Notes under the pieces: generated by a model
Told to the model about the DNA's origin: nothing
Database searches by the model: none
The model's input: the letters and a program-made list of their open reading frames with translations, nothing else
Assembly (NCBI RefSeq): GCF_000007665.1
Contig: NC_006087.1
Coordinates: 2,170,001 to 2,234,000 of the forward strand
Origin: Leifsonia xyli subsp. xyli str. CTCB07
GTDB taxonomy: Bacteria > Actinomycetota > Actinomycetes > Actinomycetales > Microbacteriaceae
Direction of reading: 5' to 3'
DNA: 64,000 nucleotides
In this document: piece after piece, positions 1 to 64,000 of the stretch
How positions within the stretch are numbered: position 1 is the stretch's first letter
Layout: each line of letters starts with the position of its first letter
Translations under genes and position numbers: made by a program

Positions 1-2
1 CC

Positions 3-1220
3 GCCATCGGCATCTTCACCCGGTTGCTGACCGAGGGGGCCGCGAGCGTCGGCGACGACCCGGTCGCGGTGTTCGCGCAGACCGGCGTCGTCGGGACGCC
101 GGGAGAAGCCCTCTGCATGACGACGTTCGCCTACGTCAATCTGATCGAGGGCGCGTTCGCGACGGCGGCCGAATGGGCGGCACGCATGCCCCCTTCCGAT
201 CTGCTGATCGTGGGCCGCTTCCGGGGGTTCGTGGAGGCGCTCACGGCGCTCGTCGCCGGCGACGAGAACGTCGCCCTCCATCGCAGCCTCCGTGCGCTCC
301 ACCAGGCCCAGAGCGACCGCGATCACGGCGGCATCCTGCTGCACGCCTATGTCGCCGCCCTCTCGCTGCTCGGTCTGGCCCGCTGGAAGGAAGCCCTCGA
401 AGTCGTGGACAGCGCCCTCGCCTTCGGGCCGTCCGGCGCCTCGAACAACGGCCTCTACCGCGCACTGCTCTGGATCGGCTCCTTCATCAATCTCTGGCTC
501 GGCGAGGACAGGCTCGCGTCGTTCTTCGAAGCGGAGGCGGAGAACCTGAACGCCCCCGACGACGCTCTCCCGGGGATGCAGAAAGGCATCGGCACGGTCA
601 TCCGCCAGCTCATCGCGGGCGACCCGACCTCGGCGATGGAGACCATGCGCAACCTGGCGGAAAGGCTCAGCCAGCAGCGCAATCTCTTCGCCGCCCTCAT
701 AACCGTCCGGATCGGCCTGGCGATCTGGCCGGAACCCTCCAGCTTCGAGCTGTTCGGCGACCTCATGATGCGCGCGTACGGCACCGAGCCCCGCCGCCTG
801 CTCGCCCTGGCCAGCGCCTCATTCACCGACGCCGGAAAGCTCACCGCGCTCGCCCAGGATTTCGGCCAGAACGCCAACACCCCGCTCGCCATCCTCATCC
901 TCGCCGCTCGCGGCCGCCAAGAGCACGAGACCCCCTCCGACCTCACCGAGGCCATTCAGCTCGCGCTGACCACCCTCGAAGCGGATGCCGACATCCCTGT
1001 CGTCGCTACCCAGCCGGCCCTTCAGGACCGCTCCCAGCGCGTGGACTTGCTGACCGTGCGCGAGACCGAGATCGCCCTCCTCGCCCCGACCCACTCCAAC
1101 GCGGCGATCGCCTCCCGCCTGGGCCTGAGCGTCCGCACCGTGGAGAACCACATCCACAGCGCGCTCAAGAAGACCGGCACCACGAACCGGCAGGAGCTGT
1201 TCTCGGCGCTGCGACGGTAG
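3..1220 (+). CDS. LuxR-family regulator, C-terminal part (5' end outside window)
   Basis: The reading frame is open to the left edge, so only the last roughly 406 codons are visible. A TTG at 24 is not convincing as a start because coding continues upstream of it. The body is a helical, TPR-like sensory region. The last 60 residues form a LuxR-type helix-turn-helix, with LTVRETEIALLA then LGLSVRTVENHIHSALKKTG. It closely resembles the C-terminal half of the 836-residue regulator at 9736-12246; shared stretches include ALEVV..L.FGPSG. It is therefore probably the tail of a similar large ATPase regulator that binds DNA through its C-terminus. The target genes are unknown. HTH identity is certain; full architecture is inferred from the paralogue. 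Confidence 0.85.
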   Translation, partial: AIGIFTRLLTEGAASVGDDPVAVFAQTGVVGTPGEALCMTTFAYVNLIEGAFATAAEWAARMPPSDLLIVGRFRGFVEALTALVAGDENVALHRSLRALHQAQSDRDHGGILLHAYVAALSLLGLARWKEALEVVDSALAFGPSGASNNGLYRALLWIGSFINLWLGEDRLASFFEAEAENLNAPDDALPGMQKGIGTVIRQLIAGDPTSAMETMRNLAERLSQQRNLFAALITVRIGLAIWPEPSSFELFGDLMMRAYGTEPRRLLALASASFTDAGKLTALAQDFGQNANTPLAILILAARGRQEHETPSDLTEAIQLALTTLEADADIPVVATQPALQDRSQRVDLLTVRETEIALLAPTHSNAAIASRLGLSVRTVENHIHSALKKTGTTNRQELFSALRR

Positions 1221-1300
1221 CGCCCTGCGCTCTCCAGCGCGGAGCCCCGGTTTCGGCAGCCTGCTGCGGCTCAGTCCGTGTGGTTCGGTGGGTGCGCCTG

Positions 1301-1940
1301 TCAGCGCCCGCCGAGCGAGTGACGTCGAGTCATCATCGCTCCGACGACGAGCAGCGAGAGAGCGCCACAGCCACCCAGCGTCAGCGAGGTCGCCTCATCC
1401 GAGCCCGTGCGAGCCAAATCGCCAGCCGTCCCAGGAGGTTTCGCGGCGGGCGCCGCGACGGCCGCCGGAGCGGCTGGCGCCCGCGATCGTGATCGTGTCT
1501 TTTTCGATGGCGCTCTCATAGGGGTTCGACGCGATGACCGTGAACGTCGCCGTCCCCGGCGTCGTCGGGATGCCAGAGATCTTCCCGCTGGAGGCATCCA
1601 GCGACAACCCCGCAGTCAGAGCGCCAAACGTGACGGCGAAGACGATCGTTCCGAGCCCCTTCGCCGTCACCGTGAACGCGTACTCCACCCCGGCCGTCCC
1701 GCCCACCGGAGCGCCCGAGGTGAACACCAGTGTGGTCACGACCGCAGGCACACGGCCACCGGAGAGCCGGGCGTCCACCTGCGCTCCTCCGGTCACCGCC
1801 CGAACCACGAGGGGAGCGGACGAGGCCGCAACGGCCTCACCCGGTTCCGCAGCGATACCGATATGAGCCCCCACCAGCAGAGCAGCGGCGATGACAGCCG
1901 CTGTTCGCCGTGCCGCCGCTCCACCGCGAACAGACTTCTT
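1301..1940 (-). pseudogene. Frameshifted cell-wall-anchored protein with putative Ig-like domain
   Basis: Two minus-strand frames together make one recognisable surface protein. The first (about 1930 down to 1490) has a signal-peptide-like stretch RRTAAVIAAALLVGAHIG, then an Ig-like (He_PIG) domain with GLSLDASSGKISGIPTTPG and FTVIASNPYESA. After DTITIAG the coding continues in another frame: a Pro/Ala linker, the sorting motif LARTG followed by SDE, a hydrophobic helix (LGGCGALSLLVVGAM) and a basic tail, with stop at 1301. A single-base indel near 1470-1500 would restore the join. No clear ATG/GTG precedes the signal sequence, so the start may also be damaged. LARTG matches the LAxTG-type sortase signals of actinobacteria. 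Export and anchoring are inferred from family features. Confidence 0.75.
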
Positions 1941-2370
1941 CTCCCTCGCGAAACCGCAGAGTCCCTGCAGATCATCACAGCACCCCTCGCCAAGGATCGC
2001 AAAACCGACCCGTCGAACATGACAAACATTCTGGATAAAATAAGGATGGTATATAATAGCTCCGATCTGAATTCGCGATCAAGCGCCCCTCGCCACCGCG
2101 GTGGGAACCGATCTCGGCGCTGCGGCGGGAGATTCCAGCACTCGTCATCCACTTGTCGCCCACTCGTCATCGCCGCCGTCCGGCGGTCCCGGCACTCAGC
2201 CGTACACACAGGCGCCCCGGCAGAAGCCGGAACCCGCTCGCCCTCTCGGGAAGATGGGGGCGGGAAGCGCAAGCTCGATGACGGAAGGGGCCGTCTGTCG
2301 CCACATCGCCACTCCGGCGACGGTCGCTCGGAGAGTGATGGGGCGCAACGGCACAGTCTTGGGTTCTAGC
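1941..2370. other. Intergenic, no recognisable gene
   Basis: I see no convincing gene here. The part around 2020-2070 is markedly AT-rich for this genome (for example ataaaataaggatggtatat) and could hold a promoter, but I cannot assign a direction. The right side directly abuts the IS30-type element. Confidence 0.4.
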
Positions 2371-2383
2371 GGTTGTTGCAACA
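2371..2383 (+). repeat. IS30 left terminal inverted repeat
   Basis: GGTTGTTGCAACA; it pairs perfectly with 3833-3845 at the other end of the element. The inner part (TTGCAA) is itself palindromic. Confidence 0.8.
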
Positions 2384-2411
2384 TCTGGAGTTTCTAGGAG
2401 TTGCAAGGACC

Positions 2412-3826
2412 GTGTCCCGTTTAAGGCGCAGTGCGGGGAAGAGGAAGTACACCCAGGCGGAGCGTGAAGCCTTCTTCGTCATTTTCAAGGAGTCCAGGAG
2501 TACGACGATCGCGGCGAGGGAGCTAGGGTTCAACCCCGCGACGTGCGCGCAATGGGTTCGCAAGGCGGGCCTGGCTAGTCACGGCTACACCGGCGGCGGC
2601 ATGAGCGCGCACCCATGCAAGGACGAGTACCTGGAGCTGCGGAGCAGCGGGCTCTCGCGCCGCGAAGCGGTGGGACGAGTCGGAATCAGCCCGAACACGG
2701 GATACCTCTGGGACAGTCGAACGGGCGACGCATTTATCCAGATGGTCGCGTGGTCGATTACAAAGACAGGGTGCCTGTCGTTGTTGATCCTGTTCAGCGG
2801 GCGTCGATGCGTTCGCTCGAAGCCGCACTCCACCCACGATTCCTCTCCCTGCAGGAGCGTGAGCTGATCCGGGACCTGACCAGGGCCGGCCTTTCGTTGT
2901 GTCGGGTCGCGGCCAAGCTTGGTCGCTCGGTGTCGACGATCAGTCGAGAGATTCGCCGGAATCAGCTTCCTGGAGAGGGCGGCTACCATCCATACGTGGC
3001 GCATCGGAAAGCGGCCAGCCGCCGACCGCGACCGAAAGCCACGAGGCTGGTCCGCAATCCGCAGCTGCGCAGTTACGTTCAACGGAAGCTGACGCTACGT
3101 TGGTCGCCGGAGCAGATCAGCCGGTCGCTGATCCGCGAGTTCCCCGGCGATGCGGAGATGCGCGTGGCGCACGAGACGATCTATCAAGCCTTCTACGTGC
3201 AGGGCCGTGGACAACTCCGCCGCGAGCTCACGATGGTGCTGCGGACCGGCCGGGCCAAGCGGAAACCGCATCGTTCTGGCGCCGCTCGCAGACATCGTTT
3301 CGCGGATCCGATGGTAATGATCTCCGACCGTCCCGCCGAAATCGAGGACCGCGCCGTTCCCGGACATTGGGAAGGCGACCTCATCATCGGCGGACACCGC
3401 AACAGCGCCATCGGCACCCTCGTGGAACGCTCCACCCGGTTCGTGATGCTGATCCATCTCCCCATCGATCGCACCGCAGAATCCGTCCGGGACGGACTGA
3501 TCAGCGCCGTCAAGACACTCCCACGCGAACTCCGTCGCTCGATCACCTGGGACCAGGGCTCGGAAATGGCAGCTCACAAGTCGTTCACGATAGCCACCGA
3601 CATCCCGGTCTACTTCTGCGACCCCGCGAGTCCCTGGCAACGCGGCAGCAACGAGAACACCAACGGACTCCTTCGCCAATACTTCCCCAAGGGAAAGGGA
3701 ACAGACCTCGCCCGATTCACCGCAACCGACCTGACGAACGTCGCCCACGAGCTCAACACCCGCCCACGCAAAACGCTCGGCTGGGAAACCCCAGCCGAAC
3801 GCCTCGCTAAACTACTCGCCAGCTAA
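2412..3826 (+). pseudogene. IS30-family transposase, interrupted by a -1 frame change
   Basis: The N-terminal part (from GTG 2412, preceded by AAGGA) has the two helix-turn-helix regions typical of IS30 transposases, through SPNTGYLWD. The same protein then continues in the -1 frame from about 2714 as QSNGRRIYPDGRV, through a second HTH (SVSTISREIRRN) and the DDE domain. Catalytic positions appear as GHWEGDLI (first D), ITWDQGSEM (second D) and the NENTNGLLRQYFPKG block carrying the E. Adding one C at gaC|Cag would join the frames cleanly and restore WDQSNG. There is no obvious slippery heptamer, so a one-base deletion is the simpler reading, although programmed frameshifting is used by other IS families. 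The downstream frame alone, started internally, would lack the N-terminal DNA-binding helix. Confidence 0.85.
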
Positions 3827-3832
3827 TCGTCG

Positions 3833-3845
3833 TGTTGCAACAACC
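3833..3845 (-). repeat. IS30 right terminal inverted repeat
   Basis: This is the reverse complement of 2371-2383. It begins 6 nt after the transposase stop codon. Confidence 0.8.
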
Positions 3846-3923
3846 ACTGGAATCCGCCAGTGACGTTCGCCCTCTTCACCCGGATCGGGACCGCCGACTG
3901 AATCCTTCAGAAAGGTTCTCCGA

Positions 3924-4889
3924 ATGAAAATCCTCACCACGATCGCAGCGCTCCTCCTGGCAGGGACCCTGGTCGTCACAACACCGGCCGCCTCCCCGGC
4001 GGCCCCGCTCAGCCGCACCTCCACCGGCGCGTCAGCACCGTCCACCGGACCGCTGCCGTCGGGGAACGGCCAGCTGGTCGTCGTGCGCGAACTTCGGGTC
4101 CCGGTCGCCTGGCGCGAATCGCAGACCGATCTCTACGGCACTGTCACCCTCAGCAACGGCAAAGGGCCACGGCAGACCTCCACCGCTTTCAGCAGGAGCC
4201 GTTACGACCCCGTCGCCGTCGACGACCAGGCGCGCACAGCCCTTGCCCCGAACGCGCTGACCGGCAGCCGCGTGAAGATATCGATCGACCTCTGGGACCA
4301 TTTTCCGCTCATCCCTCTTCCCGTCGTCCCCATGCCCGACGCGCCTCAGGCGAGGGGGATCATCGACACGACCAACGATCTGGCCGGGGTGTACACGAAG
4401 ACGATCTACGGCGCAGGCGATCGCAAGGTGATCATCACCTACAGCGTCCAGAACGAGTGGCAAGCCTGGGCGGTCACCGCGATCAGACTGGACAACACCG
4501 ACTACAGCGAACCCGCTGACGTCTACGGTCACTTTGCCGTCTGCACCGATATGCCCGGCCTGCTCGACTGCGTGAGAAGAGAAAGGTTGCCGTACACGAT
4601 CTTCGACCGGAGCCGGAGCAACTACAAAGAGGTCTACAAAGGCTCGAACATCTACGAAAGCTCGGATCCCGTCTATGTCTACTCGTGGATCGAGGGCAGC
4701 CGGAGTTCGATGCGGACGACCGGATACCTCTACGACTCGCGGTTCTGGCGACGGGACGGCACAATCCTGTCCCTGCCGGAGGCCGTCGCCAGCGCAGGGA
4801 AGGGAGAGTCTCAATACACTGTTCCCTCCAGCGGCCCGAATGGGGGAGTCACCGTCTTCCTATACACCAAAACGGGCAGCGCCTACTAA
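3924..4889 (+). CDS. Secreted protein of unknown function (paralogue of the 21.0-21.9 kb gene)
   Basis: The 321-residue product starts with a clear Sec signal peptide (MKILTTIAALLLAGTLVVTT, likely cleaved after ASPAA), with AAAGG 11 nt upstream of the ATG. The mature part is rich in aromatic and beta-type sequence with no domain I can name. Conserved blocks shared with the broken gene at 21017-21948 are LVVVR.L.VP, SQTDLYG..TL.NG, V.I.*DLWDH style segments, a VYTKTI-like block, DVYG.F.VC and DPVYVYS. Two Cys (in FAVCTD and LLDC) could form a disulphide after export. Its stop codon overlaps the stop of convergent mgtC by 4 nt. It lies just downstream of the IS30 element, so its native promoter may have been displaced. 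Confidence 0.8.
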   Translation: MKILTTIAALLLAGTLVVTTPAASPAAPLSRTSTGASAPSTGPLPSGNGQLVVVRELRVPVAWRESQTDLYGTVTLSNGKGPRQTSTAFSRSRYDPVAVDDQARTALAPNALTGSRVKISIDLWDHFPLIPLPVVPMPDAPQARGIIDTTNDLAGVYTKTIYGAGDRKVIITYSVQNEWQAWAVTAIRLDNTDYSEPADVYGHFAVCTDMPGLLDCVRRERLPYTIFDRSRSNYKEVYKGSNIYESSDPVYVYSWIEGSRSSMRTTGYLYDSRFWRRDGTILSLPEAVASAGKGESQYTVPSSGPNGGVTVFLYTKTGSAY

Positions 4890-5602
4890 TCGGCCACCAC
4901 CGCCTCCGAGGCAGTCCAGCGCACAGCGGTGACCGCCTCGGAGACGACCACGGCGGCGAGCGCGTCCTCGATCTCGTGATCGTCGCGCTCGTCGCTGTGG
5001 ACCGCGGCCGTGATCAGCACAGCCCCATCGGGCTCGTCCGTCGCCGTGATCGAGCGCACGACGAACCCCGGCCGATGCACCGCCTCGAAGACCAGCGCCC
5101 GCACCTCCACTTCCGCGTCCACCCGGCAGCGGACCTCGAACACATAGTCCGTCTCCAAGGTCTCCTTGCCACTGCTCCCGGCCCGCCGGTCGAGGAGCCG
5201 TCCGAGCGGGCGCAGCAGCGTGTTCGCGAGCATCACAATCAGCGTCCCACCGGCCGCGACCGCGAGGAGGCCGCCGCCAGCGAGAGCGCCGATCGCGGCG
5301 GACGTCCACAGAGTCGCCGCCGTGTTGAGGCCGGAGACAGATGCGCCCTGCTTCATGATGACGCCCGCTCCGAGGAAGCCGATGCCCGAGACGACCTGGG
5401 CCGCCACCCGGGTCGGGTCGGCGTCCGGACCGTGGAAGCTGTAGGCCCCCATCACGACGAACAGAGCGGCGCCCAAGCTCACGAGCGCGTTGGTGCGCAC
5501 GCCGGCTGTGCGGGCGCGCCACTGGCGTTCGAAGCCGATGAGAGCGCCGCAGCCGACCGCGAGAAGCACTCTCAGGGCGATGTCAGCGGTGAGCGTCGAC
5601 AT
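4886..5602 (-). CDS. mgtC: MgtC/SapB family membrane protein
   Basis: The 238-residue protein has four or more N-terminal hydrophobic helices containing the family signature: GALIGFERQWRAR.AGVRTNALV, then GIGFLGAGVIMK and SVSGLNTAATLW.SAAIG. A soluble C-terminal domain of about 90 residues, ACT-like in MgtC proteins, follows. MgtC proteins are known to support growth in low Mg2+ and in host tissue, often by modulating the F-ATPase or phosphate uptake rather than transporting Mg2+. The start ATG has a strong AGGAGGAG ribosome site. It begins 9 nt after the mgtA stop and so is co-transcribed under the same M-box leader. A role under Mg2+ limitation is inferred from that context. Confidence 0.93.
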   Translation of the reverse strand: MSTLTADIALRVLLAVGCGALIGFERQWRARTAGVRTNALVSLGAALFVVMGAYSFHGPDADPTRVAAQVVSGIGFLGAGVIMKQGASVSGLNTAATLWTSAAIGALAGGGLLAVAAGGTLIVMLANTLLRPLGRLLDRRAGSSGKETLETDYVFEVRCRVDAEVEVRALVFEAVHRPGFVVRSITATDEPDGAVLITAAVHSDERDDHEIEDALAAVVVSEAVTAVRWTASEAVVAD

Positions 5603-5611
5603 CCTCTCCTC

Positions 5612-8335
5612 CTAGATCCAGGTGCCGTACCGGCGGATGAACACCCTCTTCAGCACCTCCGTGAGCGCACAATATGCCACCAGCGTCGCGATCAGCCAGG
5701 GAAAGTACATCCACGGCAACGACACCAGGCCCAGCTGGTGGCCCCAGCCGCTGAACGGGAGCACCAAGCCGAATACGCACACGGCTCCCGTCGCCAGCGC
5801 GACCGGCAGGCTCGCCCGGGAGCGGACGAAGGGCAGGTGCTTCGTCCGCAGCATGTGGACGATGAGAGTCTGCGAGATGATCGACTCGATGAACCAGCCC
5901 GACTGGAACAGGGCCGCGTGGGCCGGGCTGTTCGCCTGGAAGACGAACCACATGAGCGCATAGGTCGTGATGTCGAAGATCGAGGAGATCGGCCCGATGC
6001 GGATCATGAAGGCGGACAGGCTCTTCGACTCCCACGCGCGCGGCTTCTTCAGCTCGTCTTTGTCGACGTTGTCCCACGGCAGGGTGAGCATCGAGAGGTC
6101 GTAGGTGAGGTTCTGCACAAGGACGACGACGGGGATCATCGGGATGAACGGGAGCAGCGCGCTCGCGACGAGCACCGAGAACATGTTGCCGAAGTTCGAG
6201 GACGCGGTCATCTTGATGTACTTCATCGCGTTCACGAAGGTGCGCCGGCCCTCGATCACACCGCCTTCAAGCACCGTGAGGTCCTTCTCGAGCAGGATGA
6301 TGTCCGCCGACTCCTTGGCGATGTCCACCGCCGTGTCGACCGAGATCCCCACATCCGCGGCACGCATTGCGGCGGTGTCGTTGATACCGTCGCCGAGGTA
6401 GCCGACGGTGTGGCCGTGTGCGCGCATCGCCTCCACGATCCTGGCCTTCTGAGCGGGTGCGACCTTCGCGAAGACACTGGTCTCCTCGGCCAGCTGGCCG
6501 AGCTCCTCGATCGTCAGCTCATCCGTCTCCGGGCCGAGCACGATCGTGCGGGGGTCGATGCCGACTTTGGCGCAGACAGCGGCTGCGACCAGCAGGTTGT
6601 CGCCGGTGATCACTTTCACCTCCGTGCCGTGCTTCCGCAGGCTGGCGATCGCAGCTCCCGCACTGGCCTTCGGCGGGTCGAGGAAGGCCAGGAAACCGAG
6701 GAGGGTCAGCTCCGCCTCGTCGTCGCGGGAGTACTCGCCACGGTCGCCGCCGTCGAACTCGCGCACAGCGACCGCGAGCACCCGCAACCCTTGCTCATTG
6801 CGCTCGGCGACGAGCTGGTCGATCTCGGCCAGCCGGCCCGGGGAGAGCTCCACGTCCATTCCGCTGACCCGCTCGGAGACGCACGCTGCCAGCATTTCCT
6901 CGGTGGCGCCCTTCGCGATTAGAACGTGTGCGTCTCCGCGATCCACCACAACCGACATGCGCCTCCGGTCGAAGTCGAACGGCACCTCGTCGACGAAGGT
7001 CCACTCACGCCGGATGCGGTCGAGCTCGTCCGGACCGGCTGCGGCCACGACCGCATCGTCCAGGAGGTTGCGCAGACCGGTCTGGAACAGAGAGTTCGCG
7101 GCGGCGTAGCCCAGCGTCGTCTCGCTGGTGCGGCCCGCCGTGTTGAGGTGCTGTTCGAGCACGATCCGGTCCTCGGTGAGCGTGCCTGTCTTGTCCGTCG
7201 CCAGGATGTCGATGGCTCCGAGGTTCTGGATGGAGTTGAGCCGCTTGACGATCACCTTGCGCTTGGCCATGAACTGCGCGCCTTTGGCCAGGTTCGCCGT
7301 GACGATCAGGGGAAGCATCTCCGGCGTGAGGCCGACGGCCGTGGTCACCCCGAACAGGAAAGCGCTGGTCCAGTCCTTGGTGAGTCCATTGATGACGAAC
7401 ACCGTCGGCACCATGACCAGCATGAACCGGATGAGCGTGACCGTGACCCGGCGGATGCCGGTGTCGAAGGCGGTCTCGGGGCGGGCGCCGACGACCGCAG
7501 AGGAGAGGCTGCCGAACGATGTGGACCGGCCCGTGCCGATCACGACGCCCGTCCCCGATCCGGAGATCACGGAGGTTCCCATGAACCCCAGGTTCGGGGC
7601 GTCCAGCAGGTTCGCCTCGGTGACGCCGTCCACCGGGTCCGCGGACTTCTCCGCGGGCAGGGACTCGCCGGTGAGCATGGACTGGTTCACCTGGAGGTCC
7701 TTCGCTCGCACGATGCGCAGATCGGCCGGGACCATATCGCCGGCGGCCAGATGCACGATGTCACCGCGCACCACGTCCTCCACCGGGATTTCGCCTGTCA
7801 CCGGCGTGCCGTGGGAGATCCGGGTGACGGCGGTGGTCGTGCGGACCAGCGCCCGCAGCTTCTCCGCGGCGCGCGTGGAGCGGTACTCCTGCCAGAACCG
7901 CAGCGTCACGCTGACGAGCACCATGATGCTCAGCGTGACGACGCCGGTGTAGTCGGGCCCGTCGGCGGGGTCGGCGAGCACCACATCGGTGAACACCATC
8001 ACGACCGCCAGGAACAGCAGAATGAGGATGAACGGATTCGCGAACGTGGCGAGGAACTGCACGATCGCCGGTGCGGGCTTGCCGTGGTCCACGGCGTTGT
8101 CGCCGAACCGGGAGCGGCGGCTGCGCACCGCCTCCGGGGTGAGGCCGTTCAGACCGGTGTCGAACGACCGGATCGTGGCCTCTGCAGGGAGCCGTGCGGA
8201 CTCCACCAGAACGCGCTGCTGCCCGGCGGGCAGCGAGCCGCGGCGGGTCTGCTGGCGAACGGTTTTCGGAGTGTCGCGACCGTCGGGCACGGCGGGGTTC
8301 AGGATGTCGAGATCAGTGCGGAAGAAGGGGCGCAT
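5612..8335 (-). CDS. mgtA: Mg2+-importing P-type ATPase
   Basis: The 907-residue P3B-type ATPase imports Mg2+ across the plasma membrane at the expense of ATP. Visible features in order are an N-terminal cytoplasmic tail, the TGES actuator loop (NQSMLTGESLPAEK), the P3B membrane signature VGLTPEMLP, the phosphorylation motif DKTGTLT with its catalytic Asp near residue 385, the hinge GDGINDTAAMRAADVGIS, and about six C-terminal membrane helices with VQNLTYDLSM. Length matches the family. The start codon at 8335 follows GGAG at the expected spacing. The 5' leader carries an M-box, a small ORF and a C-rich segment, so expression should rise when Mg2+ falls. All key motifs are intact, in contrast to many neighbouring genes. 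Confidence 0.97.
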   Translation of the reverse strand: MRPFFRTDLDILNPAVPDGRDTPKTVRQQTRRGSLPAGQQRVLVESARLPAEATIRSFDTGLNGLTPEAVRSRRSRFGDNAVDHGKPAPAIVQFLATFANPFILILLFLAVVMVFTDVVLADPADGPDYTGVVTLSIMVLVSVTLRFWQEYRSTRAAEKLRALVRTTTAVTRISHGTPVTGEIPVEDVVRGDIVHLAAGDMVPADLRIVRAKDLQVNQSMLTGESLPAEKSADPVDGVTEANLLDAPNLGFMGTSVISGSGTGVVIGTGRSTSFGSLSSAVVGARPETAFDTGIRRVTVTLIRFMLVMVPTVFVINGLTKDWTSAFLFGVTTAVGLTPEMLPLIVTANLAKGAQFMAKRKVIVKRLNSIQNLGAIDILATDKTGTLTEDRIVLEQHLNTAGRTSETTLGYAAANSLFQTGLRNLLDDAVVAAAGPDELDRIRREWTFVDEVPFDFDRRRMSVVVDRGDAHVLIAKGATEEMLAACVSERVSGMDVELSPGRLAEIDQLVAERNEQGLRVLAVAVREFDGGDRGEYSRDDEAELTLLGFLAFLDPPKASAGAAIASLRKHGTEVKVITGDNLLVAAAVCAKVGIDPRTIVLGPETDELTIEELGQLAEETSVFAKVAPAQKARIVEAMRAHGHTVGYLGDGINDTAAMRAADVGISVDTAVDIAKESADIILLEKDLTVLEGGVIEGRRTFVNAMKYIKMTASSNFGNMFSVLVASALLPFIPMIPVVVLVQNLTYDLSMLTLPWDNVDKDELKKPRAWESKSLSAFMIRIGPISSIFDITTYALMWFVFQANSPAHAALFQSGWFIESIISQTLIVHMLRTKHLPFVRSRASLPVALATGAVCVFGLVLPFSGWGHQLGLVSLPWMYFPWLIATLVAYCALTEVLKRVFIRRYGTWI

Positions 8336-8408
8336 GAGAGGTGTCTCCTCGGATTTCGGACGCGACGAAACACCGGTCGCCAGGGAACGGCCGGGCAGGT
8401 TCGCGCAT

Positions 8409-8444
8409 CAGCGCTGGGGGTGGGATGGGTGGGGGGAGCCCGCG
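8409..8444 (-). promoter_or_regulatory. C-rich, G-poor leader segment (possible Rho loading site)
   Basis: On the transcribed strand the RNA reads GGGCUCCCCCCACCCAUCC then CACCCCCAGCG, a strongly C-over-G segment directly after the leader ORF stop. Such bubbles are typical of Rho utilisation sites, and Salmonella mgtA and corA leaders use Rho-dependent termination. No intrinsic terminator with a U-tract is visible between the M-box and mgtA, which makes a Rho mechanism more plausible. This is inference from composition and context only. Confidence 0.4.
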
Positions 8445-8454
8445 GAGACGACGC

Positions 8455-8529
8455 TCAGGACGAAGGTCGGGGAGACCGTGCCAGAGCGGCACCGCGAGCA
8501 CGGGGAGATCGACTGTCGTCGTCGCTCAT
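8455..8529 (-). CDS. 24-codon leader peptide upstream of mgtA
   Basis: A short ORF lies between the M-box and mgtA. Its ATG at 8529 follows an excellent ribosome site, AAAAGGAGGTGACCCG, the strongest in this locus. The peptide starts MSDDDSRSPRARG and ends RSPRPSS: an acidic run immediately after the start, then Arg/Pro-rich sequence. Its stop is about 120 nt before mgtA. In enterobacteria the mgtL leader ORF upstream of mgtA contains acidic/proline codons that destabilise translating ribosomes at low Mg2+ and change transcription into mgtA. The composition and position here suggest an analogous role, but the sequences are not homologous and the function is an inference. Confidence 0.6.
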   Translation of the reverse strand: MSDDDSRSPRARGAALARSPRPSS

Positions 8530-8598
8530 CGGGTCACCTCCTTTTCGGCCGGACGCATCTCGCAGGCGGGAGCCTGACATCGCATGCATCATGGATCG

Positions 8599-8763
8599 GC
8601 ACTTCCACGTAAGAGTTTCGGCACTGCGCGACGTGTCCCGCCGGGCGGGAAGCCACCTGGGGTCACCCCTTAGGCCGGGGAGACCTGTCCTGATCTTGGG
8701 CATCTCTCGACGTCGTCAGATCAGTGGCCTGTGTTCACGCAGGAGCCTCACCTAACGAAGTGC
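8599..8763 (-). ncRNA. M-box (ykoK) magnesium riboswitch
   Basis: The minus strand carries the conserved M-box elements in order: CUUCGUUAGGUGAGGCUCCU at the 5' side, the internal block ACGUCGAGAGAUGCC, and GUGCCGAAACUCUUACG at the 3' side. The outer P1 helix can be read directly as GCACUUC (8763-8757) pairing with GAAGUGC (8605-8599). M-box RNAs bind several Mg2+ ions and turn off downstream Mg2+ transporter genes when Mg2+ is plentiful. Here the genes are mgtA and mgtC, exactly the expected regulon. The expression platform is not an obvious intrinsic terminator; see the downstream leader ORF and C-rich segment. Confidence 0.95.
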
Positions 8764-8786
8764 TCTGCTCGATCACGCTAACACGC

Positions 8787-8802
8787 CTTCTCCGCGGAGA
8801 AG
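8787..8802. promoter_or_regulatory. 16-bp perfect palindrome upstream of the M-box
   Basis: CTTCTCCGCGGAGAAG reads identically on both strands and lies about 24 bp upstream of the 5' end of the riboswitch, where the mgtA promoter should be. It could be an operator for a dimeric repressor or part of a hairpin. No specific binding protein can be named. Confidence 0.4.
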
Positions 8803-9225
8803 CGCATTCTGAGCGTTTTCGAACAAACAACCGTGATTCCTTTCCTGCGCGCCTCCCCGCCGCCGCTCAATCGCCGCCCAGCACCCTCCCCCGCGCCACT
8901 CAATGCGCCGGAAACGCCACTCGCGCGCATAGCCCGGCACTCGAATGGAGGAGGTATCGATACCGGCGATCCCCGCCGAACGCCCCCTCCCCGAAACGCC
9001 CCATCCCCCAGGAGTCGCCACGCTATCCCACCGTCACACCGGCTCAGCTCTCACCCTCCCGGACATCGCGGCCGATGACGCCTCCCCCGGCCGGGTGAAG
9101 CCGCGCTCGATCGGGGCCGGCGAGGACCCCGGCGGCGCGGGGGCCGGGAACGGCTGCGAAGACGACGGGAACAGGCTCCTCCGGCATCGGCGCGGCGCGG
9201 GCGGACTCGCTGTTCTCCGCACCGA
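8803..9225. other. Intergenic, no convincing gene
   Basis: This is the region between the mgtA leader and the lipoprotein gene. It must contain the mgtA promoter on the minus strand near 8770-8830, but I cannot point to convincing -35/-10 boxes. The part 9044-9225 stays open in one minus frame and may be the displaced 3' end of the neighbouring lipoprotein gene. Confidence 0.35.
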
Positions 9226-9660
9226 TCACGAAACGGCCGGCGGAGACCCGGCCGATCCCGGGGAGTTCGACGCGACCCCGGAGGTCACCCGGACGCTGAA
9301 GCGGATAGGCTGGTCCCCGCCGTGCAGCAGCACGACCTCCGCTGTGCCGAGCCGCAGCGGGACGATCCCGGGATTGGTGGAGAACGTGCTGCGGACCGCA
9401 CCGTCCTGGAAGCGCACCACCCCCGGCGGAGTGAGCGTCGCCGACCACCCCGAGGCCGGGCCGTCACCGGTCGCGATGTTCAGCACCGTCGAGCGCGGCA
9501 GCTCGACGACACGGCCCTCAAGCTCGCCGACGACGACGGTCACCGGCGCTGCGACAGGGGTGGTCATCGCCGGAGCCTCCGGCGAACCGGAACACCCGGC
9601 GAGCGCCGAGACCACCGCACCGGCCGCCAGCACGGCGATCATCGTCCTTAGTGCTCTCAT
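9226..9660 (-). CDS. Putative lipoprotein of unknown function
   Basis: The product of about 144 residues starts at ATG 9660 behind GGAAGGACG. It has a signal peptide ending in the lipobox LAGC, so it should be lipidated and anchored on the outer face of the membrane. The rest is a small beta-rich domain (VELPRSTVLNIATGDG, GWSATLTPPGVVRF, GIVPLRLGTAEVVLLHGG) of unknown function. The last 15 residues (VASNSPGSAGSPPAVS) look unlike the rest. A neighbouring frame running on to 9044 continues with VELPGIGRVSAGRFVIGAE, which reads like a natural continuation. A frameshift near 9280 that truncates the protein is therefore possible but not proven. Confidence 0.7.
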   Translation of the reverse strand: MRALRTMIAVLAAGAVVSALAGCSGSPEAPAMTTPVAAPVTVVVGELEGRVVELPRSTVLNIATGDGPASGWSATLTPPGVVRFQDGAVRSTFSTNPGIVPLRLGTAEVVLLHGGDQPIRFSVRVTSGVASNSPGSAGSPPAVS

Positions 9661-9735
9661 ACAGCGTCCTTCCGTCCGATTCGACACCGCCTACGCTACG
9701 ACAGTCCGAGGCCGTCGCGAGAGTGAAGAGAACGA

Positions 9736-12246
9736 ATGATCTTCCTTTTCCCCCAGGAGGTGAGCACGGTCGCACAGGCCGTCCGGGCCGGCCGCTCGGT
9801 CGGCGTGTCGGGAGCGGCGGGCATCGGAGTGAGCTCTCTCCTCGATCGTCTCACGATCCTGCTGGAACAAGAGGGCTTCCTCGTGATCGCCTTCCGCGGC
9901 ACACCGATGCTGCCACGGACGGAGCTGCTGGCCCTCCAGCAGGCGGGCATCGACTTCCCGAACGGCGGCTCCCGCACTGTCTCCGTGCTGATCGACCGGC
10001 TCTCCCAGGAGCTGATGTCGAGCAGCCTGCGAGCGATTCTGCTGGACGATGTGGAGTCCATGGACGCCACCTCGCTCGGCGTCATCCAGGTCGCCGCCGC
10101 GCGCACGGGCACGCCGGTCGTCCACGGACGGCACGCGGGCATCGACGTGCTCATCCACGACGGTGTCCGGCTGACACACTACTCCCCCGTGCAGGTCGCG
10201 CTGAACCCGCTCGACTTCGTCAGCGTGAGCACCCTGCTGGAATCGCGGCTCGGCGCACCCGCGGATGTGGAGATCGTCTCACGGGTCTACGGCCGCTCCG
10301 GCGGTGTCACCGGACTTGCCCTCGCCATCGTCGATGGCGCGCGCGACGCCGGCATCCTGAACCGGGAGGGGGCCACATGGTCGATGCGCGGGTCGACGCT
10401 CTGGACGCCGACCGTGGGGGCCTGGCTCGACGCCAAGCTCTCAGCGCTGCGACCCGAGGACTGCGAGGCGCTCCGCCACCTGGCGCTGACGCACGCGACA
10501 CCCGACCAGGGCCTCTGCTCGCGGCTCGGGGAGACACAGCTCACCGCGCTCGAGAGCAGGGGATTACTGACGATCACCCGCCACCGGCAGGGCGCGCGCT
10601 ATTCGATCTTCCCGCCCGCGCTCGGCATCGATCTGCGACGCGCGGCCAGTGGCGCCCGGCGGCTGGACCTCACCCCGAGTCCCGAGCCCTCCGGCGCTGA
10701 GGTCCCGGACGACTGCACAGACATCGCCGCCTCAGTGACCTACGCCCGGGATCGGCTGGACGAACGCCTGCTGCGCCAGAAAGCGGCGTGGGAGCAGTCG
10801 GGCACCGTGGGCTCGGCTCTCCCCTATCTGATCAGCCTCCTCCAGGCTCCCCGGACGGACCGCACCGTGGCATCGGTTTTCGAGAGCGTCGACCCCGCCA
10901 CGGCAGCCTCGCCCGAGGAGCTGTTCGACCTCGTCTTCCTCCGCGAGCAGTGGCGAGCGTGCCAGAACAGCTACAGCTTGTCGTCGCCGGGACGTTTCGA
11001 CGCCCTGCTCGACCGCTATCCCGACTGGGCCGAAGCCATGCAGACACTGACGGCGGCGCTCACCGGCGACGACAGCGACGAACGCCCGCCCGCACCCGCG
11101 CAGAACGCACTGACGACCCCGAGCGGCCCGGTGATCGCCGCCTCGCACGCCTACAATTGCCTCGCGCTCGGCCGGTTCGAGGAGGCCCGCGAGTGGAACG
11201 GGCTCATCCCGGCGACCGATCTGCTGACGGTGAACCACTTCCGGGAGTTCACCACCACCCTCAGCGATGCGGAGACAGGAGAGATGGAACACGCGCTCGC
11301 CACGACCGCGGAGGAGATCGGAACCGCGATCGAGGCCGGCGCCATCGGATCGGTGATGCGGCACTCCTACTCCGGCGCCCTCATCCTCCTCCGCGCGGGC
11401 CGCTGGCGGGCCGCCCTCGAGGTCGTCGAGCGGGGACTGACGTTCGGGCCGTCCGGGCCGATCCACAGCCCCCCCTACCGGGCGCTGCTCCGCCTCGCCG
11501 CGCTGGTGCAGCTCTGGCTGGGGAGAGCGAAGACCGCGCGGCTCTTCGCCGAGCAGGCCGCGGGTGTGCCCAGCCCCGAGCGTCGGCTCCCGGTGATGCA
11601 GGAAGGATTCGGAGACGTCATAGAACGCTTGCTGCACGACGACCCGGCAGGGGCCACTGCGCAGGTCCGGACGCTCGTCTCCCGGCTGATCGCGCGCGAG
11701 GACGTCTTCGCCGCCTCTTTCTCCCTCCTGCTGGTGCTGGTGCTGCACCCGGAACCGGAAACCCTGGAGCTGTACGCCTCCATCACCCGGAGGGAAGGCC
11801 AGCCGCACCCTTTCCTAGACATCGTCTCCGCCTCGTTCGAGCGCCCCGAGAGGCTCCGCGTCCTCGTGGACGAGCTGCCCATCGAGCACCAGGACGCGGC
11901 ACTGGCGGCACTGGTGCTGAGCGCCCGGTCGAACCAGGAGGGCCAGAGCCAGCGAGCGAGCGCCATCGCGGCGGCGAACGATGCCCTGCGGGCGCGGCTC
12001 GGCGTGTACTACCCGGACGAACTCGACAGCGGAAAGAAACAGGGCCCGGCCATCGATCCGCACGTGCTGTCGAAGCGCGAGCGGGAGGTCGCCCAGCTCG
12101 CACGCAGCAACTCGAACGCGGCCATCGCCGCAACCCTCGACCTCAGCGTGCGGACCGTGGAGAGCCACATCCACAACGCCTTCAAGAAAACAGGAACGAC
12201 CTCGCGACAGGAGCTCGCCGAGCTGGTCGGCAAGCTCCTGTGCTGA
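9736..12246 (+). CDS. Large LuxR-family regulator with degenerate ATPase domain
   Basis: The 836-residue protein is built like a LAL-type regulator: N-terminal P-loop NTPase, long helical repeat region, and a C-terminal LuxR HTH (LSKREREVAQLAR to LSVRTVESHIHNAFKKTG). The P-loop at about residues 27-35 reads GAAGIGVSS, lacking the Walker A lysine. A Walker B-like strand ILLDDVES is present. ATP hydrolysis may therefore be lost, as seen in some members of this class. It is a paralogue of the partial gene at the left edge of the window. It lies downstream of, and divergent from, the lipoprotein gene, and converges with the DsbA-like gene with no visible terminator. Ligand and target genes are unknown. 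Confidence 0.85.
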   Translation: MIFLFPQEVSTVAQAVRAGRSVGVSGAAGIGVSSLLDRLTILLEQEGFLVIAFRGTPMLPRTELLALQQAGIDFPNGGSRTVSVLIDRLSQELMSSSLRAILLDDVESMDATSLGVIQVAAARTGTPVVHGRHAGIDVLIHDGVRLTHYSPVQVALNPLDFVSVSTLLESRLGAPADVEIVSRVYGRSGGVTGLALAIVDGARDAGILNREGATWSMRGSTLWTPTVGAWLDAKLSALRPEDCEALRHLALTHATPDQGLCSRLGETQLTALESRGLLTITRHRQGARYSIFPPALGIDLRRAASGARRLDLTPSPEPSGAEVPDDCTDIAASVTYARDRLDERLLRQKAAWEQSGTVGSALPYLISLLQAPRTDRTVASVFESVDPATAASPEELFDLVFLREQWRACQNSYSLSSPGRFDALLDRYPDWAEAMQTLTAALTGDDSDERPPAPAQNALTTPSGPVIAASHAYNCLALGRFEEAREWNGLIPATDLLTVNHFREFTTTLSDAETGEMEHALATTAEEIGTAIEAGAIGSVMRHSYSGALILLRAGRWRAALEVVERGLTFGPSGPIHSPPYRALLRLAALVQLWLGRAKTARLFAEQAAGVPSPERRLPVMQEGFGDVIERLLHDDPAGATAQVRTLVSRLIAREDVFAASFSLLLVLVLHPEPETLELYASITRREGQPHPFLDIVSASFERPERLRVLVDELPIEHQDAALAALVLSARSNQEGQSQRASAIAAANDALRARLGVYYPDELDSGKKQGPAIDPHVLSKREREVAQLARSNSNAAIAATLDLSVRTVESHIHNAFKKTGTTSRQELAELVGKLLC

Positions 12247-12307
12247 GGCCGCCCTCTTCCTGAGACGAAGCAGACAGCGCGCATGAGCCGCATTCACATG
12301 CGCCGGA

Positions 12308-13048
12308 TCATCGCGCGGCCTCGATGGCGAGGGCGAGCTGGGCGGGATCGAGGACGCTGCCGCGGTACTGGTGACCGTTGATCAGAATGGTCGGCGTCCC
12401 CTCGAGCCGCGCGACATCCGAGTGCGGCAGCGGGCCGTTCAGATCGCGCTCCGTCTGAGCGGTGACGAATCGGGCCCACTTCTGGTCTGTCACACAGCGC
12501 GACACGGCAGAGGCATCCACCCCCGCACTCGCGAACGCATCGAGGATCGTCCGGTCGCTGAGCCCTCCTCCCGTGACTTCATCGGGTTGGCGGGCGAACA
12601 GAGACCGGTTGGCGTCGAAGAACTTGGCCGGCTGGTGCTCGGCCACGCACACGGCGGCAGCCGCCGCCCGCGTGGCGTACCGGTGGTTCGCCGCCGAGTC
12701 CAGGATCGCCACCGGGTGGATGTCCACATTCACCCGGCCGCTGTCCGCCAGCGATCGCAGCAGCGGCCCGTCCGCCGCCTCGAACTGGGCGCAGATCGGG
12801 CACTGGTAGTCCGCGTACACAGTGACGGTCGGCGCCGCCGAGCTGGTCGTGTGCGGCGCCGGAGTGCCTGCCACCGGCAACCGGAAGCCGCCCTCCGTCA
12901 ACGCCGATGAACCAGCCGCGGGGGCAGGCGACGAGGCGTTCACATACATCGCCATCCCGCCCACAGCGCACGCCACGACGACTGCGGCGATCGCCGCGGC
13001 CTGCCAGGCCCAGAGCCGTCCTGTCCTTATCGGTCCAACTGTTCGCAT
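12308..13048 (-). CDS. DsbA-like membrane-anchored thiol-disulphide protein
   Basis: The 246-residue protein has one N-terminal membrane helix (AAAIAAVVVACAVGGMAMYV), a short linker, then a thioredoxin-fold DsbA domain. The redox motif is CPIC in ADYQCPICAQFE. The cis-proline loop is GTPTILINGHQY. It should face outside the membrane and catalyse or reduce disulphides in exported proteins. It is the last gene of a tightly spaced minus-strand series (TasA-like, SipW-like, GH43, LuxR), so it may help fold the co-encoded exported proteins; this is inferred from context. Start ATG 13048 follows GAGAGGATGAACGT. Confidence 0.88.
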   Translation of the reverse strand: MRTVGPIRTGRLWAWQAAAIAAVVVACAVGGMAMYVNASSPAPAAGSSALTEGGFRLPVAGTPAPHTTSSAAPTVTVYADYQCPICAQFEAADGPLLRSLADSGRVNVDIHPVAILDSAANHRYATRAAAAAVCVAEHQPAKFFDANRSLFARQPDEVTGGGLSDRTILDAFASAGVDASAVSRCVTDQKWARFVTAQTERDLNGPLPHSDVARLEGTPTILINGHQYRGSVLDPAQLALAIEAAR

Positions 13049-13073
13049 ACGTTCATCCTCTCTTCGATGGTGA

Positions 13074-15611
13074 TCACTCGGTCAGGTGTTCCGTCAGCCC
13101 GAGTTCCGCGGCGCGGATCAGCGCTGCGTCCCGCGAGCGGACGCGGAGCTTGCGGTAGATGGAGCGGGTCTGCGTCTTGACGGTGTTCACGGAGACCGAG
13201 AACTCCTGCGCGATGTCCGCGAGGGTCGCCGCGGACCCGAGGCGGTGCAGCACCAGGATCTCCTTCTGCGTGAGCCGGACGGCCGGGTGTTCGACGGCGG
13301 GCATGCACAGCGCGAACGGCCATTCGGCCTCCGGATCGCCCCCTCCCGCCGTCAGCAGGGCGAGACGGGCGACGACCGGCAGCAGGGCGAGCGGAGTGCG
13401 AAGGCCCCGCTCGGTCGCGACCGCCATCGCCCGTCGCGCAGCCCCAGCCGCGTCCGCGTTTCCGCCGCACGCGAGCAGAGCTGCGGCGACCACGAGCGCG
13501 TGGAGGACGTCGTCGGGGGACGATGTCTCACCGGCCTTCCGCGCAGCGGCGCCCGGCTCCGAGATCGCCGCGACGCCGTTGCCGGCGAGCAGGGAGCGCA
13601 GCGCACGGACCCCGATCGGCGCGCAGCCGGCCCGGAACAGGTCGCGCAACGCCGTGTCCGCCGCCGTGCGGTCGCCCACGGCCAGCAGAGCCAGCACGCG
13701 AGTGATCGCGAGCCGATCCAGAACCTCCTGCGAGGCCGGACGGGAACCGCACGCGGCAAGGGCGACATCGATGGCGGCCGCGCACCGCTCGGGCCGCCCT
13801 TGGAAGAGGAGCGCCATCGCCCGGCAGTGCAGCACCGCTGCCCAGTGCTCGGGGGCGCGAGGCATCGAGGCCGCGAGCACCGCCATCCGCTCGGCGGCCT
13901 CCGGGTCGCCGTCCTCGATCAGGACCAGCGAACGGGCGAGGGCGTCGAACAGCGATGCGCTCGAGGTGAGGTCCTCCGTGCGCGGTCCCAGAGCAGAGAG
14001 CGCGGACCGCGCTGTCACGATGTCGCCCCGGAACGCGAGAACGAAGGCGCGAACGGCGACGCAGTGCCGCCGATCCTGGGGATGCTCCGTGCTGCCGAGG
14101 GCCGCGCCGAGAGCGCAGGCCTCGAGCGCACGCTCGCTCCACGATCCCCAGTGGAAGGTGATCGCCAGCTGCGCGCAGAGTTCGGCGATCCGGGGCACTC
14201 CGGTGTCGCGGGAGCGGGCGAGACCGGCGACCGTCAGCATCCCCTCCTCCGTCACCCGCAGGCTCGCCGCCGTGTCACCCCCGAGCCGGAACGAGGCGCT
14301 CTCGGCGCACAGCACGAGCAGCCGCTCCCCCGGATCGTCGTCGCGTCCCCGTTTGCTGAGCGTGCGCGCGGCGAGAGCGAACCAGTGGACGGCGCGCTCA
14401 TGCTGCTCCCGAGTGCTGAGAGCGAGGGCGTAGAGGACGGCGATGACAGGGAAACGTTCCAGCTCCTCGCCGCCCAGCCGCTCCAGAAGGTCCACCGTCG
14501 CCGTGGCGGAGACCGTGGAGAGCGGCTCCCAGGCCTCCCGCGCGACACGGGAGACGAGGAGCGGCTCGCGAGCGGCCACAGCCGCGTTCAGCGCGCGAAC
14601 GTGGTCCCCGGTCTCCAGCGCCCACGAGCACACCACCCGAAGGGATCGCATCGCCTCTCGCGGTTCGGCGGCCGAGCGCTGACGCGCGAGCGCCACCGCC
14701 GCCGCGGGGTCCAGAACGAATTGGCGGCGCGGCCACTCTCCGCGCCAGGTTCCGAGCCCCTGCTCCTCGGCGGCACGGAAAAGCGGGTCCGGCGAATCCA
14801 GCCCTGTCAGCCGGCGCGCAAGCTCCGAATCGCAGGGAGACACCGACGAGATCACCCGCAGGAAGCGCGTGAGTTCGGGACAGGGCCGCTCGCCGAGCTG
14901 ACGCCGCAGCAGCGCTTCCGCGACCGCGTGCGGGTCGAATCCGCGCCGGATGCCGACCCCGGTCAGCCGGGCGGTGAGCGGAAGGACGCGCTCGCCTTCC
15001 TCCCAGCCGGGAACGGACGGACGCGGCGGCCGGTCCTCGCCCGCAATGGCGTCCACCAGCCGGGCGGACTCCTCCGCTGTGAACAGCAGATCGTCCGGAC
15101 CGAGACACTCGACATCGAGAGACGCCGCGACCGCCACGTCCTCGAACGAGGTCAGCGCCCGCGTCCCGATCGCGACCTGCACCCGCGGGCAGGTCTCGAG
15201 CAGTCTCGCGATGTCCGGGTCCGCCGGCGCGCGCACCGGACAGTACCCGTCCAGCGTCAGCCGCACCGGCGGACCCACCGTGCCGGCGAGGGCGAGCCGC
15301 ACCGCGTCGAACGCGTCGGCGGGCGATGCCGAGTGCGCGCCGACCTGCGCCGCCACCGCCGCCCACAGCTGATCGGCGGCACGGTCCGCGTGTGCGGAGC
15401 CCGCCGTCAGCGTCACCCACAGCACCGTGTCGCCCGCGCTGCGGCGGCGGGTACACCAGTCGGCGAGCAGCACGGTCTTACCCGCGCCAGCCGGCGCCCG
15501 CACGACGACCAGCGGGGCGGCGGTGTCCAGCCGCTCCGTCAGACGGGGACGCGGCAGGAAGTGTGCCGGTCGCCGTGGCAGGGGCCGGGACGCCAGGGGC
15601 TCAGCGTCCAT
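13074..15611 (-). CDS. LuxR-family MalT-like ATPase regulator (LAL type)
   Basis: The 845-residue protein has an intact Walker A near residues 39-47 (APAGAGKTVLL) at the start of a STAND/AAA-type ATPase domain, a long TPR-like helical region, and a C-terminal LuxR HTH (LTQKEILVLHRL to FSVSVNTVKTQTRSIYRKL). MalT-type proteins oligomerise on ligand and ATP binding and activate transcription. The start overlaps the end of the GH43 gene by 11 nt, and the stop lies 25 nt before the DsbA-like gene, so it is probably co-transcribed. A sugar-related signal is an attractive guess because a GH43 glycosidase is encoded directly upstream. Confidence 0.88.
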   Translation of the reverse strand: MDAEPLASRPLPRRPAHFLPRPRLTERLDTAAPLVVVRAPAGAGKTVLLADWCTRRRSAGDTVLWVTLTAGSAHADRAADQLWAAVAAQVGAHSASPADAFDAVRLALAGTVGPPVRLTLDGYCPVRAPADPDIARLLETCPRVQVAIGTRALTSFEDVAVAASLDVECLGPDDLLFTAEESARLVDAIAGEDRPPRPSVPGWEEGERVLPLTARLTGVGIRRGFDPHAVAEALLRRQLGERPCPELTRFLRVISSVSPCDSELARRLTGLDSPDPLFRAAEEQGLGTWRGEWPRRQFVLDPAAAVALARQRSAAEPREAMRSLRVVCSWALETGDHVRALNAAVAAREPLLVSRVAREAWEPLSTVSATATVDLLERLGGEELERFPVIAVLYALALSTREQHERAVHWFALAARTLSKRGRDDDPGERLLVLCAESASFRLGGDTAASLRVTEEGMLTVAGLARSRDTGVPRIAELCAQLAITFHWGSWSERALEACALGAALGSTEHPQDRRHCVAVRAFVLAFRGDIVTARSALSALGPRTEDLTSSASLFDALARSLVLIEDGDPEAAERMAVLAASMPRAPEHWAAVLHCRAMALLFQGRPERCAAAIDVALAACGSRPASQEVLDRLAITRVLALLAVGDRTAADTALRDLFRAGCAPIGVRALRSLLAGNGVAAISEPGAAARKAGETSSPDDVLHALVVAAALLACGGNADAAGAARRAMAVATERGLRTPLALLPVVARLALLTAGGGDPEAEWPFALCMPAVEHPAVRLTQKEILVLHRLGSAATLADIAQEFSVSVNTVKTQTRSIYRKLRVRSRDAALIRAAELGLTEHLTE

Positions 15612-16662
15612 CCCGCCACACTCCGGTGCGCGTGTCGATGCTCCAGACGTGCCGCTTGAGCAGTCTCGGGAGGCCGTTGTCGAAGCTCATCGGGTACCAG
15701 ACCTCCGTCGAGTCGTTGAGATCGCCTCGCGTCCAGCGATCGCCGAGGTACACGTAGGTGGTCTGTTCGGTCCCCTGCACGGTGAGGATGCCGTCCGTCT
15801 GCGAACGGTAGGTGTTCGACCCCAGAGGGGCGAACAGCGACGGCGCCGACCAGAAGCCATCGAGGGCGGCGGCCGACTCCACGATGTTGTCGTTCATCCG
15901 GTACCCGGTGAGGCGGGAGCCGAACAGGTAGTAGTGGCCGCCGACCTTGACCATCGCCGGTGCCTCGATCGAACGGTGGTCCGAGTTCTGCAACGTCGCC
16001 ACCGACCCACCCTGCCCCGACGAGGGGGCGACGCTGCGGTCGTCGGCGCTCATCCGGTCGATCCGCAGGCTGTGGACGCTGCGGTCTTCGCTGAGCAGGT
16101 AGGCCGTGCCGTCGTCGTCCTGGAACACACCGATATCGCGCGAGGGATGCCCGAGCGGCCGGCTCGATCCGAGGTAGCGGTAGGGACCGCAGGGAGTGGA
16201 GCTGACGGCGACGCCGGCACGCGCCTCGGTGTAGTTCGAGTCGTCGATGTGCATCCACATCACGTACTCGTGGGTGTGCGCGTCGTAGAGCACACGGGCG
16301 CGCTGGACCTTCCCACCGGCCTTCAGATCCGGAATCGCCGGCGACGCCGCCAGCGCGACCCCCTCCTCCTGCCAGTCCGAGAGCGTTTTGCTCGAATAGC
16401 AGAGCACGCCCCGGAAACCGCCGTTCCCGCGCTCATCGGTGCCGAAGAGGTAGTATCGGCCGTTCGCCCGGAGCACGCTCGACGTGTGCGCCTGGACGAC
16501 GAGGCCGTCTGAAGCGCTGGCCAGTGTCCGCGGTTGGGATGCGGTCTTCCAGTGAACCCCGGAGACGATGGTCGCCACCGGGTCCGCCACGGCCTGCGGT
16601 CCGGCGACGAGGGCCGCAGCGCTCACGGCGAGAGCGACGAGGGAGCGGATCGGGCTAAGCAC
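15601..16662 (-). CDS. Secreted GH43-family glycosidase
   Basis: I place the start at GTG 16662, inside the stop region of the signal peptidase gene (GTGCTTAG, 8-nt overlap). This yields a signal peptide (SLVALAVSAAALVAGPQAVA) directly at the N-terminus and a product of about 353 residues. The mature protein is a five-bladed beta-propeller. The segment VQAHTSSVLRANGRYYLFGTDE matches the AHG..L..NG.YYLYG block of GH43 galactanase/arabinanase-like enzymes, and SIEAPAMVKVGGHYYLFGS carries the likely acid Glu. Family substrates are arabinan, xylan or galactan side chains, which fits plant-associated life; the actual substrate cannot be told. Export may depend on general Sec peptidase rather than the SipW-like neighbour. 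Confidence 0.85.
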   Translation of the reverse strand: MLSPIRSLVALAVSAAALVAGPQAVADPVATIVSGVHWKTASQPRTLASASDGLVVQAHTSSVLRANGRYYLFGTDERGNGGFRGVLCYSSKTLSDWQEEGVALAASPAIPDLKAGGKVQRARVLYDAHTHEYVMWMHIDDSNYTEARAGVAVSSTPCGPYRYLGSSRPLGHPSRDIGVFQDDDGTAYLLSEDRSVHSLRIDRMSADDRSVAPSSGQGGSVATLQNSDHRSIEAPAMVKVGGHYYLFGSRLTGYRMNDNIVESAAALDGFWSAPSLFAPLGSNTYRSQTDGILTVQGTEQTTYVYLGDRWTRGDLNDSTEVWYPMSFDNGLPRLLKRHVWSIDTRTGVWRDGR

Positions 16663-17209
16663 TGTGCGCCACCGCCGGTCGCTCGTTCGCTGCCGCGCGC
16701 ACCCGTTCCTGGCGCTTGCGGCTAGCACCGGAGGCCAGCACGAAAGCGGCGAGGCCCGCGAGAAGCATGCCGCCCCGCACGAACACGTTCTGGCTCAAGG
16801 AGAACAGGTGCGCCGCGGTCCCCGTCAGCCGGATCCCGGTCGGACGTCCGCTGAGGAGCGACGGCATCACCGTGCCCGGGTCGGGCAGGGCATTGCCATC
16901 GCCCTTGGTGATGAACCGTTCGCCCGACTTCGCCTGAAGGATCCGGTGAACGTAGGGGCCGAGTCGCAGCGACGAGCCGTTGTAGTGCGCCACGGTGCGC
17001 GCCGGGTCGACCACGACGATGTCTCCCGCACGCAAAGCGGAGGCGTCGATGGCGCGGCTGACCAGCAGGATGTCTCCGCGCTGATAGGTGGGAACCATTG
17101 AGGTCCCGTTGACCGTCACGTAGTAACCGTTGGTGCTGAGAGTGGCGAGAAAGGGGAGGGCGAGCAGTGCGATGATCGCACCGCCGACAATGTTGAGGGC
17201 GATTCTCAC
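16655..17209 (-). CDS. Signal peptidase I, SipW/ER type (first copy)
   Basis: The 184-residue protein has membrane helices at both ends. The catalytic Ser lies in NGTSMVPTYQRGD and the His in YVHRILQAKSGE, followed by FITKGDGN.LPDP. A His rather than the Lys of typical bacterial enzymes places it in the archaeal/ER/SipW-type S26B group. SipW-type peptidases in Firmicutes and actinobacteria often process a few dedicated substrates such as TasA or camelysin. The gene directly upstream (17327-17932) encodes a plausible substrate. The start ATG 17209 is the natural choice at the first helix. It overlaps the GH43 start by 8 nt, suggesting translational coupling. Confidence 0.9.
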   Translation of the reverse strand: MRIALNIVGGAIIALLALPFLATLSTNGYYVTVNGTSMVPTYQRGDILLVSRAIDASALRAGDIVVVDPARTVAHYNGSSLRLGPYVHRILQAKSGERFITKGDGNALPDPGTVMPSLLSGRPTGIRLTGTAAHLFSLSQNVFVRGGMLLAGLAAFVLASGASRKRQERVRAAANERPAVAHSA

Positions 17210-17312
17210 GGGTTTCCTTAGGCCGGGTTTCCTTGGGGAGGGGCACGGGTTCGGGGGACGGCCCTGACGCGGCGCCGCCGTTGACGGATCGGCGCCGCAC
17301 CACGGCCGGGCC

Positions 17313-17336
17313 TTACTTGTTACTTGTTACTTGTTA
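17313..17336. repeat. Triple 7-bp tandem repeat at a stop codon
   Basis: TTACTTG occurs three times in a row, followed by TTA. On the minus strand each copy contains AAGTAA, and the first is the real stop of the TasA-like gene. It is a short, slippage-prone microsatellite just at the end of the gene. Confidence 0.8.
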
Positions 17337-17932
17337 GGGTTCATCGAGTAGTTGACGTTGAAGTTGGCGATCGCATCGATCGCCTGAGTGGGCGCCGGGT
17401 CGGTGCCGTCCCAGGTGACCGTCACCGTGACAGTGTCGGATCCGCCCGAACCGAGCACGATGCCCGACTCTTCCTTCAGCGCTTTGGCCAGGCTGATCGG
17501 ATCGGCGATCGTGCCTCCGTCGCCGATGGCGATCGTGCCGGACGAGAAGAGCGCATAGTTGACCTTCAGGTGCTGTGCCAGCGCCTTCGGCAGCTTCTTC
17601 TTGGCGTTCGTCATCGCGAAGATGCCGTCGAAGGTGGCCGTCTCGGTCGTGGAGGAGTTGGCGGCGATCCAGGTCTCTTTCGCCGTATTCGTGGTGGTGT
17701 TGAAGTGCGCGTCGAAGGCCGTACCGGTGAAGGTGAAGCCCGCTGTCACAGCGTCCTTGATGAAGTGGTTGTTGTCGATGGAGGTCTGCGAGGTGGCGAT
17801 GGCCCCCACGCCGGTGAGCGCGACGGCGGCGACGGCGGCGGTGGTGAGAGCGACCATCCGCTTGCGGCCCTCGAACAGCGACTTCAGGCTGTGCTTCTGG
17901 TTCGGCATTGGGTCTGTGCCTGTTTTCTTCAT
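17327..17932 (-). CDS. TasA/camelysin-like exported protein (probable SipW substrate)
   Basis: The 201-residue product has a basic N-terminus (KSLFEGRKR), a hydrophobic stretch (MVALTTAAVAAVALTGVGAIATSQ) and then a beta-rich mature domain (DAVTAGFTFTGTAFDAHFNT, ETWIAANSSTTETATFDG). Position, size and organisation resemble TasA/CalY-type proteins encoded next to SipW peptidases, which form fibres or surface layers. Sequence similarity to TasA cannot be confirmed by eye, so the assignment leans on context. Start ATG 17932 has only a weak ribosome site (AAGAAAG). The stop codon lies inside a triple 7-bp tandem repeat. Confidence 0.6.
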   Translation of the reverse strand: MKKTGTDPMPNQKHSLKSLFEGRKRMVALTTAAVAAVALTGVGAIATSQTSIDNNHFIKDAVTAGFTFTGTAFDAHFNTTTNTAKETWIAANSSTTETATFDGIFAMTNAKKKLPKALAQHLKVNYALFSSGTIAIGDGGTIADPISLAKALKEESGIVLGSGGSDTVTVTVTWDGTDPAPTQAIDAIANFNVNYSMNPNK

Positions 17933-18667
17933 ATCGTTTCGTTCTTTCTTGTCTGATCTATAGCTGCCCCCAGGGGTGGGTGCTCCGCCAGCGTAGGAAG
18001 GCCGCACGGCGCTCAGTGGTGTCCCCGAGCACCGGACCGCAACGGATAAGCGCTGTGAGCAGAAAACTCAGTGCTACCTCAGTACTCCATCCGGCGATCC
18101 CAGAGCGGCCGGGGCTATCACCCCACGGGTGAAACCTCCCTCGATCCCCTCCCCTCGGCCCGACGCCCCGCCAGCGGTGTGGAACGCTGACACAGGCGAC
18201 ACCGCAGGGGGCGATGGTTCGGTCGCCCGGTGATGTGGGCGCCGCCGTCGAGGCGAGCGCCCGCATCACCGCCCTCCCGACTGGTTCTGTCCGGGCGTCA
18301 CCGTCACACGGTCCGAGAGACGACGATGCCCACCGCGATCCGCCCGGTCGCAGCGACCCCGGCAGCGCCTGCGGCCGCGGAGCTTTCCCGCCGCTTTCCC
18401 CGGATGACCGAAGCGCCTCCCGGTGGCCGGATCGAGACCACCGCCCGCATCACCCCCCCCCCGACCCACCGGCAAGGCTTTCACCTCAGAGGCGACTGCC
18501 GACGTGAGCCGCTCCCCCGCACGGCGCGCCGGGCGAGCCAGCTCTCCCAACCCGCAAGGCTGAAACACTGAGGGGGTTCGGGAGGGGCAGGATTGAGACC
18601 GCTAGCTGTTCTTCCCTGTGAGGAGGTGCCCGATTCCCGACCGGAGCACCATCTCAAGCTGAGATCG
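17933..18667. other. Intergenic, no convincing gene
   Basis: About 730 bp without a gene I can support. It must carry the promoter for the TasA-like operon near 17950-18100. A run of ten C at 18453-18462 is the longest homopolymer I noticed in the window. Frames present here have the repetitive Arg/Pro/Ala composition expected of antisense or noncoding high-GC DNA. Confidence 0.4.
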
Positions 18668-19540
18668 TTAATCGTGAGTGCGGGTTCTCGCAAGTCCTAG
18701 CATGACGATTGTTGGCGTTGTTCCCCATCGCGCGGCGACGATTCCCGAAAGTGGAAAGAGCACGATCTCGGCGATTGCTGAAACCGAGAACAACGATGCT
18801 ACGGTCCACGCGTTGCCGCCGAGTGATTGCTCCACATGTACGGGCAGAAACACCAGTTTGGGTGTGTCTCCTGCGCACACGAACAGCACAACGACAACCA
18901 GAACCCATAGCCGTCCACCAAGGCGAGCGCGAGTGTCACGCAAACTGGTCGTGGACGGACCTCCTCCGCGACGCACCCTTCGAACGAGCAGGAATGGGAT
19001 GAGGACGAGTAGGTTTCCCACGGCGGCCGCGACCAGAGCGGTCCGTGCTCCGAACGCGCCTGCGAGAGCAGCACCGATCAACGGACCGATGGCGTAGCCG
19101 AGTGCGTAGCCGCCACGCACGGTCGGTGTGACGATCACCATGATGGAATCTGATTCGCTGACGATCTCGGCCAATACAGCAAAGAGTTGGGAGGTGACCG
19201 CTGATCTCCACGACAACAGCGTCATTCCCGCGACCAGGACCATCCGGAAATCGTTCGCTGTCACTAACACGCCCCCGCCGTGAGGGTGAGCGCGATGACT
19301 ACCAGCGGAGTTCGCCGTCCTGTCCGATCCGACCCCCGTGATAATCCCGATCGCCGGGGCGAGCGCGGACGTGGCGAAGAACCAGGCCACAGTGGTGGCG
19401 TTATACCCAGGTCGGGATCAGATACACCGCCAGGAGCGGCCATGCGGCAGAGGAAGCGATACCGAGCACCAGGACCGCACAAGCGAAACGACGCTAGGGT
19501 TCGTTCGGTTGGGGGCGATTCGCGGGCGATCGAGGATTCT
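18668..19540 (-). pseudogene. MFS transporter remnant, multiply frameshifted and truncated
   Basis: The best frame (down to 18668) shows several membrane helices of a major facilitator transporter: FRMVLVAGMTLLSWRSA, TVRGGYALGYAIGPLIGAALAGAFGARTALVAAAVGNLLVLIPFLLVRR, and FLPVHVEQSLGGNAWTVASLFSVSAIAEIVLFPLSG. Upstream helices are spread over other frames: AWFFATSALAPAIGIITGVGSDR, then TPLVVIALTLTAGAC, then LVTANDFRMV. At least two indels are therefore needed between 19260 and 19440. The C-terminal third is missing. It resembles the sugar-efflux type of MFS protein, but the substrate is unknown. It is clearly non-functional. Confidence 0.8.
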
Positions 19541-19551
19541 CGGTAAAGCAA

Positions 19552-19593
19552 AAACCCCCGAATCCCTTGTAAAAACTGGGATCACGGGGGTTT
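19552..19593 (-). terminator. Intrinsic terminator after tRNA-Ser
   Basis: Arms AAACCCCCG/CGGGGGTTT plus inner AATCCC/GGGAT enclose an A-rich loop. On the minus strand the hairpin is followed by GGGGGTTTTTGCTTT, giving a U-tract just downstream of the tRNA. Confidence 0.85.
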
Positions 19594-19598
19594 CACAC

Positions 19599-19688
19599 TG
19601 GCGGTACCGGTGGGATTTGAACCCACGGTGGGCTCTCACCCACACAACTTTTCGAGAGTTGCACCTTCGGCCGCTCGGACACGGTACC
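19599..19688 (-). tRNA. tRNA-Ser (anticodon CGA)
   Basis: On the minus strand the 7-bp acceptor GGTACCG pairs with CGGTACC, discriminator G, and CCA is encoded. The anticodon arm is CAACT-CTCGAAA-AGTTG with anticodon CGA, reading UCG. The long variable arm (GTGGGTGAGAGCCCAC) is characteristic of serine tRNAs. The T arm is GTGGG-TTCAAAT-CCCAC. Confidence 0.96.
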
Positions 19689-19769
19689 GCGGACCAGTTT
19701 ACTGGGTGCGTGCGAGGGTCGCCAATCGAATGGACGGCTGGTGAAGGACGGGCGGAGTAGGCTGCCGGA

Positions 19770-20597
19770 GTGGGGAATCGGAAGCCGTTCTTCGCGGCCA
19801 GTGCGATCATCGCGGCCGCTGTCTGCGCCGCCGTCTGGTCTTTCGCCGTTCGGAAGCACGCCGCCGTCGCGGCAGGGCGCGTGCGGCTCACTGAGACGCT
19901 GCCGATTCACTCCCAGTGGTGGCGGGACGCCGCGAAGCACGAGGGCGACATCCTCTATGTCGCGATCGGGGGCCGCGCCGCCCAGGGCATCGGAGCGTCC
20001 ACCCCGGAGAACAGTTACGTCGGCATCATCGCCGGTCACCTCCGCTCCGTCACCGGCCGGAGCGTCCGGGTCGTCAACCTGTCCGTCTCCGGGGCGACCG
20101 TAGCGCTCGCCGTCGCGGATCAGCTGCCTCGCCTCACCGGCTACGAGCCCGGCATCGCCACCGTCTCCATCGGAGCCAACGACATCGCCGGCTTCGACCC
20201 GGCCGTGTTCCGCGCCGGCATCCAGCGGGTGTTCGGGGCTCTTCCCAGCGACGCGCTCATCGCCGATCTTCCCTACTTCTTCTTGCCTAAGAACGAACGG
20301 AAGGTCGCTGTCGCGAACGCCATCCTGAGGGAGGAGGCCGCGACGCGCGGCCTGACGGTCGTGCCCCTCCACGAGACGATGCGCCGGCAGGGGCTGCGCG
20401 GGGTCTTCACCCAGTTCGCCGATGACCTCTTCCACCCGAACGACCACGGCTACCGTGTGTGGGCGTCGGCGTTCCTCCCCGCGGTCACGGCGCTGGCGGC
20501 GAGGAAGTTCCCACGGCAACGACCGGTCGAAACGGGATCGACGCCGGAGACACACAGCGTGCGGACAGCGGAAGGCTCAGCGACGCTGAGCGCGTGA
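19770..20597 (+). CDS. SGNH/GDSL-type hydrolase with altered catalytic block
   Basis: The 275-residue product has an N-terminal membrane or signal helix (SAIIAAAVCAAVWSFAV) and the SGNH hydrolase layout. Block I is YVAIGGRAAQGIGAS, whereas family members read YVALGDSxAxGxGA, so the catalytic Ser (and the preceding Asp) are replaced by Gly-Arg. Block III (VSIGANDIAGF) and block V (FHPNDHGYRVWA) are recognisable, though block V lacks the canonical DxxH spacing. The fold is probably kept while esterase/lipase activity is likely lost, unless another residue serves. The gene is otherwise open. It converges with the hydrolase remnant on the other strand. Confidence 0.75.
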   Translation: MGNRKPFFAASAIIAAAVCAAVWSFAVRKHAAVAAGRVRLTETLPIHSQWWRDAAKHEGDILYVAIGGRAAQGIGASTPENSYVGIIAGHLRSVTGRSVRVVNLSVSGATVALAVADQLPRLTGYEPGIATVSIGANDIAGFDPAVFRAGIQRVFGALPSDALIADLPYFFLPKNERKVAVANAILREEAATRGLTVVPLHETMRRQGLRGVFTQFADDLFHPNDHGYRVWASAFLPAVTALAARKFPRQRPVETGSTPETHSVRTAEGSATLSA

Positions 20598-20606
20598 CCA
20601 CACCGC

Positions 20607-20900
20607 TCAGCGTCTCGCCGTCCTCGGTGCGAGGTGCGACAGCACGCGCCCCCTCGCCGGCACGATCACAAGGTGTCCCGCACGGGGAACCATCTCCATC
20701 CGGGAGCCCGGGATCGCTTTCCTGTGCCAGGTCGCGTGGGCATTCCCGGCGAGCGGATCGGCCTGACCGCCGATCAGGGGCGTCTTCGCGCACACATCGC
20801 CCGGCTCGAAACCCCACGGCTGCGCGGTGTAGCTCAGGATGTCGCCCCCTCTCACTCGCACCGGGCCGGCTGGGACGCAGAGGAGGACACGAAAGACCGC
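20607..20900 (-). pseudogene. Alpha/beta-hydrolase C-terminal remnant
   Basis: The segment DILSYTAQPWGFEP, then GGQADPLAGNAHATWHR, AIPGSRMEMVPRAGHLVIVP and RVLSHLAPR reads as the last third of an alpha/beta hydrolase. It includes the late Asp (ADP) and the catalytic His (GHL). The N-terminal half with the nucleophile elbow is absent, and the adjacent upstream sequence does not code for it. No start codon of its own is convincing. A deletion remnant is most likely. Confidence 0.65.
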
Positions 20901-21016
20901 GCAGAGGGACACCGGCGAATCGACGCGTTCGGCGCCGATTCGCCTCCGCGGTCTCTGTCCGGTGGCTGCCGGGCGACGCAATCAGGCGGCTCTGCCGGGG
21001 TCCTCCATCGCGGGCG

Positions 21017-21948
21017 TCACGCCGTTCGCCGCACCGTGTGGAGGTAGAGCGTGACCGAGCCGTCCGGACCGTCGAGTTCGAAGTGGGGCCACTTGTCTTG
21101 ATCGGGGACCGATCCGAACTGCATGAGCGTCGGGGTCCCCTCAGCGAGCACTCCGTCCGTGTGCATGAATCGGTATTGATACAGGTACGCATCGAACATA
21201 ATGCCCCCTTTCCGCGTCGAGTCGTCCGAATAGACGTAAACCGGCGGTGTCTGCGACCAGATGCTTGAGCCGACGCTCACATTGACGGCGTCGACAGGAT
21301 CTTTGCGGAAGAGAAGGTGGGGCTGGTTCTTATCGCAACTGACGCGGAAGGCCGCGTTGTAGGCGCAGACCGACATCCGGCCGTAGACAGCCGCGGGGTC
21401 GCTGTCGTGCGTCGAGGTGAGATTCACACCCAAGACGGCGAACTCCATCCAGGTCGAGCTCTTGGTGTAGATGACCGTGACCGACCGGTCATCGTCGCCG
21501 CTGATCGTCTTGGTGTTGACGCCGAACGGATCGAGGCTGGTGTCGATCACGCCGTTCGCGATGTGCGTGTCTGAGATAAAGAGCGGCTCCCAGTGGTCCC
21601 AGAGGTTCACTGTGATGCGCACGGCGCTCCCCGTCACACCGTGCGGACGCAGCGGCGCAAGCCCGGTCACGGGAGTCGAGTCGTATTCGCCCTGCTGGAA
21701 CGCCGTACCGGAGGACTGCTCCCACCCGTTCGTGAGCGTGAGCGATCCGTAGAGATCGGTCTTCGACTCGTGGGACCCTGTCGGGACGCTGAGCGACCGG
21801 ACGACGATCAGCGGTCCGTGACCGGAGAACATCTCCGCGACACCCCGCGAGGGGAGGACGGTGCGGCCTGGGCGGGGGACACCCCGGACAAGCACAGTGC
21901 GAGGACGGCGAGGACGGCAGAAGCGGCCCGAATCGGATGCATACGCAT
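21017..21948 (-). pseudogene. Secreted protein of unknown function, frameshifted (paralogue of the 3.9-4.9 kb gene)
   Basis: The signal peptide is read in one frame from ATG 21948: MRMHPIRAASAVLAVLALCL, followed by SGVSPAQAAPSSPRGV. The mature protein is read in another frame, from about RGVAEMFSGHGPLIVVRSLSVP to the stop at 21017. A one-base indel near 21840-21870 separates them. The mature part aligns with the product of 3924-4889 (SKTDLYGSLTLTNG, ITVNLWDHW, NTKTI, AAVYGRMSVC, PPVYVYS). An alternative start at 21961 (MEHMYAYASD) keeps the mature frame open but gives no signal peptide, so the product would not be exported. The shared family is unknown. Confidence 0.75.
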
Positions 21949-22092
21949 ACATATGTTCCATTCGAGAGCAGGGTCGTGAGTTACAGAGCGACGCTAGCCC
22001 TCGGCCGGCACCGGCCTTTTCTTCGTTTGTTCACGAGGACGTGAATTCACCCCGATGATGAGGCGACCCACGGCGGAGACGGAACTCCGCGC

Positions 22093-23454
22093 TCAGAACG
22101 CCGCTTCCACCTCCTTCTCCCGTGCCGGACTCGCCGCCGTGAACGCCACCCGCAGCGCTTCCCGCACCGACTGGCTCCGCTCGTCCACTCGGGTCGCGAA
22201 GCCGAGCCGCGCTGCCTCCGCCGCGCGCTGCTTCCCGCTGCTCACCGGGCGGATCTCCCCGGCGAGGCTGATCTCCCCGAAGGCCGCGAGCGTGTGGGGG
22301 ATGGCCCGATCCGTCGCCGCGGACGCGAGCGCCAGCGCAATCGCCAGATCGGCTCCCGGCTCGGTCAGCCGCACCCCGCCGACCGTGGAGACATACACGT
22401 CCTTGTCACCGAGCCTGATCCCTGCCCGCCGTTCGAGCACCGCCAGGAGCATCGCCACCCGCGAGGAGTCCACCCCGTTCGTCACCCGGCGCGGATTCGG
22501 CGCGGCGGTGCCGACGACCAGCGCCTGCACCTCCACCGGCAACGTCCGCCGCCCCTCCATCGCGACCGTGACGCACGTTCCGGAGACCGGTGTGGCGTTG
22601 CGGCTGAGGAAGAGTCCGCTGGGGTCGGCGACCTCGCGGATGCCGTCACCCGCCATCTCGAAACAGCCCACCTCATCCGTCGGTCCGAACCGGTTCTTCA
22701 GCGCCCGGACGAAGCGCAGCGCAATCTGCCTGTCCCCCTCGAACTGGCACACAACATCCACCAGGTGCTCGAGCAACCGCGGACCCGCGATCGAGCCGTC
22801 CTTCGTGACATGCCCGACGATGAGGATGGGCAGTTCCCTGTCCTTCGCCACCCGGATGAGCGTGCTCGCCACCTCGCGGACCTGCGAGGGTCCGCCCGCG
22901 ATCCCCTCGGCCGCACCGCTGGACACCGTCTGCACCGAGTCCACGATCACGAGCGAGGGACGCACCGCATCGATCTGGCCCACGATGGTGGCGAGATCGG
23001 TCTCGGAAGCGAGGAAGAGCTGATCGTGCATCGCGCCCGTGCGCTCGGCGCGCATGCACACCTGGCTCACTGACTCCTCTGCGCTCACGTACAGCACGCG
23101 TGCCTGCTCGCGGGCGGCTCGCGAAGCCACTTCGAGCAGCAGTGTCGATTTGCCGACCCCCGGCTCGCCGCTCAACAGGATCGCGGCCCCCGGCACGATC
23201 CCCCCGCCCAGCACCCGGTCGAACTCGCCGATGCCGCTCGGCCGCCGCCGGACGGACTCCGCCCCGATCTCCGTGATCGCCCGCGCCAGCCGCTCCGAGC
23301 CCACCACCACGGGCTTGAGCGCTCGCAAGACCCCGGTCGGCGCCGCCGCCTCGGCGACCGTTCCCCACTCCTGGCACTCGCCGCACCGCCCCGCCCACTT
23401 GGCGGTCGTCCAGCCGCACTCGATGCAGCGGTAGTTGACACTCGCTTTCGCCAC
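22093..23454 (-). CDS. radA: DNA repair protein RadA
   Basis: The 453-residue RadA/Sms is a RecA-like helicase that promotes branch migration in recombinational repair. The start is GTG 23454 with GAGGAGGTGTC ahead. An N-terminal zinc finger uses Cys10, 13, 24 and 27 (CIECGWTTAKWAGRCGEC). The Walker A (GEPGVGKST) is near residue 100. The RadA-specific KNRFG motif is present (ALKNRFGPTDE). The C-terminal Lon-like domain includes DVYVSTVGGVRLTEPGADLAIALALAS. All motifs and the length are normal. The frame is open further upstream, but the zinc-finger start with its ribosome site is the only sensible one. Confidence 0.97.
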   Translation of the reverse strand: MAKASVNYRCIECGWTTAKWAGRCGECQEWGTVAEAAAPTGVLRALKPVVVGSERLARAITEIGAESVRRRPSGIGEFDRVLGGGIVPGAAILLSGEPGVGKSTLLLEVASRAAREQARVLYVSAEESVSQVCMRAERTGAMHDQLFLASETDLATIVGQIDAVRPSLVIVDSVQTVSSGAAEGIAGGPSQVREVASTLIRVAKDRELPILIVGHVTKDGSIAGPRLLEHLVDVVCQFEGDRQIALRFVRALKNRFGPTDEVGCFEMAGDGIREVADPSGLFLSRNATPVSGTCVTVAMEGRRTLPVEVQALVVGTAAPNPRRVTNGVDSSRVAMLLAVLERRAGIRLGDKDVYVSTVGGVRLTEPGADLAIALALASAATDRAIPHTLAAFGEISLAGEIRPVSSGKQRAAEAARLGFATRVDERSQSVREALRVAFTAASPAREKEVEAAF

Positions 23455-23560
23455 GACACCTCCTCGATCCGGTCTCACACTATGGGGAGCCACCGTCATC
23501 GCCGGGAGGATCGCTCGGATCTGTGGAGAAGCCGGCTGACCTGGAACGATGTGGAGGAGA

Positions 23561-24196
23561 CTACTGGAGGACGAACTGCTTGCTCGTCTGCGCGACGATG
23601 CCCGCGACCGACGTCTCCAGGTGGTAAGACGACCCACCCGCCGGAACCTGAGCGCGCTGCGCCTGGCAGGTCGCCGGGTCACTGCGGGTGCGGTCCCAGG
23701 TGATCGGGGCCTGCGAGGAGATCGTCTCGCCCGGTTGCAGCAGCACGTCGGCATTCACTTTCTCGGTCTGGCAGTCGGTCGACTTCCAGTAGACCTCGGA
23801 CTCGCTCGTGATCGTGAACACCTGCTGCGCCGTGCCCGCGTCGACCGTGCAGGGAGAACCGCCGGTGTTGGTGATCGCGATCGAGAGCTGTGGCAGCTGA
23901 CCGGCAGCGTAGCTCGACTGGTCGGTGACGGCGTCCACTTTCACCTCGGCCGGATTGCACCCCCGCCCGCCCGCGCTGGCGCTCGGCGTCGGGATGCTGG
24001 TCGCACCGGCGGTCGCCGTCGCAGCGGGCCCCGTCTTCGCCTTCGGGGCCGCCGGCTCACCGCCCAGCGAGCCGAGCCGCACAACGATCAGGACGATGGC
24101 GACGACCACCGCGACCAGCGCCAGGAAGAGAACGAGCCGCCGCCGCCAGTAGACCGCCGGAGACTTCGGGCCGACAGGATGCTTGAACGTCGACAT
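23561..24196 (-). CDS. Membrane-anchored exported protein of unknown function
   Basis: The 211-residue product starts at ATG 24196 (MSTFKHPVGPKSPAVYWRRR). It has one N-terminal membrane helix (LVLFLALVAVVVAIVLIVV), a Pro/Ala/Thr-rich linker and an extracellular domain. Cysteines at GCNP, SPCTVD, STDCQTE and ATCQAQ could form two disulphides. The domain is immunoglobulin-like in character (QLSIAITNTGGSPCTVDAG, VLLQPGETISS). Similar proteins sit near radA in relatives, but I cannot assign a function. It lies 106 nt upstream of radA on the same strand. Confidence 0.8.
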   Translation of the reverse strand: MSTFKHPVGPKSPAVYWRRRLVLFLALVAVVVAIVLIVVRLGSLGGEPAAPKAKTGPAATATAGATSIPTPSASAGGRGCNPAEVKVDAVTDQSSYAAGQLPQLSIAITNTGGSPCTVDAGTAQQVFTITSESEVYWKSTDCQTEKVNADVLLQPGETISSQAPITWDRTRSDPATCQAQRAQVPAGGSSYHLETSVAGIVAQTSKQFVLQ

Positions 24197-24241
24197 GGCC
24201 GCAGCATAACCGTGACGCATGACGCTCACAGTCAGGCGCGC

Positions 24242-24739
24242 TCAGAGAGACTTCAACATCCGGGTGTTGCCGAGCGTGTTCGGCTTGACGCGCGCCAGGT
24301 CCAGGAACTCGGCGACGCCTTCGTCCCGGGAACGGACCAGCTCGGCGTAGAGCGCCGGATCCACGGTCTCCGAGCCCATGTCCACGAAACCATTGCGCTC
24401 GAAGAACGGCACCTCGAAGGTCAGGCAGAACAGCCGGGAGAGCCCGAGCTCACGAGCATCGTCCTCCAGCCGTCCGAGCAGCGCCCGCCCGACGCCCGTC
24501 CCGAGCCACGAGTCCGCGACGGCGAGCGTGCGCACCTCGGCGATATCGCTCCACATCACATGAAGAGCGCCACAGCCGATCAGAGCGCCGTCCTCGTCCT
24601 CCGCGATCCGGAACTCCTGCACCGACTCGTAGAACGTCACGGCCTCTTTGCCGAGCAGGATACGTCGCTGCACGAGCGGTTCCACGAGCTCCTGGATGCC
24701 CGGGACATCGCCTGTCCGCGCACGCCTCACTGTAAACAC
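24242..24739 (-). CDS. GNAT N-acetyltransferase, probable N-acetylglutamate synthase type
   Basis: The 165-residue GNAT-fold protein has the acetyl-CoA binding motif A as VRTLAVADSWLGTGVGRALLGRLE. The following EVPFFERNGFVDMGSETVD segment resembles the short, single-domain amino-acid N-acetyltransferases (NAGS, ArgA-like) of actinobacteria, which make N-acetylglutamate for arginine synthesis. The N-terminal VRRARTGDVPGIQELVEPLVQ is typical of them. No arginine genes are nearby, so the substrate assignment rests on family resemblance. It lies downstream of clpC, separated by a perfect hairpin. Confidence 0.8.
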   Translation of the reverse strand: MFTVRRARTGDVPGIQELVEPLVQRRILLGKEAVTFYESVQEFRIAEDEDGALIGCGALHVMWSDIAEVRTLAVADSWLGTGVGRALLGRLEDDARELGLSRLFCLTFEVPFFERNGFVDMGSETVDPALYAELVRSRDEGVAEFLDLARVKPNTLGNTRMLKSL

Positions 24740-24781
24740 CCCACAACCCTATCGGCCCGCACAGGCCCAGCGCGGACATGC

Positions 24782-24817
24782 GAAACGGGCCGGACTCCGC
24801 GGAGTCCGGCCCGTTTC
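24782..24817 (-). terminator. Perfect hairpin downstream of clpC
   Basis: Arms of 18 nt (GAAACGGGCCGGACTCCG and its exact complement) meet without a loop, lying 24 nt past the clpC stop. There is no U-tract, but such GC hairpins commonly end actinobacterial transcripts. Confidence 0.75.
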
Positions 24818-24840
24818 AGGGGAGGGTCAGCGTTCGCGGG

Positions 24841-27360
24841 TCAGTGGCTGGCGGCGATATCGGGGGTGGCAGGACCGGTGCCAATGGCGGCGGCGTTGAT
24901 CCCCGCGCCGATCGGCTCCGTGCGCGCGGTCGTCGTGAACACGAACTCTCCGTCGACGAAGTCCACATGCACGTGGTCGCCCGCGCTCAGCTCGCCGTGC
25001 AGGATCTTCTCGCTCAGCCGGTCCTCGATCTCGTGCTGCACCGCGCGGCGCAGCGGACGGGCGCCGAGGGTCGGATCGAACCCAACCTCGATCAGCCGCT
25101 CCTTCGCCGCAATCTCGAGCTCGATCGTCATGTCCCGGTCGAGCAGGCGGTCGGACAGCCGCTTGATGAACAGATCCACGATCTGCAGCAGCTCCGGCTT
25201 GCTCAGCTGAGGGAAGACGATGATCTCGTCCACGCGGTTCAGGAACTCGGGCTTGAAGTTCTTCTTCAGCTCCTCGTACACCTTGCCGCGCATCCGGTCG
25301 TAGCCGGTGGTCGGGTCGCCCTCGATCTGGAAGCCGACAGGGGCCCCGGAGATGTCCTTCGTGCCGAGGTTCGTGGTCATGATGATCACGGTGTTCTTGA
25401 AGTCGACGACGCGACCCTGGCCGTCCGTCAGACGTCCCTCCTCCAGAATCTGGAGCAGCGAGTTGAAGATGTCCGGGTGCGCCTTCTCGATCTCATCGAA
25501 CAGCACGACACTGAACGGCTTGCGGCGGACCTTCTCGGTGAGCTGGCCGCCGTCCTCGAAGCCGACAAACCCGGGAGGCGCGCCGAACAGGCGGGAGACG
25601 GTGTGCTTCTCGCCGTACTCAGACATGTCGAGGGAGATCATGGCCGTCTCGTCGTCGAACAGGAACTCGGCGAGCGCCTTGGCCAGCTCCGTCTTGCCGA
25701 CGCCGGTCGGCCCGGCGAAGATGAACGAGCCGGAGGGACGCTTCGGGTCCTTGAGACCGGCACGGGTGCGGCGGATCGTCTTGGAGAGCGCCGCGATGGC
25801 CTCCTCCTGACCGATGACCCGCTGGTGCAGCGCCTTCTCCATGAAGACGAGGCGAGCGGACTCCTCCTCGGTGAGTTTGAACACCGGGATGCCCGTGGCC
25901 TGGGCCAGCACCTCGGCGATGAGTCCCTCATCCACCTCGGCCGTGGTCTTCACGTCGCCGGAGCGCCACTGCTTCTCCAGTCGCAGCCGCTCGCCGAGGA
26001 GGTTCTTCTCCTCGTCGCGCAGGCTGGCGGCCTTCTCGAAGTCCTGGTCCTCGATGGCTGCTTCCTTCTGGGAGCGCACCACGGCGATCTTGTCGTCGAA
26101 CTTGCGCAGCTCCGGCGGCGCCGACAGGATCGACAAGCGCAGGCGCGCGCCGGCCTCGTCGATCAGGTCGATGGCCTTGTCCGGCAGGAAGCGGTCCTGG
26201 ATGTAGCGGTCCGCGAGGTTCGCAGCGGAGACGATCGCCCCGTCCGTGATCGACACCTTGTGGTGCGCCTCGTAGCGGTCGCGCAGCCCCTTCAGGATGT
26301 TGATCGTGTGCGGCAGCGACGGCTCGTTCACCTGGATGGGCTGGAACCGGCGCTCCAGCGCGGCATCCTTCTCGAAGTGCTTGCGGTACTCGTCGAGCGT
26401 GGTCGCGCCGATGGTCTGCAGCTCGCCGCGGGCCAGCAGCGGCTTCAAGATGCTGGCCGCGTCGATCGCGCCCTCCGCAGCGCCCGCGCCGACGAGCGTG
26501 TGGATCTCGTCGATGAACGTTATGATGTCGCCGCGGGTGCGGATCTCCTTGGTGACCTTCTTCAGGCGCTCCTCGAAGTCGCCGCGGTAGCGGGAGCCGG
26601 CGATGAGCGAGCCGAGGTCGAGCGTGTAGAGCTGCTTGTCCTTCAGCGTCTCCGGCACGTCCCCGCGCACGATCGCCTGGGCGAGGCCCTCGACGACGGC
26701 GGTCTTGCCGACGCCGGGCTCACCGATCAGCACCGGGTTGTTCTTGGAGCGGCGCGACAGGATCTGCATGACGCGCTCGATCTCCTTCTCGCGCCCGATC
26801 ACCGGGTCGAGCTTGTTGTCGCGCGCGGCCTGCGTGAGGTTGCGGCCGAACTGGTCGAGGATCTGGCTGCCGGCCTGCGCGGTCGCCTGATCGTTGCCGC
26901 CCACCTGGACCTGCTCTTTGCCCTGGTAGCCGGAGAGCAGCTGGATGACCTGCTGGCGCACGCGGTTGAGGTCCGCGCCGAGCTTGACGAGCACCTGGGC
27001 GGCGACGCCCTCGCCCTCGCGGATGAGACCGAGCAGGATGTGCTCGGTGCCGATGTAGTTGTGGCCGAGCTGGAGCGCCTCGCGCAGGCTGAGCTCCAGC
27101 ACCTTCTTCGCGCGCGGAGTGAACGGGATGTGCCCGGTCGGCTGCTGCTGGCCCTGGCCGATGATGTCCTGGACCTGCTCGCGCACGGCATCCAGCGAGA
27201 TCCCCAGCGACTCGAGCGCCTTCGCGGCGACGCCCTCACCCTCGTGGATCAGACCGAGCAGGATGTGCTCCGTGCCGATGTAGTTGTGGTTGAGCATCTT
27301 GGCCTCTTCCTGGGCCAAGACGACGACGCGGCGGGCGCGATCGGTGAATCTCTCGAACAT
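24841..27360 (-). CDS. clpC: ATP-dependent Clp protease ATPase subunit ClpC
   Basis: The 839-residue AAA+ unfoldase feeds substrates to ClpP in the cytoplasm. Two N-terminal Clp repeats lie at residues 1-145 ([13 protein letters not shown] occurs twice). The first ATPase has Walker A GEPGVGKT at 213-220. A UVR/M-domain coiled coil lies near 420-460. The second ATPase contains [20 protein letters not shown], and the C-terminus is normal. Start ATG 27360 follows AAGGAG with good spacing; frame extension further upstream is not coding. The length and domain order match actinobacterial ClpC, an essential gene in relatives. No CIRCE or HAIR-type operator is evident upstream. Confidence 0.97.
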
Positions 27361-27493
27361 GTCTACTCCTTGGCGAACACCATTGCAGGTCGGCGTCGAT
27401 ACAAAGAGAGTAACCATCGCATCCCGGTCGGACGTGCTCTGTTCGCTTCGGGCGTGACAGCCGTGGCAGACGCGACACGGGTTGTGGGCTGGC

Positions 27494-27916
27494 TCAACCG
27501 CGCAGGCCGGCGAGGGTGACTGTCGCGTCGGACAGTCCGATCGTCACGCCGGAGGTCTTCGACAGCCGGGCGGGTGTGGCGAAGACGGTCGTGTGTGGCA
27601 CGTAGTCCTGCGTGCAGACACCGCCGGAGACCGGCGCGAGCGTCGCTTGGAGTTGGTTGCCGGCGGTGACCTGGATCGACTGCACCGTCGGCGGGCAGTT
27701 CGAACTGCCGTAGAGCACGATCCCGAACTGCCGGCCCTGTTCGAGCCAGGCCGCCCAAGATGCGCCGCCCGCGCTGCTCGCCGGCGCATCGACGCCCTTG
27801 GGCTCGCCGGCATAGTCGGTGACCGGCTTCGAGCTGTCCGTGGAGCATCCCCCGAGCAGAGCTGCCCCGCTGACGGCGAGGAGGAGGGCGACAGCAGTGC
27901 GGCTGGTGCGGATCAC
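27494..27916 (-). CDS. Putative lipoprotein of unknown function
   Basis: The 140-residue product has a signal peptide ending in the lipobox LGGC, so it is probably tethered to the membrane. The mature domain has two Cys (SSNCPPTVQ and GGVCTQDY) that may pair, and beta-type sequence (GIVLYGSSN, QATLAPVSGGV, VTIGLSDATVTLAGL). This type of small lipoprotein is common in Microbacteriaceae; no function can be given. It lies upstream of clpC on the same strand with 130 nt between. Confidence 0.8.
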   Translation of the reverse strand: MIRTSRTAVALLLAVSGAALLGGCSTDSSKPVTDYAGEPKGVDAPASSAGGASWAAWLEQGRQFGIVLYGSSNCPPTVQSIQVTAGNQLQATLAPVSGGVCTQDYVPHTTVFATPARLSKTSGVTIGLSDATVTLAGLRG

Positions 27917-28141
27917 CGGACCATTCTAAGGAGCCTGCTTCCGATTCGCCTGCCGGAACCGGGAATGCCGCTCCGGCGAGGAAGGGAGAGAGCCCCGGCG
28001 GTCGGCGGCGCCGGGGGGACAGGAAATCGCGGGGCTGAAGGCTTTCCTCCACAAGTGACGGCTCACGATGGGTTGTCCACAAACTTTCCGCCGGCCGGTC
28101 CGGGGAGCCGGCCGCCCCGGCAGCCTGTACCCATGTCTCCC

Positions 28142-29605
28142 TTATTGCAGCGCGGAAGTCAATCGCGCGAGGTTGTCCAGCACGGTCGAACGCAGCGGCT
28201 GCCGCATCCACTCATCCAGCGTCAGCTCGCGGCTGTCCCGCCGGTAGCCGTCCTCGATAGCCCGCATCTGCTGCACGAACGGACGGCCCCTGACCATCAG
28301 AGAGACCTCCATGTTCAGCTGGAAGGAGCGCATGTCCATGTTGCTCGACCCGATCACCGCGACCTCATCGTCGATCGTGAAGTGCTTGGCATGCAGGATG
28401 TACGGCGCCTTGTACATCCAGATCCTCACTCCGGCGCGCAGCAAGGCTTCGTAGTAAGACCGCTGGGCGTGGTAGACGAGCGCCTGGTCCCCGATCTCCG
28501 AGACGAACAGATCGACCGCGATACCCCGCTGCGTCGCAGTGGTGATCGCGGTGAGCATGGACTCGTCGGGGACGAAGTACGGCGATGTGATGACGATGCG
28601 CTCCTGCGCGTAGTAGAGCAGCGCCAGGAACAGTCGGAGATTGTTCTCGCCGGCGAATCCGGGACCCGAAGGCACGACCTGCGCGTCGAGTTCGTCCGCG
28701 TCGAGTTCGACCGCGATCGGCTCCGTCTCCCGCCGCAGGAGTTCGTCGGTCTCGCTGTACCAGTCCGTGATGAAGATCGCGTTCAGACCGGCGACGATCG
28801 GACCCTCGAGCCGGACGATCAGCTCTTTCCACTTGAGACCGCGCTTGATGTTGGAGCGCTTGTTGTAACTGCGGTCGATGACGTTCTGCGAGCCCACGAA
28901 GGCGACCCGCCCGTCGACCACGAGCAGCTTCCGGTGGTTGCGGAGGTCGGGCCGCTGATACTTTCCCCGGAACGGCTGCACCGGAAGCATGAGATGCCAC
29001 TTCACGCCCATCTCGGTGAGCCGGCGGATCGTGGCGGTGTAGCCGGGCGTCCGGAGCGACGCGATGTGGTCGAGCAGCACCCGCACGGTCACCCCCCGCT
29101 GCACCGCACGTTCCAGCGCGTCGAAGAACGGCGCTGTCGTCTTGTCGAGGGTCAGGATGTAGAATTCGACGTGGACGTAGCGGCGCGCGGCCGCGATCTC
29201 CTCCGTCATCGCCGCGAGCGAGCCCACATAGTCGCCATTGAGCGAGGCCCGGTTGCCGCCCACCAGGGGCATCGCCCCGAGATTGCGGTTCAGTTCGACG
29301 ACCGACTGGAGCCACGGCGGCCAGGGGTGGTCACGCCGCACACGCTCCATGCCCTCGGTGCTGTCGATGATGAAGGAGTTGATCTCCTTCTGCTTCTCCC
29401 GGCGCGCCTTCGGGAGCTTGTAGCTGCCGATCAGCAGGAAGAACAGCACTCCGATGTACGGGATGAGGAAAATGGCCAGCAGCCAGGCGGTCGCCGAGGT
29501 GGGCTTGCGATTCCGGGGGACCACGATGATCGCGACAACACGGATCACAAAGTCGAACAGGAGCAGGAAGACCACGATGACCGTGGCCAAGACCCCGTCG
29601 CCCAT
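28142..29605 (-). CDS. cls: Cardiolipin synthase (phospholipase D family)
   Basis: The 487-residue membrane enzyme condenses two phosphatidylglycerol molecules into cardiolipin. Two N-terminal membrane helices (IVVFLLLFDFVIRVVAIIVV and WLLAIFLIPYIGVLFFLLIG) precede two PLD catalytic motifs: NHRKLLVVDGRVAFVGSQN and HAKHFTIDDEVAVIGSSNMD. Both HxKx4D triads are intact. Length and layout are those of ClsA-type synthases. Its 3' neighbour on the other side is an IS481 copy that lies upstream of the gene and may have separated cls from its original promoter region. Confidence 0.95.
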   Translation of the reverse strand: MGDGVLATVIVVFLLLFDFVIRVVAIIVVPRNRKPTSATAWLLAIFLIPYIGVLFFLLIGSYKLPKARREKQKEINSFIIDSTEGMERVRRDHPWPPWLQSVVELNRNLGAMPLVGGNRASLNGDYVGSLAAMTEEIAAARRYVHVEFYILTLDKTTAPFFDALERAVQRGVTVRVLLDHIASLRTPGYTATIRRLTEMGVKWHLMLPVQPFRGKYQRPDLRNHRKLLVVDGRVAFVGSQNVIDRSYNKRSNIKRGLKWKELIVRLEGPIVAGLNAIFITDWYSETDELLRRETEPIAVELDADELDAQVVPSGPGFAGENNLRLFLALLYYAQERIVITSPYFVPDESMLTAITTATQRGIAVDLFVSEIGDQALVYHAQRSYYEALLRAGVRIWMYKAPYILHAKHFTIDDEVAVIGSSNMDMRSFQLNMEVSLMVRGRPFVQQMRAIEDGYRRDSRELTLDEWMRQPLRSTVLDNLARLTSALQ

Positions 29606-29728
29606 CCGCCGTCCCTCCGGTCACGTCCGCCGAGAGTCCCGATCGGCATCCTCAGGAATACCGTAGCGAAGTGCGACGCGACGCTGCTACGACCCGCTCG
29701 GCGGGGAGGGTTCCGGCAACGCTCCCGA

Positions 29729-29734
29729 CCTAGG
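29729..29734. repeat. Target-site duplication of IS481, left copy
   Basis: CCTAGG, palindromic and identical to 30845-30850. Its CTA gives the transposase stop codon (TAG on the minus strand). Confidence 0.9.
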
Positions 29735-30728
29735 TGTGATGTCCAGGGAGGTTGTTGTCGATTCTGCTAATGGGTGGGGCTCTGATGGCGGAGTGGTGCT
29801 GGTGATGATTGTAGAAGTGGGGCCAGCCGGGGAGTGCTTCTCGTCGTTCGGCCTCTGAACCATAGAACCGGGCGTAGGCCCAGCCGTCGGCGAGTGTGCG
29901 GTGGAAGCGTTCGATCTTCCCGTTGGTCTGTGGTCGGTATGGTCGGGTCTTCTTCGCCCTGATCCCGAGCTCTGTGCAGGCGTCTCGCCAGGCGTAGGAC
30001 TTGTAGGCGGAGCCGTTGTCCGAGAGGACGAGTTCGACGCTGACATCCCGGTCGGCGAACCAGGCGACAGCACGCCGCAGGACACCGATCGCGGTGTCCG
30101 CCTTCTCGTCGGAGCAGATCTCGGCGTAGGCGACGCGGGAGTGGTCGTCGATGATCGTGTAGACGAACACGGTGCCCAACCGTGGCTCGTAGCGGTGGTT
30201 CCTGCTCTTCGTGCGGGTGGCGGTCGCTTCCCGGTTGCGTTCGCCCTGGACGCGGCCGACGAATCGTCAGCCGCCGCCGTTGGGGATGTTGCCGAACTTC
30301 GTCACGTCGACATGGATCAGCGATCCAGGGTGGTCGTGCTCGTAGCGACGGATCGGCTCGCCCGTGACCCGATCAATGGTGCAGAGCCGGTTGATGCGGC
30401 AGCACACCAGGACGGCGTGGACGGTCGAGGCGGGAAGGCCAAGCTCGCCGGCGATCTGCACCGGCCCCAGGCGTCGTCGCCACCTCGCCCGCACGATCCG
30501 CTTGAGCACGGGCAACGGCGTCCGCGTTGGCATCGATCGTGGGCGGCTAGACCGGTCGGTCATCCCTCCCGTGCCTTCGGCGCGGAACCTCGCCGCCCAT
30601 TTCCGCGCGGTAACGGGCGAGACCATAAACATCTTCGCTGCGACGGAGACCAGCCAATGGTCCTCGACGATGAGCCTGGCAAGGCGCAGACGAGCGCGCG
30701 GTGTGAGAGCAGCGTTAACGTGGGACAC
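29730..30728 (-). pseudogene. IS481-family transposase with in-frame nonsense codon
   Basis: The N-terminal half (from 30728) holds the HTH (DHWLVSVAAKMFMVSPVTARKWAARF) and the first catalytic Asp (LIHVDVTKFGNIP). It stops at TGA 30267-30269 right after NIPNGGG. The same frame then continues RFVGR and, from about 30180, with GTVFVYTIIDDHSRVAYAE (second D region), ELVLSDNGSAYKS and RPQTNGKIERFHRTL carrying the catalytic Glu. A single base change of a sense codon to TGA explains the break. Without readthrough this copy is inactive unless supplied in trans. The last codon before the stop lies at the IS end and the stop itself is in the target duplication. Confidence 0.9.
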
Positions 30729-30844
30729 GAAGGCCTCCTGGATCGTGAAGCGGTTGAACTGAACAGCTCCACTTCACAACCGGAGGCCCTCGCCCCTCAA
30801 CTCCTCACGACCGTATCGCCGAAACAACCCCCCTGGACATCACA
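29735..30844 (-). mobile_element. IS481-family insertion sequence
   Basis: A 1110-bp element has terminal inverted repeats starting TGTGATGTCCAGGG at both ends, with one mismatch a few bases further in. It is flanked by the 6-bp direct repeat CCTAGG. IS481 of Bordetella is known to target NCTAGN and duplicate it, which fits exactly. It holds one transposase gene with a premature stop. It sits between cls and the small membrane-protein gene. Confidence 0.95.
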
Positions 30845-30850
30845 CCTAGG
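30845..30850. repeat. Target-site duplication of IS481, right copy
   Basis: CCTAGG immediately outside the right terminal repeat, matching 29729-29734. Confidence 0.9.
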
Positions 30851-30856
30851 GGACGG

Positions 30857-31030
30857 CTACGGCTTGGGGGCGAGTCCGCGCTTCGTGCGCTCCTCGGCCT
30901 CCATGCGCGCGTACACCTTCCGCTCGGTGCGGTCGGCGTGGACGATCTTGCGCATGATCATCCAGAAGAGCAGGCCGACGAGCACGGTCGGTGCGAGCGA
31001 CCAGACGATTCCGCCGACTATTTCACTCAT
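30857..31030 (-). CDS. Small single-span membrane protein
   Basis: The 57-residue product begins at ATG 31030 (MSEIVGGIVWSLAPTVLVG). It has one membrane helix (WSLAPTVLVGLLFWMIM) and a charged C-terminal tail (RTERKVYARMEAEERTKRG). Small proteins of this form are conserved in Microbacteriaceae, but no function is known to me. The ribosome site is poor. Its stop is only 6 nt from the IS481 target duplication, so the insertion narrowly missed it. Confidence 0.7.
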   Translation of the reverse strand: MSEIVGGIVWSLAPTVLVGLLFWMIMRKIVHADRTERKVYARMEAEERTKRGLAPKP

Positions 31031-31130
31031 AGCGGGATAATGGTATCCCGCCCACCTGGGAACGGAGTCCCTCACGCCACCTCTCGCCGTCTTCCTCTCG
31101 ACCTGGTCGTTCGATCCGGCCGCCGCCGTC

Positions 31131-31955
31131 ATGATCGCGGCGGCTGCGACGCTCTACCTCTCGGGGGTGGTGCGGCTCCGGCGGAACGGACATCGCTGGC
31201 CGTTCCGGCTCACAAGCGCGTTCCTCTTCCTGGGGCTCGGGTCCTATGCGGTCGTCTCGTTCGGCTTCCTCGGCTCCGAGAGCACCAACCTCCGCTGGGC
31301 TTTCAGCACGCGGATCGCTCTGCTGCTCTTCGTCGTCCCGGGGCTGCTCGCGATCGGCCGGCCGGTCGCACTGGCGCGCGCTGCGCTCGGCGGCCGCGGC
31401 CGGGAGCGCACGGCCCGGGCGATGCGCTCCCGGCCGGTCCGGCTGTTCGGCAACGCGATCTTCGCGCCCGCCTTCGCGTGCGCCGTGTTCCTGGTGTTCC
31501 TGACCCCGGTCGCCGCGATTCTGCGCAGTTCTCCCTGGTCCGAGTGGACCATCGCTGTTCTGACGCCGCTCGCCGGTCTGCTGCTCGTCCTGCCGATCGC
31601 CGCGCACTCGCTGGTCCGCACGGGATTCTTCGTGACAGTCGAGTTCCTGCTGGCGTTCGTGGAGCTACTGCTCGATGCGATCCCCGGACTCCTCCTGCGG
31701 CTGAACGACAGCGTTCTCGACCACGCCCCGGCGATCGCCGGACGGATGCCGTTCTGGTTCCCCACTCCGCTGCACGATCAGCACCTGTCCGGGGACTTCC
31801 TGTGGTTCATCGCGGAGATCGCGGATGTCCCGATCCTGGTGCTGCTTTTCGTGCGGTGGATGCGCCTCGACCGCCGCGAAGGCCGTCGGCTCGACGAACT
31901 GACCGACGAGGAGATGGCGGAGCTGACCCGGGTACACCTCGAGAATCGCTGCTGA
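31131..31955 (+). CDS. CtaG/Caa3-type cytochrome oxidase assembly membrane protein
   Basis: The 274 residues hold about seven hydrophobic helices in the CtaG_Caa3 pattern: FRLTSAFLFLGLGSYAVVSF, IALLLFVVPGLLAIGRP, FVVFL-type and later segments such as GDFLWFIAEIADVPILVLLFVRWMRLD. The family helps copper insertion into cytochrome oxidase. The twenty codons before ATG 31131 read LTPPLAVFLSTWSFDPAAAV, which looks like a genuine N-terminal continuation. No ATG, GTG or TTG precedes it before an in-frame TAA at 31038. The true start may therefore have been lost or be a rare codon. It converges with lysS. Confidence 0.75.
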   Translation: MIAAAATLYLSGVVRLRRNGHRWPFRLTSAFLFLGLGSYAVVSFGFLGSESTNLRWAFSTRIALLLFVVPGLLAIGRPVALARAALGGRGRERTARAMRSRPVRLFGNAIFAPAFACAVFLVFLTPVAAILRSSPWSEWTIAVLTPLAGLLLVLPIAAHSLVRTGFFVTVEFLLAFVELLLDAIPGLLLRLNDSVLDHAPAIAGRMPFWFPTPLHDQHLSGDFLWFIAEIADVPILVLLFVRWMRLDRREGRRLDELTDEEMAELTRVHLENRC

Positions 31956-31984
31956 CACGGCTGTGCGCCCCTCCCCACCACCCT

Positions 31985-33499
31985 CTACTTGACGAGCGGG
32001 AACAGGATGGTCTCACGAATGCCGAGGCCGGTCAGGGCCATCAGCAAGCGGTCGATGCCCATTCCCATCCCGCCGGTGGGCGGCATCCCGAACTCGAGCG
32101 CGCGAAGGAACTCCTCGTCCAGGCGCATCGCCTCGTCGTCGCCCGCAGCGGCCAATCGCGCCTGCTCGACAAAGCGTTCGCGCTGGACGACCGGATCCAC
32201 CAGTTCCGAGTAGCCGGTAGCCAGCTCGAAGCCGCGCATGTAGAGGTCCCACTTCTCGACAACGCCCGGGAGCGAACGGTGTACACGCACGAGCGGGCTG
32301 GTGTCCACAGGGAAGTCCATGACAAACGTCGGGCGGACGAGCCCGCTCTTGACATGATGCTCCCAGAGTTCCTCCACGTACTTGCCGGGCAGTGGGTGCT
32401 CGATCTCGACACCGGCCTCGGCCGCAAGCTCGCGCAGCCGCTGCAGCGGGGTCTCCGGGGTGATCTCCTCGCCGAGCGCCTCCGAGAGGCTGTCGTACAT
32501 CCGGATGCGGTCCCAGTCGCCGCTGAGGTCGTACTCGGTCCCGTCTGCCCAGGTGACGACATGCGAACCGGAGACGGCGACCGCCGCGTTCTGGATGAGC
32601 GCCTGCGTCAGGTCGGCGATGGTGTTGTAGTCGCCGTACGCCTGGTACGCCTCAAGCATGGCGAACTCCGGCAAGTGCGTGGAATCCGCTCCCTCGTTGC
32701 GGAAGTTACGGTTGATCTCGAACACCCGGTCGATGCCGCCGACGACGGCGCGCTTGAGGTAGAGCTCCGGCGCGATGCGGAGAAAGAGCTCCGTGTCGAA
32801 GGCGTTCGAGTGGGTCACGAACGGACGGGCCGAGGCACCGCCGTGCATGACCTGCAGCATCGGGGTCTCGACCTCGATAAAACCGCTGTCGGCGAAGGTC
32901 GTGCGGAGGCTCGCCACGGCGGCGGCGCGATCGAGGACGTTCCGGCGGGCTCGATCGCGCGCGATCAGGTCGAGGTAACGGGAGCGAACGCGCGTCTCTT
33001 CGCTCAGCTCATTGTGGAGGTTCGGGAGCGGGAGGATCGCCTTCGAGGCGATCTGCCAGCCCACGGCCATGATCGACAGCTCGCCACGACGGCTGGAGAT
33101 GACCTCGCCCGAGACGAAGACATGATCGCCCAGGTCCACGAACTCCTTCCAGCGCGCCAGCGACTCCTCGCCGACCTCGGCCAGCGACACCATCGCCTGA
33201 ATGCGCGAACCGTCTCCCGACTGAAGCACAGCGAAGCACAGCTTGCCGGTGTTCCGGAGGAAGACGACGCGACCCGCGACACCCACGGTCTCCGCAGAGA
33301 CCTCGTCCGCGGCGAGGTGCCCCCACTTCTCGCGTACCTCCGGAATCGTCGTCGTCACCGGGAGCCGTACCGGGTACGCACCGCCACCGAGGTCGCCGGC
33401 ACCGGCGATGAGCCGCTCGCGCTTGCCGAGCCGGACGGCCTTCTGCTCGCTGATCTCCTCGTCGGTGAGCTCAGGGGTTTCCGTCGGCGTATCGGTCAT
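31985..33499 (-). CDS. lysS: Lysyl-tRNA synthetase, class II
   Basis: The 504-residue enzyme charges tRNA-Lys. An N-terminal OB-fold tRNA-binding domain ([20 protein letters not shown]) precedes the class II core: motif 2 as [20 protein letters not shown] and motif 3 as [17 protein letters not shown] near the C-terminus. All are intact and the length is normal. It is the last gene of the long minus-strand housekeeping run; linkage of panC to lysS is common in actinobacteria. Start ATG 33499 is preceded by GGAAG. Confidence 0.97.
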
Positions 33500-33541
33500 T
33501 GTTTCTTCCGTTCGGATGCGGGGGAGGAGATGGTCGTTCGA

Positions 33542-34417
33542 TCAGGGCAGCGTAATCCGCTCGTTGTCGATCAACCGGGTCGATCCGACACGCGCGGCGA
33601 TCAGGAGAAATGCCGGCCCGTGGTAATTCGGCGCGACCTCGCGGAAGGTGCCCTGGTCGACGATCACGAGATAGTCCAGCCTAACGACTGGTTCGGCTTC
33701 CACGCGTACACGGGCCGCGGTGAGCACCGCCGCCGCTCCGCCCGCGCAGGCCGCGACGCCGTCGGCCAGCGCACGCGACAGTGTCGCCGCCGCAGCGCGG
33801 GCGTCGGCGTCCAGATACCGGTTCCGGCTGGACAGCGCGAGGCCGTCCGGCTCCCGCACCGTATCGACCACGGCAATGGTCACCGGGAGGTTCAGATCGT
33901 CGACCATCCGGCCGACGAGATGCACCTGCTGCGCGTCCTTCTGGCCGAACACAGCGACATCCGGCTGCGCGATCCCGAAGAGTTTGGCGACGACAGTCAG
34001 CATTCCGTCGAAATGCCCCGGCCGCGAGGCGCCCTCGAACAGGCCGCCGACCGCTCCGGCGGTCACGCGCGTCGAAGATTCGCCCTGTGGGTACATCTCC
34101 GCTGCGGCCGGGGCGAACACGACGTCTGCCAGCCCGTCCAGCAGGGCGACATCCGCATCCAGTGTGCGCGGGTAGCGGTCGAGATCCTCCCCCGGCCCGA
34201 ATTGCAGGGGGTTCACGAAGATCGAGACCACCACGATCCCCCCAAGATCGCGAGCGTGGTTCACCAACCGCACGTGTCCCTCGTGCAGCGCACCCATCGT
34301 CGGCACGAGCACCACACGACTGGCCGGCGCATCGGACGCCCCCTCAGCGACCGCAGTCCGCCGGGCAGTGCTGAGAATCTCGCGGAGGCAGGCGATGACG
34401 GTCACGACAGTGGTCAT
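33542..34417 (-). CDS. panC: Pantothenate synthetase
   Basis: The 291-residue enzyme joins pantoate and beta-alanine using ATP, the last step of vitamin B5 synthesis. Diagnostic motifs are VPTMGALHEGHVRLV, IFVNPLQFGPGEDLDRYPR, FGQKDAQQ and LALSSRNRYLD. Start ATG 34417 has GAAAGGA at good spacing. It lies between a DUF2520 gene and lysS. No panD is seen between panC and lysS, where some relatives carry it, so beta-alanine must come from elsewhere in the genome. Confidence 0.96.
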   Translation of the reverse strand: MTTVVTVIACLREILSTARRTAVAEGASDAPASRVVLVPTMGALHEGHVRLVNHARDLGGIVVVSIFVNPLQFGPGEDLDRYPRTLDADVALLDGLADVVFAPAAAEMYPQGESSTRVTAGAVGGLFEGASRPGHFDGMLTVVAKLFGIAQPDVAVFGQKDAQQVHLVGRMVDDLNLPVTIAVVDTVREPDGLALSSRNRYLDADARAAAATLSRALADGVAACAGGAAAVLTAARVRVEAEPVVRLDYLVIVDQGTFREVAPNYHGPAFLLIAARVGSTRLIDNERITLP

Positions 34418-34540
34418 GGTGTCCTTTCCTTTCGAGGGCAGAGACTTTCGGAGCGGAGGGAGGGCCGGGCGTCGAGGGCCGGGGATGCGGCTCCCTCATT
34501 CTCCCTCGTTCGCGGTCTCCTTTCGCCCGCCGCGCTCCGC

Positions 34541-35323
34541 TCAGCCCCCGTGCGATTCGGGCAGACCGCCCTCGTCCTCCGGGTCACCGGCGAGTTCGCC
34601 CAGCATGTCGCTCACCTCCAGCGCGGACGCCGTCCCCGCTCGCGTCAACGCATTGTCCACCGCCGACCGCACGAGGGAGCTGAGGAACGATCCCGGACTC
34701 TCGACGCCGATGCCCCGCAGAATCACCGTCGACTGCCCGACGATGGACAAAGAGAACGAGGTCGCGGTCGCAATCGCCTCCGCGTAAGCCGCGCGATCCT
34801 CCTCCGCGACGACCACGGGCTCACCGCCCATCTCGACCACGAGCGCCTGCCCGATCGGCAGCACCGGGGCCGGAGCAGTCACGGCGAAATAGCTCTCGGT
34901 GAGGCGCGCGAGATCCAGACTGGTTCCGGTGAACGCCAGGGCCGGGTGGACGGCGAGCGGGATGACCCCCACCACCGCAGCCGGGCGGAGTACGCAGACC
35001 CCGTGGCCGGGTGCGGTGTGCAGCACGATCTGCCCGGGCTGCCATGTCCCGGTCGCGGCGAGTCCGGCGACGAGCGCGGGCAGTTCCTGGTCCGGCACCG
35101 CGAGCACGACGAGTTCGCTGCGCTCGATCAGCGTCGGCACATCCAGGAGGGGAACCCCGGGGAGCATCGCCTCGACGCGTTCGCGGCTGGGCTCGGACAC
35201 CGCAGACACCCCGACGATCGCGTGCCCGGCTCCGGCGAGAGCGGCGCCCAACACGGGGCCGACATGCCCGCCGCCGACGATACCGACGCCGAGACGTCCC
35301 GAACGGGTGGAAGTGGGGGTCAC
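34541..35323 (-). CDS. Rossmann-like DUF2520 oxidoreductase
   Basis: The 260-residue protein has an N-terminal dinucleotide-binding fold (VGIVGGGHVGPVLGAALAGAGH) and a C-terminal DUF2520 helical domain (VIPLAVHPALAFTGTSLDL). The family resembles ketopantoate reductase/prephenate dehydrogenase-like enzymes and is usually encoded next to panC. A role in pantothenate supply is therefore plausible but unproven. Its GTG start at 35323 overlaps the stop of the upstream PH-domain gene in a GTGA arrangement, indicating translational coupling. Confidence 0.85.
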   Translation of the reverse strand: MTPTSTRSGRLGVGIVGGGHVGPVLGAALAGAGHAIVGVSAVSEPSRERVEAMLPGVPLLDVPTLIERSELVVLAVPDQELPALVAGLAATGTWQPGQIVLHTAPGHGVCVLRPAAVVGVIPLAVHPALAFTGTSLDLARLTESYFAVTAPAPVLPIGQALVVEMGGEPVVVAEEDRAAYAEAIATATSFSLSIVGQSTVILRGIGVESPGSFLSSLVRSAVDNALTRAGTASALEVSDMLGELAGDPEDEGGLPESHGG

Positions 35324-37194
35324 ACGTTCTCCTCGTGATCGCGAGCGGACGGGGCGGGCGGGATCCGTGGGACAGCTGGAGCGGGCGAGACTGTCGGCAG
35401 GGCTGGGCCAGGCGGGACCAGCGGGACAGCCGTACCAGACGGACCAGACGAGCCAGACAGACCAGACAGACCAGACAAACCAAGCAGGTCAGACGGGACC
35501 AGCGGGTCTGGTTCGTCCGACGCCTCCGAGACGATCGGCGCTCCCCAGCGGTGGCTCTGATCCGACCGGGCCGCCGCGATCGCGTCAGTGCTGACGGTCT
35601 CGAAGAGGGCGACGCCGGTTTCGGCGTCGATGGCGGCGAGGCGGGGGCGGACAGGTCCGCTCACGGTGTGGAAGCGGGCTGCGGTCAAACCGAGGGCACG
35701 ATCGACGGGCCCCTGGAGGAGTTCGAGGCTCTGGAGGCGTGCAAGCGGAACGATCGCGAGGCTGCGCCAGACGAAGCCGCGACGGAGGAGGAGTGCGCCG
35801 TCGATGTTTCGATAGCCTGTCCGACGCCAGCTGAGCGGGCGCACCCAGGCGGCACGCACCGGACTGCCCGTGAAGTCGTCGCGTCCGCGGGAGGTCATAC
35901 CGGCCAGGATCGTCGCACGGTTTTCGTCAGTGGCGAACCCGGGGAGGACAAGGGAGAGCACCCGGGCGATGTCGGCCAGGTCCCCGACGGGGAGGATGGT
36001 CGTGTTCGCTTGGCCGGCGGCCCCCTTCTCGCGGGACCGCCCGGCTGTGTCGATGCGGATCTGCCACCAGCCGAAGGGCCGCCAGAGCAGCGGCTGGATC
36101 GCCTCGACCGCGTGGACCCGGCCGGGCGGAAGCGTCTCGTTGCTCGTGCTGAGGAAGCCGAAGCCGACGCGGACGCCGTCGGGCGTCCCCGCTATCGAGT
36201 AGCGCAGCGACTTCGTGAACCGGTTGATGACAAGGCTCGCGGAACCGATCAAACCCGGCAGCGCCACGATGAGTAGCCACGGAGCGCCGCTCGACGCACC
36301 ATAGAGGAACACAGCGAACACGGCGATGACGAACAGGGAGAAGCCGCTGACGAGGAGCGACCCGAGCAGGCGCAGCGGTGGGATCTTCACGACCGACTCC
36401 GGCGAAGCGGCACCGGGATCGAGCTCGGGAGCCAGAAACTCGCTGACTCGGCGGTTCACGGCCTCTCCGACCGCGCCAGAAGGAGAAGTGGACGCCGTAC
36501 ACGCAGCCGGAGCGGGACCCGCCTCCACCGTTCGCGCACCCGACGCCAACCGCAGCACATCCCCGCGAAGCCCGTCCGCGAGCGCCGAACCCAGGTACGC
36601 CAGCTGCACGTTCGCGTCGTGGCCCGCCACGGTGATGTCGAGCTTCGCCGCACCGAACAGACGCGCAAGCAGCGGCCGGACGACGTTGATCCCCTGGATG
36701 CGGTCGAGACGCGCCTTCCGCTGGGTGCGGAAAAGGATGCCGCTGCGCACTTCGACCGCGTCACCGGTGATCCGGAAAGTGTGCATCTGCCAGGACAGGG
36801 AGAACAGCGCGAGGCAGCCGATCAGGACGGCGACCACAGCGAGGAGCGCCCAGCCCTGCCACCCGCGGTCGTAGATCTCGTCGAGCGGGTCCCCGCCGAA
36901 GTCGGGCGCGCCGACGAAGAACGCGACGATGCGCTCGCGCAGGTTCGACAGCACGAAACCGAGCACCGCGATGAAGACGATGCCCCCGCGCAGCAACGGG
37001 GTCGCCGGATGCAGGCGGTGCCACTCGCCGTCGGTGAACCGTCCGGCCGACGGGGAGGCGACGGAGAGGCGGACGGGGGGAGGGCCACCGCCGACCGCCG
37101 CGACACCGCGCGGCTCGGTGCCGCGTGTCGCGGCCGGCGTCGCCTCACCGGGCGCCTCGCCGCCCGGCCCGGCTTCCCGCTCCGGCTCGGTCAC
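35320..37194 (-). CDS. Large bacterial PH-domain (DUF304/YdbT-like) membrane protein
   Basis: The 624-residue protein starts at GTG 37194 (GTGA overlap with the preceding gene). It contains two or three repeated units of paired membrane helices followed by a bPH2/DUF304 domain: FRITGDAVEVRSGILFRTQRKARLDRIQGI, LRYSIAGTPDGVRVGFGFLSTSNETLPPGRV, and YRNIDGALLLRRGFVWRSLAIVPLARLQSLEL. This matches YdbT-type proteins with multiple PH-like units. The C-terminal 60 residues are Gly/Ser/Leu/Pro-rich (GLSGLSGLSGSSGPSG, then PPGPALPTVSPAPAVPRIPP), encoded by short tandem repeats. It probably works with the smaller PH protein just upstream. The function of this family is not well established. Confidence 0.85.
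   Translation of the reverse strand: MTEPEREAGPGGEAPGEATPAATRGTEPRGVAAVGGGPPPVRLSVASPSAGRFTDGEWHRLHPATPLLRGGIVFIAVLGFVLSNLRERIVAFFVGAPDFGGDPLDEIYDRGWQGWALLAVVAVLIGCLALFSLSWQMHTFRITGDAVEVRSGILFRTQRKARLDRIQGINVVRPLLARLFGAAKLDITVAGHDANVQLAYLGSALADGLRGDVLRLASGARTVEAGPAPAACTASTSPSGAVGEAVNRRVSEFLAPELDPGAASPESVVKIPPLRLLGSLLVSGFSLFVIAVFAVFLYGASSGAPWLLIVALPGLIGSASLVINRFTKSLRYSIAGTPDGVRVGFGFLSTSNETLPPGRVHAVEAIQPLLWRPFGWWQIRIDTAGRSREKGAAGQANTTILPVGDLADIARVLSLVLPGFATDENRATILAGMTSRGRDDFTGSPVRAAWVRPLSWRRTGYRNIDGALLLRRGFVWRSLAIVPLARLQSLELLQGPVDRALGLTAARFHTVSGPVRPRLAAIDAETGVALFETVSTDAIAAARSDQSHRWGAPIVSEASDEPDPLVPSDLLGLSGLSGLSGSSGPSGTAVPLVPPGPALPTVSPAPAVPRIPPAPSARDHEENV
35435..35500. repeat. Short tandem repeats in the C-terminal coding region
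   Basis: Imperfect repeats of ccagacaga/ccagacgga-like 9-mers encode the Gly-Leu-Ser-rich tail of the PH-domain protein. Such repeats are prone to length change without breaking the frame because the unit is nine bases. Confidence 0.6.
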
Positions 37195-37676
37195 AGTCCC
37201 GCCCGGCGGCTCTCTGCCAGCTCCACGAGGCGGTCGCGCAGCTCTCCGGCCTCCGCCTCTGGCAGCCCCGGGATGAGCACACCGGTCGAGGCCGCCGCAG
37301 TCACGAACTTGAGGTCCGCGAGCCCGAGCACCCGTTCCACCGGTCCGCGGGTGATGTCGATCAGCTGCATGCGGCCGTACGGCACGGACACGAAGCGCTG
37401 GAACAGAACGCCGCGACAGAAGAGCAGATCGTCGTCCCGGAGCACGAAGCCGATCGATCGGGTGCGGCGGCGGGCGACGAACAGCGAGACCAGCGTGACC
37501 GCGATGACCCCCGCCAGGAGCAGCCAGCCCCCTGTCCAGCCGGCAGCGAGCCACAAGAAGACCGTTGCCGCGGCGAGCACGATCCCGGTGGTGAGCACGC
37601 CGGCGACGACGACGACCACGTACTTGGGCGAGACCCGTCTCCAGTCGCCGGCGGCCAGCTCAACGGGTGGGGGCAT
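37191..37676 (-). CDS. Small bacterial PH-domain (YdbS-like) membrane protein
   Basis: The 161-residue product starts at ATG 37676 (MPPPVELAAGDWRRVSPKY). It has two membrane helices followed by one bPH2 domain with the typical FVLRDDDLLFCRGVLFQRFVSVPYGRMQLIDI signature. YdbS/YdbT-like pairs are common in this position of the actinobacterial folate cluster. The gene overlaps the upstream DUF3180 gene by 17 nt and the downstream larger PH gene by 4 nt. Confidence 0.87.
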   Translation of the reverse strand: MPPPVELAAGDWRRVSPKYVVVVVAGVLTTGIVLAAATVFLWLAAGWTGGWLLLAGVIAVTLVSLFVARRRTRSIGFVLRDDDLLFCRGVLFQRFVSVPYGRMQLIDITRGPVERVLGLADLKFVTAAASTGVLIPGLPEAEAGELRDRLVELAESRRAGL

Positions 37677-38133
37677 CGTCCGGCTCCTTCTCGCTCTCAC
37701 CGGGCGGGAGGGTGCAGAAATACTCGGCGAGGAGTCCGGCGACGAGGAGGATGACGGCGCCGGCCGTGGCCAGGACGGTGAGCAGGACGGCACCGCCGAC
37801 GGGCAACACCTCCCGCGTGAACAGGAAGACCAGGATGCCCGCGCCAGCGCCGGTCAGAACCGCGCCGCTCAGTCCGCACGCCTTGGCAAGCAGGACGATC
37901 CGCGTCGCCTGGAACGGGTCGACCCGCCGCGGGCGGGAGCCGCGCACCGAGCGGCGGATCGGGAAGGCGAAGGCGACGATGACGATCGCGACGGCGACGA
38001 GAGTGATCGGCAGGGTCAGCGGTGAGATGAACACCGCGATCCCGCCGCTGGCGGCGGCGACCTCGACGAGGAACCCGAAGACCAGTCCGAGGACGCCGAA
38101 GCTGATCAGCGAGGAGGGCCGGGTGCGTCTCAC
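37660..38133 (-). CDS. DUF3180 membrane protein
   Basis: The product of about 157 residues starts at GTG 38133, within the folK stop (GTGA). Four hydrophobic segments are seen: LISFGVLGLVFGFLVEV, LTLPITLVAVAIVIVAFAF, LLAKACGLSGAVLTGAGAGILVFL and GGAVLLTVLATAGAVILLVAGLLAEYF. The pattern and the position after folK are typical of the actinobacterial DUF3180 family of unknown function. The frame stays open upstream, but that part is folK read out of frame. Confidence 0.85.
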   Translation of the reverse strand: MRRTRPSSLISFGVLGLVFGFLVEVAAASGGIAVFISPLTLPITLVAVAIVIVAFAFPIRRSVRGSRPRRVDPFQATRIVLLAKACGLSGAVLTGAGAGILVFLFTREVLPVGGAVLLTVLATAGAVILLVAGLLAEYFCTLPPGESEKEPDDAPTR

Positions 38134-38666
38134 GGTGCGGTCTCCTCGAACGGGGTCACGGGGTCGGTGGCGAGGGCGGCGAGGTCTGCGACGCGGCCGT
38201 GGCTGGGGAGCACGGCGTCCGGGGCGATGTCCCGCCAGGGCACGAGGACGAACGCGCGTTCGTGGGCACGGGGATGCGGGAGCGTGACCCGCGGGTCGTC
38301 GGAGACGATGCCCGAGTAGTCCACGATATCGATGTCGACGGTGCGGTCGCCCCAGCGCTCCTCGCGCACGCGGCCGAGGCCGTCTTCGATGCGGTTGACC
38401 GCGGCGAGCAGGGCGAGCGGGTCCAGGACAGTGTGGATGAGGACAACCGCGTTCAGGTACGCAGGGGCCTCCCCCGAAATGCCGTCGGGTTTGAGCGCGG
38501 GCGTCTCGTACAGCGGCGAGATCCGTTCGACGCGGATGCCGGGATGAGCGGCCAGCGCGTCGAGGGCGGCGCGGAGGGTCGCGACGCGGTCGCCGACATT
38601 CCCGCCCAGGGCGAGCACGGCGGGCGCTCCGACACGGAGGCGCTGGCGGCGGGGGGCGGGCCTCAC
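38130..38666 (-). CDS. folK: 6-hydroxymethyl-7,8-dihydropterin pyrophosphokinase
   Basis: The 178-residue enzyme transfers pyrophosphate from ATP to hydroxymethyl-dihydropterin for folate synthesis. The start is GTG 38666, overlapping the folB stop. Signature motifs are LALGGNVGDRVATLRAALDAL, YETPALK and the HPPK block GRVREERWGDRTVDIDIVDY, followed by TLPHPRAHERAFVLVPW. Complete and intact. Confidence 0.95.
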   Translation of the reverse strand: MRPAPRRQRLRVGAPAVLALGGNVGDRVATLRAALDALAAHPGIRVERISPLYETPALKPDGISGEAPAYLNAVVLIHTVLDPLALLAAVNRIEDGLGRVREERWGDRTVDIDIVDYSGIVSDDPRVTLPHPRAHERAFVLVPWRDIAPDAVLPSHGRVADLAALATDPVTPFEETAP

Positions 38667-39043
38667 CGGCGTTCCCGCACGATCCGCACCGCCACATCCC
38701 CGAACGGCACGTCGATCGGCGCGTCCGGTTTGTGGACCGTCACCTCCACCGAGCACACCGGCGAATGCGCGAGCACCACACCGGCGACGCGCTCAGCGAC
38801 GGTCTCGATGAGGTCCACCGGATTCCGTTTCACAGCTTCCGCGATCTCCACCGCGAGCTCTCCGTAGTGGACCGTCTGCCGGAGGTCATCGCTCGCGGCC
38901 GGGCTCGCGAGGTCGAGCCAGGCGGTCACATCGACCACGAAATCCTGGCCGTTCTCGCGCTCGAAGCCGTACACTCCGTGGTTCGCGCGAACGCGGAGCC
39001 CCGTGAGGAGGAGAGAGTCGGCCGGTCTATCGGTTCTGGTCAT
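38663..39043 (-). CDS. folB: Dihydroneopterin aldolase
   Basis: The 126-residue enzyme cleaves dihydroneopterin to hydroxymethyl-dihydropterin. I place the start at ATG 39043 (MTRTDRPADSLLLTGLRV), which overlaps folP by 17 nt. Diagnostic elements are RANHGVYGFERENGQDFVVDV, the TVHYGELAVEIAEAV segment, NPVDLIETVAERVAGVVL and the C-terminal VEVTVHKPDAPI. The reading frame extends well upstream, but that stretch is the complementary reading of folP. Confidence 0.95.
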   Translation of the reverse strand: MTRTDRPADSLLLTGLRVRANHGVYGFERENGQDFVVDVTAWLDLASPAASDDLRQTVHYGELAVEIAEAVKRNPVDLIETVAERVAGVVLAHSPVCSVEVTVHKPDAPIDVPFGDVAVRIVRERR

Positions 39044-39839
39044 CGCTTCCACCTTGCCACGCCCGCAGGACATTGAGGGCGATCTGCGTCGACGCGACAT
39101 CGTGGACGCGCACCGCCCACACCCCGGCCCGCGCGGCGAGCGCCGACACGACAGCCGTGGGTGAGTCCCGGTCGGCGACGGCGGAGCCGTCCGGAAGCAG
39201 AGCACCGAGGAAGCGCTTGCGGGAGGCGCCGATGAGCACCGGATAGCCGAGGGCCTCGATGTCGCCGAGCCCGGCGAGCACCTGCCAGTTGTGCCTGGCG
39301 TTCTTCGAGAAGCCGAGGCCGGGGTCGACGATGAGGCAGGCCGGGTCCACACCGCGGCGCAGGAGGTCGGTGACGCGGGCGGACAGCTCCGTCCGCACCT
39401 CGGCCACAGTGTCGGAGTAGACGGCGCGCGAGTCTCCGGCGTCGAGCTCTCCGCGCCAGTGCATGACCACGTATCGCAGTCCGGTGGCGAGCACAGCGTC
39501 GGCCATCCCCGCGTCGGCGAGACCGCCGGAGACATCGTTGATGATCGCGGCGCCCGCATCGGACGCGGCGCGCGCGGTGGAGGCGTTCATGGTGTCGACG
39601 CTGACGGTCACACCGCGTTCCGCAAGCCGGCGGATGACGGGGACGACCCGCACACGCTCCTCCTCCGGATCGACCCGGCGGGCGCCGGGACGGGTGGACT
39701 CACCCCCGACATCGATGATGTCCGCGCCCTGGGCGACCAGATCGAGCGCGTGTGCGACGGCGGGCTCGGGCTCCAGCCAGAGCCCGCCGTCGCTGAACGA
39801 GTCCGGCGTCACATTGAGGACACCCATGATGAGGGTCAC
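39027..39839 (-). CDS. folP: Dihydropteroate synthase
   Basis: The 270-residue enzyme condenses hydroxymethyl-dihydropterin pyrophosphate with p-aminobenzoate; it is the sulfonamide target. The start is GTG 39839 overlapping the folE stop as GTGA. Motifs include MGVLNVTPDSFSDGG, ADIIDVGGESTRPGARRV, VSVDTMNA, AAIINDVSGG, DPGLGFSK and GASRKRFLG. All are intact. Confidence 0.96.
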   Translation of the reverse strand: MTLIMGVLNVTPDSFSDGGLWLEPEPAVAHALDLVAQGADIIDVGGESTRPGARRVDPEEERVRVVPVIRRLAERGVTVSVDTMNASTARAASDAGAAIINDVSGGLADAGMADAVLATGLRYVVMHWRGELDAGDSRAVYSDTVAEVRTELSARVTDLLRRGVDPACLIVDPGLGFSKNARHNWQVLAGLGDIEALGYPVLIGASRKRFLGALLPDGSAVADRDSPTAVVSALAARAGVWAVRVHDVASTQIALNVLRAWQGGSDDQNR

Positions 39840-40411
39840 GCCGCACCGCACCCGATCAGCGCGATGAGCTCCGCGCGCGCGGCCGGCTCCGCGAACTCGC
39901 CGCGCGCGGCGAGGGTCACCGTCGTCGCCGCGACCTGCCGCGGACCGCGGGCGGTGACGCAGCCGTGCTCCGCGCTCAGCACGACAAGCACACCCCGCGC
40001 GCCCGCACCGGCCTCGAATGTGTCGGCGATCTGCTCGGTCAGCCGCTCCTGGACCTGGGGACGCGCGGCGAGCGTGTCGATGACGCGGGGGATCCGGCCG
40101 AGGCCGATCACGGCCTCTCCGGGCAGGTAGGCGACATGCGCGACGCCGATGAACGGCAGCAGGTGGTGCTCACACACCGAACGGAACGAGATCTCGCGCA
40201 GGATGACCGTCTCAGCCTGCCCCTGCTCCAGTGGAACCGGCTCGCCGAGCTCCGCTTCGGCGTCCCGGCCGAGGCCCGCGAAGAACTCCGCGTAGGCGTC
40301 CGCCACTCGGGACGGCGTAGCGCTCAGACCCGGCCGCGACGGATCCTCGCCGACAGCGGCGAGGATCTCAGCGACGGCCGCCTCGATGCGAGCGCGATCG
40401 AAACCGGTCAT
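39836..40411 (-). CDS. folE: GTP cyclohydrolase I
   Basis: The 191-residue enzyme opens GTP to dihydroneopterin triphosphate, the first step of folate synthesis. Start ATG 40411 (MTGFDRARIEAAVAEIL) lies 11 nt after the ftsH stop. Zinc and active-site features are FRSVCEHHLLPFIGVAHVAYLP, then GLGRIPRVIDTLAARPQVQERLTEQIAD and LSAEHGCVTARG. Length and motifs are normal. The frame's upstream extension is ftsH read out of frame. Confidence 0.96.
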   Translation of the reverse strand: MTGFDRARIEAAVAEILAAVGEDPSRPGLSATPSRVADAYAEFFAGLGRDAEAELGEPVPLEQGQAETVILREISFRSVCEHHLLPFIGVAHVAYLPGEAVIGLGRIPRVIDTLAARPQVQERLTEQIADTFEAGAGARGVLVVLSAEHGCVTARGPRQVAATTVTLAARGEFAEPAARAELIALIGCGAA

Positions 40412-40422
40412 GCGGCGCGTGG

Positions 40423-42426
40423 CTAGGAAGTCGCCGGCCGCGGCTTGATGGCGGGCGAGCGCTTCGGCTTCGGCGACGGCGGCGCGCTGTCCACGCCGCC
40501 GTCCACCGCACCGGCGCCGATCGGCGCCTTCGGGAACTCGATCGGAGGCAGATCGGAGATCGGCCGCTTGTCGCTGGAGAGCCACTGCGGGCGTTCCGGC
40601 AGCTTGTTCACGTCCGCGAAGATCTCAGCGATCTGGTTGTGGTCGAGCGTCTCCTGCTCCAGCAGGGCTGCGGCGAGCCGGTCCAGGATGGCGCGGTTGT
40701 CGTTCAGTACCTGCCAGGCCTCGTCATGCGCCTTCTCGATGAGCGCGCGCACCTCGGCGTCAACGCGCTCGGCGATCCGCTCGGAGTAGTCGCGCTGGTG
40801 GCCCATGTCGCGGCCGAGGAACATCTCGCCGTTGGCCTGGCCGAGCTTGACCGAGCCGATGTCGGCGCTCATGCCATACTCGGTGACCATCTTGCGGGCG
40901 ATGGAGGTCGCCTTCTCGATGTCGTTGGACGCGCCAGTAGTGGGGTCGTGGAACACGATCTCTTCGGCCACCCGGCCGCCCATGGCGTAGGCGAGCTGGT
41001 CGAGCAGCTCGTTGCGGGTGACCGAGTATTTGTCCTCCAGCGGCATCACCATCGTGTAGCCGAGGGCGCGGCCGCGCGGCAAGATGGTGATCTTGGTCAC
41101 CGGGTCGGTGTGCCGCATCGCCGCCGCCGCGAGCGCGTGACCGCCCTCGTGGTAGGCGGTGATGAGCTTCTCCTGGTCCTTCATGACCCGGGTGCGCTTC
41201 TGCGGTCCCGCGATCACGCGGTCGACGGCCTCGTCCAGGGCGCGGTTGTCGATGAGCTGCGCGTTGGAGCGGGCGGTGAGCAGGGCGGCCTCGTTGAGCA
41301 CGTTGGCGAGGTCGGCCCCGGTGAAACCGGGCGTCTTGCGGGCCAGCACCTCCAGGTCAACGGACGCGGCGATCGGTTTGCCGCGGCCGTGGACCTCGAG
41401 GATCTTCTTGCGGCCAAGCAAATCGGGCGCGTCCACGCCGATCTGCCGGTCGAAGCGGCCCGGACGCAGCAGCGCGGGGTCGAGGATGTCGGGGCGGTTG
41501 GTCGCCGCGATCAGGATGACGTTGGCCTTCGGGTCGAAGCCGTCCATCTCCACGAGCAGCTGGTTGAGCGTCTGCTCGCGCTCGTCGTGCCCGCCGCCGA
41601 GACCCGCGCCGCGGTGACGGCCGACCGCGTCGATCTCGTCGATGAAGATGATGGCCGGAGAGTTCTCCTTCGCCTGCTGGAACAGGTCGCGCACGCGGCT
41701 GGCGCCGACACCGACGAACATCTCCACGAAGTCCGAACCGGAGATGGAGTAGAACGGCACGCCCGCCTCTCCCGCGACGGCGCGGGCCAGCAGGGTCTTA
41801 CCGGTTCCGGGAGGGCCGTAGAGCAGCACGCCCTTGGGGATGCGCGCTCCGACCGCCTGGAACTTGGCCGGCTCCTTGAGGAAGTCTTTGATCTCCTCCA
41901 GCTCTTCGATGGCCTCGTCCGAGCCGGCGACATCTTCGAACGTGACCTTCGGCGTCTCCTTGGTGACCATCTTCGCCCGGGACTTGCCGAACTGCATGAC
42001 CTTGTTGCCGCCGCCCTGCATGCCGGAGATCATGATCCAGAAGAACACCCCGATCAGCAGCGCCGGGATCAGGAAGCCGAGGATGTTGACCAGCCAGTTC
42101 GGCTGCGGCACCTCGTCGTCGTAGCCCTTCGGGAGTTTGGCGTCGTCGATCGCCTTGACGACATCCGCGCCGCGCGGCGTGACGTAGTAGAACTGCACCT
42201 GCGTGCCGAGCGAGGCGTCCGCCGCTTTGAGCGTGAGGTCGACGCGGTTCTCGCCATCCACGATCTTCGCGCTGGACACCTTGCCCTGGGAGAGGAGCTC
42301 GAAGCCCTTCTGCGTCGACACACCCTTGAATCCCGACATCGTAAGCAGGCTCGAGCCGACCCACACGGTGATGATCGCCAGCACGACGTACAGGATCGGG
42401 CCGCGGAAGATCTTCTTGACGTTCAT
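40423..42426 (-). CDS. ftsH: ATP-dependent zinc metalloprotease FtsH
   Basis: The 667-residue membrane AAA protease degrades misfolded membrane and regulatory proteins. N-terminal helices lie at about residues 10-28 and 112-133, flanking a short extracytoplasmic domain. Walker A is GPPGTGKT at 204-211, with the second region of homology after [13 protein letters not shown]. The metal motif is HEGGH near residue 430 in [11 protein letters not shown]. The C-terminal tail is Pro/Lys-rich ([16 protein letters not shown]). It belongs to the tilS-hpt-ftsH-fol gene order typical of actinobacteria. Confidence 0.97.
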
Positions 42427-42510
42427 GGTGCCCCCACAGTACCGCCTGCCCGCTGGGGGGCGCTGCATGTTCGCTCTGGGCGACCTGGTATTCGGCCGCT
42501 CCCCGCGGTG

Positions 42511-43062
42511 TCAGCTGTAGACGGCCGGAGCCAGGATGCCGACTCCGCGGAGGGTGCGGTAACGCTCGGCGTAGTCCAGACCGTAGCCGACCACGAACTT
42601 GTTCGGGATGTCGAAGCCGACGTACCTCACGTCGATCTCGACGCGGGCCGCCTCCGGCTTGCGCAACAGGGCGAAGATTTCGATCGACTCGGGACCGCGG
42701 CTGTGCAGATTGGCGAGCAGCCAGGAGAGGGTGAGGCCCGAGTCGATGATGTCCTCGACGATCAACACGGTCTTACCGCTGAGGTCGGTGTCGAGGTCCT
42801 TCAGGATGCGCACCACACCGCTCGACACGGTGCCGCTGCCGTACGAGCTGACGGCCATCCAATCCATCGTGACCGGGACACTCAGCTCACGGGAGAGGTC
42901 GGCCATCACCATGACAGCGCCCTTGAGGACGCCGATGAGCAGGACATCCTTGCCGGCGTAATCGCGTTCGATCTCGCGGGAGAGCTCGGCGATGCGGGAG
43001 CGGATCTGCTCCTCGGTGATCAGAATCTCGGTTAGGTCGTCGTGAACGTCCGTGAGTTCCAT
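42511..43062 (-). CDS. hpt: Hypoxanthine phosphoribosyltransferase
   Basis: The 183-residue purine salvage enzyme makes IMP or GMP from hypoxanthine or guanine and PRPP. Start ATG 43062 is chosen at MELTDVHDDLTEILITEEQ. The PRPP-binding motif is VLIVEDIIDSGLTLSWLL. The flexible loop is SSYGSGTVSSGVV, and the C-terminal KFVVGYGLDYAERYR is typical. It sits between tilS and ftsH as in most bacteria; the frame extends upstream only as antiphase tilS sequence. Confidence 0.96.
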   Translation of the reverse strand: MELTDVHDDLTEILITEEQIRSRIAELSREIERDYAGKDVLLIGVLKGAVMVMADLSRELSVPVTMDWMAVSSYGSGTVSSGVVRILKDLDTDLSGKTVLIVEDIIDSGLTLSWLLANLHSRGPESIEIFALLRKPEAARVEIDVRYVGFDIPNKFVVGYGLDYAERYRTLRGVGILAPAVYS

Positions 43063-43078
43063 GAGGGAGGCGCTGTCC

Positions 43079-44155
43079 TTAGGTGTGGGGGTGAAACGTG
43101 AGCAGGCCGTTCTGCCTGACAACTCTAACGCCTGGAAGGCTGAGCGGACCTTGCCCGTGCCAGTCGGCGATGAGCGCGGCGACCGCGAGCGTGTGGCTGC
43201 GGGAGAGAGAGACGCCGAACTCCGCCGAGACGACCAGCCGGATGATGCGCTGGCGGAGGGCCGGCGGGCCGGCGGCCAGCCCGCGGACCTCCAGAGCGAC
43301 CGAGCCGTCATCCGCCTGGGAGACCAGCTCCTGCGCCCCTTCGAGCGCGAGGCTGTCGAGGGCTTGGTCGTCTTCGCGCAACTGCTCGGCCGTGCGGGCG
43401 AGCGCCTCCGCGACGCCCGGGCCGAGCTCCTGCTCGAGGACCGGAAGCACCGCCGAGCGCACGCGCACACGGGTGTAGGCGGGGTCGTCGTTGTGCGGGT
43501 CGTCCCACGGCTCCAGGCCACTGTCGGCGCAGAACGCGCGCGTCGTGGCGCGGCGCAAGCCGAGGAAGGGGCGTAGCAGCCGGCCGGTGTCGGGCAGCAT
43601 GCCCTGCAGGCTGGACGGTCCGGAGCCGCGGGCGAGGCCGAGCAGGACGGTCTCGGCCTGATCGTCCAGGGTGTGGGCGAGCAGGATGCGGGCGGCGGCG
43701 GTCGCGCGAGCGGCGGAGTCGAAGGCAGTGTGACGGGCAGCGCGGGCAGCGCCCTCGGGGCCACCCGCTGCCTCCACCCTCACCCGTTCCACGAGCACAG
43801 GGCCGAGACCGAGCGCTCGCGCCTGGCAGGCGGCCCCGGCGGCGACCTCGGCCGAACCGGGCTGGAGACCGTGGTCCACGACGATGGCGCCCGAACGGAA
43901 GCCCGCGCGGGGGGCCTCGAACGCGGCGGCCGCGGCCAGGGCGAGCGAGTCCGCTCCCCCGCTCAGTCCGATGAGGACGAGGGCGCCGGGGGCGAGCGGG
44001 TGCGGCCGGGCGGGACCGTGATCGCCCTCCGCATCCGGCACGGGGAGGGCGGCGGCCGCGGCGAGCGCTGCGCGCACAGCGCGCCGGGCGTCGGCGATGG
44101 GCGGCGTCAGGCGCGGACGGCGGGGGGCTTCTCCCGGAGAACCGTCTGAATGCAT
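43079..44155 (-). CDS. tilS: tRNA(Ile)-lysidine synthetase
   Basis: The 358-residue PP-loop enzyme converts C34 of the CAU-anticodon tRNA-Ile to lysidine, changing its identity from Met to Ile. The P-loop is VLIGLSGGADSLALAAAAAFE. Further motifs are AIVVDHGLQPGS, HTLDDQAETVLLGLARGSG and LEPWDDPHNDDPAYTRVRVRS. The C-terminal domain is short, as in actinobacterial enzymes. Start ATG 44155 is divergent from ppa, sharing a 53-bp promoter region. Confidence 0.95.
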   Translation of the reverse strand: MHSDGSPGEAPRRPRLTPPIADARRAVRAALAAAAALPVPDAEGDHGPARPHPLAPGALVLIGLSGGADSLALAAAAAFEAPRAGFRSGAIVVDHGLQPGSAEVAAGAACQARALGLGPVLVERVRVEAAGGPEGAARAARHTAFDSAARATAAARILLAHTLDDQAETVLLGLARGSGPSSLQGMLPDTGRLLRPFLGLRRATTRAFCADSGLEPWDDPHNDDPAYTRVRVRSAVLPVLEQELGPGVAEALARTAEQLREDDQALDSLALEGAQELVSQADDGSVALEVRGLAAGPPALRQRIIRLVVSAEFGVSLSRSHTLAVAALIADWHGQGPLSLPGVRVVRQNGLLTFHPHT

Positions 44156-44208
44156 CCAGTAACGTTAGTGCAGGTTTTTCCCGCTGAACGTTTAAGGAGC
44201 GAACGGAC

Positions 44209-44700
44209 ATGACCGCATACGACGTCGTCATCGAAATCCCCAAAGGGAGCCGCAACAAATACGAAGTGGATCACGAGACCGGCCGCGTCTACCTCGACCG
44301 CGTGCTGTTCACGGCCTTCGTCTACCCGGCGGACTACGGCTTCTTCGAGAACACACTGGGCGACGACGGGGACCCGCTGGACGTCCTCGTTCTTCTCGAA
44401 TACCCGGTCTTCCCCGGTGTCGGCATCAAGGTGCGCCCGGTCGGCGTGCTGAAGATGTCGGACGAGGCCGGCGGCGACGCGAAGATCATCGCCGTCCAGC
44501 ACAAGGACCCGCGCTGGCAGCACATCCAGGATGTGAACGATATCCCGGAGTACACCCGCAAAGAGATCGAGCACTTCTTCGCCCGCTACAAGGACCTCGA
44601 ACCGGGCAAGTTCGTGACCATCGAGGGCTGGGGCGACGCGGCCGAGGCCGAGAAGATCGTCCAGGCCGGCTTCGCGAACCTCGAGGCCCAGGGCCACTGA
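44209..44700 (+). CDS. ppa: Inorganic pyrophosphatase (family I)
   Basis: The 163-residue soluble enzyme hydrolyses pyrophosphate. Start ATG 44209 follows AAGGAGCGAACGG. The active-site signature is [10 protein letters not shown], flanked by [13 protein letters not shown] and [16 protein letters not shown]. Length and motifs are standard. A hairpin terminator follows the stop. Confidence 0.97.
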
Positions 44701-44708
44701 GTCAGACA

Positions 44709-44748
44709 GAGAACCGCCGGGCGCGCATCGTGCGCTCGGCGGTTTCTC
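44709..44748 (+). terminator. Hairpin terminator after ppa
   Basis: The stem GAGAACCGCCGGGCGC pairs with GCGCTCGGCGGTTTCTC with one bulge, 8 nt past the ppa stop. TTTCTCCGTT forms the tail. It also lies at the 3' end of the convergent NlpC/P60 gene and may serve both. Confidence 0.8.
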
Positions 44749-44763
44749 CGTTCCCGAAGGGGA

Positions 44764-46038
44764 TCAGGCGGAGGGACGGGCCACCTGGCCCCAGGGGGAG
44801 CCCCATACCGACTGGATCTTGACGACATCGCCCTCGGTGGGCGCGGCGATCATCATCCCGCCGCCGAGGTAGATGCCGATGTGGTAAAACGAGCCCGGTC
44901 CGCTCCCCCAGAAGATGAGGTCGCCCGGCTGGCGCTGGCTGTAGGACACGATCTGTCCGCGGTTCGCTGCGGTGTACCACTGGTTGTTCACCGAGTGCGA
45001 GCCGATGTAGACGCCAGCGTAGGCATAGGCCTTCATCGTGAGGCCCGAGCAGTCGTACCCGACTGGACCCTCGCCTCCGAAGATATAGGGCTTGCCCAGC
45101 TGCGCCCGCGCGTAAAAGATCGCGGCCTGCACGACGTTGCCCTGCGGCGGGGCGACCGGGTCGCCGCCACCACCGCCGCCACCACCGCCCTGCTGTTGCC
45201 GCTCGCGACGGATGCGCTCCTCCTCGGCCGCCTTGGCCGCCGCAGCGGCCGCCGCCTGCTGCGCCTTCACCTGTTCGCCCTGGAGATATGCCGCCTCGAC
45301 CTGCGAAGACGTGTTCTTCAGCGTCGCCAGCTGGGCGATGAGCTCGGTCGACTTGGTCTGCTGCTCGGCGAGCGCGGCTTGCGCTTTGGCCTGGGCGTCC
45401 TGCGACGCCTCCAGGGCGGCGGTCGCCTTGTCGGCGAGGGCTGCGCGCTCGGTCTTCGCGACCTGGGCCTGGGCCGTCAGGGACGTCGCTGTGTTCTTGT
45501 CGTTGGTTGCCTGGTCGTAGACAGCCTTCGACTGCTCGGTGAGCTTGCTCATCGTGCCGAGCTGGAACAGAAGCTTGTCGGCAGCGGACTCCGACCCGCC
45601 CCCCTTCAGCAGCAGTTCGGTGCTGACATCGCCACCGCCCGCCTTCGCGAGGTGCGAGGCGAGCAGTCCGGCACGCATCTGCGACGTCTTGGCCTTCTCC
45701 GCCGCAGCGCTCGCCTGCGCTTCGAGATCCGCCTCTTTCGCCGCCGCCTGGTCGAGCGCGTCCTTGGCCTGGAAGTACGCCTCAGCGGCTTTCTCGGATT
45801 CGATGCGGGCCGCGTCCACAGTGGACTGCAGATTGCCGATGAGCGTCGTGATCTCGCCGATCATCGCCTGCTGGTTGGCGACGTTGGCTTTGGCCTGCTG
45901 CACATCGTTCCAGGAGGGGTAATCCACAGCGTGCGCGGGCGCGACGATGCCGATGGAGGCCGTCACAGCGCCCATGACACCGGCGCCGATCGCCAGTCCG
46001 GTCGGGATACGGGGGGTCTTGGGGACATCACTAGCCAA
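44764..46038 (-). CDS. Secreted NlpC/P60 peptidoglycan endopeptidase
   Basis: The 424-residue product has a signal peptide (GVMGAVTASIGIVAPAHA), an N-terminal PSWNDVQQAKANVANQQ motif that opens a long coiled coil, a Gly run (nine Gly near residue 290), and a C-terminal NlpC/P60 domain. The catalytic Cys is in GYDCSGLTMKAY and the His in FYHIGIYLGGGMMI. RipA-type enzymes of this form cut stem peptides during cell separation. The TTG start at 46038 overlaps the end of the M23 gene by 8 nt, with AAGGCAGG ahead, indicating co-translation with that gene. Confidence 0.92.
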   Translation of the reverse strand: MASDVPKTPRIPTGLAIGAGVMGAVTASIGIVAPAHAVDYPSWNDVQQAKANVANQQAMIGEITTLIGNLQSTVDAARIESEKAAEAYFQAKDALDQAAAKEADLEAQASAAAEKAKTSQMRAGLLASHLAKAGGGDVSTELLLKGGGSESAADKLLFQLGTMSKLTEQSKAVYDQATNDKNTATSLTAQAQVAKTERAALADKATAALEASQDAQAKAQAALAEQQTKSTELIAQLATLKNTSSQVEAAYLQGEQVKAQQAAAAAAAKAAEEERIRRERQQQGGGGGGGGGDPVAPPQGNVVQAAIFYARAQLGKPYIFGGEGPVGYDCSGLTMKAYAYAGVYIGSHSVNNQWYTAANRGQIVSYSQRQPGDLIFWGSGPGSFYHIGIYLGGGMMIAAPTEGDVVKIQSVWGSPWGQVARPSA

Positions 46039-47317
46039 GAGGTGCCTGCCTTTGTCTCATGAACGGGATGCCATCGATCTTCTCACCGTTGACGCTCACC
46101 TCGAAATGCAAGTGGCATCCGGTCGAAGCTCCCGTCGTACCGACCCGGGCGAGCGGCTGGCCAGCGCTCACCGACTGCCCAATGCCGACCAGGATGCCGC
46201 CGTTCTGGATGTGGGCGTACCCGCTCTGGACGCCGCCGCCGTGGTCCAGGAGGACGAAGTTGCCGTACGTGCCGTTGGGACCCGCGTAGATCACTGTTCC
46301 GCCGTGCGCGGCGTAGATCGGCGCGCCGCACGACGCCCCGATGTCGATGCCCCTGTGGTAGGTGCTGCCGACACCACCCGGCGAGGGGCGGGGACCGAAC
46401 CCGTCGGTGATCGGGCCGGCCGCAGGAACGGCCCAGCCCTGGGGGCCGACATAGCCACCGGGGAGCCCGGCCGAACCTCGCGCGGCCGCGGCAGCGGCAG
46501 CCGCCGCAACACCGGCCTCGTAGCCCGCGACCGTCTGGGAAGTGGCGTCGCGGAGGGCAGCCAGCTGGGCCTGCATGACGACGATCTGCGTCTGCTGCTC
46601 CGCGAGCTTGCCGGCAGCCGCCTTGGCGGCCTCCACCGCCGCTTTCAGCGCGGCATCGGCCGCGACCCGCAGGCGCTCGCGCTCGGCCTTGGCGACCTCG
46701 GCCTGGTCGGAGAGCGACTTCGCGGTGTTCTGGGCCGTCTTGGCGTCGGAGTAGACCCTGTCGGACTGCTCGACCAGCTTGGACATGCTGCCGAGACCGG
46801 AGAGAAGCTGCTCCGGCGACGCCGTGGTGGCGCCGTTTCCGCGGAGGAAGAGGTTCGCGGTCAGATTTCGGCCGCCGGTGCGGTAGAGCTGCGCGGCCAG
46901 CTTGCCCGCCTGCTCGCCCGCGGCGTCCGCCTTCTCCTTGCTCGCGGCGGCCTGAGCCTCGAGGTCCCTGGCCTTCGTGTCGGCGGTGTCGAACTCCGCC
47001 CCGGCCGCCTGGAGCTCTCTGCCCCGCTGCTCGGCCGCCACCTGCTGCGCAGCGACCTGGCTCTCGAGCTCGGCGATGAGCCCGTTGATCCGATCAACCT
47101 GGGCGCTAGCGGCGGACTCGTTGGCTTTGGCGTTCTGGACGTCCTGCCAGCTGGGGTACTGGTCCGCGTACGCGGGGGCTGCGACGGACCCCACGACAGC
47201 GACCGCGGCGACGGCAGCGGCGGCCAGAGTCGCCCGTATCCTCGCCACCCCCCGCCGGGCTCCCGATCTGCCCGTGCTCGCCTGTCGGCTCTCGATCGTC
47301 TCGCGTCGTATCGTCAC
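46031..47317 (-). CDS. Secreted M23 peptidoglycan endopeptidase
   Basis: The 428-residue product has a signal peptide (AAAAVAAVAVVGSVAAPAYA), the same N-terminal module as its neighbour (YPSWQDVQNAKANESAA) leading into a long coiled coil, and a C-terminal LytM/M23 domain. The zinc ligands are intact: HRGIDIGASCGAPIYAA (HxxxD) and CHLHFEVSVNG (HxH). M23 enzymes cut cross-bridges and often act in division with FtsEX-type activators. The start is GTG 47317. The pair with the NlpC/P60 gene suggests both hydrolases are delivered by the same coiled-coil mechanism. Confidence 0.92.
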   Translation of the reverse strand: MTIRRETIESRQASTGRSGARRGVARIRATLAAAAVAAVAVVGSVAAPAYADQYPSWQDVQNAKANESAASAQVDRINGLIAELESQVAAQQVAAEQRGRELQAAGAEFDTADTKARDLEAQAAASKEKADAAGEQAGKLAAQLYRTGGRNLTANLFLRGNGATTASPEQLLSGLGSMSKLVEQSDRVYSDAKTAQNTAKSLSDQAEVAKAERERLRVAADAALKAAVEAAKAAAGKLAEQQTQIVVMQAQLAALRDATSQTVAGYEAGVAAAAAAAAARGSAGLPGGYVGPQGWAVPAAGPITDGFGPRPSPGGVGSTYHRGIDIGASCGAPIYAAHGGTVIYAGPNGTYGNFVLLDHGGGVQSGYAHIQNGGILVGIGQSVSAGQPLARVGTTGASTGCHLHFEVSVNGEKIDGIPFMRQRQAPLG

Positions 47318-47596
47318 TTCATACCATTCACGTCAGTATCTTCTGTCACACCAGTCTCGCGTCATTCGCAACTTTAGCAACACGAGTTCGGCGCAACCCC
47401 AGCCCGGGGCAGGATGGTGTCACTGGGCAATCTAGCGCCGATCCGCCACACCGCCCGGGCATGAGGCCGGTGTGTGGCGCGAACCCGCCACCCACCGACC
47501 CGCCCGGGCCGCAAACCCGATTCGCAATCCGCCCTGGAGTTCCGTATGCTTATGTGTCGGTGGTCATCGGAAAGCGAAAGCGATTCGGGACAATCC

Positions 47597-47669
47597 GGCC
47601 CCATCGTTTAGTGGCCTAGGACACCGCCCTTTCACGGCGGCAGCACGGGTTCGAATCCCGTTGGGGTCA
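47597..47669 (+). tRNA. tRNA-Glu (anticodon TTC)
   Basis: Acceptor GGCCCCA pairs with TGGGGTC, discriminator A. The anticodon arm CCGCC-CTTTCAC-GGCGG gives UUC. T arm TTCGAAT. CCA is not encoded. Confidence 0.95.
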
Positions 47670-47720
47670 CGGACTCGACCGACGATGACATCCACTACAA
47701 TCGAAAAGCACCACAAGTAA

Positions 47721-47797
47721 GGCCCTGTAGCGCAGTTGGTTAGCGTGCCGCCCTGTCACGGCGGAGGTCGCGGGTTCAAGTCCCGTCAGGGTCGCCA
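47721..47797 (+). tRNA. tRNA-Asp (anticodon GTC)
   Basis: Acceptor GGCCCTG pairs with CAGGGTC, discriminator G, CCA encoded. The anticodon arm CCGCC-CTGTCAC-GGCGG gives GUC. T arm TTCAAGT. Confidence 0.95.
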
Positions 47798-47855
47798 CGG
47801 CGACAAGCCCTTCCCCCGGAAAGGATACCGCCTACCGGGCCATTCCGATGGCCAC

Positions 47856-47928
47856 GGCTCTGTAGCTCAGTTGGTAGAGCGTTCGACTGAAAATCGAAAG
47901 GTCACCGGATCGATGCCGGTCGGAGCCA
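47856..47928 (+). tRNA. tRNA-Phe (anticodon GAA); likely integration target
   Basis: Acceptor GGCTCTG pairs with CGGAGCC, discriminator A. The anticodon arm TTCGA-CTGAAAA-TCGAA gives GAA. An integrase gene begins 40 bp downstream pointing toward it, the usual arrangement where the tRNA 3' end serves as the attachment site. Confidence 0.95.
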
Positions 47929-47968
47929 CCTTGTTTTTCCCGAGTGAATCACTGGTCAAGAAGGTCTA

Positions 47969-49132
47969 TCAGTCCTTCGCCTCTCCTTTCATCTCGTGTT
48001 TCTGGACCATCTCCGGACCATTTATGTGGTTATCGAGTACCGCGGCTGCACGTGATGCTGCACGCGCTCGCGTGTAGATGTCCGTGACCTGGAGCGACGA
48101 GTGGCCGAGGACATCCTTGGTGTCGTTCGCGGACACTCCAGCGTCGAGCATCATCGTCGCGAACGTGTGCCGGAGATCCTTCACTTTGAAGTCCGGCCGC
48201 CCCAGAACAGAGCGAATCATTTCCCAGCCGACAGCACGTTTGAATGTGCCACCAGTAAGCCTTCCTCCGAGAATGCCGTCGAAGAGCAACGCATCGGGTG
48301 CTTTCGCCACCGCAGCTTCTTTCGCGTACGGTTGCAACGCATCGATAAGCGGAACGTGCCGCAGCTTCCGCCCCTTGGTGCCCTGGAGGATCAGTTCCCC
48401 ATTTCTGCCGGGCGAGTAGCTACGCCCGACAATGATGACGCGGTTCGTAAAGTCGACATCTCGCACACGTACTGCCGTGAGTTCGCCAGCGCGCATTCCT
48501 GTAAATGCCAGGACCGCGGCGAACCGCCGATAGTGTCCAGCAGGAATGAGATCCAGAAACACTAAAACCTCCTCCATCGACAACGCGCGTGAGGTGATGT
48601 CCTCAGTGATCTCATCCCGAGGACGAGCTACATCCAGAGCGGCATTCACATCCACGAGACGCCCCCGCCGCGCTGCATCAAGCAATCGACTGAGCAAGGA
48701 GAGCGCGTCGATCTTGGTGGAGGCACTTCCCGACCATCGCGCCATCGCCGCTTCGATCATTGTCGGCGTGATCGCCGAGAGCTTCGCCGATCCTAGACTC
48801 GGCTGCACTCGCAACCTCCATGCCACGGAATAGCCACGCGCCGTAGCAGGTCGCACCGAACCCTCGATGACCGGCCAAAACTCGTCATGCCAGGCTGTGA
48901 GCGTCATCGAACTGCCGACAAACGACGCAGCATCCGCTTTCGCCTTCGCCTTCTACGCCTCGGCGAAGGTTCTGTATGACACCTCCCGCATGCGAGACCC
49001 CTCGGGTGTACTCACGTACACCCTGATCTGGTAGTCGTTCCGGGATGAACGATACCGAATGCCTTCCGGTAGAACCCCACCGGTCTTCGGATCGATCCGC
49101 GCTGCCGCATCCCTACGGGGACGCCCTGCCAT
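47969..49132 (-). pseudogene. Tyrosine integrase with nonsense codon
   Basis: The full frame runs from ATG 49132 (MAGRPRRDAAARIDPKTGG) to the stop at 47969, about 387 codons. It is broken by an in-frame TAG at 48953-48955 after FAEA, about codon 60, in the arm-binding region. The rest is intact: core-binding WHDEFWPVIEGSVRPATARG, first catalytic Arg in FTGMRAGELTAV, DLRHTFATMMLDAG (H and R), LGHSSLQVTDIYTRA (H and Tyr). The downstream frame with a start at 48907 could in principle make a protein without the arm-binding domain. A separate Gly/Lys-rich stretch GTKGRKLRHVPL carries the beta-hairpin Lys. Confidence 0.9.
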
Positions 49133-49341
49133 TATTCAGCTTCCTTCGCAGTGCCGCCCGACTCCAGCAGTTGCTCGATCGTCTGCTCTTTCCAGAGCAG
49201 ATGCTTCCCCATCTGCGAGTCTGGCTCCGGGATGCTCCCGTCGCGCCGCAGCTTGTCGAACGTTGCGACACTCACGCGGCGTCGCGCTGCACTTTCGGCA
49301 CGATTGAGCCACTTTGTGTCTGATTGCAGTGCTTGCGCCAT
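49132..49341 (-). CDS. Excisionase-like small HTH protein
   Basis: The 69-residue product starts at ATG 49341 with GGAG eight bases ahead. It has a MerR/AlpA-type winged helix pattern (KWLNRAESAARRRVSVATFDKLRRDGSIPEPD, then WKEQTIEQLLESG). Its stop overlaps the start of the integrase gene (TAATG), so the two were translated together. Helper function in excision is inferred from size and position. Confidence 0.75.
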   Translation of the reverse strand: MAQALQSDTKWLNRAESAARRRVSVATFDKLRRDGSIPEPDSQMGKHLLWKEQTIEQLLESGGTAKEAE

Positions 49342-49439
49342 GCGTGTCTCCATTCCCTACCCGGATGTACTGAAAAATGATTGTGATCGATGGCTTTTGA
49401 ATGCAAAAATAGGTAGCGATCCACTTTCGTGCGAGAGTT

Positions 49440-49670
49440 TCAGGACGCGTCCGAGAGGGCGCGCCGGGGTTTCATCAGTTCGGCGGCACGGCAACCCAGC
49501 CACACTGCAACGATCTCGATCTCCCCAAGTCCGAAGTCCTGATCGCCATTCCAACGCCGAAGGGCTGCACGGTATCCAAGATGAAGGGCGGCAGCGAGAT
49601 CGCTCGGAGTCTTCCTTTGGACTGACATCTCCGCTCTGATGTTCGCCGTCACGACAGCAGAGAGCGACAT
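49440..49670 (-). CDS. Small phage-type HTH protein (possible repressor)
   Basis: The 76-residue product begins MSLSAVVTANIRAEMSVQ and contains a lambda-type helix-turn-helix pattern (KTPSDLAAALHLGYRAALRRWNGDQDFGLGEIEIVAVWLG). It resembles short repressors or Cro-like regulators of actinobacterial integrated elements. It lies upstream of the excisionase gene on the same strand, across an 85-bp AT-rich gap that may contain its operators. Sequence homology cannot be tested here. Confidence 0.6.
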   Translation of the reverse strand: MSLSAVVTANIRAEMSVQRKTPSDLAAALHLGYRAALRRWNGDQDFGLGEIEIVAVWLGCRAAELMKPRRALSDAS

Positions 49671-49733
49671 TTGCGAAGCCTCGTTAGCCGCTTTGAATTC
49701 CTCTGGTGTAGAGATCTTGTCAAGGACGGCACC

Positions 49734-50360
49734 TCAACCACTCTCTTGGATGAGTGCGGAAAGTTGAAGCATCCCCTCGGTGAGCCGCTTCTGGTTGCCG
49801 CGGGACTTGTACCCACGGGTGACTGAGCGCGTGGACTGGCCTGCGATCTCCATGATGACGTCCTCCGGAACACCCGCCTCGTAGAGAAGATCGATAGTCG
49901 TGTGCCGGAGATCGTGGAGGCGGACGTGTTTGTCCGTCACATTCAGGTCGGCTAGGGCTCGCGGCCACCGTTTCGACTCTGTGTCGGGATCGATTGGCAG
50001 CCCATCCGCGCCAGCGAACAGGAGCCCGTGCGGGTTGGCCCCGGATCGCACAGCGCCAACGCCAAGAGCTGCCTGCGCAGTGTCCATCTGGCGTATCGCG
50101 GTGATGGCGATGAAATCGATCGGCACTCGGGCTGCGCGGAGGGCACGGGCCAGTTCAAGCCCGCTAGCGTCCGGCAGAGTGATGTCGAGCAGGATCAGAT
50201 CGACGGGTTCCGATCGCGCTTGGGCACGAGCGATCTGAGCCTGGGATTGCCGAGCGGAATGCGCGATCCCGGCCAGTTCGAAACCGTCGAGGCGCGTGAG
50301 GTAGTCGGCGTGGGCTTCGGCGGCGATCGGCTCGTCGTCGACCACGAGAACGCGGATCAC
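49734..50360 (-). pseudogene. Response-regulator receiver fused in frame to an integrase tail
   Basis: The frame of 208 codons starts at GTG 50360 (GTGA overlap with the sensor kinase). Residues 1 to about 104 are a CitB/DctR-type receiver domain: MIRVLVVDDEPIAAEAHADY, phosphoacceptor Asp in LILLDITLPDASG, Thr in AITA. It ends at GVGAV, just before the expected conserved Lys-Pro and the output HTH. From about residue 105 the sequence is the C-terminus of a tyrosine integrase: SGANPHGLLFAGADGLPIDP, LHDLRHTTIDLLYEAGV and VTRGYKSRGN with its Tyr. Neither half is functional by family standards. The fusion is in frame and uninterrupted, so a chimeric protein could be made. Confidence 0.88.
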
Positions 50361-51938
50361 GATGCCCCGGCCGGCAGAGTGACGACCACGGTGGTAGGCT
50401 GACGGCGAAAGTGAATGGTACCGCCGTGCTTCTCAACGGTCTGTCGCACGAGGGCCAATCCGATGCCGTGGGCCGTCGTCGTGTCGGTCTTCGTGGTGGA
50501 GCCCATCTCGAAGACGTCGAACTGGTCCGGAACTCCCGCGCCGGTGTCCGTGATCTCGAGCAGCGTGGCTCCGGTGGATCGGGAGAGTGTGAGACCGACC
50601 GCTCGCGGGTGCTCGTTCGCCATGATGGCGTCGAAAGCGTTGTCGAGGAGGTTGCCCAGAACGGTGACCAGTTCCTTGCCGGAGAGAGGAAGCCGCGCCT
50701 GGTCTTCGAGTTCTACGCGAAAAATGATCCCGCGCTCGCTGGCCGTGGCGGATTTCCCCAGGAGCAACGCAGTGAGCACCGGATCGCCGACCCGGTTGCG
50801 GAGCGAATCCGTTAGATCCTGACTCGTGTGCGACGTCCCGGCGATCAGCGCCTTCGCTTCGTCCACCCGATTGAGTTCGAGCAGGGAGACGATGGTGTGG
50901 AGGACATTGGCGTGCTCGTGAGAGTGCGATCGGAGGGTGTCAGCCAGGGTGCGCACCGACTCAACCTCGCCCAAGAGGACCTGAAGGGCGCTCTGGTCGC
51001 GGATCGTCATCACGGCCCCCTGTCCGGCCTTCGCTATCCGGCCCACGGGCACCGCGGACTCCTGGTTGACGAGCAGCATGCGCCCCTGGGCGATGTGGGT
51101 CTCTTCGACCACGCGACGGCCGGAGTCCAGCAGGGTGGCGACATCCTCATCGATGCCCAGCTCCGCCGCGGCACGGGCAGGGGCGTTCTCCGATGCGGGA
51201 GGAAGGCCCAGGAGGTCCGCCGCTTAGTCGTTGTAGAGGACGACTCTGCGCCGCTCATCGGTGAGGACGACTCCCTCGCGAACAGAGTGAAGCACAGACT
51301 CGTAGAACTGGACCATCCGAGCCATCCGCTCGGGCAGCATCCGGACGGTCATCCGGCTCAGGGAGCGCCGGATGACAGCAGCGGCGGCTCCCGGCAACGC
51401 CACGACAGCCAAGACACCGATGAGGAACGGGACCCGGGGCAGCACTTCGCTGCCGAGGCTCGCCGTTCTCACGCCCACGGAGACGATGCCAACGAGTTGC
51501 CCGCCTCGAAGGATGGGCACGACAGCTCGCACCGACGGGCCGAGCGTGCCTGTGTAAGTCTCGGTGATGGTCCTGCCGGCTTGAGCTTCGCTGATCGTGC
51601 CGAGGAAGCGCCGGCCGATCTGGCTGGGATGGGGATGGGTGAAACGGATTCCTTTCGGGCTCATGATCGTGACGAAGTCCACACTCGCAGAGCCGATCAC
51701 AGCCAGCGCATACGGCTGCAAAACCGCAGTGGGATCGTGAGCGAGAACAGCGTCTTTGACAAACGGATCGGAGGCGATGGTCCGGCTGACGACAAGGCTC
51801 TTCTGGGCCGCGTCTTCAGTGACGGCGTTCAGGGCGTCGAGCACGACGATGACCATCAGGACCGAGCCGGTGACGAGCAGGGCGATGACCTGCACACCGA
51901 AAACCCGCCCGGCCAGGCTCCACGAACGCCTACGCATC
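50357..51938 (-). pseudogene. CitA/DcuS-type sensor histidine kinase with nonsense codon
   Basis: The frame runs from ATG 51938 (strong GGAGG) to the stop at 50357, about 527 codons, but contains TAA at 51224-51226 after VVLYND. The N-terminal part has two membrane helices flanking an extracytoplasmic PAS-like sensor (DFVTIMSPKGIRFTHPHPSQIG). Beyond the stop lie a cytoplasmic PAS, the H-box (LRSHSHEHANVLHTIVSLLEL) and the ATPase domain (NLLDNAFDAI, DTGAGVPD, GIGLALVRQTVEKHGG). The family senses C4-dicarboxylates or citrate and signals to the adjacent response regulator. GAA to TAA is the simplest cause of the break. Its partners are broken as well. Confidence 0.92.
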
Positions 51939-52094
51939 CTCGAACCTCCGGCTCCAAGTATGGGCTGCCGAAGAGAGGAAGGGTCGCGAACAGTATGAAC
52001 ACAACGCGGGCTTTCCACCCGGAGGTCAACAGGCTGGAGGGATCACACGCGGAGGGTCGCGACGCGGACGTCACGACCAGATCGGAAAGACCTC

Positions 52095-53437
52095 ATGGCA
52101 ATGGCGCTCAAAGCTTCACGCAGAATGGACCGGAACCACTACCTCTACCTCGCCGTCATCGTGGCGGTTGTCGCTGGCGCTATCGTCGACCTCACCGTCC
52201 CCGATTTCTCCAAGGGGCTCGCCCCTATCGGCACAGGGTTCATCGCCCTCATCCGCATGATGATCGCCCCGGTGATCTTCTGCACGATCGTCATCGGGGT
52301 CGGGTCCATTGCGAAGGCCGCCACCGTCGGAAGAATCGGAGGGCTCGCGCTCGGATACTTCCTGCCGATGTCGGCGCTGGCGCTCGGCATCGGCGTGCTG
52401 GTCGACAATATCGTCCATCCCGGTGAGGGACTCAACATCGCGGGTGCGACGTACACGGCGACCGCAAAGCCCATCAGCACTCAGGATTTCGTGCTCGGAA
52501 TCGTGCCGGCCAGTCTGTTCTCACCGCTCGCATCCGGCACCGTGCTCCAGGTTCTGCTTGTCGCGCTCCTGACCAGCTTCGCACTTCAATCGCTCGGCGA
52601 GAAGGGCGCGCCCCTCCTCGACGGGCTCAAGAACCTGCAGGCGCTCGTGTTCCGCATCCTGTCGATGATCCTCTGGCTGGCCCCGTTCGGCGCATTCGGC
52701 GCCATCGCGGGCGTAGTGGGATCGACCGGATGGGCGGCCATTGTCAGCCTCGCGACCCTCATGGTCGCCTTCTACGCAACCTGCGCGGTGTTCATCGTGG
52801 TCGTCCTCGGGCTGCTCCTCAAGCTCGTCACGGGAGTGAGCATCTTCAGACTCATGGGCTACCTGGGCCGCGAGTACCTCCTGATCGTCGGCACGTCTTC
52901 GTCGGAGGCCGCCCTGCCCCGCCTCATGGCCAAGATGGAGAACGTCGGAGTCTCCAAACCCGTTGTGGGCATCACGGTGCCGGCCGGCTACTCGTTCAAC
53001 CTCGACGGCACGGCGATTTACCTGACGCTGGGGTCGCTCTTCATCGCCAACGGGCTGGGAACGCCGATGTCGATCCCTGAGCAGTTGGGGCTCCTCGAGT
53101 TCATGATCATCGCCTCGAAGGGGGCAGCCGGAGTCACCGGCGCAGGCCTCGCCACGCTCGCCGCGGGCCTGCAGACCTACCGGCCCGATTTGGTGAACGG
53201 CGTTGGCATCATCGTCGGCATCGACCGCTTCATGTCAGAGGCCCGCGCCGTGACGAACTTCACGGCAATGCGGTGGCCACCCTGCTGATCGGCACCTGGA
53301 CACGACAGGTGGACCGTCAGCGTGTCGCTGAGGTGCTCGCGGTTCGCCTGCCCTTCGACGAGGCTCGTTTCGCCGGTCACGATCTCGACGCCACCCCAGC
53401 GGCCCGTGAACGCCTGGCCGATAAACCAGTCGGCTGA
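52095..53437 (+). pseudogene. dctA: C4-dicarboxylate:cation symporter with 3' frameshift
   Basis: The intact part (to about 53262) shows DctA/GltP-type helices and the family signature region: IVGTSSSEAALPRLMAKMENVG, VPAGYSFNLDGTAIYLTLGSLFIA and GIDRFMSEARAVTNFT. Then a one-base deletion shifts the frame, giving AMRWPPC and a stop at 53288. In the -1 frame the expected tail continues GNAVATLLIGTWTRQVDRQRVAEVL and ends at 53437. Truncation removes the end of the last helix and the cytoplasmic tail, including the conserved Asn of TNFTGNAVA that helps bind cation and substrate. Transport is therefore probably lost. It is divergent from the sensor kinase gene, the usual regulatory layout. Confidence 0.93.
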
Positions 53438-55167
53438 TCCCCGGGGAAGCCCGCCGATCTGCACGGAGCGGACTCATCGAAAGTTTCGGTGGGCCGAGCG
53501 GCGTGACAAACAGCGATTCCTGCGAGGAGCAGGAGCGCTGTGAGAGGGGCGAGGAGTCCGATTTCCGAGCCTGTCGCTGCGAGGTCTCCGGTCGTGGTGA
53601 CGGCCAGCGGGACCGGGGGCGAGATCGGAGTTGGGGTCGGGGTCGGAGTTGCGATGGTGATGATGGCCGGTGTCGTTGTCGCGCTGCCGAGGGCGTTGGC
53701 GAACACTGCTCGATAGCTCTGGCTCGCACGGATCGGGTCGGTCTTGTACTGGGTCGCTGTCGCGTCCGGGATGTCCGCCCAGTTTCCGTCGGATGTTTGG
53801 CTCTGCCAGCGAACGGTGGGGGTTTCGTCGCCGTCGGCGGCTGCTGTCAGTGTGAGCGAGTCCCCGGAACTCACGGTCTGGGAAGCCGGGTTCTCTGTGA
53901 TGACCGGGGCCTTGCCGAAGGTGAAACTCCCAGCGGGGAGGCTCTTCCGCTCCCCGAACTGCGTGTAGGAGACGGAAAGCGAGACCGTGCCGCTCCGATG
54001 CGCGGGAGACGTGACCGTCCAGGTCTTCCCACCCTGACTGCTCACAGCAGTGCCGGGAAGCGAACCGAAAAGGACGCCGGTCACCTCCACACCGGCAGCG
54101 ACCTCGATGGGAGTGTGAGCGTTGGCGGTGTCACCCCTGCCGAGCTGACCATAGTCGTTGTCGCCCCAAGCATAGGTGTCGCCATTCTGGCCACGCGCGT
54201 AGACCGACCCCGCTCCTCCCGAGACCGAGACGAACGTCTCCCCGGCAGAGACTGTGACGGCGACCGGAGCGTGAGCGTTGGCGGTGTCACCCCTGCCGAG
54301 CTGACCGTATTCGTTGTCGCCCCAGGCATACGTCTTGCGATCGTCGCCCAGCGCGTAGGCGGAAGAGACTCCTGCGGAGACAGCGGTAAAGCTCACCCCG
54401 GCCGGGACCGCGACGGCGACCGGAACGTGCGCGTCGGCAGTCGTGTCCGTGCCGAGCTGACCATAGCCGTTGAATCCCCAGGCATACGTCTTACCGTCAT
54501 TCCCCAGCGCATAGGCAGAGAGGCTTCCTCCCGATAGGGTGGTAAAGCTCACCCCGGCCGGGACCGCGACGGCGACCGGAACGTGCGCGTCGGCAGTCGT
54601 GTCCGTGCCGAGCTGACCATAGCCGTTGAATCCCCAGGCATACGTCTTACCGTCGTTCCCCACGGCGTAGGCCGACGGGCCGCCGGAGGAGAGGGCGGTG
54701 AATTTCACCCCAGCGGGAAGCATGACTTTGACCGGAGTGTGAGCGTTGACGGTGTCACCCGTGCCGAGCTGACCGTATTCGTTGTCGCCCCAGGCATACG
54801 CATGGCCGTCGTCGCCCAGCGCATAGGCGGACAAGCTTCCCGCAGAGAGGGCGGTGAATTTCACCCCAGCGGGAAGCATGACTTTGACCGGAGTGTGAGC
54901 GTTGACGGTGTCACCCGTGCCGAGCTGACCGTATTCGTTGTCGCCCCAGGCGTACACATTGCCGTCGTCGCCCAGGGCATAGGCGGACAAGCTTCCCGCA
55001 GAGACAGCGGTGAACGTCACCCCCACGGGGCCGATCTGAAGACGGGTGCCTCCGGCGGTCGGGCCGGCATCGGGGGTGATTGTCACGGCCGCGGCGGGGC
55101 TGGCGCCGAGGGAAAGAGCAAGGCAAACGCCGGCGGGGGCGAACAGAGAGGTCAGGGTCTTTTTCAT
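53377..55167 (-). CDS. Cell-wall-anchored RCC1-repeat protein
   Basis: The 596-residue product has a signal peptide (LTSLFAPAGVCLALSLGASPAAA), then ITPDAGPTAGGTRLQI. Six RCC1-type units of about 52 residues follow (each with a core like YALGDDGNVYAWGDNEYGQLG), then VTGVLFGSLPGTAVSS and WTVTSPAHRSGTVSLSVSY. An Ig-like domain comes next (ENPASQTVSSGDSLTLTAAADG), then a Thr/Pro stalk, the sorting motif LAATG, a membrane helix (LLAPLTALLLLAGIAVC) and a tail. RCC1 units build a seven-bladed propeller in eukaryotes, and here probably a surface-exposed one. The 40-residue tail past the helix is unusually long for a sorting signal, so the 3' end may have been extended by a frameshift. It overlaps the broken dctA tail. 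Confidence 0.85.
   Translation of the reverse strand: MKKTLTSLFAPAGVCLALSLGASPAAAVTITPDAGPTAGGTRLQIGPVGVTFTAVSAGSLSAYALGDDGNVYAWGDNEYGQLGTGDTVNAHTPVKVMLPAGVKFTALSAGSLSAYALGDDGHAYAWGDNEYGQLGTGDTVNAHTPVKVMLPAGVKFTALSSGGPSAYAVGNDGKTYAWGFNGYGQLGTDTTADAHVPVAVAVPAGVSFTTLSGGSLSAYALGNDGKTYAWGFNGYGQLGTDTTADAHVPVAVAVPAGVSFTAVSAGVSSAYALGDDRKTYAWGDNEYGQLGRGDTANAHAPVAVTVSAGETFVSVSGGAGSVYARGQNGDTYAWGDNDYGQLGRGDTANAHTPIEVAAGVEVTGVLFGSLPGTAVSSQGGKTWTVTSPAHRSGTVSLSVSYTQFGERKSLPAGSFTFGKAPVITENPASQTVSSGDSLTLTAAADGDETPTVRWQSQTSDGNWADIPDATATQYKTDPIRASQSYRAVFANALGSATTTPAIITIATPTPTPTPISPPVPLAVTTTGDLAATGSEIGLLAPLTALLLLAGIAVCHAARPTETFDESAPCRSAGFPGDQPTGLSARRSRAAGVASRS
54385..54654. repeat. 156-bp RCC1 repeat unit, near-exact tandem pair A
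   Basis: Positions 54385-54498 are identical over 114 bp to 54541-54654, a 156-bp period equal to one RCC1 unit of 52 codons. Adjacent units diverge, so the identity points to recent duplication or gene conversion. Confidence 0.85.
54689..54951. repeat. 156-bp RCC1 repeat unit, near-exact tandem pair B
   Basis: Positions 54689-54795 are identical over 107 bp to 54845-54951, again with 156-bp spacing. This pair is distinct in sequence from pair A. Confidence 0.85.
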
Positions 55168-55233
55168 AGCGAAAGCTCCGGGATCACAGCACGCAGATCC
55201 GTATCGCGGGGTCGAGCGCGATTCGAGGCGGCT

Positions 55234-56043
55234 TTAGCGCAGCTGAACAGGGCCAGCGGAACACCGAAAATCCGAAAAACGGTTTGGGAGGAACGGGATA
55301 CAGGTGGTCGAAACACTAGAGGACGAAAACGCCGAAATGAGTGGCGAGGGAGAGGCGCTACGTCCGCTGTGGCCGGAGCCGACCAGATCGAGGAAGCCGT
55401 CGAAACGGCCGTCGTCCGTTCGGTGTGCCCCGGTTTCGTGAGTGGTTTCTTCCCCGGGTTCGTCCTCGACGGGAATCCAGTCGTAGGCGTGATCGAGGCG
55501 GGTTCCCACGACGAGGAGGACCGCGCCGACCGCGAGGACCACGAAGAAGAGGTAATTGTGTTCGGCGAAGGCTTTCACCGGTATGCCGATCCAGGAGACA
55601 CGGAGCACTCCGATGCCGTGGACTGTGTTGGCGGCCACCGGAGATGAGTCGGACTGGGCGTTCGCGTCGCCTCTCGTGGTCAGCGTGTCGCCCTTGATCT
55701 TCACCAGCCGGTGCAGCCGCAGCTGCCCGGGGTGGTCGGGATCGTCGAACTGGATCACCTGCCCCGCTCGGAGCTGATCGGCCGGCACCGGGCGGACGAC
55801 GACGAGGTCTCCCGCGGCGATCGCCGGTGTCATGGAGCCCGACATGACCGTGGTGGTGTGCCAGCCGATCGCGAGCGGCGCGATCACCCACACCAGCAGA
55901 CCGACCAGGTACCACACGGTTACTCTGCAGACGTTCGCTGTGATCACACGGGCGACCACCTCGCCCCGAGAGACGCTTCTCTCGCCGGGGATCGTTGAGT
56001 GTGGCTGTCCTGGAGAGCGCTCGAGCGGTACCTGGTGGATCAT
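55234..56043 (-). CDS. Signal peptidase I, SipW/ER type (second copy)
   Basis: The 269-residue product starts at ATG 56043, one base after the stop of the TasA-like gene (TGACATG). The first helix is VWYLVGLLVWVIAPLAIGW. The catalytic Ser is in TTVMSGSMTPAIAAGDLVVV, the His in LRLHRLVKIKGDTL and the Asp in TTRGDANAQSD. A second helix (YLFFVVLAVGAVLLVV) is followed by a long charged C-terminal tail not usual in the family. The S-H(-D) arrangement defines the SipW/ER type. The overlap with the TasA-like gene suggests that protein is its substrate. Confidence 0.92.
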   Translation of the reverse strand: MIHQVPLERSPGQPHSTIPGERSVSRGEVVARVITANVCRVTVWYLVGLLVWVIAPLAIGWHTTTVMSGSMTPAIAAGDLVVVRPVPADQLRAGQVIQFDDPDHPGQLRLHRLVKIKGDTLTTRGDANAQSDSSPVAANTVHGIGVLRVSWIGIPVKAFAEHNYLFFVVLAVGAVLLVVGTRLDHAYDWIPVEDEPGEETTHETGAHRTDDGRFDGFLDLVGSGHSGRSASPSPLISAFSSSSVSTTCIPFLPNRFSDFRCSAGPVQLR

Positions 56044-56044
56044 G

Positions 56045-56671
56045 TCAACTCGCCGCCGAGGGCTGGATCTCCCAGGTGAGATCCGCAGAGACCGTCTTAC
56101 CCTGAACGGCGTTGGGCGCGCTCGCACTGAACGTCCAGGTGATCTGGTAGGTCTTCGTCGTCGCGTTGGTCGGCTTCCAATTTCCGACGCCGGTCGAGTA
56201 AGAGGTGTCCTGCGTCAGGAACTTCGCCAGGCTGTCGTTGTAGATGGTCCCGTTCTGGTCGGGAGTGAACGTGCTTCCCGACATCGACCCTTCCACGATG
56301 GTGACCGTGAAGTACTGAGCGATCGACGAGGGATCCGACGCATTCGTCGCGTAAGCTTTGACCCCTCCGATGACACCGCCGGCGTTGGTGATCGAGATCG
56401 TGTTGCTGGCGGATTGGCCGGGAAAGATGTTGGCCGGCGTGAACAGTGCGCTGGTCACATTGGATGTGAGGCTCAAAGTCGCCGTCTTCCACGAGTTTCC
56501 TGTGTTCGAGACCGAAGAGCTGAACGCCGAGTACGACGCCTGGGAAACCGAGAAGCCGCTCACCGCGAGCGCGGCCACGACGGCAGCGGCGCGAAGCATC
56601 CGTGCGCGCCGCGACAGGCGGACCTTCTTCCGCAAGACACGGCCGTCGCGGCGGGTTTTGAAAGCTGTCAT
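56045..56671 (-). CDS. TasA/camelysin-like exported protein with SipW-type signal
   Basis: The 208-residue product starts at ATG 56671 with AAGGAAC ahead. A basic N-terminus (LRKKVRLSRRARMLR) and helix (AAAVVAALAVSGFSVSQA) lead into SYSAFSSSVSNTGNSWKTATL. This S-YSAFS..T.N.GN.W pattern is typical of SipW-cleaved TasA/CalY proteins and other alternate-signal exported proteins. The remaining domain is beta-rich (NTISITNAGGVIGGVKAYATN, YFTVTIVEG, YQITWTFSASAPN). In Bacillus such proteins form biofilm fibres; here a surface or matrix component is the likely role. Confidence 0.85.
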   Translation of the reverse strand: MTAFKTRRDGRVLRKKVRLSRRARMLRAAAVVAALAVSGFSVSQASYSAFSSSVSNTGNSWKTATLSLTSNVTSALFTPANIFPGQSASNTISITNAGGVIGGVKAYATNASDPSSIAQYFTVTIVEGSMSGSTFTPDQNGTIYNDSLAKFLTQDTSYSTGVGNWKPTNATTKTYQITWTFSASAPNAVQGKTVSADLTWEIQPSAAS

Positions 56672-56738
56672 TTTTGAGTTCCTTATCAGTTCGATGGGTG
56701 GGTTTTTTCACTTCGATGGGTCAGGACTTGCGTTTCGT

Positions 56739-57518
56739 TCAGGTGGTGTATGTGAATCCTCCGAGATAGGTGAGAGTGGGCCCGGGAGTGCCGGACTTGG
56801 TCTGTGTGGTCACGGTGATATCGGTCGCACCGGCGGCATGGGCGGGCACGGTGAAGATCACAGTGGGTTTGGGGCAGTCGACCATGACGACATCGGCGGC
56901 GGCGTTGCCTCCCACGACGACCCCGGTGGCTTTGCTCACGGTCCTGTCGGCTGCTTTCACCTGCACGGGGGCGATGCTGCTTATGGTGGTGTTGTTGCCG
57001 AGCTGACCGAAGAAGTTGCGTCCCCAGGCCCAGACGGCGCCGCGGGAGGTGAGGGCGAGGGAGTGGTCGCTACCGTCGCCGATGGCGGCGGCCTTCCCAT
57101 CGAGCCCCTTCACCGGCACCGGGGTGGAGCTGCGTGAGGTACCGCCATCGCCCAGCTGACCGTAGCCGTCGTATCCCCACGCCCAGACGGTGCCCTCCGG
57201 GGCCAGGGCGAAACTGTGGCCGTTGCCGCCGTCGACAGCGGTGAAGGTGAGAGTGGTGGGGGCAGCGGTGAGGTTGAGTGCGACGCGGGTTCCACCTTGG
57301 GCGGCGCCCGTGGCAGGGAGGGCAGCGGGAGCGGTGCAGAAGGAAGCGATGTTCCAGCTGTCACCGGTGTTGCTGCTGGTCGCGGCCCACATGGCCCAGG
57401 AGACCGCTACGGGCGACCCGGCGACAGCGACGGCGGCGAGAGCGCAGAGGCTGGCGAGCAGCCACGTGAAGGCTCTACCCCACCGCCGTCGACGCGGGGG
57501 GATGAAAAATTTTTGCAT
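56739..57518 (-). CDS. Secreted RCC1-repeat protein with SipW-type signal
   Basis: The 259-residue product starts at ATG 57518 with GGAAG ahead. The N-terminus (WGRAFTWLLASLCALAAVAVAG, then VSWAMWAATSSNTGDSWNIAS) closely resembles the alternate SipW-type export signal of the neighbouring TasA-like protein. Two to three RCC1 units follow (FALAPEGTVWAWGYDGYGQLG, LALTSRGAVWAWGRNFFGQLG), flanked by GAAQGGTRVALNL and by FTVPAHAAGATDITVTTQTKSG then LTYLGGFTYT. It lacks a sorting motif, so it is probably released or bound to the co-exported TasA-like protein. It is the first gene of the second SipW module. Confidence 0.85.
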   Translation of the reverse strand: MQKFFIPPRRRRWGRAFTWLLASLCALAAVAVAGSPVAVSWAMWAATSSNTGDSWNIASFCTAPAALPATGAAQGGTRVALNLTAAPTTLTFTAVDGGNGHSFALAPEGTVWAWGYDGYGQLGDGGTSRSSTPVPVKGLDGKAAAIGDGSDHSLALTSRGAVWAWGRNFFGQLGNNTTISSIAPVQVKAADRTVSKATGVVVGGNAAADVVMVDCPKPTVIFTVPAHAAGATDITVTTQTKSGTPGPTLTYLGGFTYTT

Positions 57519-58233
57519 GATCTTCCAGGGGAGGTGAGGAGGTGCATCGGGAAGTGCAGTATGAGAGGTTGAGCCAAGTTCCAGACATGAGCACTCCGGT
57601 CGCCCAGAATGAATCACGACTCCATGCCACCGCGGCCGGAACACCTGAACCGTGGTCGCCCTGCGAAACCGTGACAACATCGACACACTGACTAGCCGGA
57701 CATAGAGTAAATAATGCTCGTTTTTTGAGTATAATAACCGTTCGTGTCAGAGCGCACCAGTGGTGGGGTGTCCATGACTATGGCGCGTCCAGAAATCAAC
57801 CGTGAGCAAGCGCAGCGAGCGGGCCCCGACCGTCCACGTTGCGGACGGTCTCGGTGTGAACATCACTCACGTCATCCGCGATCCGGCCCTCGCCTATTTC
57901 GACCTCGGCGCGAGTCGATCCGCTCACACGGAAGAGAGTCCCCCTCTCACAAGTTCGCCTCTCCCGCTCTGCTGAACGGCTAGCGAACACTTGCTCCTCG
58001 CTCCACACCGAAAACCCTCACGAACCGCGCTGCGCCAGCTGAGCGAGGCGCTCACTGCGCCGCCGACGAGGGACCCGCTAGCGACATGAGCACCGTACCG
58101 ATGCCGATTCCGGTCGCTGCACCGCTCCGCTCACCGTCTCCCACGCCCGGGACATGTCACGGGTCGACACCGTCCAACGGCGCGGATGTGGAGGGGGATG
58201 AGGGAGCAAGGGTGTTCCACTGCTCCCACGGAA
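57519..58233. other. Intergenic, no convincing gene
   Basis: About 715 bp without a supportable gene. The AT-rich part at 57700-57745 (with taaataatgctcg and a T6 run) is the best place for the promoter of the minus-strand SipW module. Frames at 57740-58080 have no homology signs I recognise. Confidence 0.4.
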
Positions 58234-58812
58234 TCACACCCTCATCCCCGGGAGGACCTTCCCCCGGTCCCGCTCCGCCTGATCCTCCTCGTTCAACTCC
58301 CAGAAGTCCCCGGGAGAGCACCGCGCCAACGCGCCAACGTTGTCGGAAGCGTTCGTATCGAAATCAGCACGGAGCACCGGACCGCCCGACCCATACACAA
58401 CCGGACCCCCTTGATCCGAAATCCGCACCTGCATCCCCAACGACTCCCAATACGCCGCAACCCGCTCAGCGTCCCCGGCATGATCCGTCCCCCGCGGGGC
58501 CCAGTGGTCGTAACTGTAGCTTGCCCCCAGCACACCCCCACCAAGCCCACACTCATCCGCTGCCGCCACACCGTTGCGTGGCCACCACCCGGTGACCTCA
58601 AGTTGTTTCGTGGTCCCGATGACGAACTCCACCACCGCGTCCCGACCCTCCCGCGGCGTCAACGCCTTCTCCGCTGCTTTCGACGTCATACTCGTCCTCG
58701 TTCCTTTCCCTGCCGGCCCGCTCCCCGAACAGCCGACCACTCCCGCGCCGAGAGCGACCACCGCGAACACGACCGCACAGACCCGAACACCAGCCCTAGC
58801 CAACAAAAGCAC
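58234..58812 (-). CDS. Putative lipoprotein of unknown function
   Basis: The 192-residue product has a signal peptide ending in the lipobox VVGC (CAVVFAVVALGAGVVGCSGSG). The mature domain includes KAAEKALTPREGRDAVVEFV, DECGLGGGVLGASYSYDHWA and YWESLGMQVRIS. Small lipoproteins like this are commonly found next to the DUF1023 alpha/beta hydrolases of Microbacteriaceae. Its start overlaps the upstream hydrolase gene by 17 nt, and the two are probably functional partners. The mechanism is unknown. Confidence 0.8.
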   Translation of the reverse strand: MLLLARAGVRVCAVVFAVVALGAGVVGCSGSGPAGKGTRTSMTSKAAEKALTPREGRDAVVEFVIGTTKQLEVTGWWPRNGVAAADECGLGGGVLGASYSYDHWAPRGTDHAGDAERVAAYWESLGMQVRISDQGGPVVYGSGGPVLRADFDTNASDNVGALARCSPGDFWELNEEDQAERDRGKVLPGMRV

Positions 58813-60897
58813 CCCTTCTCATTCCCTCTTGCAAACCCTTCTGAACATTCGTCGGCCCCAAAGGCGCATACGGTGTCATCGACCCGGTCTCCCCGGAAAC
58901 CGCCCGGGCCGTGTTCGCCAACGACTCCGTCTGCCGGTCGAGATACCCCTCCTCAGCACCGTCATCGCTCATCAACGGACTGTGAATTTCGGTCACGATC
59001 CGCCCGGCATCGCCGCCGGTCTCGACACCGAAGGTCTTCGCACCGAATTCGGGGGCCATCGGGTTCACCCGGTGGTCACGACTGCTGTCTCGACCCACCC
59101 ACGCCCACTGATCCCCGCTCTCCCGCTCCCCGGGAAACTTATCCCGCGCATGACCCGAATACACCGCCCCCGCGTTCAGATCCCCCACCGACCGAACACT
59201 GTCCGGCAACCCCGCCGACCCCAACGTCACAAACGTGTCCACCCGCACCCCGGGCTGGGAGAGCGCGACAGTGGCAGTGGTCGTACCGTAAGAGTGAGCG
59301 ACCACCGACAACCGTGGCAGGGAGGCGGCGCGCACGGCGGACAGACCCCCCAGCGCCGACACCAGCTTGTTACCCCCCCGACCGCCCGGTTGACGTTCAG
59401 CACCCCGAAGTCCGGATCCCCGACACTCGGCGACGGCGGGGTCTCGTAGCCGATCCAGGCGACCACCGCACTGCCCTCGGGAAGAAGCGCGCGCAGGTTC
59501 TGTGCCGCTTTCGCCCACCCCGTCATCCCCCGGGTCGTGGTCCCCATCCCCGGAACGGCGTAACTCACCGTCGTGGCCGTATCCAGATCCCCGACCGCGA
59601 CCGCCGCCAACGGCGGACGATCACCCGTCAACACAATCAGAGAACGAGACGCCCATGTCGCTGTCCTTTGCAGGGCGGTGCGGATGTTCTTCAGCGCTTT
59701 CAACTGCTCCTCGCTGTCTCGGAGGGTTTGTTTCATCGCCAGCACCCCAGGCAACAGCGGCCCGTTCACGACCGAGCTATCCCCAACACGGGCCTTCAAC
59801 CCGGCGATCTGCTTCTCCAACCCCGCGATCGCAGCAACCAACGCACGCCGATTCGCCTCATCCCTCGCCCCATACGGGATCCCCTCGAGGTTCCCGAACA
59901 GGACAGGGAATGCGGCCAGCAACAACTCCTGACGCGCCGAGAAACCACCAGCACCCACCGCACCCAACCCCAGACCGTGCCACCAGGTGTTGACCGCCAC
60001 CGGGTCCATAGACAGCAACCGGGCCTGCAGACCCGGAGACGCCGCCAACAACACCCGCAACTCCACCACGGTCAACGACGCGAACGCACCCAGCAAACCG
60101 TCATCGCTGAGCGGACGCACCACCGTCGCAACAAGATCCAGAGCACGATCCGAAACCGTGCCACCAACGGCAGCATCGAACGCCGCAGCAACCCGCTCAA
60201 CCCACACCGCATCAGCACGGCTCTCCGCCAAAAGCCGCTCAAACCCATACAAAAACGTCGCCGACTCCACCGGAACCCACGAACACGACGCCACAAACGC
60301 CGACCACGCATCCCGCAACACCGCCAACCGCCGCTCCATAACAAGAGTGCTCGCACGAGTCTGCGACACAAACACCCGCAACCGGTCCGGAACCGCCGAA
60401 CTCCTCCCCAAGGACCCCCCACCCGAAGTGCGCTCCCGCTCCCGCGGTGAGAAGGCAGCCGAGACCACCGGCGGTCGCACCACCACCTCCGACGGCCGGG
60501 GATCGAAGAACCCATCAATACCAGCACCGACCACACCCACCACGTCCGCAGTCACACGACGACGCTCACGCACCGCCTCCCGCTCACGCCACCCCGCCAG
60601 ATCTCTCCGCCGCTTCTCCTCCTCCCGCGCCCTAAGCACCGCAACCTCGACCTGCTCAGCCAGGCCATACAACACACCAGCAAGCCTGCCCCGATCCGCC
60701 GCCTCGATGAAGGAGCACGGCAGCCGCAGCAAACAGACCCGCGTAACGACCCGAGAAATCATGCGCGGCCGTCTCCACAGCCCCCCGACGAAGAACCCCT
60801 CACCACGAAGCTCCTCATCCAGCCCACGACACACACGAACCAACACCAACGCCACGGCCTCATCAAACCAAACCACCAGCCGAACCCCCCTCAACAC
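58796..60897 (-). pseudogene. DUF1023 alpha/beta-hydrolase broken at a G7 tract
   Basis: The long N-terminal part (GTG about 60897 down to 59375) is helical and ends with the first hydrolase strands (PLAAVAVGDLDTATTVSYAV, VVAWIGYETP, FGVLNVNRAVGG). The protein then continues in another frame from GGNKLVSALGGLSAVRAASL. That frame includes the nucleophile elbow VVAHSYGTTTATVALS, GSAGLPD and the catalytic-His-type ending, to 58796. The switch occurs exactly at a run of seven G (C7 at 59373-59379 on the plus strand); eight would restore the frame. It could be a mutation or a phase-variable tract. The C-terminal catalytic half is lost when translation follows the first frame. Confidence 0.85.
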
Positions 60898-61242
60898 CCC
60901 CGAACGGCAAACACACTACCCAACAAAAATCACAAGTATCAACCAGTCACGTGCCTGTCACCAGGCCGACGAGGGTCAACGGGCCGCAGCAGCCGTCTCC
61001 GCAGTTCGGCACCTCGACGGCGGCGCAGAGAGTCACCCGGCTGCCAGAAACCCGCAGCCGGCCGCACCCCCGCTCTTCGGTCTCCCCGGGAACCGACACC
61101 GGAGCATGACATTCACGGGCTTGAGGACCGGCCCTCGGCTGCCTGTTTCGCCGAGGGCCGGCCGGCTGGGGGGAACGAGCGGCACAGCCGCTTCGCGCTC
61201 AATACAGGAGACAGACCACGGCGACGCCGATAACGCACCGGC
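60898..61242. other. Intergenic, holds one strong hairpin
   Basis: There is no gene here. It contains the promoter region of the DUF1023 gene near 60900-60960 and the inverted repeat at 61128-61161. Confidence 0.4.
61128..61161. terminator. Strong hairpin downstream of sigma factor gene
   Basis: The 12-bp arms CCGGCCCTCGGC and GCCGAGGGCCGG enclose a 10-nt loop about 80 nt past the sigma-factor stop. There is no U-tract on either side, so it is a candidate GC-hairpin terminator rather than a classical one. Confidence 0.55.
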
Positions 61243-61893
61243 TCAGGCGGCGAACCCGACAGGGATGAGATCGGGGTCGATGCCGACGTGGTCGCGCCGG
61301 GCGAGTTCGCGGAGAAGGCCCCGGCGGGCGCGATAGGCGAGCTGTGCCACGACGCTCGGGGAGACGCCGAACGTCGCGGCCAGTTCGGCCGCGGACATCC
61401 CTTCGACCTCGCTGTGCCAGAGGACGGACTGCCACCGCTCGGGGAGCTCGCGCATCGCGTCCCACACTCCGGAGTTCTCGAGGCGGGGCGAGACGGCGGG
61501 GTCGGCGGACGATCCCCCGGCGTCCAGACCGGAGCCCTCGATGTCGTCGTAGGGGATCTCGCGCGCCCGCCGGGCCGCGTTGACGGCGATGTTCTTGATC
61601 GTGGACGCCAGGTAGCCGCCGAAGTTCCGCTTCGGGCCTTTCCCCCGGCGCAGCAGGTCGAAGATGCGCGTGAAGGCTTCGGCGACGAGGTCGTCGGCTT
61701 CGATGGAGCGCGTGGTGCGCATCGCGATGGTGTAAGCGCGATTGCGGTGCCGCGACCAGAGCTCGCCATAAGCGCTGGTGTCGCCGGCGCGGACCCGCTC
61801 CAGCAGGCGACGCTCCTGCTCGCAGGCGCCCGCCAGAGAGGAATGGACGATGGGGGCGGAGGCCGAGCGGCCCACCAAATCAAGCTGAGGCAT
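61243..61893 (-). CDS. ECF-type sigma-70 family factor
   Basis: The 216-residue product starts at ATG 61893 behind GAGGGATCC. Region 2 contains AYGELWSRHRNRAYTIAM and IEADDLVAEAFTRIFDLL. Region 4 contains LPERWQSVLWHSEVEGMSAAELAATFGVSPSVVAQLAYRARRGLL. No anti-sigma gene is adjacent on either side, which is unusual for a classical ECF factor. The C-terminus ends about 15 residues after the HTH. It is divergent from the large ATPase regulator at 62154, across 260 bp. Confidence 0.93.
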   Translation of the reverse strand: MPQLDLVGRSASAPIVHSSLAGACEQERRLLERVRAGDTSAYGELWSRHRNRAYTIAMRTTRSIEADDLVAEAFTRIFDLLRRGKGPKRNFGGYLASTIKNIAVNAARRAREIPYDDIEGSGLDAGGSSADPAVSPRLENSGVWDAMRELPERWQSVLWHSEVEGMSAAELAATFGVSPSVVAQLAYRARRGLLRELARRDHVGIDPDLIPVGFAA

Positions 61894-62153
61894 TTCGGAT
61901 CCCTCGACACTCCATTCGAGTGCGGCCCGAGGCCGCACTGTTCGGGTAGTTCACCAAAAATGCCAACGGGGGTGTGAGAAATCCCGCGTAGTACTACCTG
62001 ATCGGCTACGCGAGTATGCGCCACGCCTCACCGCTCCCGCGCCGACGGCGGCTCAGGGCGCGCCGCCCCCAGAGCGGGGGCTGAACCGGGTGAGTTCCTT
62101 CGCAGTTCGGCTTCCCGGGAGCAAGAATGGTCTCACCTTCACAGGGATGACAG

Positions 62154-64000
62154 ATGAAACAGCTAGGTAACATCTCAGATTTTCTCAGCACGAGCCCGCT
62201 CGTCGGAAGACGCTCCGAGCTCCTCAGCGCCCTCGCCCTGTCCGAAGCGTCGCGCCTCGTGACCGTCACCGGCCCCGGCGGGGTGGGCAAGACCCGCTTC
62301 GCCCTCGAGCTGGTCGGCCGGTTCTCGCAGCGCTTCGCCCTCCCGGCCTGGGTGCTCCCTCTCGCCCGATCGGTCGACCTCGACGACGGGATCAGCGCCA
62401 CGCTGCGGCAGATCGGCCAAGACTCCGCCTCGCTGATCGACTACCTGGCGAGCCGGGAGGCCGTCCTGGTCGTGGACAACTGCGAACATCTCCTCCCGGA
62501 GTGCCGCGAGCTCATCGGTCATATCCGCAAGCACTGCCCGTCTGTCCGGGTGATTGCGACCTCTCGCGAGCATCTGGGCATCGACGGCGAAGCCATCTTC
62601 GCGCTCCCGGTCCTCGGCCTGAAATCCGCGGCCGTCGCCGGAGACGAGACCTCCGACTCGGCCCGCCTCTTCCTGATGCGGGTCGCCGCCCGGAACCCGG
62701 GAGTGGAGCTGGAGTCCGACCTCGGCACCGTCGAGCAGATCTGCTCGCGCCTGGACGGGCTTCCGCTCGCGATCGAACTCGCTGCCGCGCGATCGGCGCT
62801 GTTCTCCCCAGCGGAACTGCTGGAACGGCTGGAATCGCCTCTGAGGCTGCTCGCGGCGGACCGCGGGCGCTCGGACCGCAACGCATCGATCCGCCGGTCG
62901 ATCGGGTGGAGCTACGATCTGTGCGCTCCGGACGAGAAACGGGTCTGGCGGTTCCTCTCGGTCTTCACCGGGCACATCCCCCTCTCGACCATCGAGTATG
63001 TGGCCCGGCGGGTCGCCCCGGACGTCGAGAACACGCTCGATCTCGCCCAGTCGCTCGTGGACAAATCCGTGCTCAGCACGAACCGGGATGAGAACGGCGT
63101 GTGGTTCTCCCTCCTGGTGCCCCTTCGCGAGTACGGGCGTGAGGCCCTGGAGTCCGCCGGCGAAGACGCCCTCGCCCGCCGCATCCATCTGGACCGCTGC
63201 ATCGCTCTCGTGACCGAGGCGGAAGCCAAGTGGGCGAGTGCGCGGCAGCGCTCCCTGCAAGCGCAGATCTCCCACGCGATCCCCGACGTCCGTTCGGCGA
63301 TCGACTTCGCCTGCGCGGACCCCTCGCTCCACCGGAGCGGCCTCGATCTGCTCGTGCCGCTGTGGCGGCAGCTCTGGGTCACCCGCGACCGGCTGGGAGA
63401 GCTCATCGGCTGGCTGGACACGGTTCTCTCTGGAATGGCGGAGACAGACGAGACCGTGGTCGAGGCCCTCCTCATGCGCGCCTACTTCGCCGGCATCGCC
63501 CAGGGCATTCCGGCCGCCGCGCCGCGTTTCGCCGCAGCGCTCCAGCGGGCGGACGAGATCGGGTACGCGGACGCGCACCTCCTCTACGACATCGGGATGG
63601 CCAGTCTCCTGCCCGACGGGGACGAGGCCATCAGGCTCTACGAACGGTCTCTGCCCGCAGCGATGAAGAATCCCCGCATTCTCCTGGGGACCAGAATCCA
63701 GCCGCTGCTGACGCTGATGCACGACCGGCTGGGGCACCGCGAGCGCGCAGAGGAGCTGACGAAGACGTTCGTCGAGCGCTCGACGTTCACCGGAGAGGTT
63801 CTCGACCGCTCCTATCTGATGTTCGGACGCGGTGTGAACGCCCTCACCCGCGGGGAGGCGCAGACGGCCATCGACTTCGCCGAGGAGTGCGTCCGCCTCA
63901 CCCAGACGACGCTGACCCACGACACCGGCGCCAGTCTGGAGACGGTCGCCGGCGGCCTCGTGGAACTCAGCGACCCCGTCGGCGCCGCCCGGGCGCTCGG
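62154..64000 (+). CDS. Large NB-ARC/STAND-type ATPase regulator (3' end outside window)
   Basis: The frame is open from ATG 62154 to the right edge, at least 615 codons. After a short N-terminus (TSPLVGRRSELLSAL) come Walker A GPGGVGKT at residues 40-47, Walker B VLVVDNCEHLL at about 104-114, VRVIATSREHLGIDGE and the GLPLAIELAAAR motif typical of NB-ARC regulators. A winged-helix region (SIGWSYDLCAPDEKRVWRFLSVF) and then TPR-like helices follow. Such proteins often end in a LuxR HTH, which would lie beyond the window. The ribosome site is AGGG 11 nt upstream. Ligand and targets are unknown. Confidence 0.9.
   Translation, partial: MKQLGNISDFLSTSPLVGRRSELLSALALSEASRLVTVTGPGGVGKTRFALELVGRFSQRFALPAWVLPLARSVDLDDGISATLRQIGQDSASLIDYLASREAVLVVDNCEHLLPECRELIGHIRKHCPSVRVIATSREHLGIDGEAIFALPVLGLKSAAVAGDETSDSARLFLMRVAARNPGVELESDLGTVEQICSRLDGLPLAIELAAARSALFSPAELLERLESPLRLLAADRGRSDRNASIRRSIGWSYDLCAPDEKRVWRFLSVFTGHIPLSTIEYVARRVAPDVENTLDLAQSLVDKSVLSTNRDENGVWFSLLVPLREYGREALESAGEDALARRIHLDRCIALVTEAEAKWASARQRSLQAQISHAIPDVRSAIDFACADPSLHRSGLDLLVPLWRQLWVTRDRLGELIGWLDTVLSGMAETDETVVEALLMRAYFAGIAQGIPAAAPRFAAALQRADEIGYADAHLLYDIGMASLLPDGDEAIRLYERSLPAAMKNPRILLGTRIQPLLTLMHDRLGHRERAEELTKTFVERSTFTGEVLDRSYLMFGRGVNALTRGEAQTAIDFAEECVRLTQTTLTHDTGASLETVAGGLVELSDPVGAARAL

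Follow-up and report, generated by a model that had tools for sequence, protein, structure and literature searches.

The Mg2+ transporter gene mgtA of Leifsonia xyli subsp. xyli CTCB07 is preceded by an M-box riboswitch aptamer and a short leader ORF, and comparison with related leaders confirms that this ORF is real and conserved beyond chance. Judged from the aligned sequences, what is most strongly constrained in it is an AGT (or AGA/AAA) codon kept in frame near codon 6. The best explanation that we can offer, and to which we give about an even chance, is that translation of the leader ORF is gated by the M-box and protects a C-rich leader from Rho, with the ORF rather than an intrinsic terminator as the output. 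The initial annotation of this DNA had seen here a possibly independent actinobacterial version of mgtA control, to be looked for in other Microbacteriaceae. The series of M-box, upstream ORF and Rho proved to be already published for Mycobacterium tuberculosis (PMC12810186), and it extends beyond the Microbacteriaceae. Going by our literature search alone, the novelty lies in the spread of the ORF across the class, in its codon signature and in the copies without a detectable M-box, the kind of leader itself being known from one genus. That search returned no paper on an actinobacterial mgtA M-box, nor on a magnesium-transporter leader peptide combined with a riboswitch in actinobacteria, and none besides PMC12810186 on the M-box uORF of Rv1535.

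The window, i.e. the entire stretch of 64,000 nucleotides analysed, carries on its minus strand, in this order, an M-box, a 52-base linker, a Shine-Dalgarno sequence, a 24-codon ORF, a C-rich spacer, mgtA and an mgtC-family gene. The Mg2+ riboswitch aptamer (RF00380; 8766-8596) matched the full model (1-169) with 142.3 bits (E 3.7e-32), the gathering score being 44 bits, and stands upstream of a Mg2+ transport gene (mgtA), a feature of M-box membership. It was the sole match found when the covariance model was run on the whole genome, in a search that recovered B. subtilis as positive control. A predicted –10 element, TAGCGT preceded by TGT (8775..8780, minus strand), was read by eye, and a TANNNT at nearly constant distance from the aptamer was likewise seen by eye in all eight aligned Leifsonia-type leaders; a promoter scan of the window leader returned no sigma-70-type site. 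Placed by this predicted –10 element, transcription would start at about the aptamer. Just 5′ of the element lies a perfect 16-base palindrome, CTTCTCCGCGGAGAAG (8787-8802, minus strand), which is conserved only in part in L005, the closest relative, and is perhaps an operator of the window lineage.

Behind the variable linker (8544..8595), the Shine-Dalgarno sequence AAGGAGGTGA (8534..8543) gives a ten-base match at 4-base spacing to the ATG; the ribosome site of mgtA itself is weaker (AGGAG at 9 bases). The leader ORF, MSDDDSRSPRARGAALARSPRPSS, starts at +66 after the aptamer and runs over 24 codons and a stop from the ATG at 8529 to the stop at 8455. It contains a CAGTC motif (8511..8515) with AGT in frame as codon 6, and its second half is overlapped by a C-over-G stretch of 41 C and 17 G (8413..8490), a candidate Rho-loading region. 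Downstream, an intact mgtA (5612..8335) encodes a Mg2+-translocating P-type ATPase of 907 aa (TIGR01524, 1144.5 bits at a cut-off of 610.75), and the next gene a 238-aa MgtC-family protein (4886..5602; PF02308, 131.7 bits), both on the minus strand. The series that had been annotated at the outset, an M-box, a leader ORF with the best ribosome site of the locus and a C-rich segment before mgtA, is thus borne out.

Conservation was examined in eight Leifsonia-type leaders, namely the window and seven others, behind which stand mgtA genes with 96, 86 or 75-76% identity to the window mgtA. Mean pairwise identity was 0.87 for both the aptamer and codons 1-9 of the ORF (8503..8529) and 0.82 from the Shine-Dalgarno sequence to the ATG, falling to 0.61 in the linker, 0.52 in codons 10-24, 0.56 in the spacer and 0.41 upstream. 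It is because codons 1-9 match the aptamer in identity, and because a search of the genome for ribosome site, start and motif in combination hits this locus alone, that the conservation of the ORF is taken to exceed chance. Among the nine genomes of the genus with a true MgtA orthologue (at least 75%), all had the M-box and eight the ORF, in line with the presence in close relatives that had been proposed as a check; the ninth (G004, locus L007) has M-box and mgtA only, which counts against our explanation. A conserved acidic N-terminus had also been anticipated. The Asp run of the window (MSDDD) is real but local, relatives having MSDGD, MSDYD or MSDDH, and a conserved Asp run was rejected, as only an Asp three codons ahead of the key codon, and an Asp or His directly ahead of it, are common. 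A search of three ORF peptides against NCBIfam gave no match at E 0.1.

The C-over-G stretch was compared with its surroundings and with other leaders. The 78 bases at 8490-8413 are the best such stretch and lie above 99.45% of all 78-base stretches on both strands of the window; about two dozen other regions of the window equal them, making this excess unusual but not unique. Across 88 unique leaders, C exceeded G in 81, 69 and 69 at +24-54, +54-84 and +84-114 from the ORF start, respectively, whereas upstream of the ORF and over its first 24 bases the average excess was of G over C, so that the C-over-G begins near codon 9. Since the main-gene starts of the same loci also show C over G, if more weakly (50, 37 and 43 of 62), the composition supports a Rho site but does not prove one. 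The initial annotation had seen no intrinsic terminator, and our terminator search likewise found no terminator-like site in 8200-9000, nor, with it, an intrinsic-terminator platform of the B. subtilis type. Runs of five T were present in 4 of 105 ORF leaders vs 8 of 15 M-box leaders from outside the class, the scanned stretch being longer in the ORF leaders and L092-L094 being excluded from the 18 outside loci.

These observations are consistent with a mechanism in which the aptamer would open at low Mg2+ and ribosomes would start on the leader ORF, their translation shielding the C-rich RNA from Rho and allowing RNA polymerase to reach mgtA-mgtC. At high Mg2+, the ORF would not be started and Rho would halt transcription within the leader. 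As the second half of the peptide is not conserved, the translation of the first codons would count for more than the finished peptide, perhaps because ribosomes pass the AGT codon slowly or in a Mg2+-sensitive manner.

The spread of this arrangement was followed in genomes sampled at increasing distance. M-boxes were found in 12/28 genomes of the genus, 14/249 of the family, 14/347 of the order, 26/394 of the class and 22/296 of the phylum, and in 38/150 and 20/149 genomes of two further families, the sampled groups overlapping. The resulting sample consisted of 147 loci with sequence (L001-L147, of which L031 scored below the Rfam cut-off), leaving out 27 matches without a locus (13 from the class and 14 from a further family). 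As leader ORF we took the start with the strongest Shine-Dalgarno sequence after the aptamer, with choice by hand in a number of loci. A comparable ORF was present in 103 of the 129 class M-box loci examined, ahead of mgtA, mgtE, corA, mgtC, Nramp, ABC or PE genes, vs 2 of 18 loci outside the class (L092 and L093), neither of which has the motif.

The 26 class loci without the ORF weigh against our explanation. The main gene follows the aptamer in 14 of them (eight Bifidobacterium-like, five mgtC-first and one mgtE leader), and L109 lies at a contig border. These 14 leaders, together with the M-box and mgtA of L007, are what would be expected if the ORF were a by-product in a passive spacer and aptamer plus Rho alone set the Mg2+ control of mgtA. 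However, a spacer would not be conserved to the same degree as the aptamer, nor would its ORF survive where no aptamer is detectable, and we regard this account as extremely unlikely. In the eight Bifidobacterium-like loci (L038-L045), the transporter gene itself starts 73-76 bases past the aptamer, which is the usual position of the ORF.

Codon usage was analysed in the 88 unique ORFs, copies that did not differ within the first 27 bases having been dropped; since related sequences are no independent samples, the counts are not readable as probabilities. Within the first 36 bases, 75 occurrences of the motif YA(G/A)(T/A)C were counted, 73 of them in frame, vs four in the next 36 bases; 17 of the 88 ORFs lack it, a further point against our explanation. 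It lies 8, 11, 14, 17, 20 or 23 bases after the A of the start codon, i.e. it shifts by whole codons and retains its frame. Of 50 serines at codon 6, 47 are encoded by AGT. Across codons 2-10, AGT accounts for 129 of 222 Ser codons, vs 7 of 211 further along the ORF and 2.7% (1.3 per 1000 codons) in the downstream genes, whose 31,820 codons, rather than the starts of ordinary genes, served as background. The synonymous bias that the initial annotation had suggested looking for is present. Similarly, AGA accounts for 18 of 84 Arg codons and AAA for all six Lys codons in codons 2-10, compared with 1.2% and 17% in the downstream genes. Ala, Val, Ile, Leu, Phe and Met together take up 50 of 792 positions in codons 2-10 vs 451 of 1491 in the remainder, and the N-terminus follows a loose consensus M-S-x-x-(D/H)-S-(P/R), the residue after the AGT/AGA/AAA codon being Pro in 45 and Arg in 29 of 94 ORFs.

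As both the letters and the frame are conserved, the constraint would fall neither on the peptide alone nor on the RNA alone, and points to decoding as its target. Two other purposes of the motif were considered. A TAG stop in the –1 frame was rejected, as many members have CAGTC, and a general avoidance of structure by A/T-ending codons cannot account for AGT over TCT and TCA at codon 6, although part of the A/T bias in codons 2-10 may stem from it.

The conserved frame and N-terminus would also suit a working small protein that acts on the transporter, with the M-box controlling, in the ordinary way, the translation of the operon's first gene, as D'Halluin et al. suggested for Rv1805A of M. 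tuberculosis (PMC12810186). Nevertheless, the ORFs range from 13 to 84 aa with an unconserved second half, they precede transporters of unrelated families, and the constraint at codon 6 operates at the nucleotide level; moreover, biofilm tests of Rv1805A showed no difference (PMC12810186). We therefore consider a small protein quite unlikely.

Copies of the ORF were also found in the absence of a detectable M-box. A first pattern, built on the start region and run on a collection of 84,980 species genomes, yielded 15 stretches with 16 sites, vs about one expected by chance (hand estimate). Seven of these sites lie behind an Rfam M-box, and for the other nine no M-box was found even at an E-value of 1: two in Leucobacter, two in Actinotalea caeni and one each in Micropruina, Micrococcales 72-143, a Nanopelagicales MAG, a Microbacterium MAG and Leifsonia TF02-11. 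A second pattern, run on 327 genomes of the order, gave four sites, namely the window, two with the Actinotalea sequence and spacing, and one more site, L188, which is free of an M-box and precedes mgtE; with the reversed pattern, as control, the same genomes gave none. mgtA is downstream in six of the ten M-box-free sites (L148, L152, L153, L155, the second site of L156, and L162), and mgtA or mgtE directly follows the ORF in seven. At the first L156 site, a CorA-like gene stands 460 bases after the stop, with a small ORF in between; L159 has an ABC permease gene downstream, and the L150 stretch ends before the downstream gene. In the seven mgtA leaders (six M-box-free and the window), mean identity was 0.91 over codons 1-7, 0.55 over codons 9-22 and 0.76 over a 660-base piece of mgtA, values that are biased by the search pattern.

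The presence of the ORF before Mg2+ transporters without a detectable M-box makes it separable from the M-box, and the leader ORF is probably a regulatory element by itself. These copies are in keeping with our explanation and also lend themselves to a more far-reaching, tentative reading, which we hold to be possible but would not favour: the ORF could be a stand-alone Mg2+-responsive leader of the Actinomycetes in which decoding of the first codons, with AGT/AGA/AAA as the sensing step, is combined with an M-box in many lineages and operates without one in others. If so, it would be a second, unrelated invention of the role of enterobacterial mgtL and corL, and would offer, independently of mgtL, a system in which to study how Mg2+ is reported by the ribosome itself.

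Eight of the ten M-box-free leaders, all except L159 and L188, have in common a palindrome, TTGCGCAA, and a nearly invariant start block (A1). Much of A1 is fixed by the search pattern, with a bias at codons 2-3, yet positions that the pattern left open, namely the third base of codon 3, all of codon 4 and the second and third bases of codon 7, are nearly constant as well. This block, and the near fixation of AGT at codon 6, might indicate that the conserved element is an RNA structure or protein-binding site around the start, its coding capacity being incidental. Such an element, however, would not be expected to move by whole codons, and no consistent pairing partner was seen: a fixed partner of the YAGTC motif was rejected, the motif being unpaired at 0.76 on average in 78 loci, and compensatory changes within A1, itself partly fixed by the pattern, were found in 0 of 12 pairs. 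An RNA element of this kind is consequently improbable. The TTGCGCAA palindrome adjoins promoter-like sequence 5′ of the ORF in L148, L150, L152, L153, L155, L156 and L162, was also seen by eye before the divergent gene in L153, L156 and L162, and is a possible binding site of some regulator.

Two of the M-box-free loci show further particulars. In L159 (Leifsonia sp. TF02-11), aptamer remnants are visible by eye next to the retained ORF and ABC permease gene, which suggests that the M-box was lost by internal deletion. In L156 (Actinotalea caeni), three adjacent CorA-like ORFs (of which the first was tested, PF01544) are followed by mgtA; one copy of the leader ORF belongs to the CorA-like cluster and a second to mgtA, and no M-box was detectable at either.

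The closest known relatives are the leaders of M. tuberculosis, where an M-box controls the leader ORF uORF2 (Rv1805A), with a translational platform and Rho-dependent stops (PMC12810186). This precedent favours our explanation, except that the main stop there lies upstream of uORF2 (PMC12810186), so that Rho may not need uORF2. With the pe20 and rv1535 leaders (Rv1805A, Rv1535A), the window leader has in common the M-box, a leader ORF, a strong Shine-Dalgarno sequence and the lack of an intrinsic terminator. It differs from them in having mgtA downstream, in lacking SD1/uORF1 (no start with a Shine-Dalgarno match of at least 5 was found before +66), and in having Arg instead of Pro at position 7 of the peptide, because of which we did not file it as a member of Rv1805A. 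A pe20-type locus within our sample, L073, has an M-box, the ORF MSPGDSPYPRSM... (MSPGDSPYP...) and a PE protein (PF00934), a type of protein that we take to mark mycobacteria. Its ORF agrees with the wider set in position, ribosome site and the in-frame GATAGTCCG, and is likely of common descent with that set, the sequence being too short for proof. The uORF2 peptide, described as mycobacteria-specific (PMC12810186) and without a known role, would in this light look like a class-wide leader element that is separable from the riboswitch. The codon signature moreover singles out one codon for change, by which the role of leader ORFs becomes testable in actinobacteria.

Short translated ORFs also stand in the leaders of enterobacterial Mg2+ transporter genes, mgtL before mgtA and corL before corA. 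The initial annotation had drawn a parallel to this enterobacterial control with parts unrelated in sequence, and this parallel is supported: a short ORF recurs and Rho would do so as well, but mgtL and corL show no sequence likeness to our ORFs, and we know of no M-box in their leaders. Early acidic or Pro residues are a feature of mgtL, and an EPDP-type start is absent from the window peptide (MSDDDSRSPR). Rho acts in Salmonella mgtA and in corA, E. coli mgtA having no such evidence (PMC11552253), and efficient mgtL or corL translation lowers transporter expression (PMC11552253), a sign opposite to that of our explanation. The B. subtilis ykoK (mgtE) leader shares the aptamer family RF00380 with the window leader but uses an intrinsic terminator (PMC12810186), which was not found in the window leader.

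The enterobacterial sign would apply if the actinobacterial ORF were an MgtL-like sensor, in which full translation exposes the Rho site and drop-off at an Asp/Ser/Pro-rich start spares transcription at low Mg2+. The EPDP start of E. coli MgtL works in this way, counteracted by EttA (PMC11282234, PMC11552253). In our set, Asp, Glu or Pro occupy 240 of 792 positions in codons 2-10 vs 230 of 1491 in the rest, and the M-box-free copies would require a sensor of their own. On the other hand, acidic runs are not conserved (MSPGHSP, MSSGSSP), Asp is enriched and Glu is not, and a mechanism working through amino acids leaves the preference for AGT over AGC and TCN unexplained. We consider an MgtL-like sensor unlikely.

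Within our explanation, the step from the aptamer to the ribosome site of the ORF is inferred, and the folding tests did not show it. In Leifsonia relatives, the linker contains CUUCCACGU or CUCCCACGU (the latter with one mismatch), complementary to the aptamer 3′ strand ACGUGGAAG, and this complementarity is weakened in the window by the loss of two bases in its lineage. By analogy with the anti-Shine-Dalgarno competition proposed for the M. tuberculosis M-box (PMC12810186), the linker segment could compete in the same manner. Tested against shuffles in 61 loci, pairing was not significant overall, either between aptamer strand and linker (mean z –0.17) or between linker and Shine-Dalgarno sequence (mean z –0.35), with L004, L020 and L022 as single loci above their shuffles. 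The change of the ensemble with the aptamer strand free was likewise not significant in 85 loci (p 0.10 to 0.34). Pairing between the Shine-Dalgarno sequence and the ORF in 85 loci was barely higher than in shuffles (0.69 vs 0.64, p 0.035); it was below shuffles in the window (0.66 vs 0.71) and clearly above them in most of L100-L108. Over the 61 or 85 loci, the proposed competition gained no statistical support beyond base composition.

In L100, L102, L104, L113 and other loci from the family of G876, a GGGCC-loop-GGCCC arrangement with differing loops follows the AGT/AGA/AAA codon, forming a potential hairpin inside the coding region.
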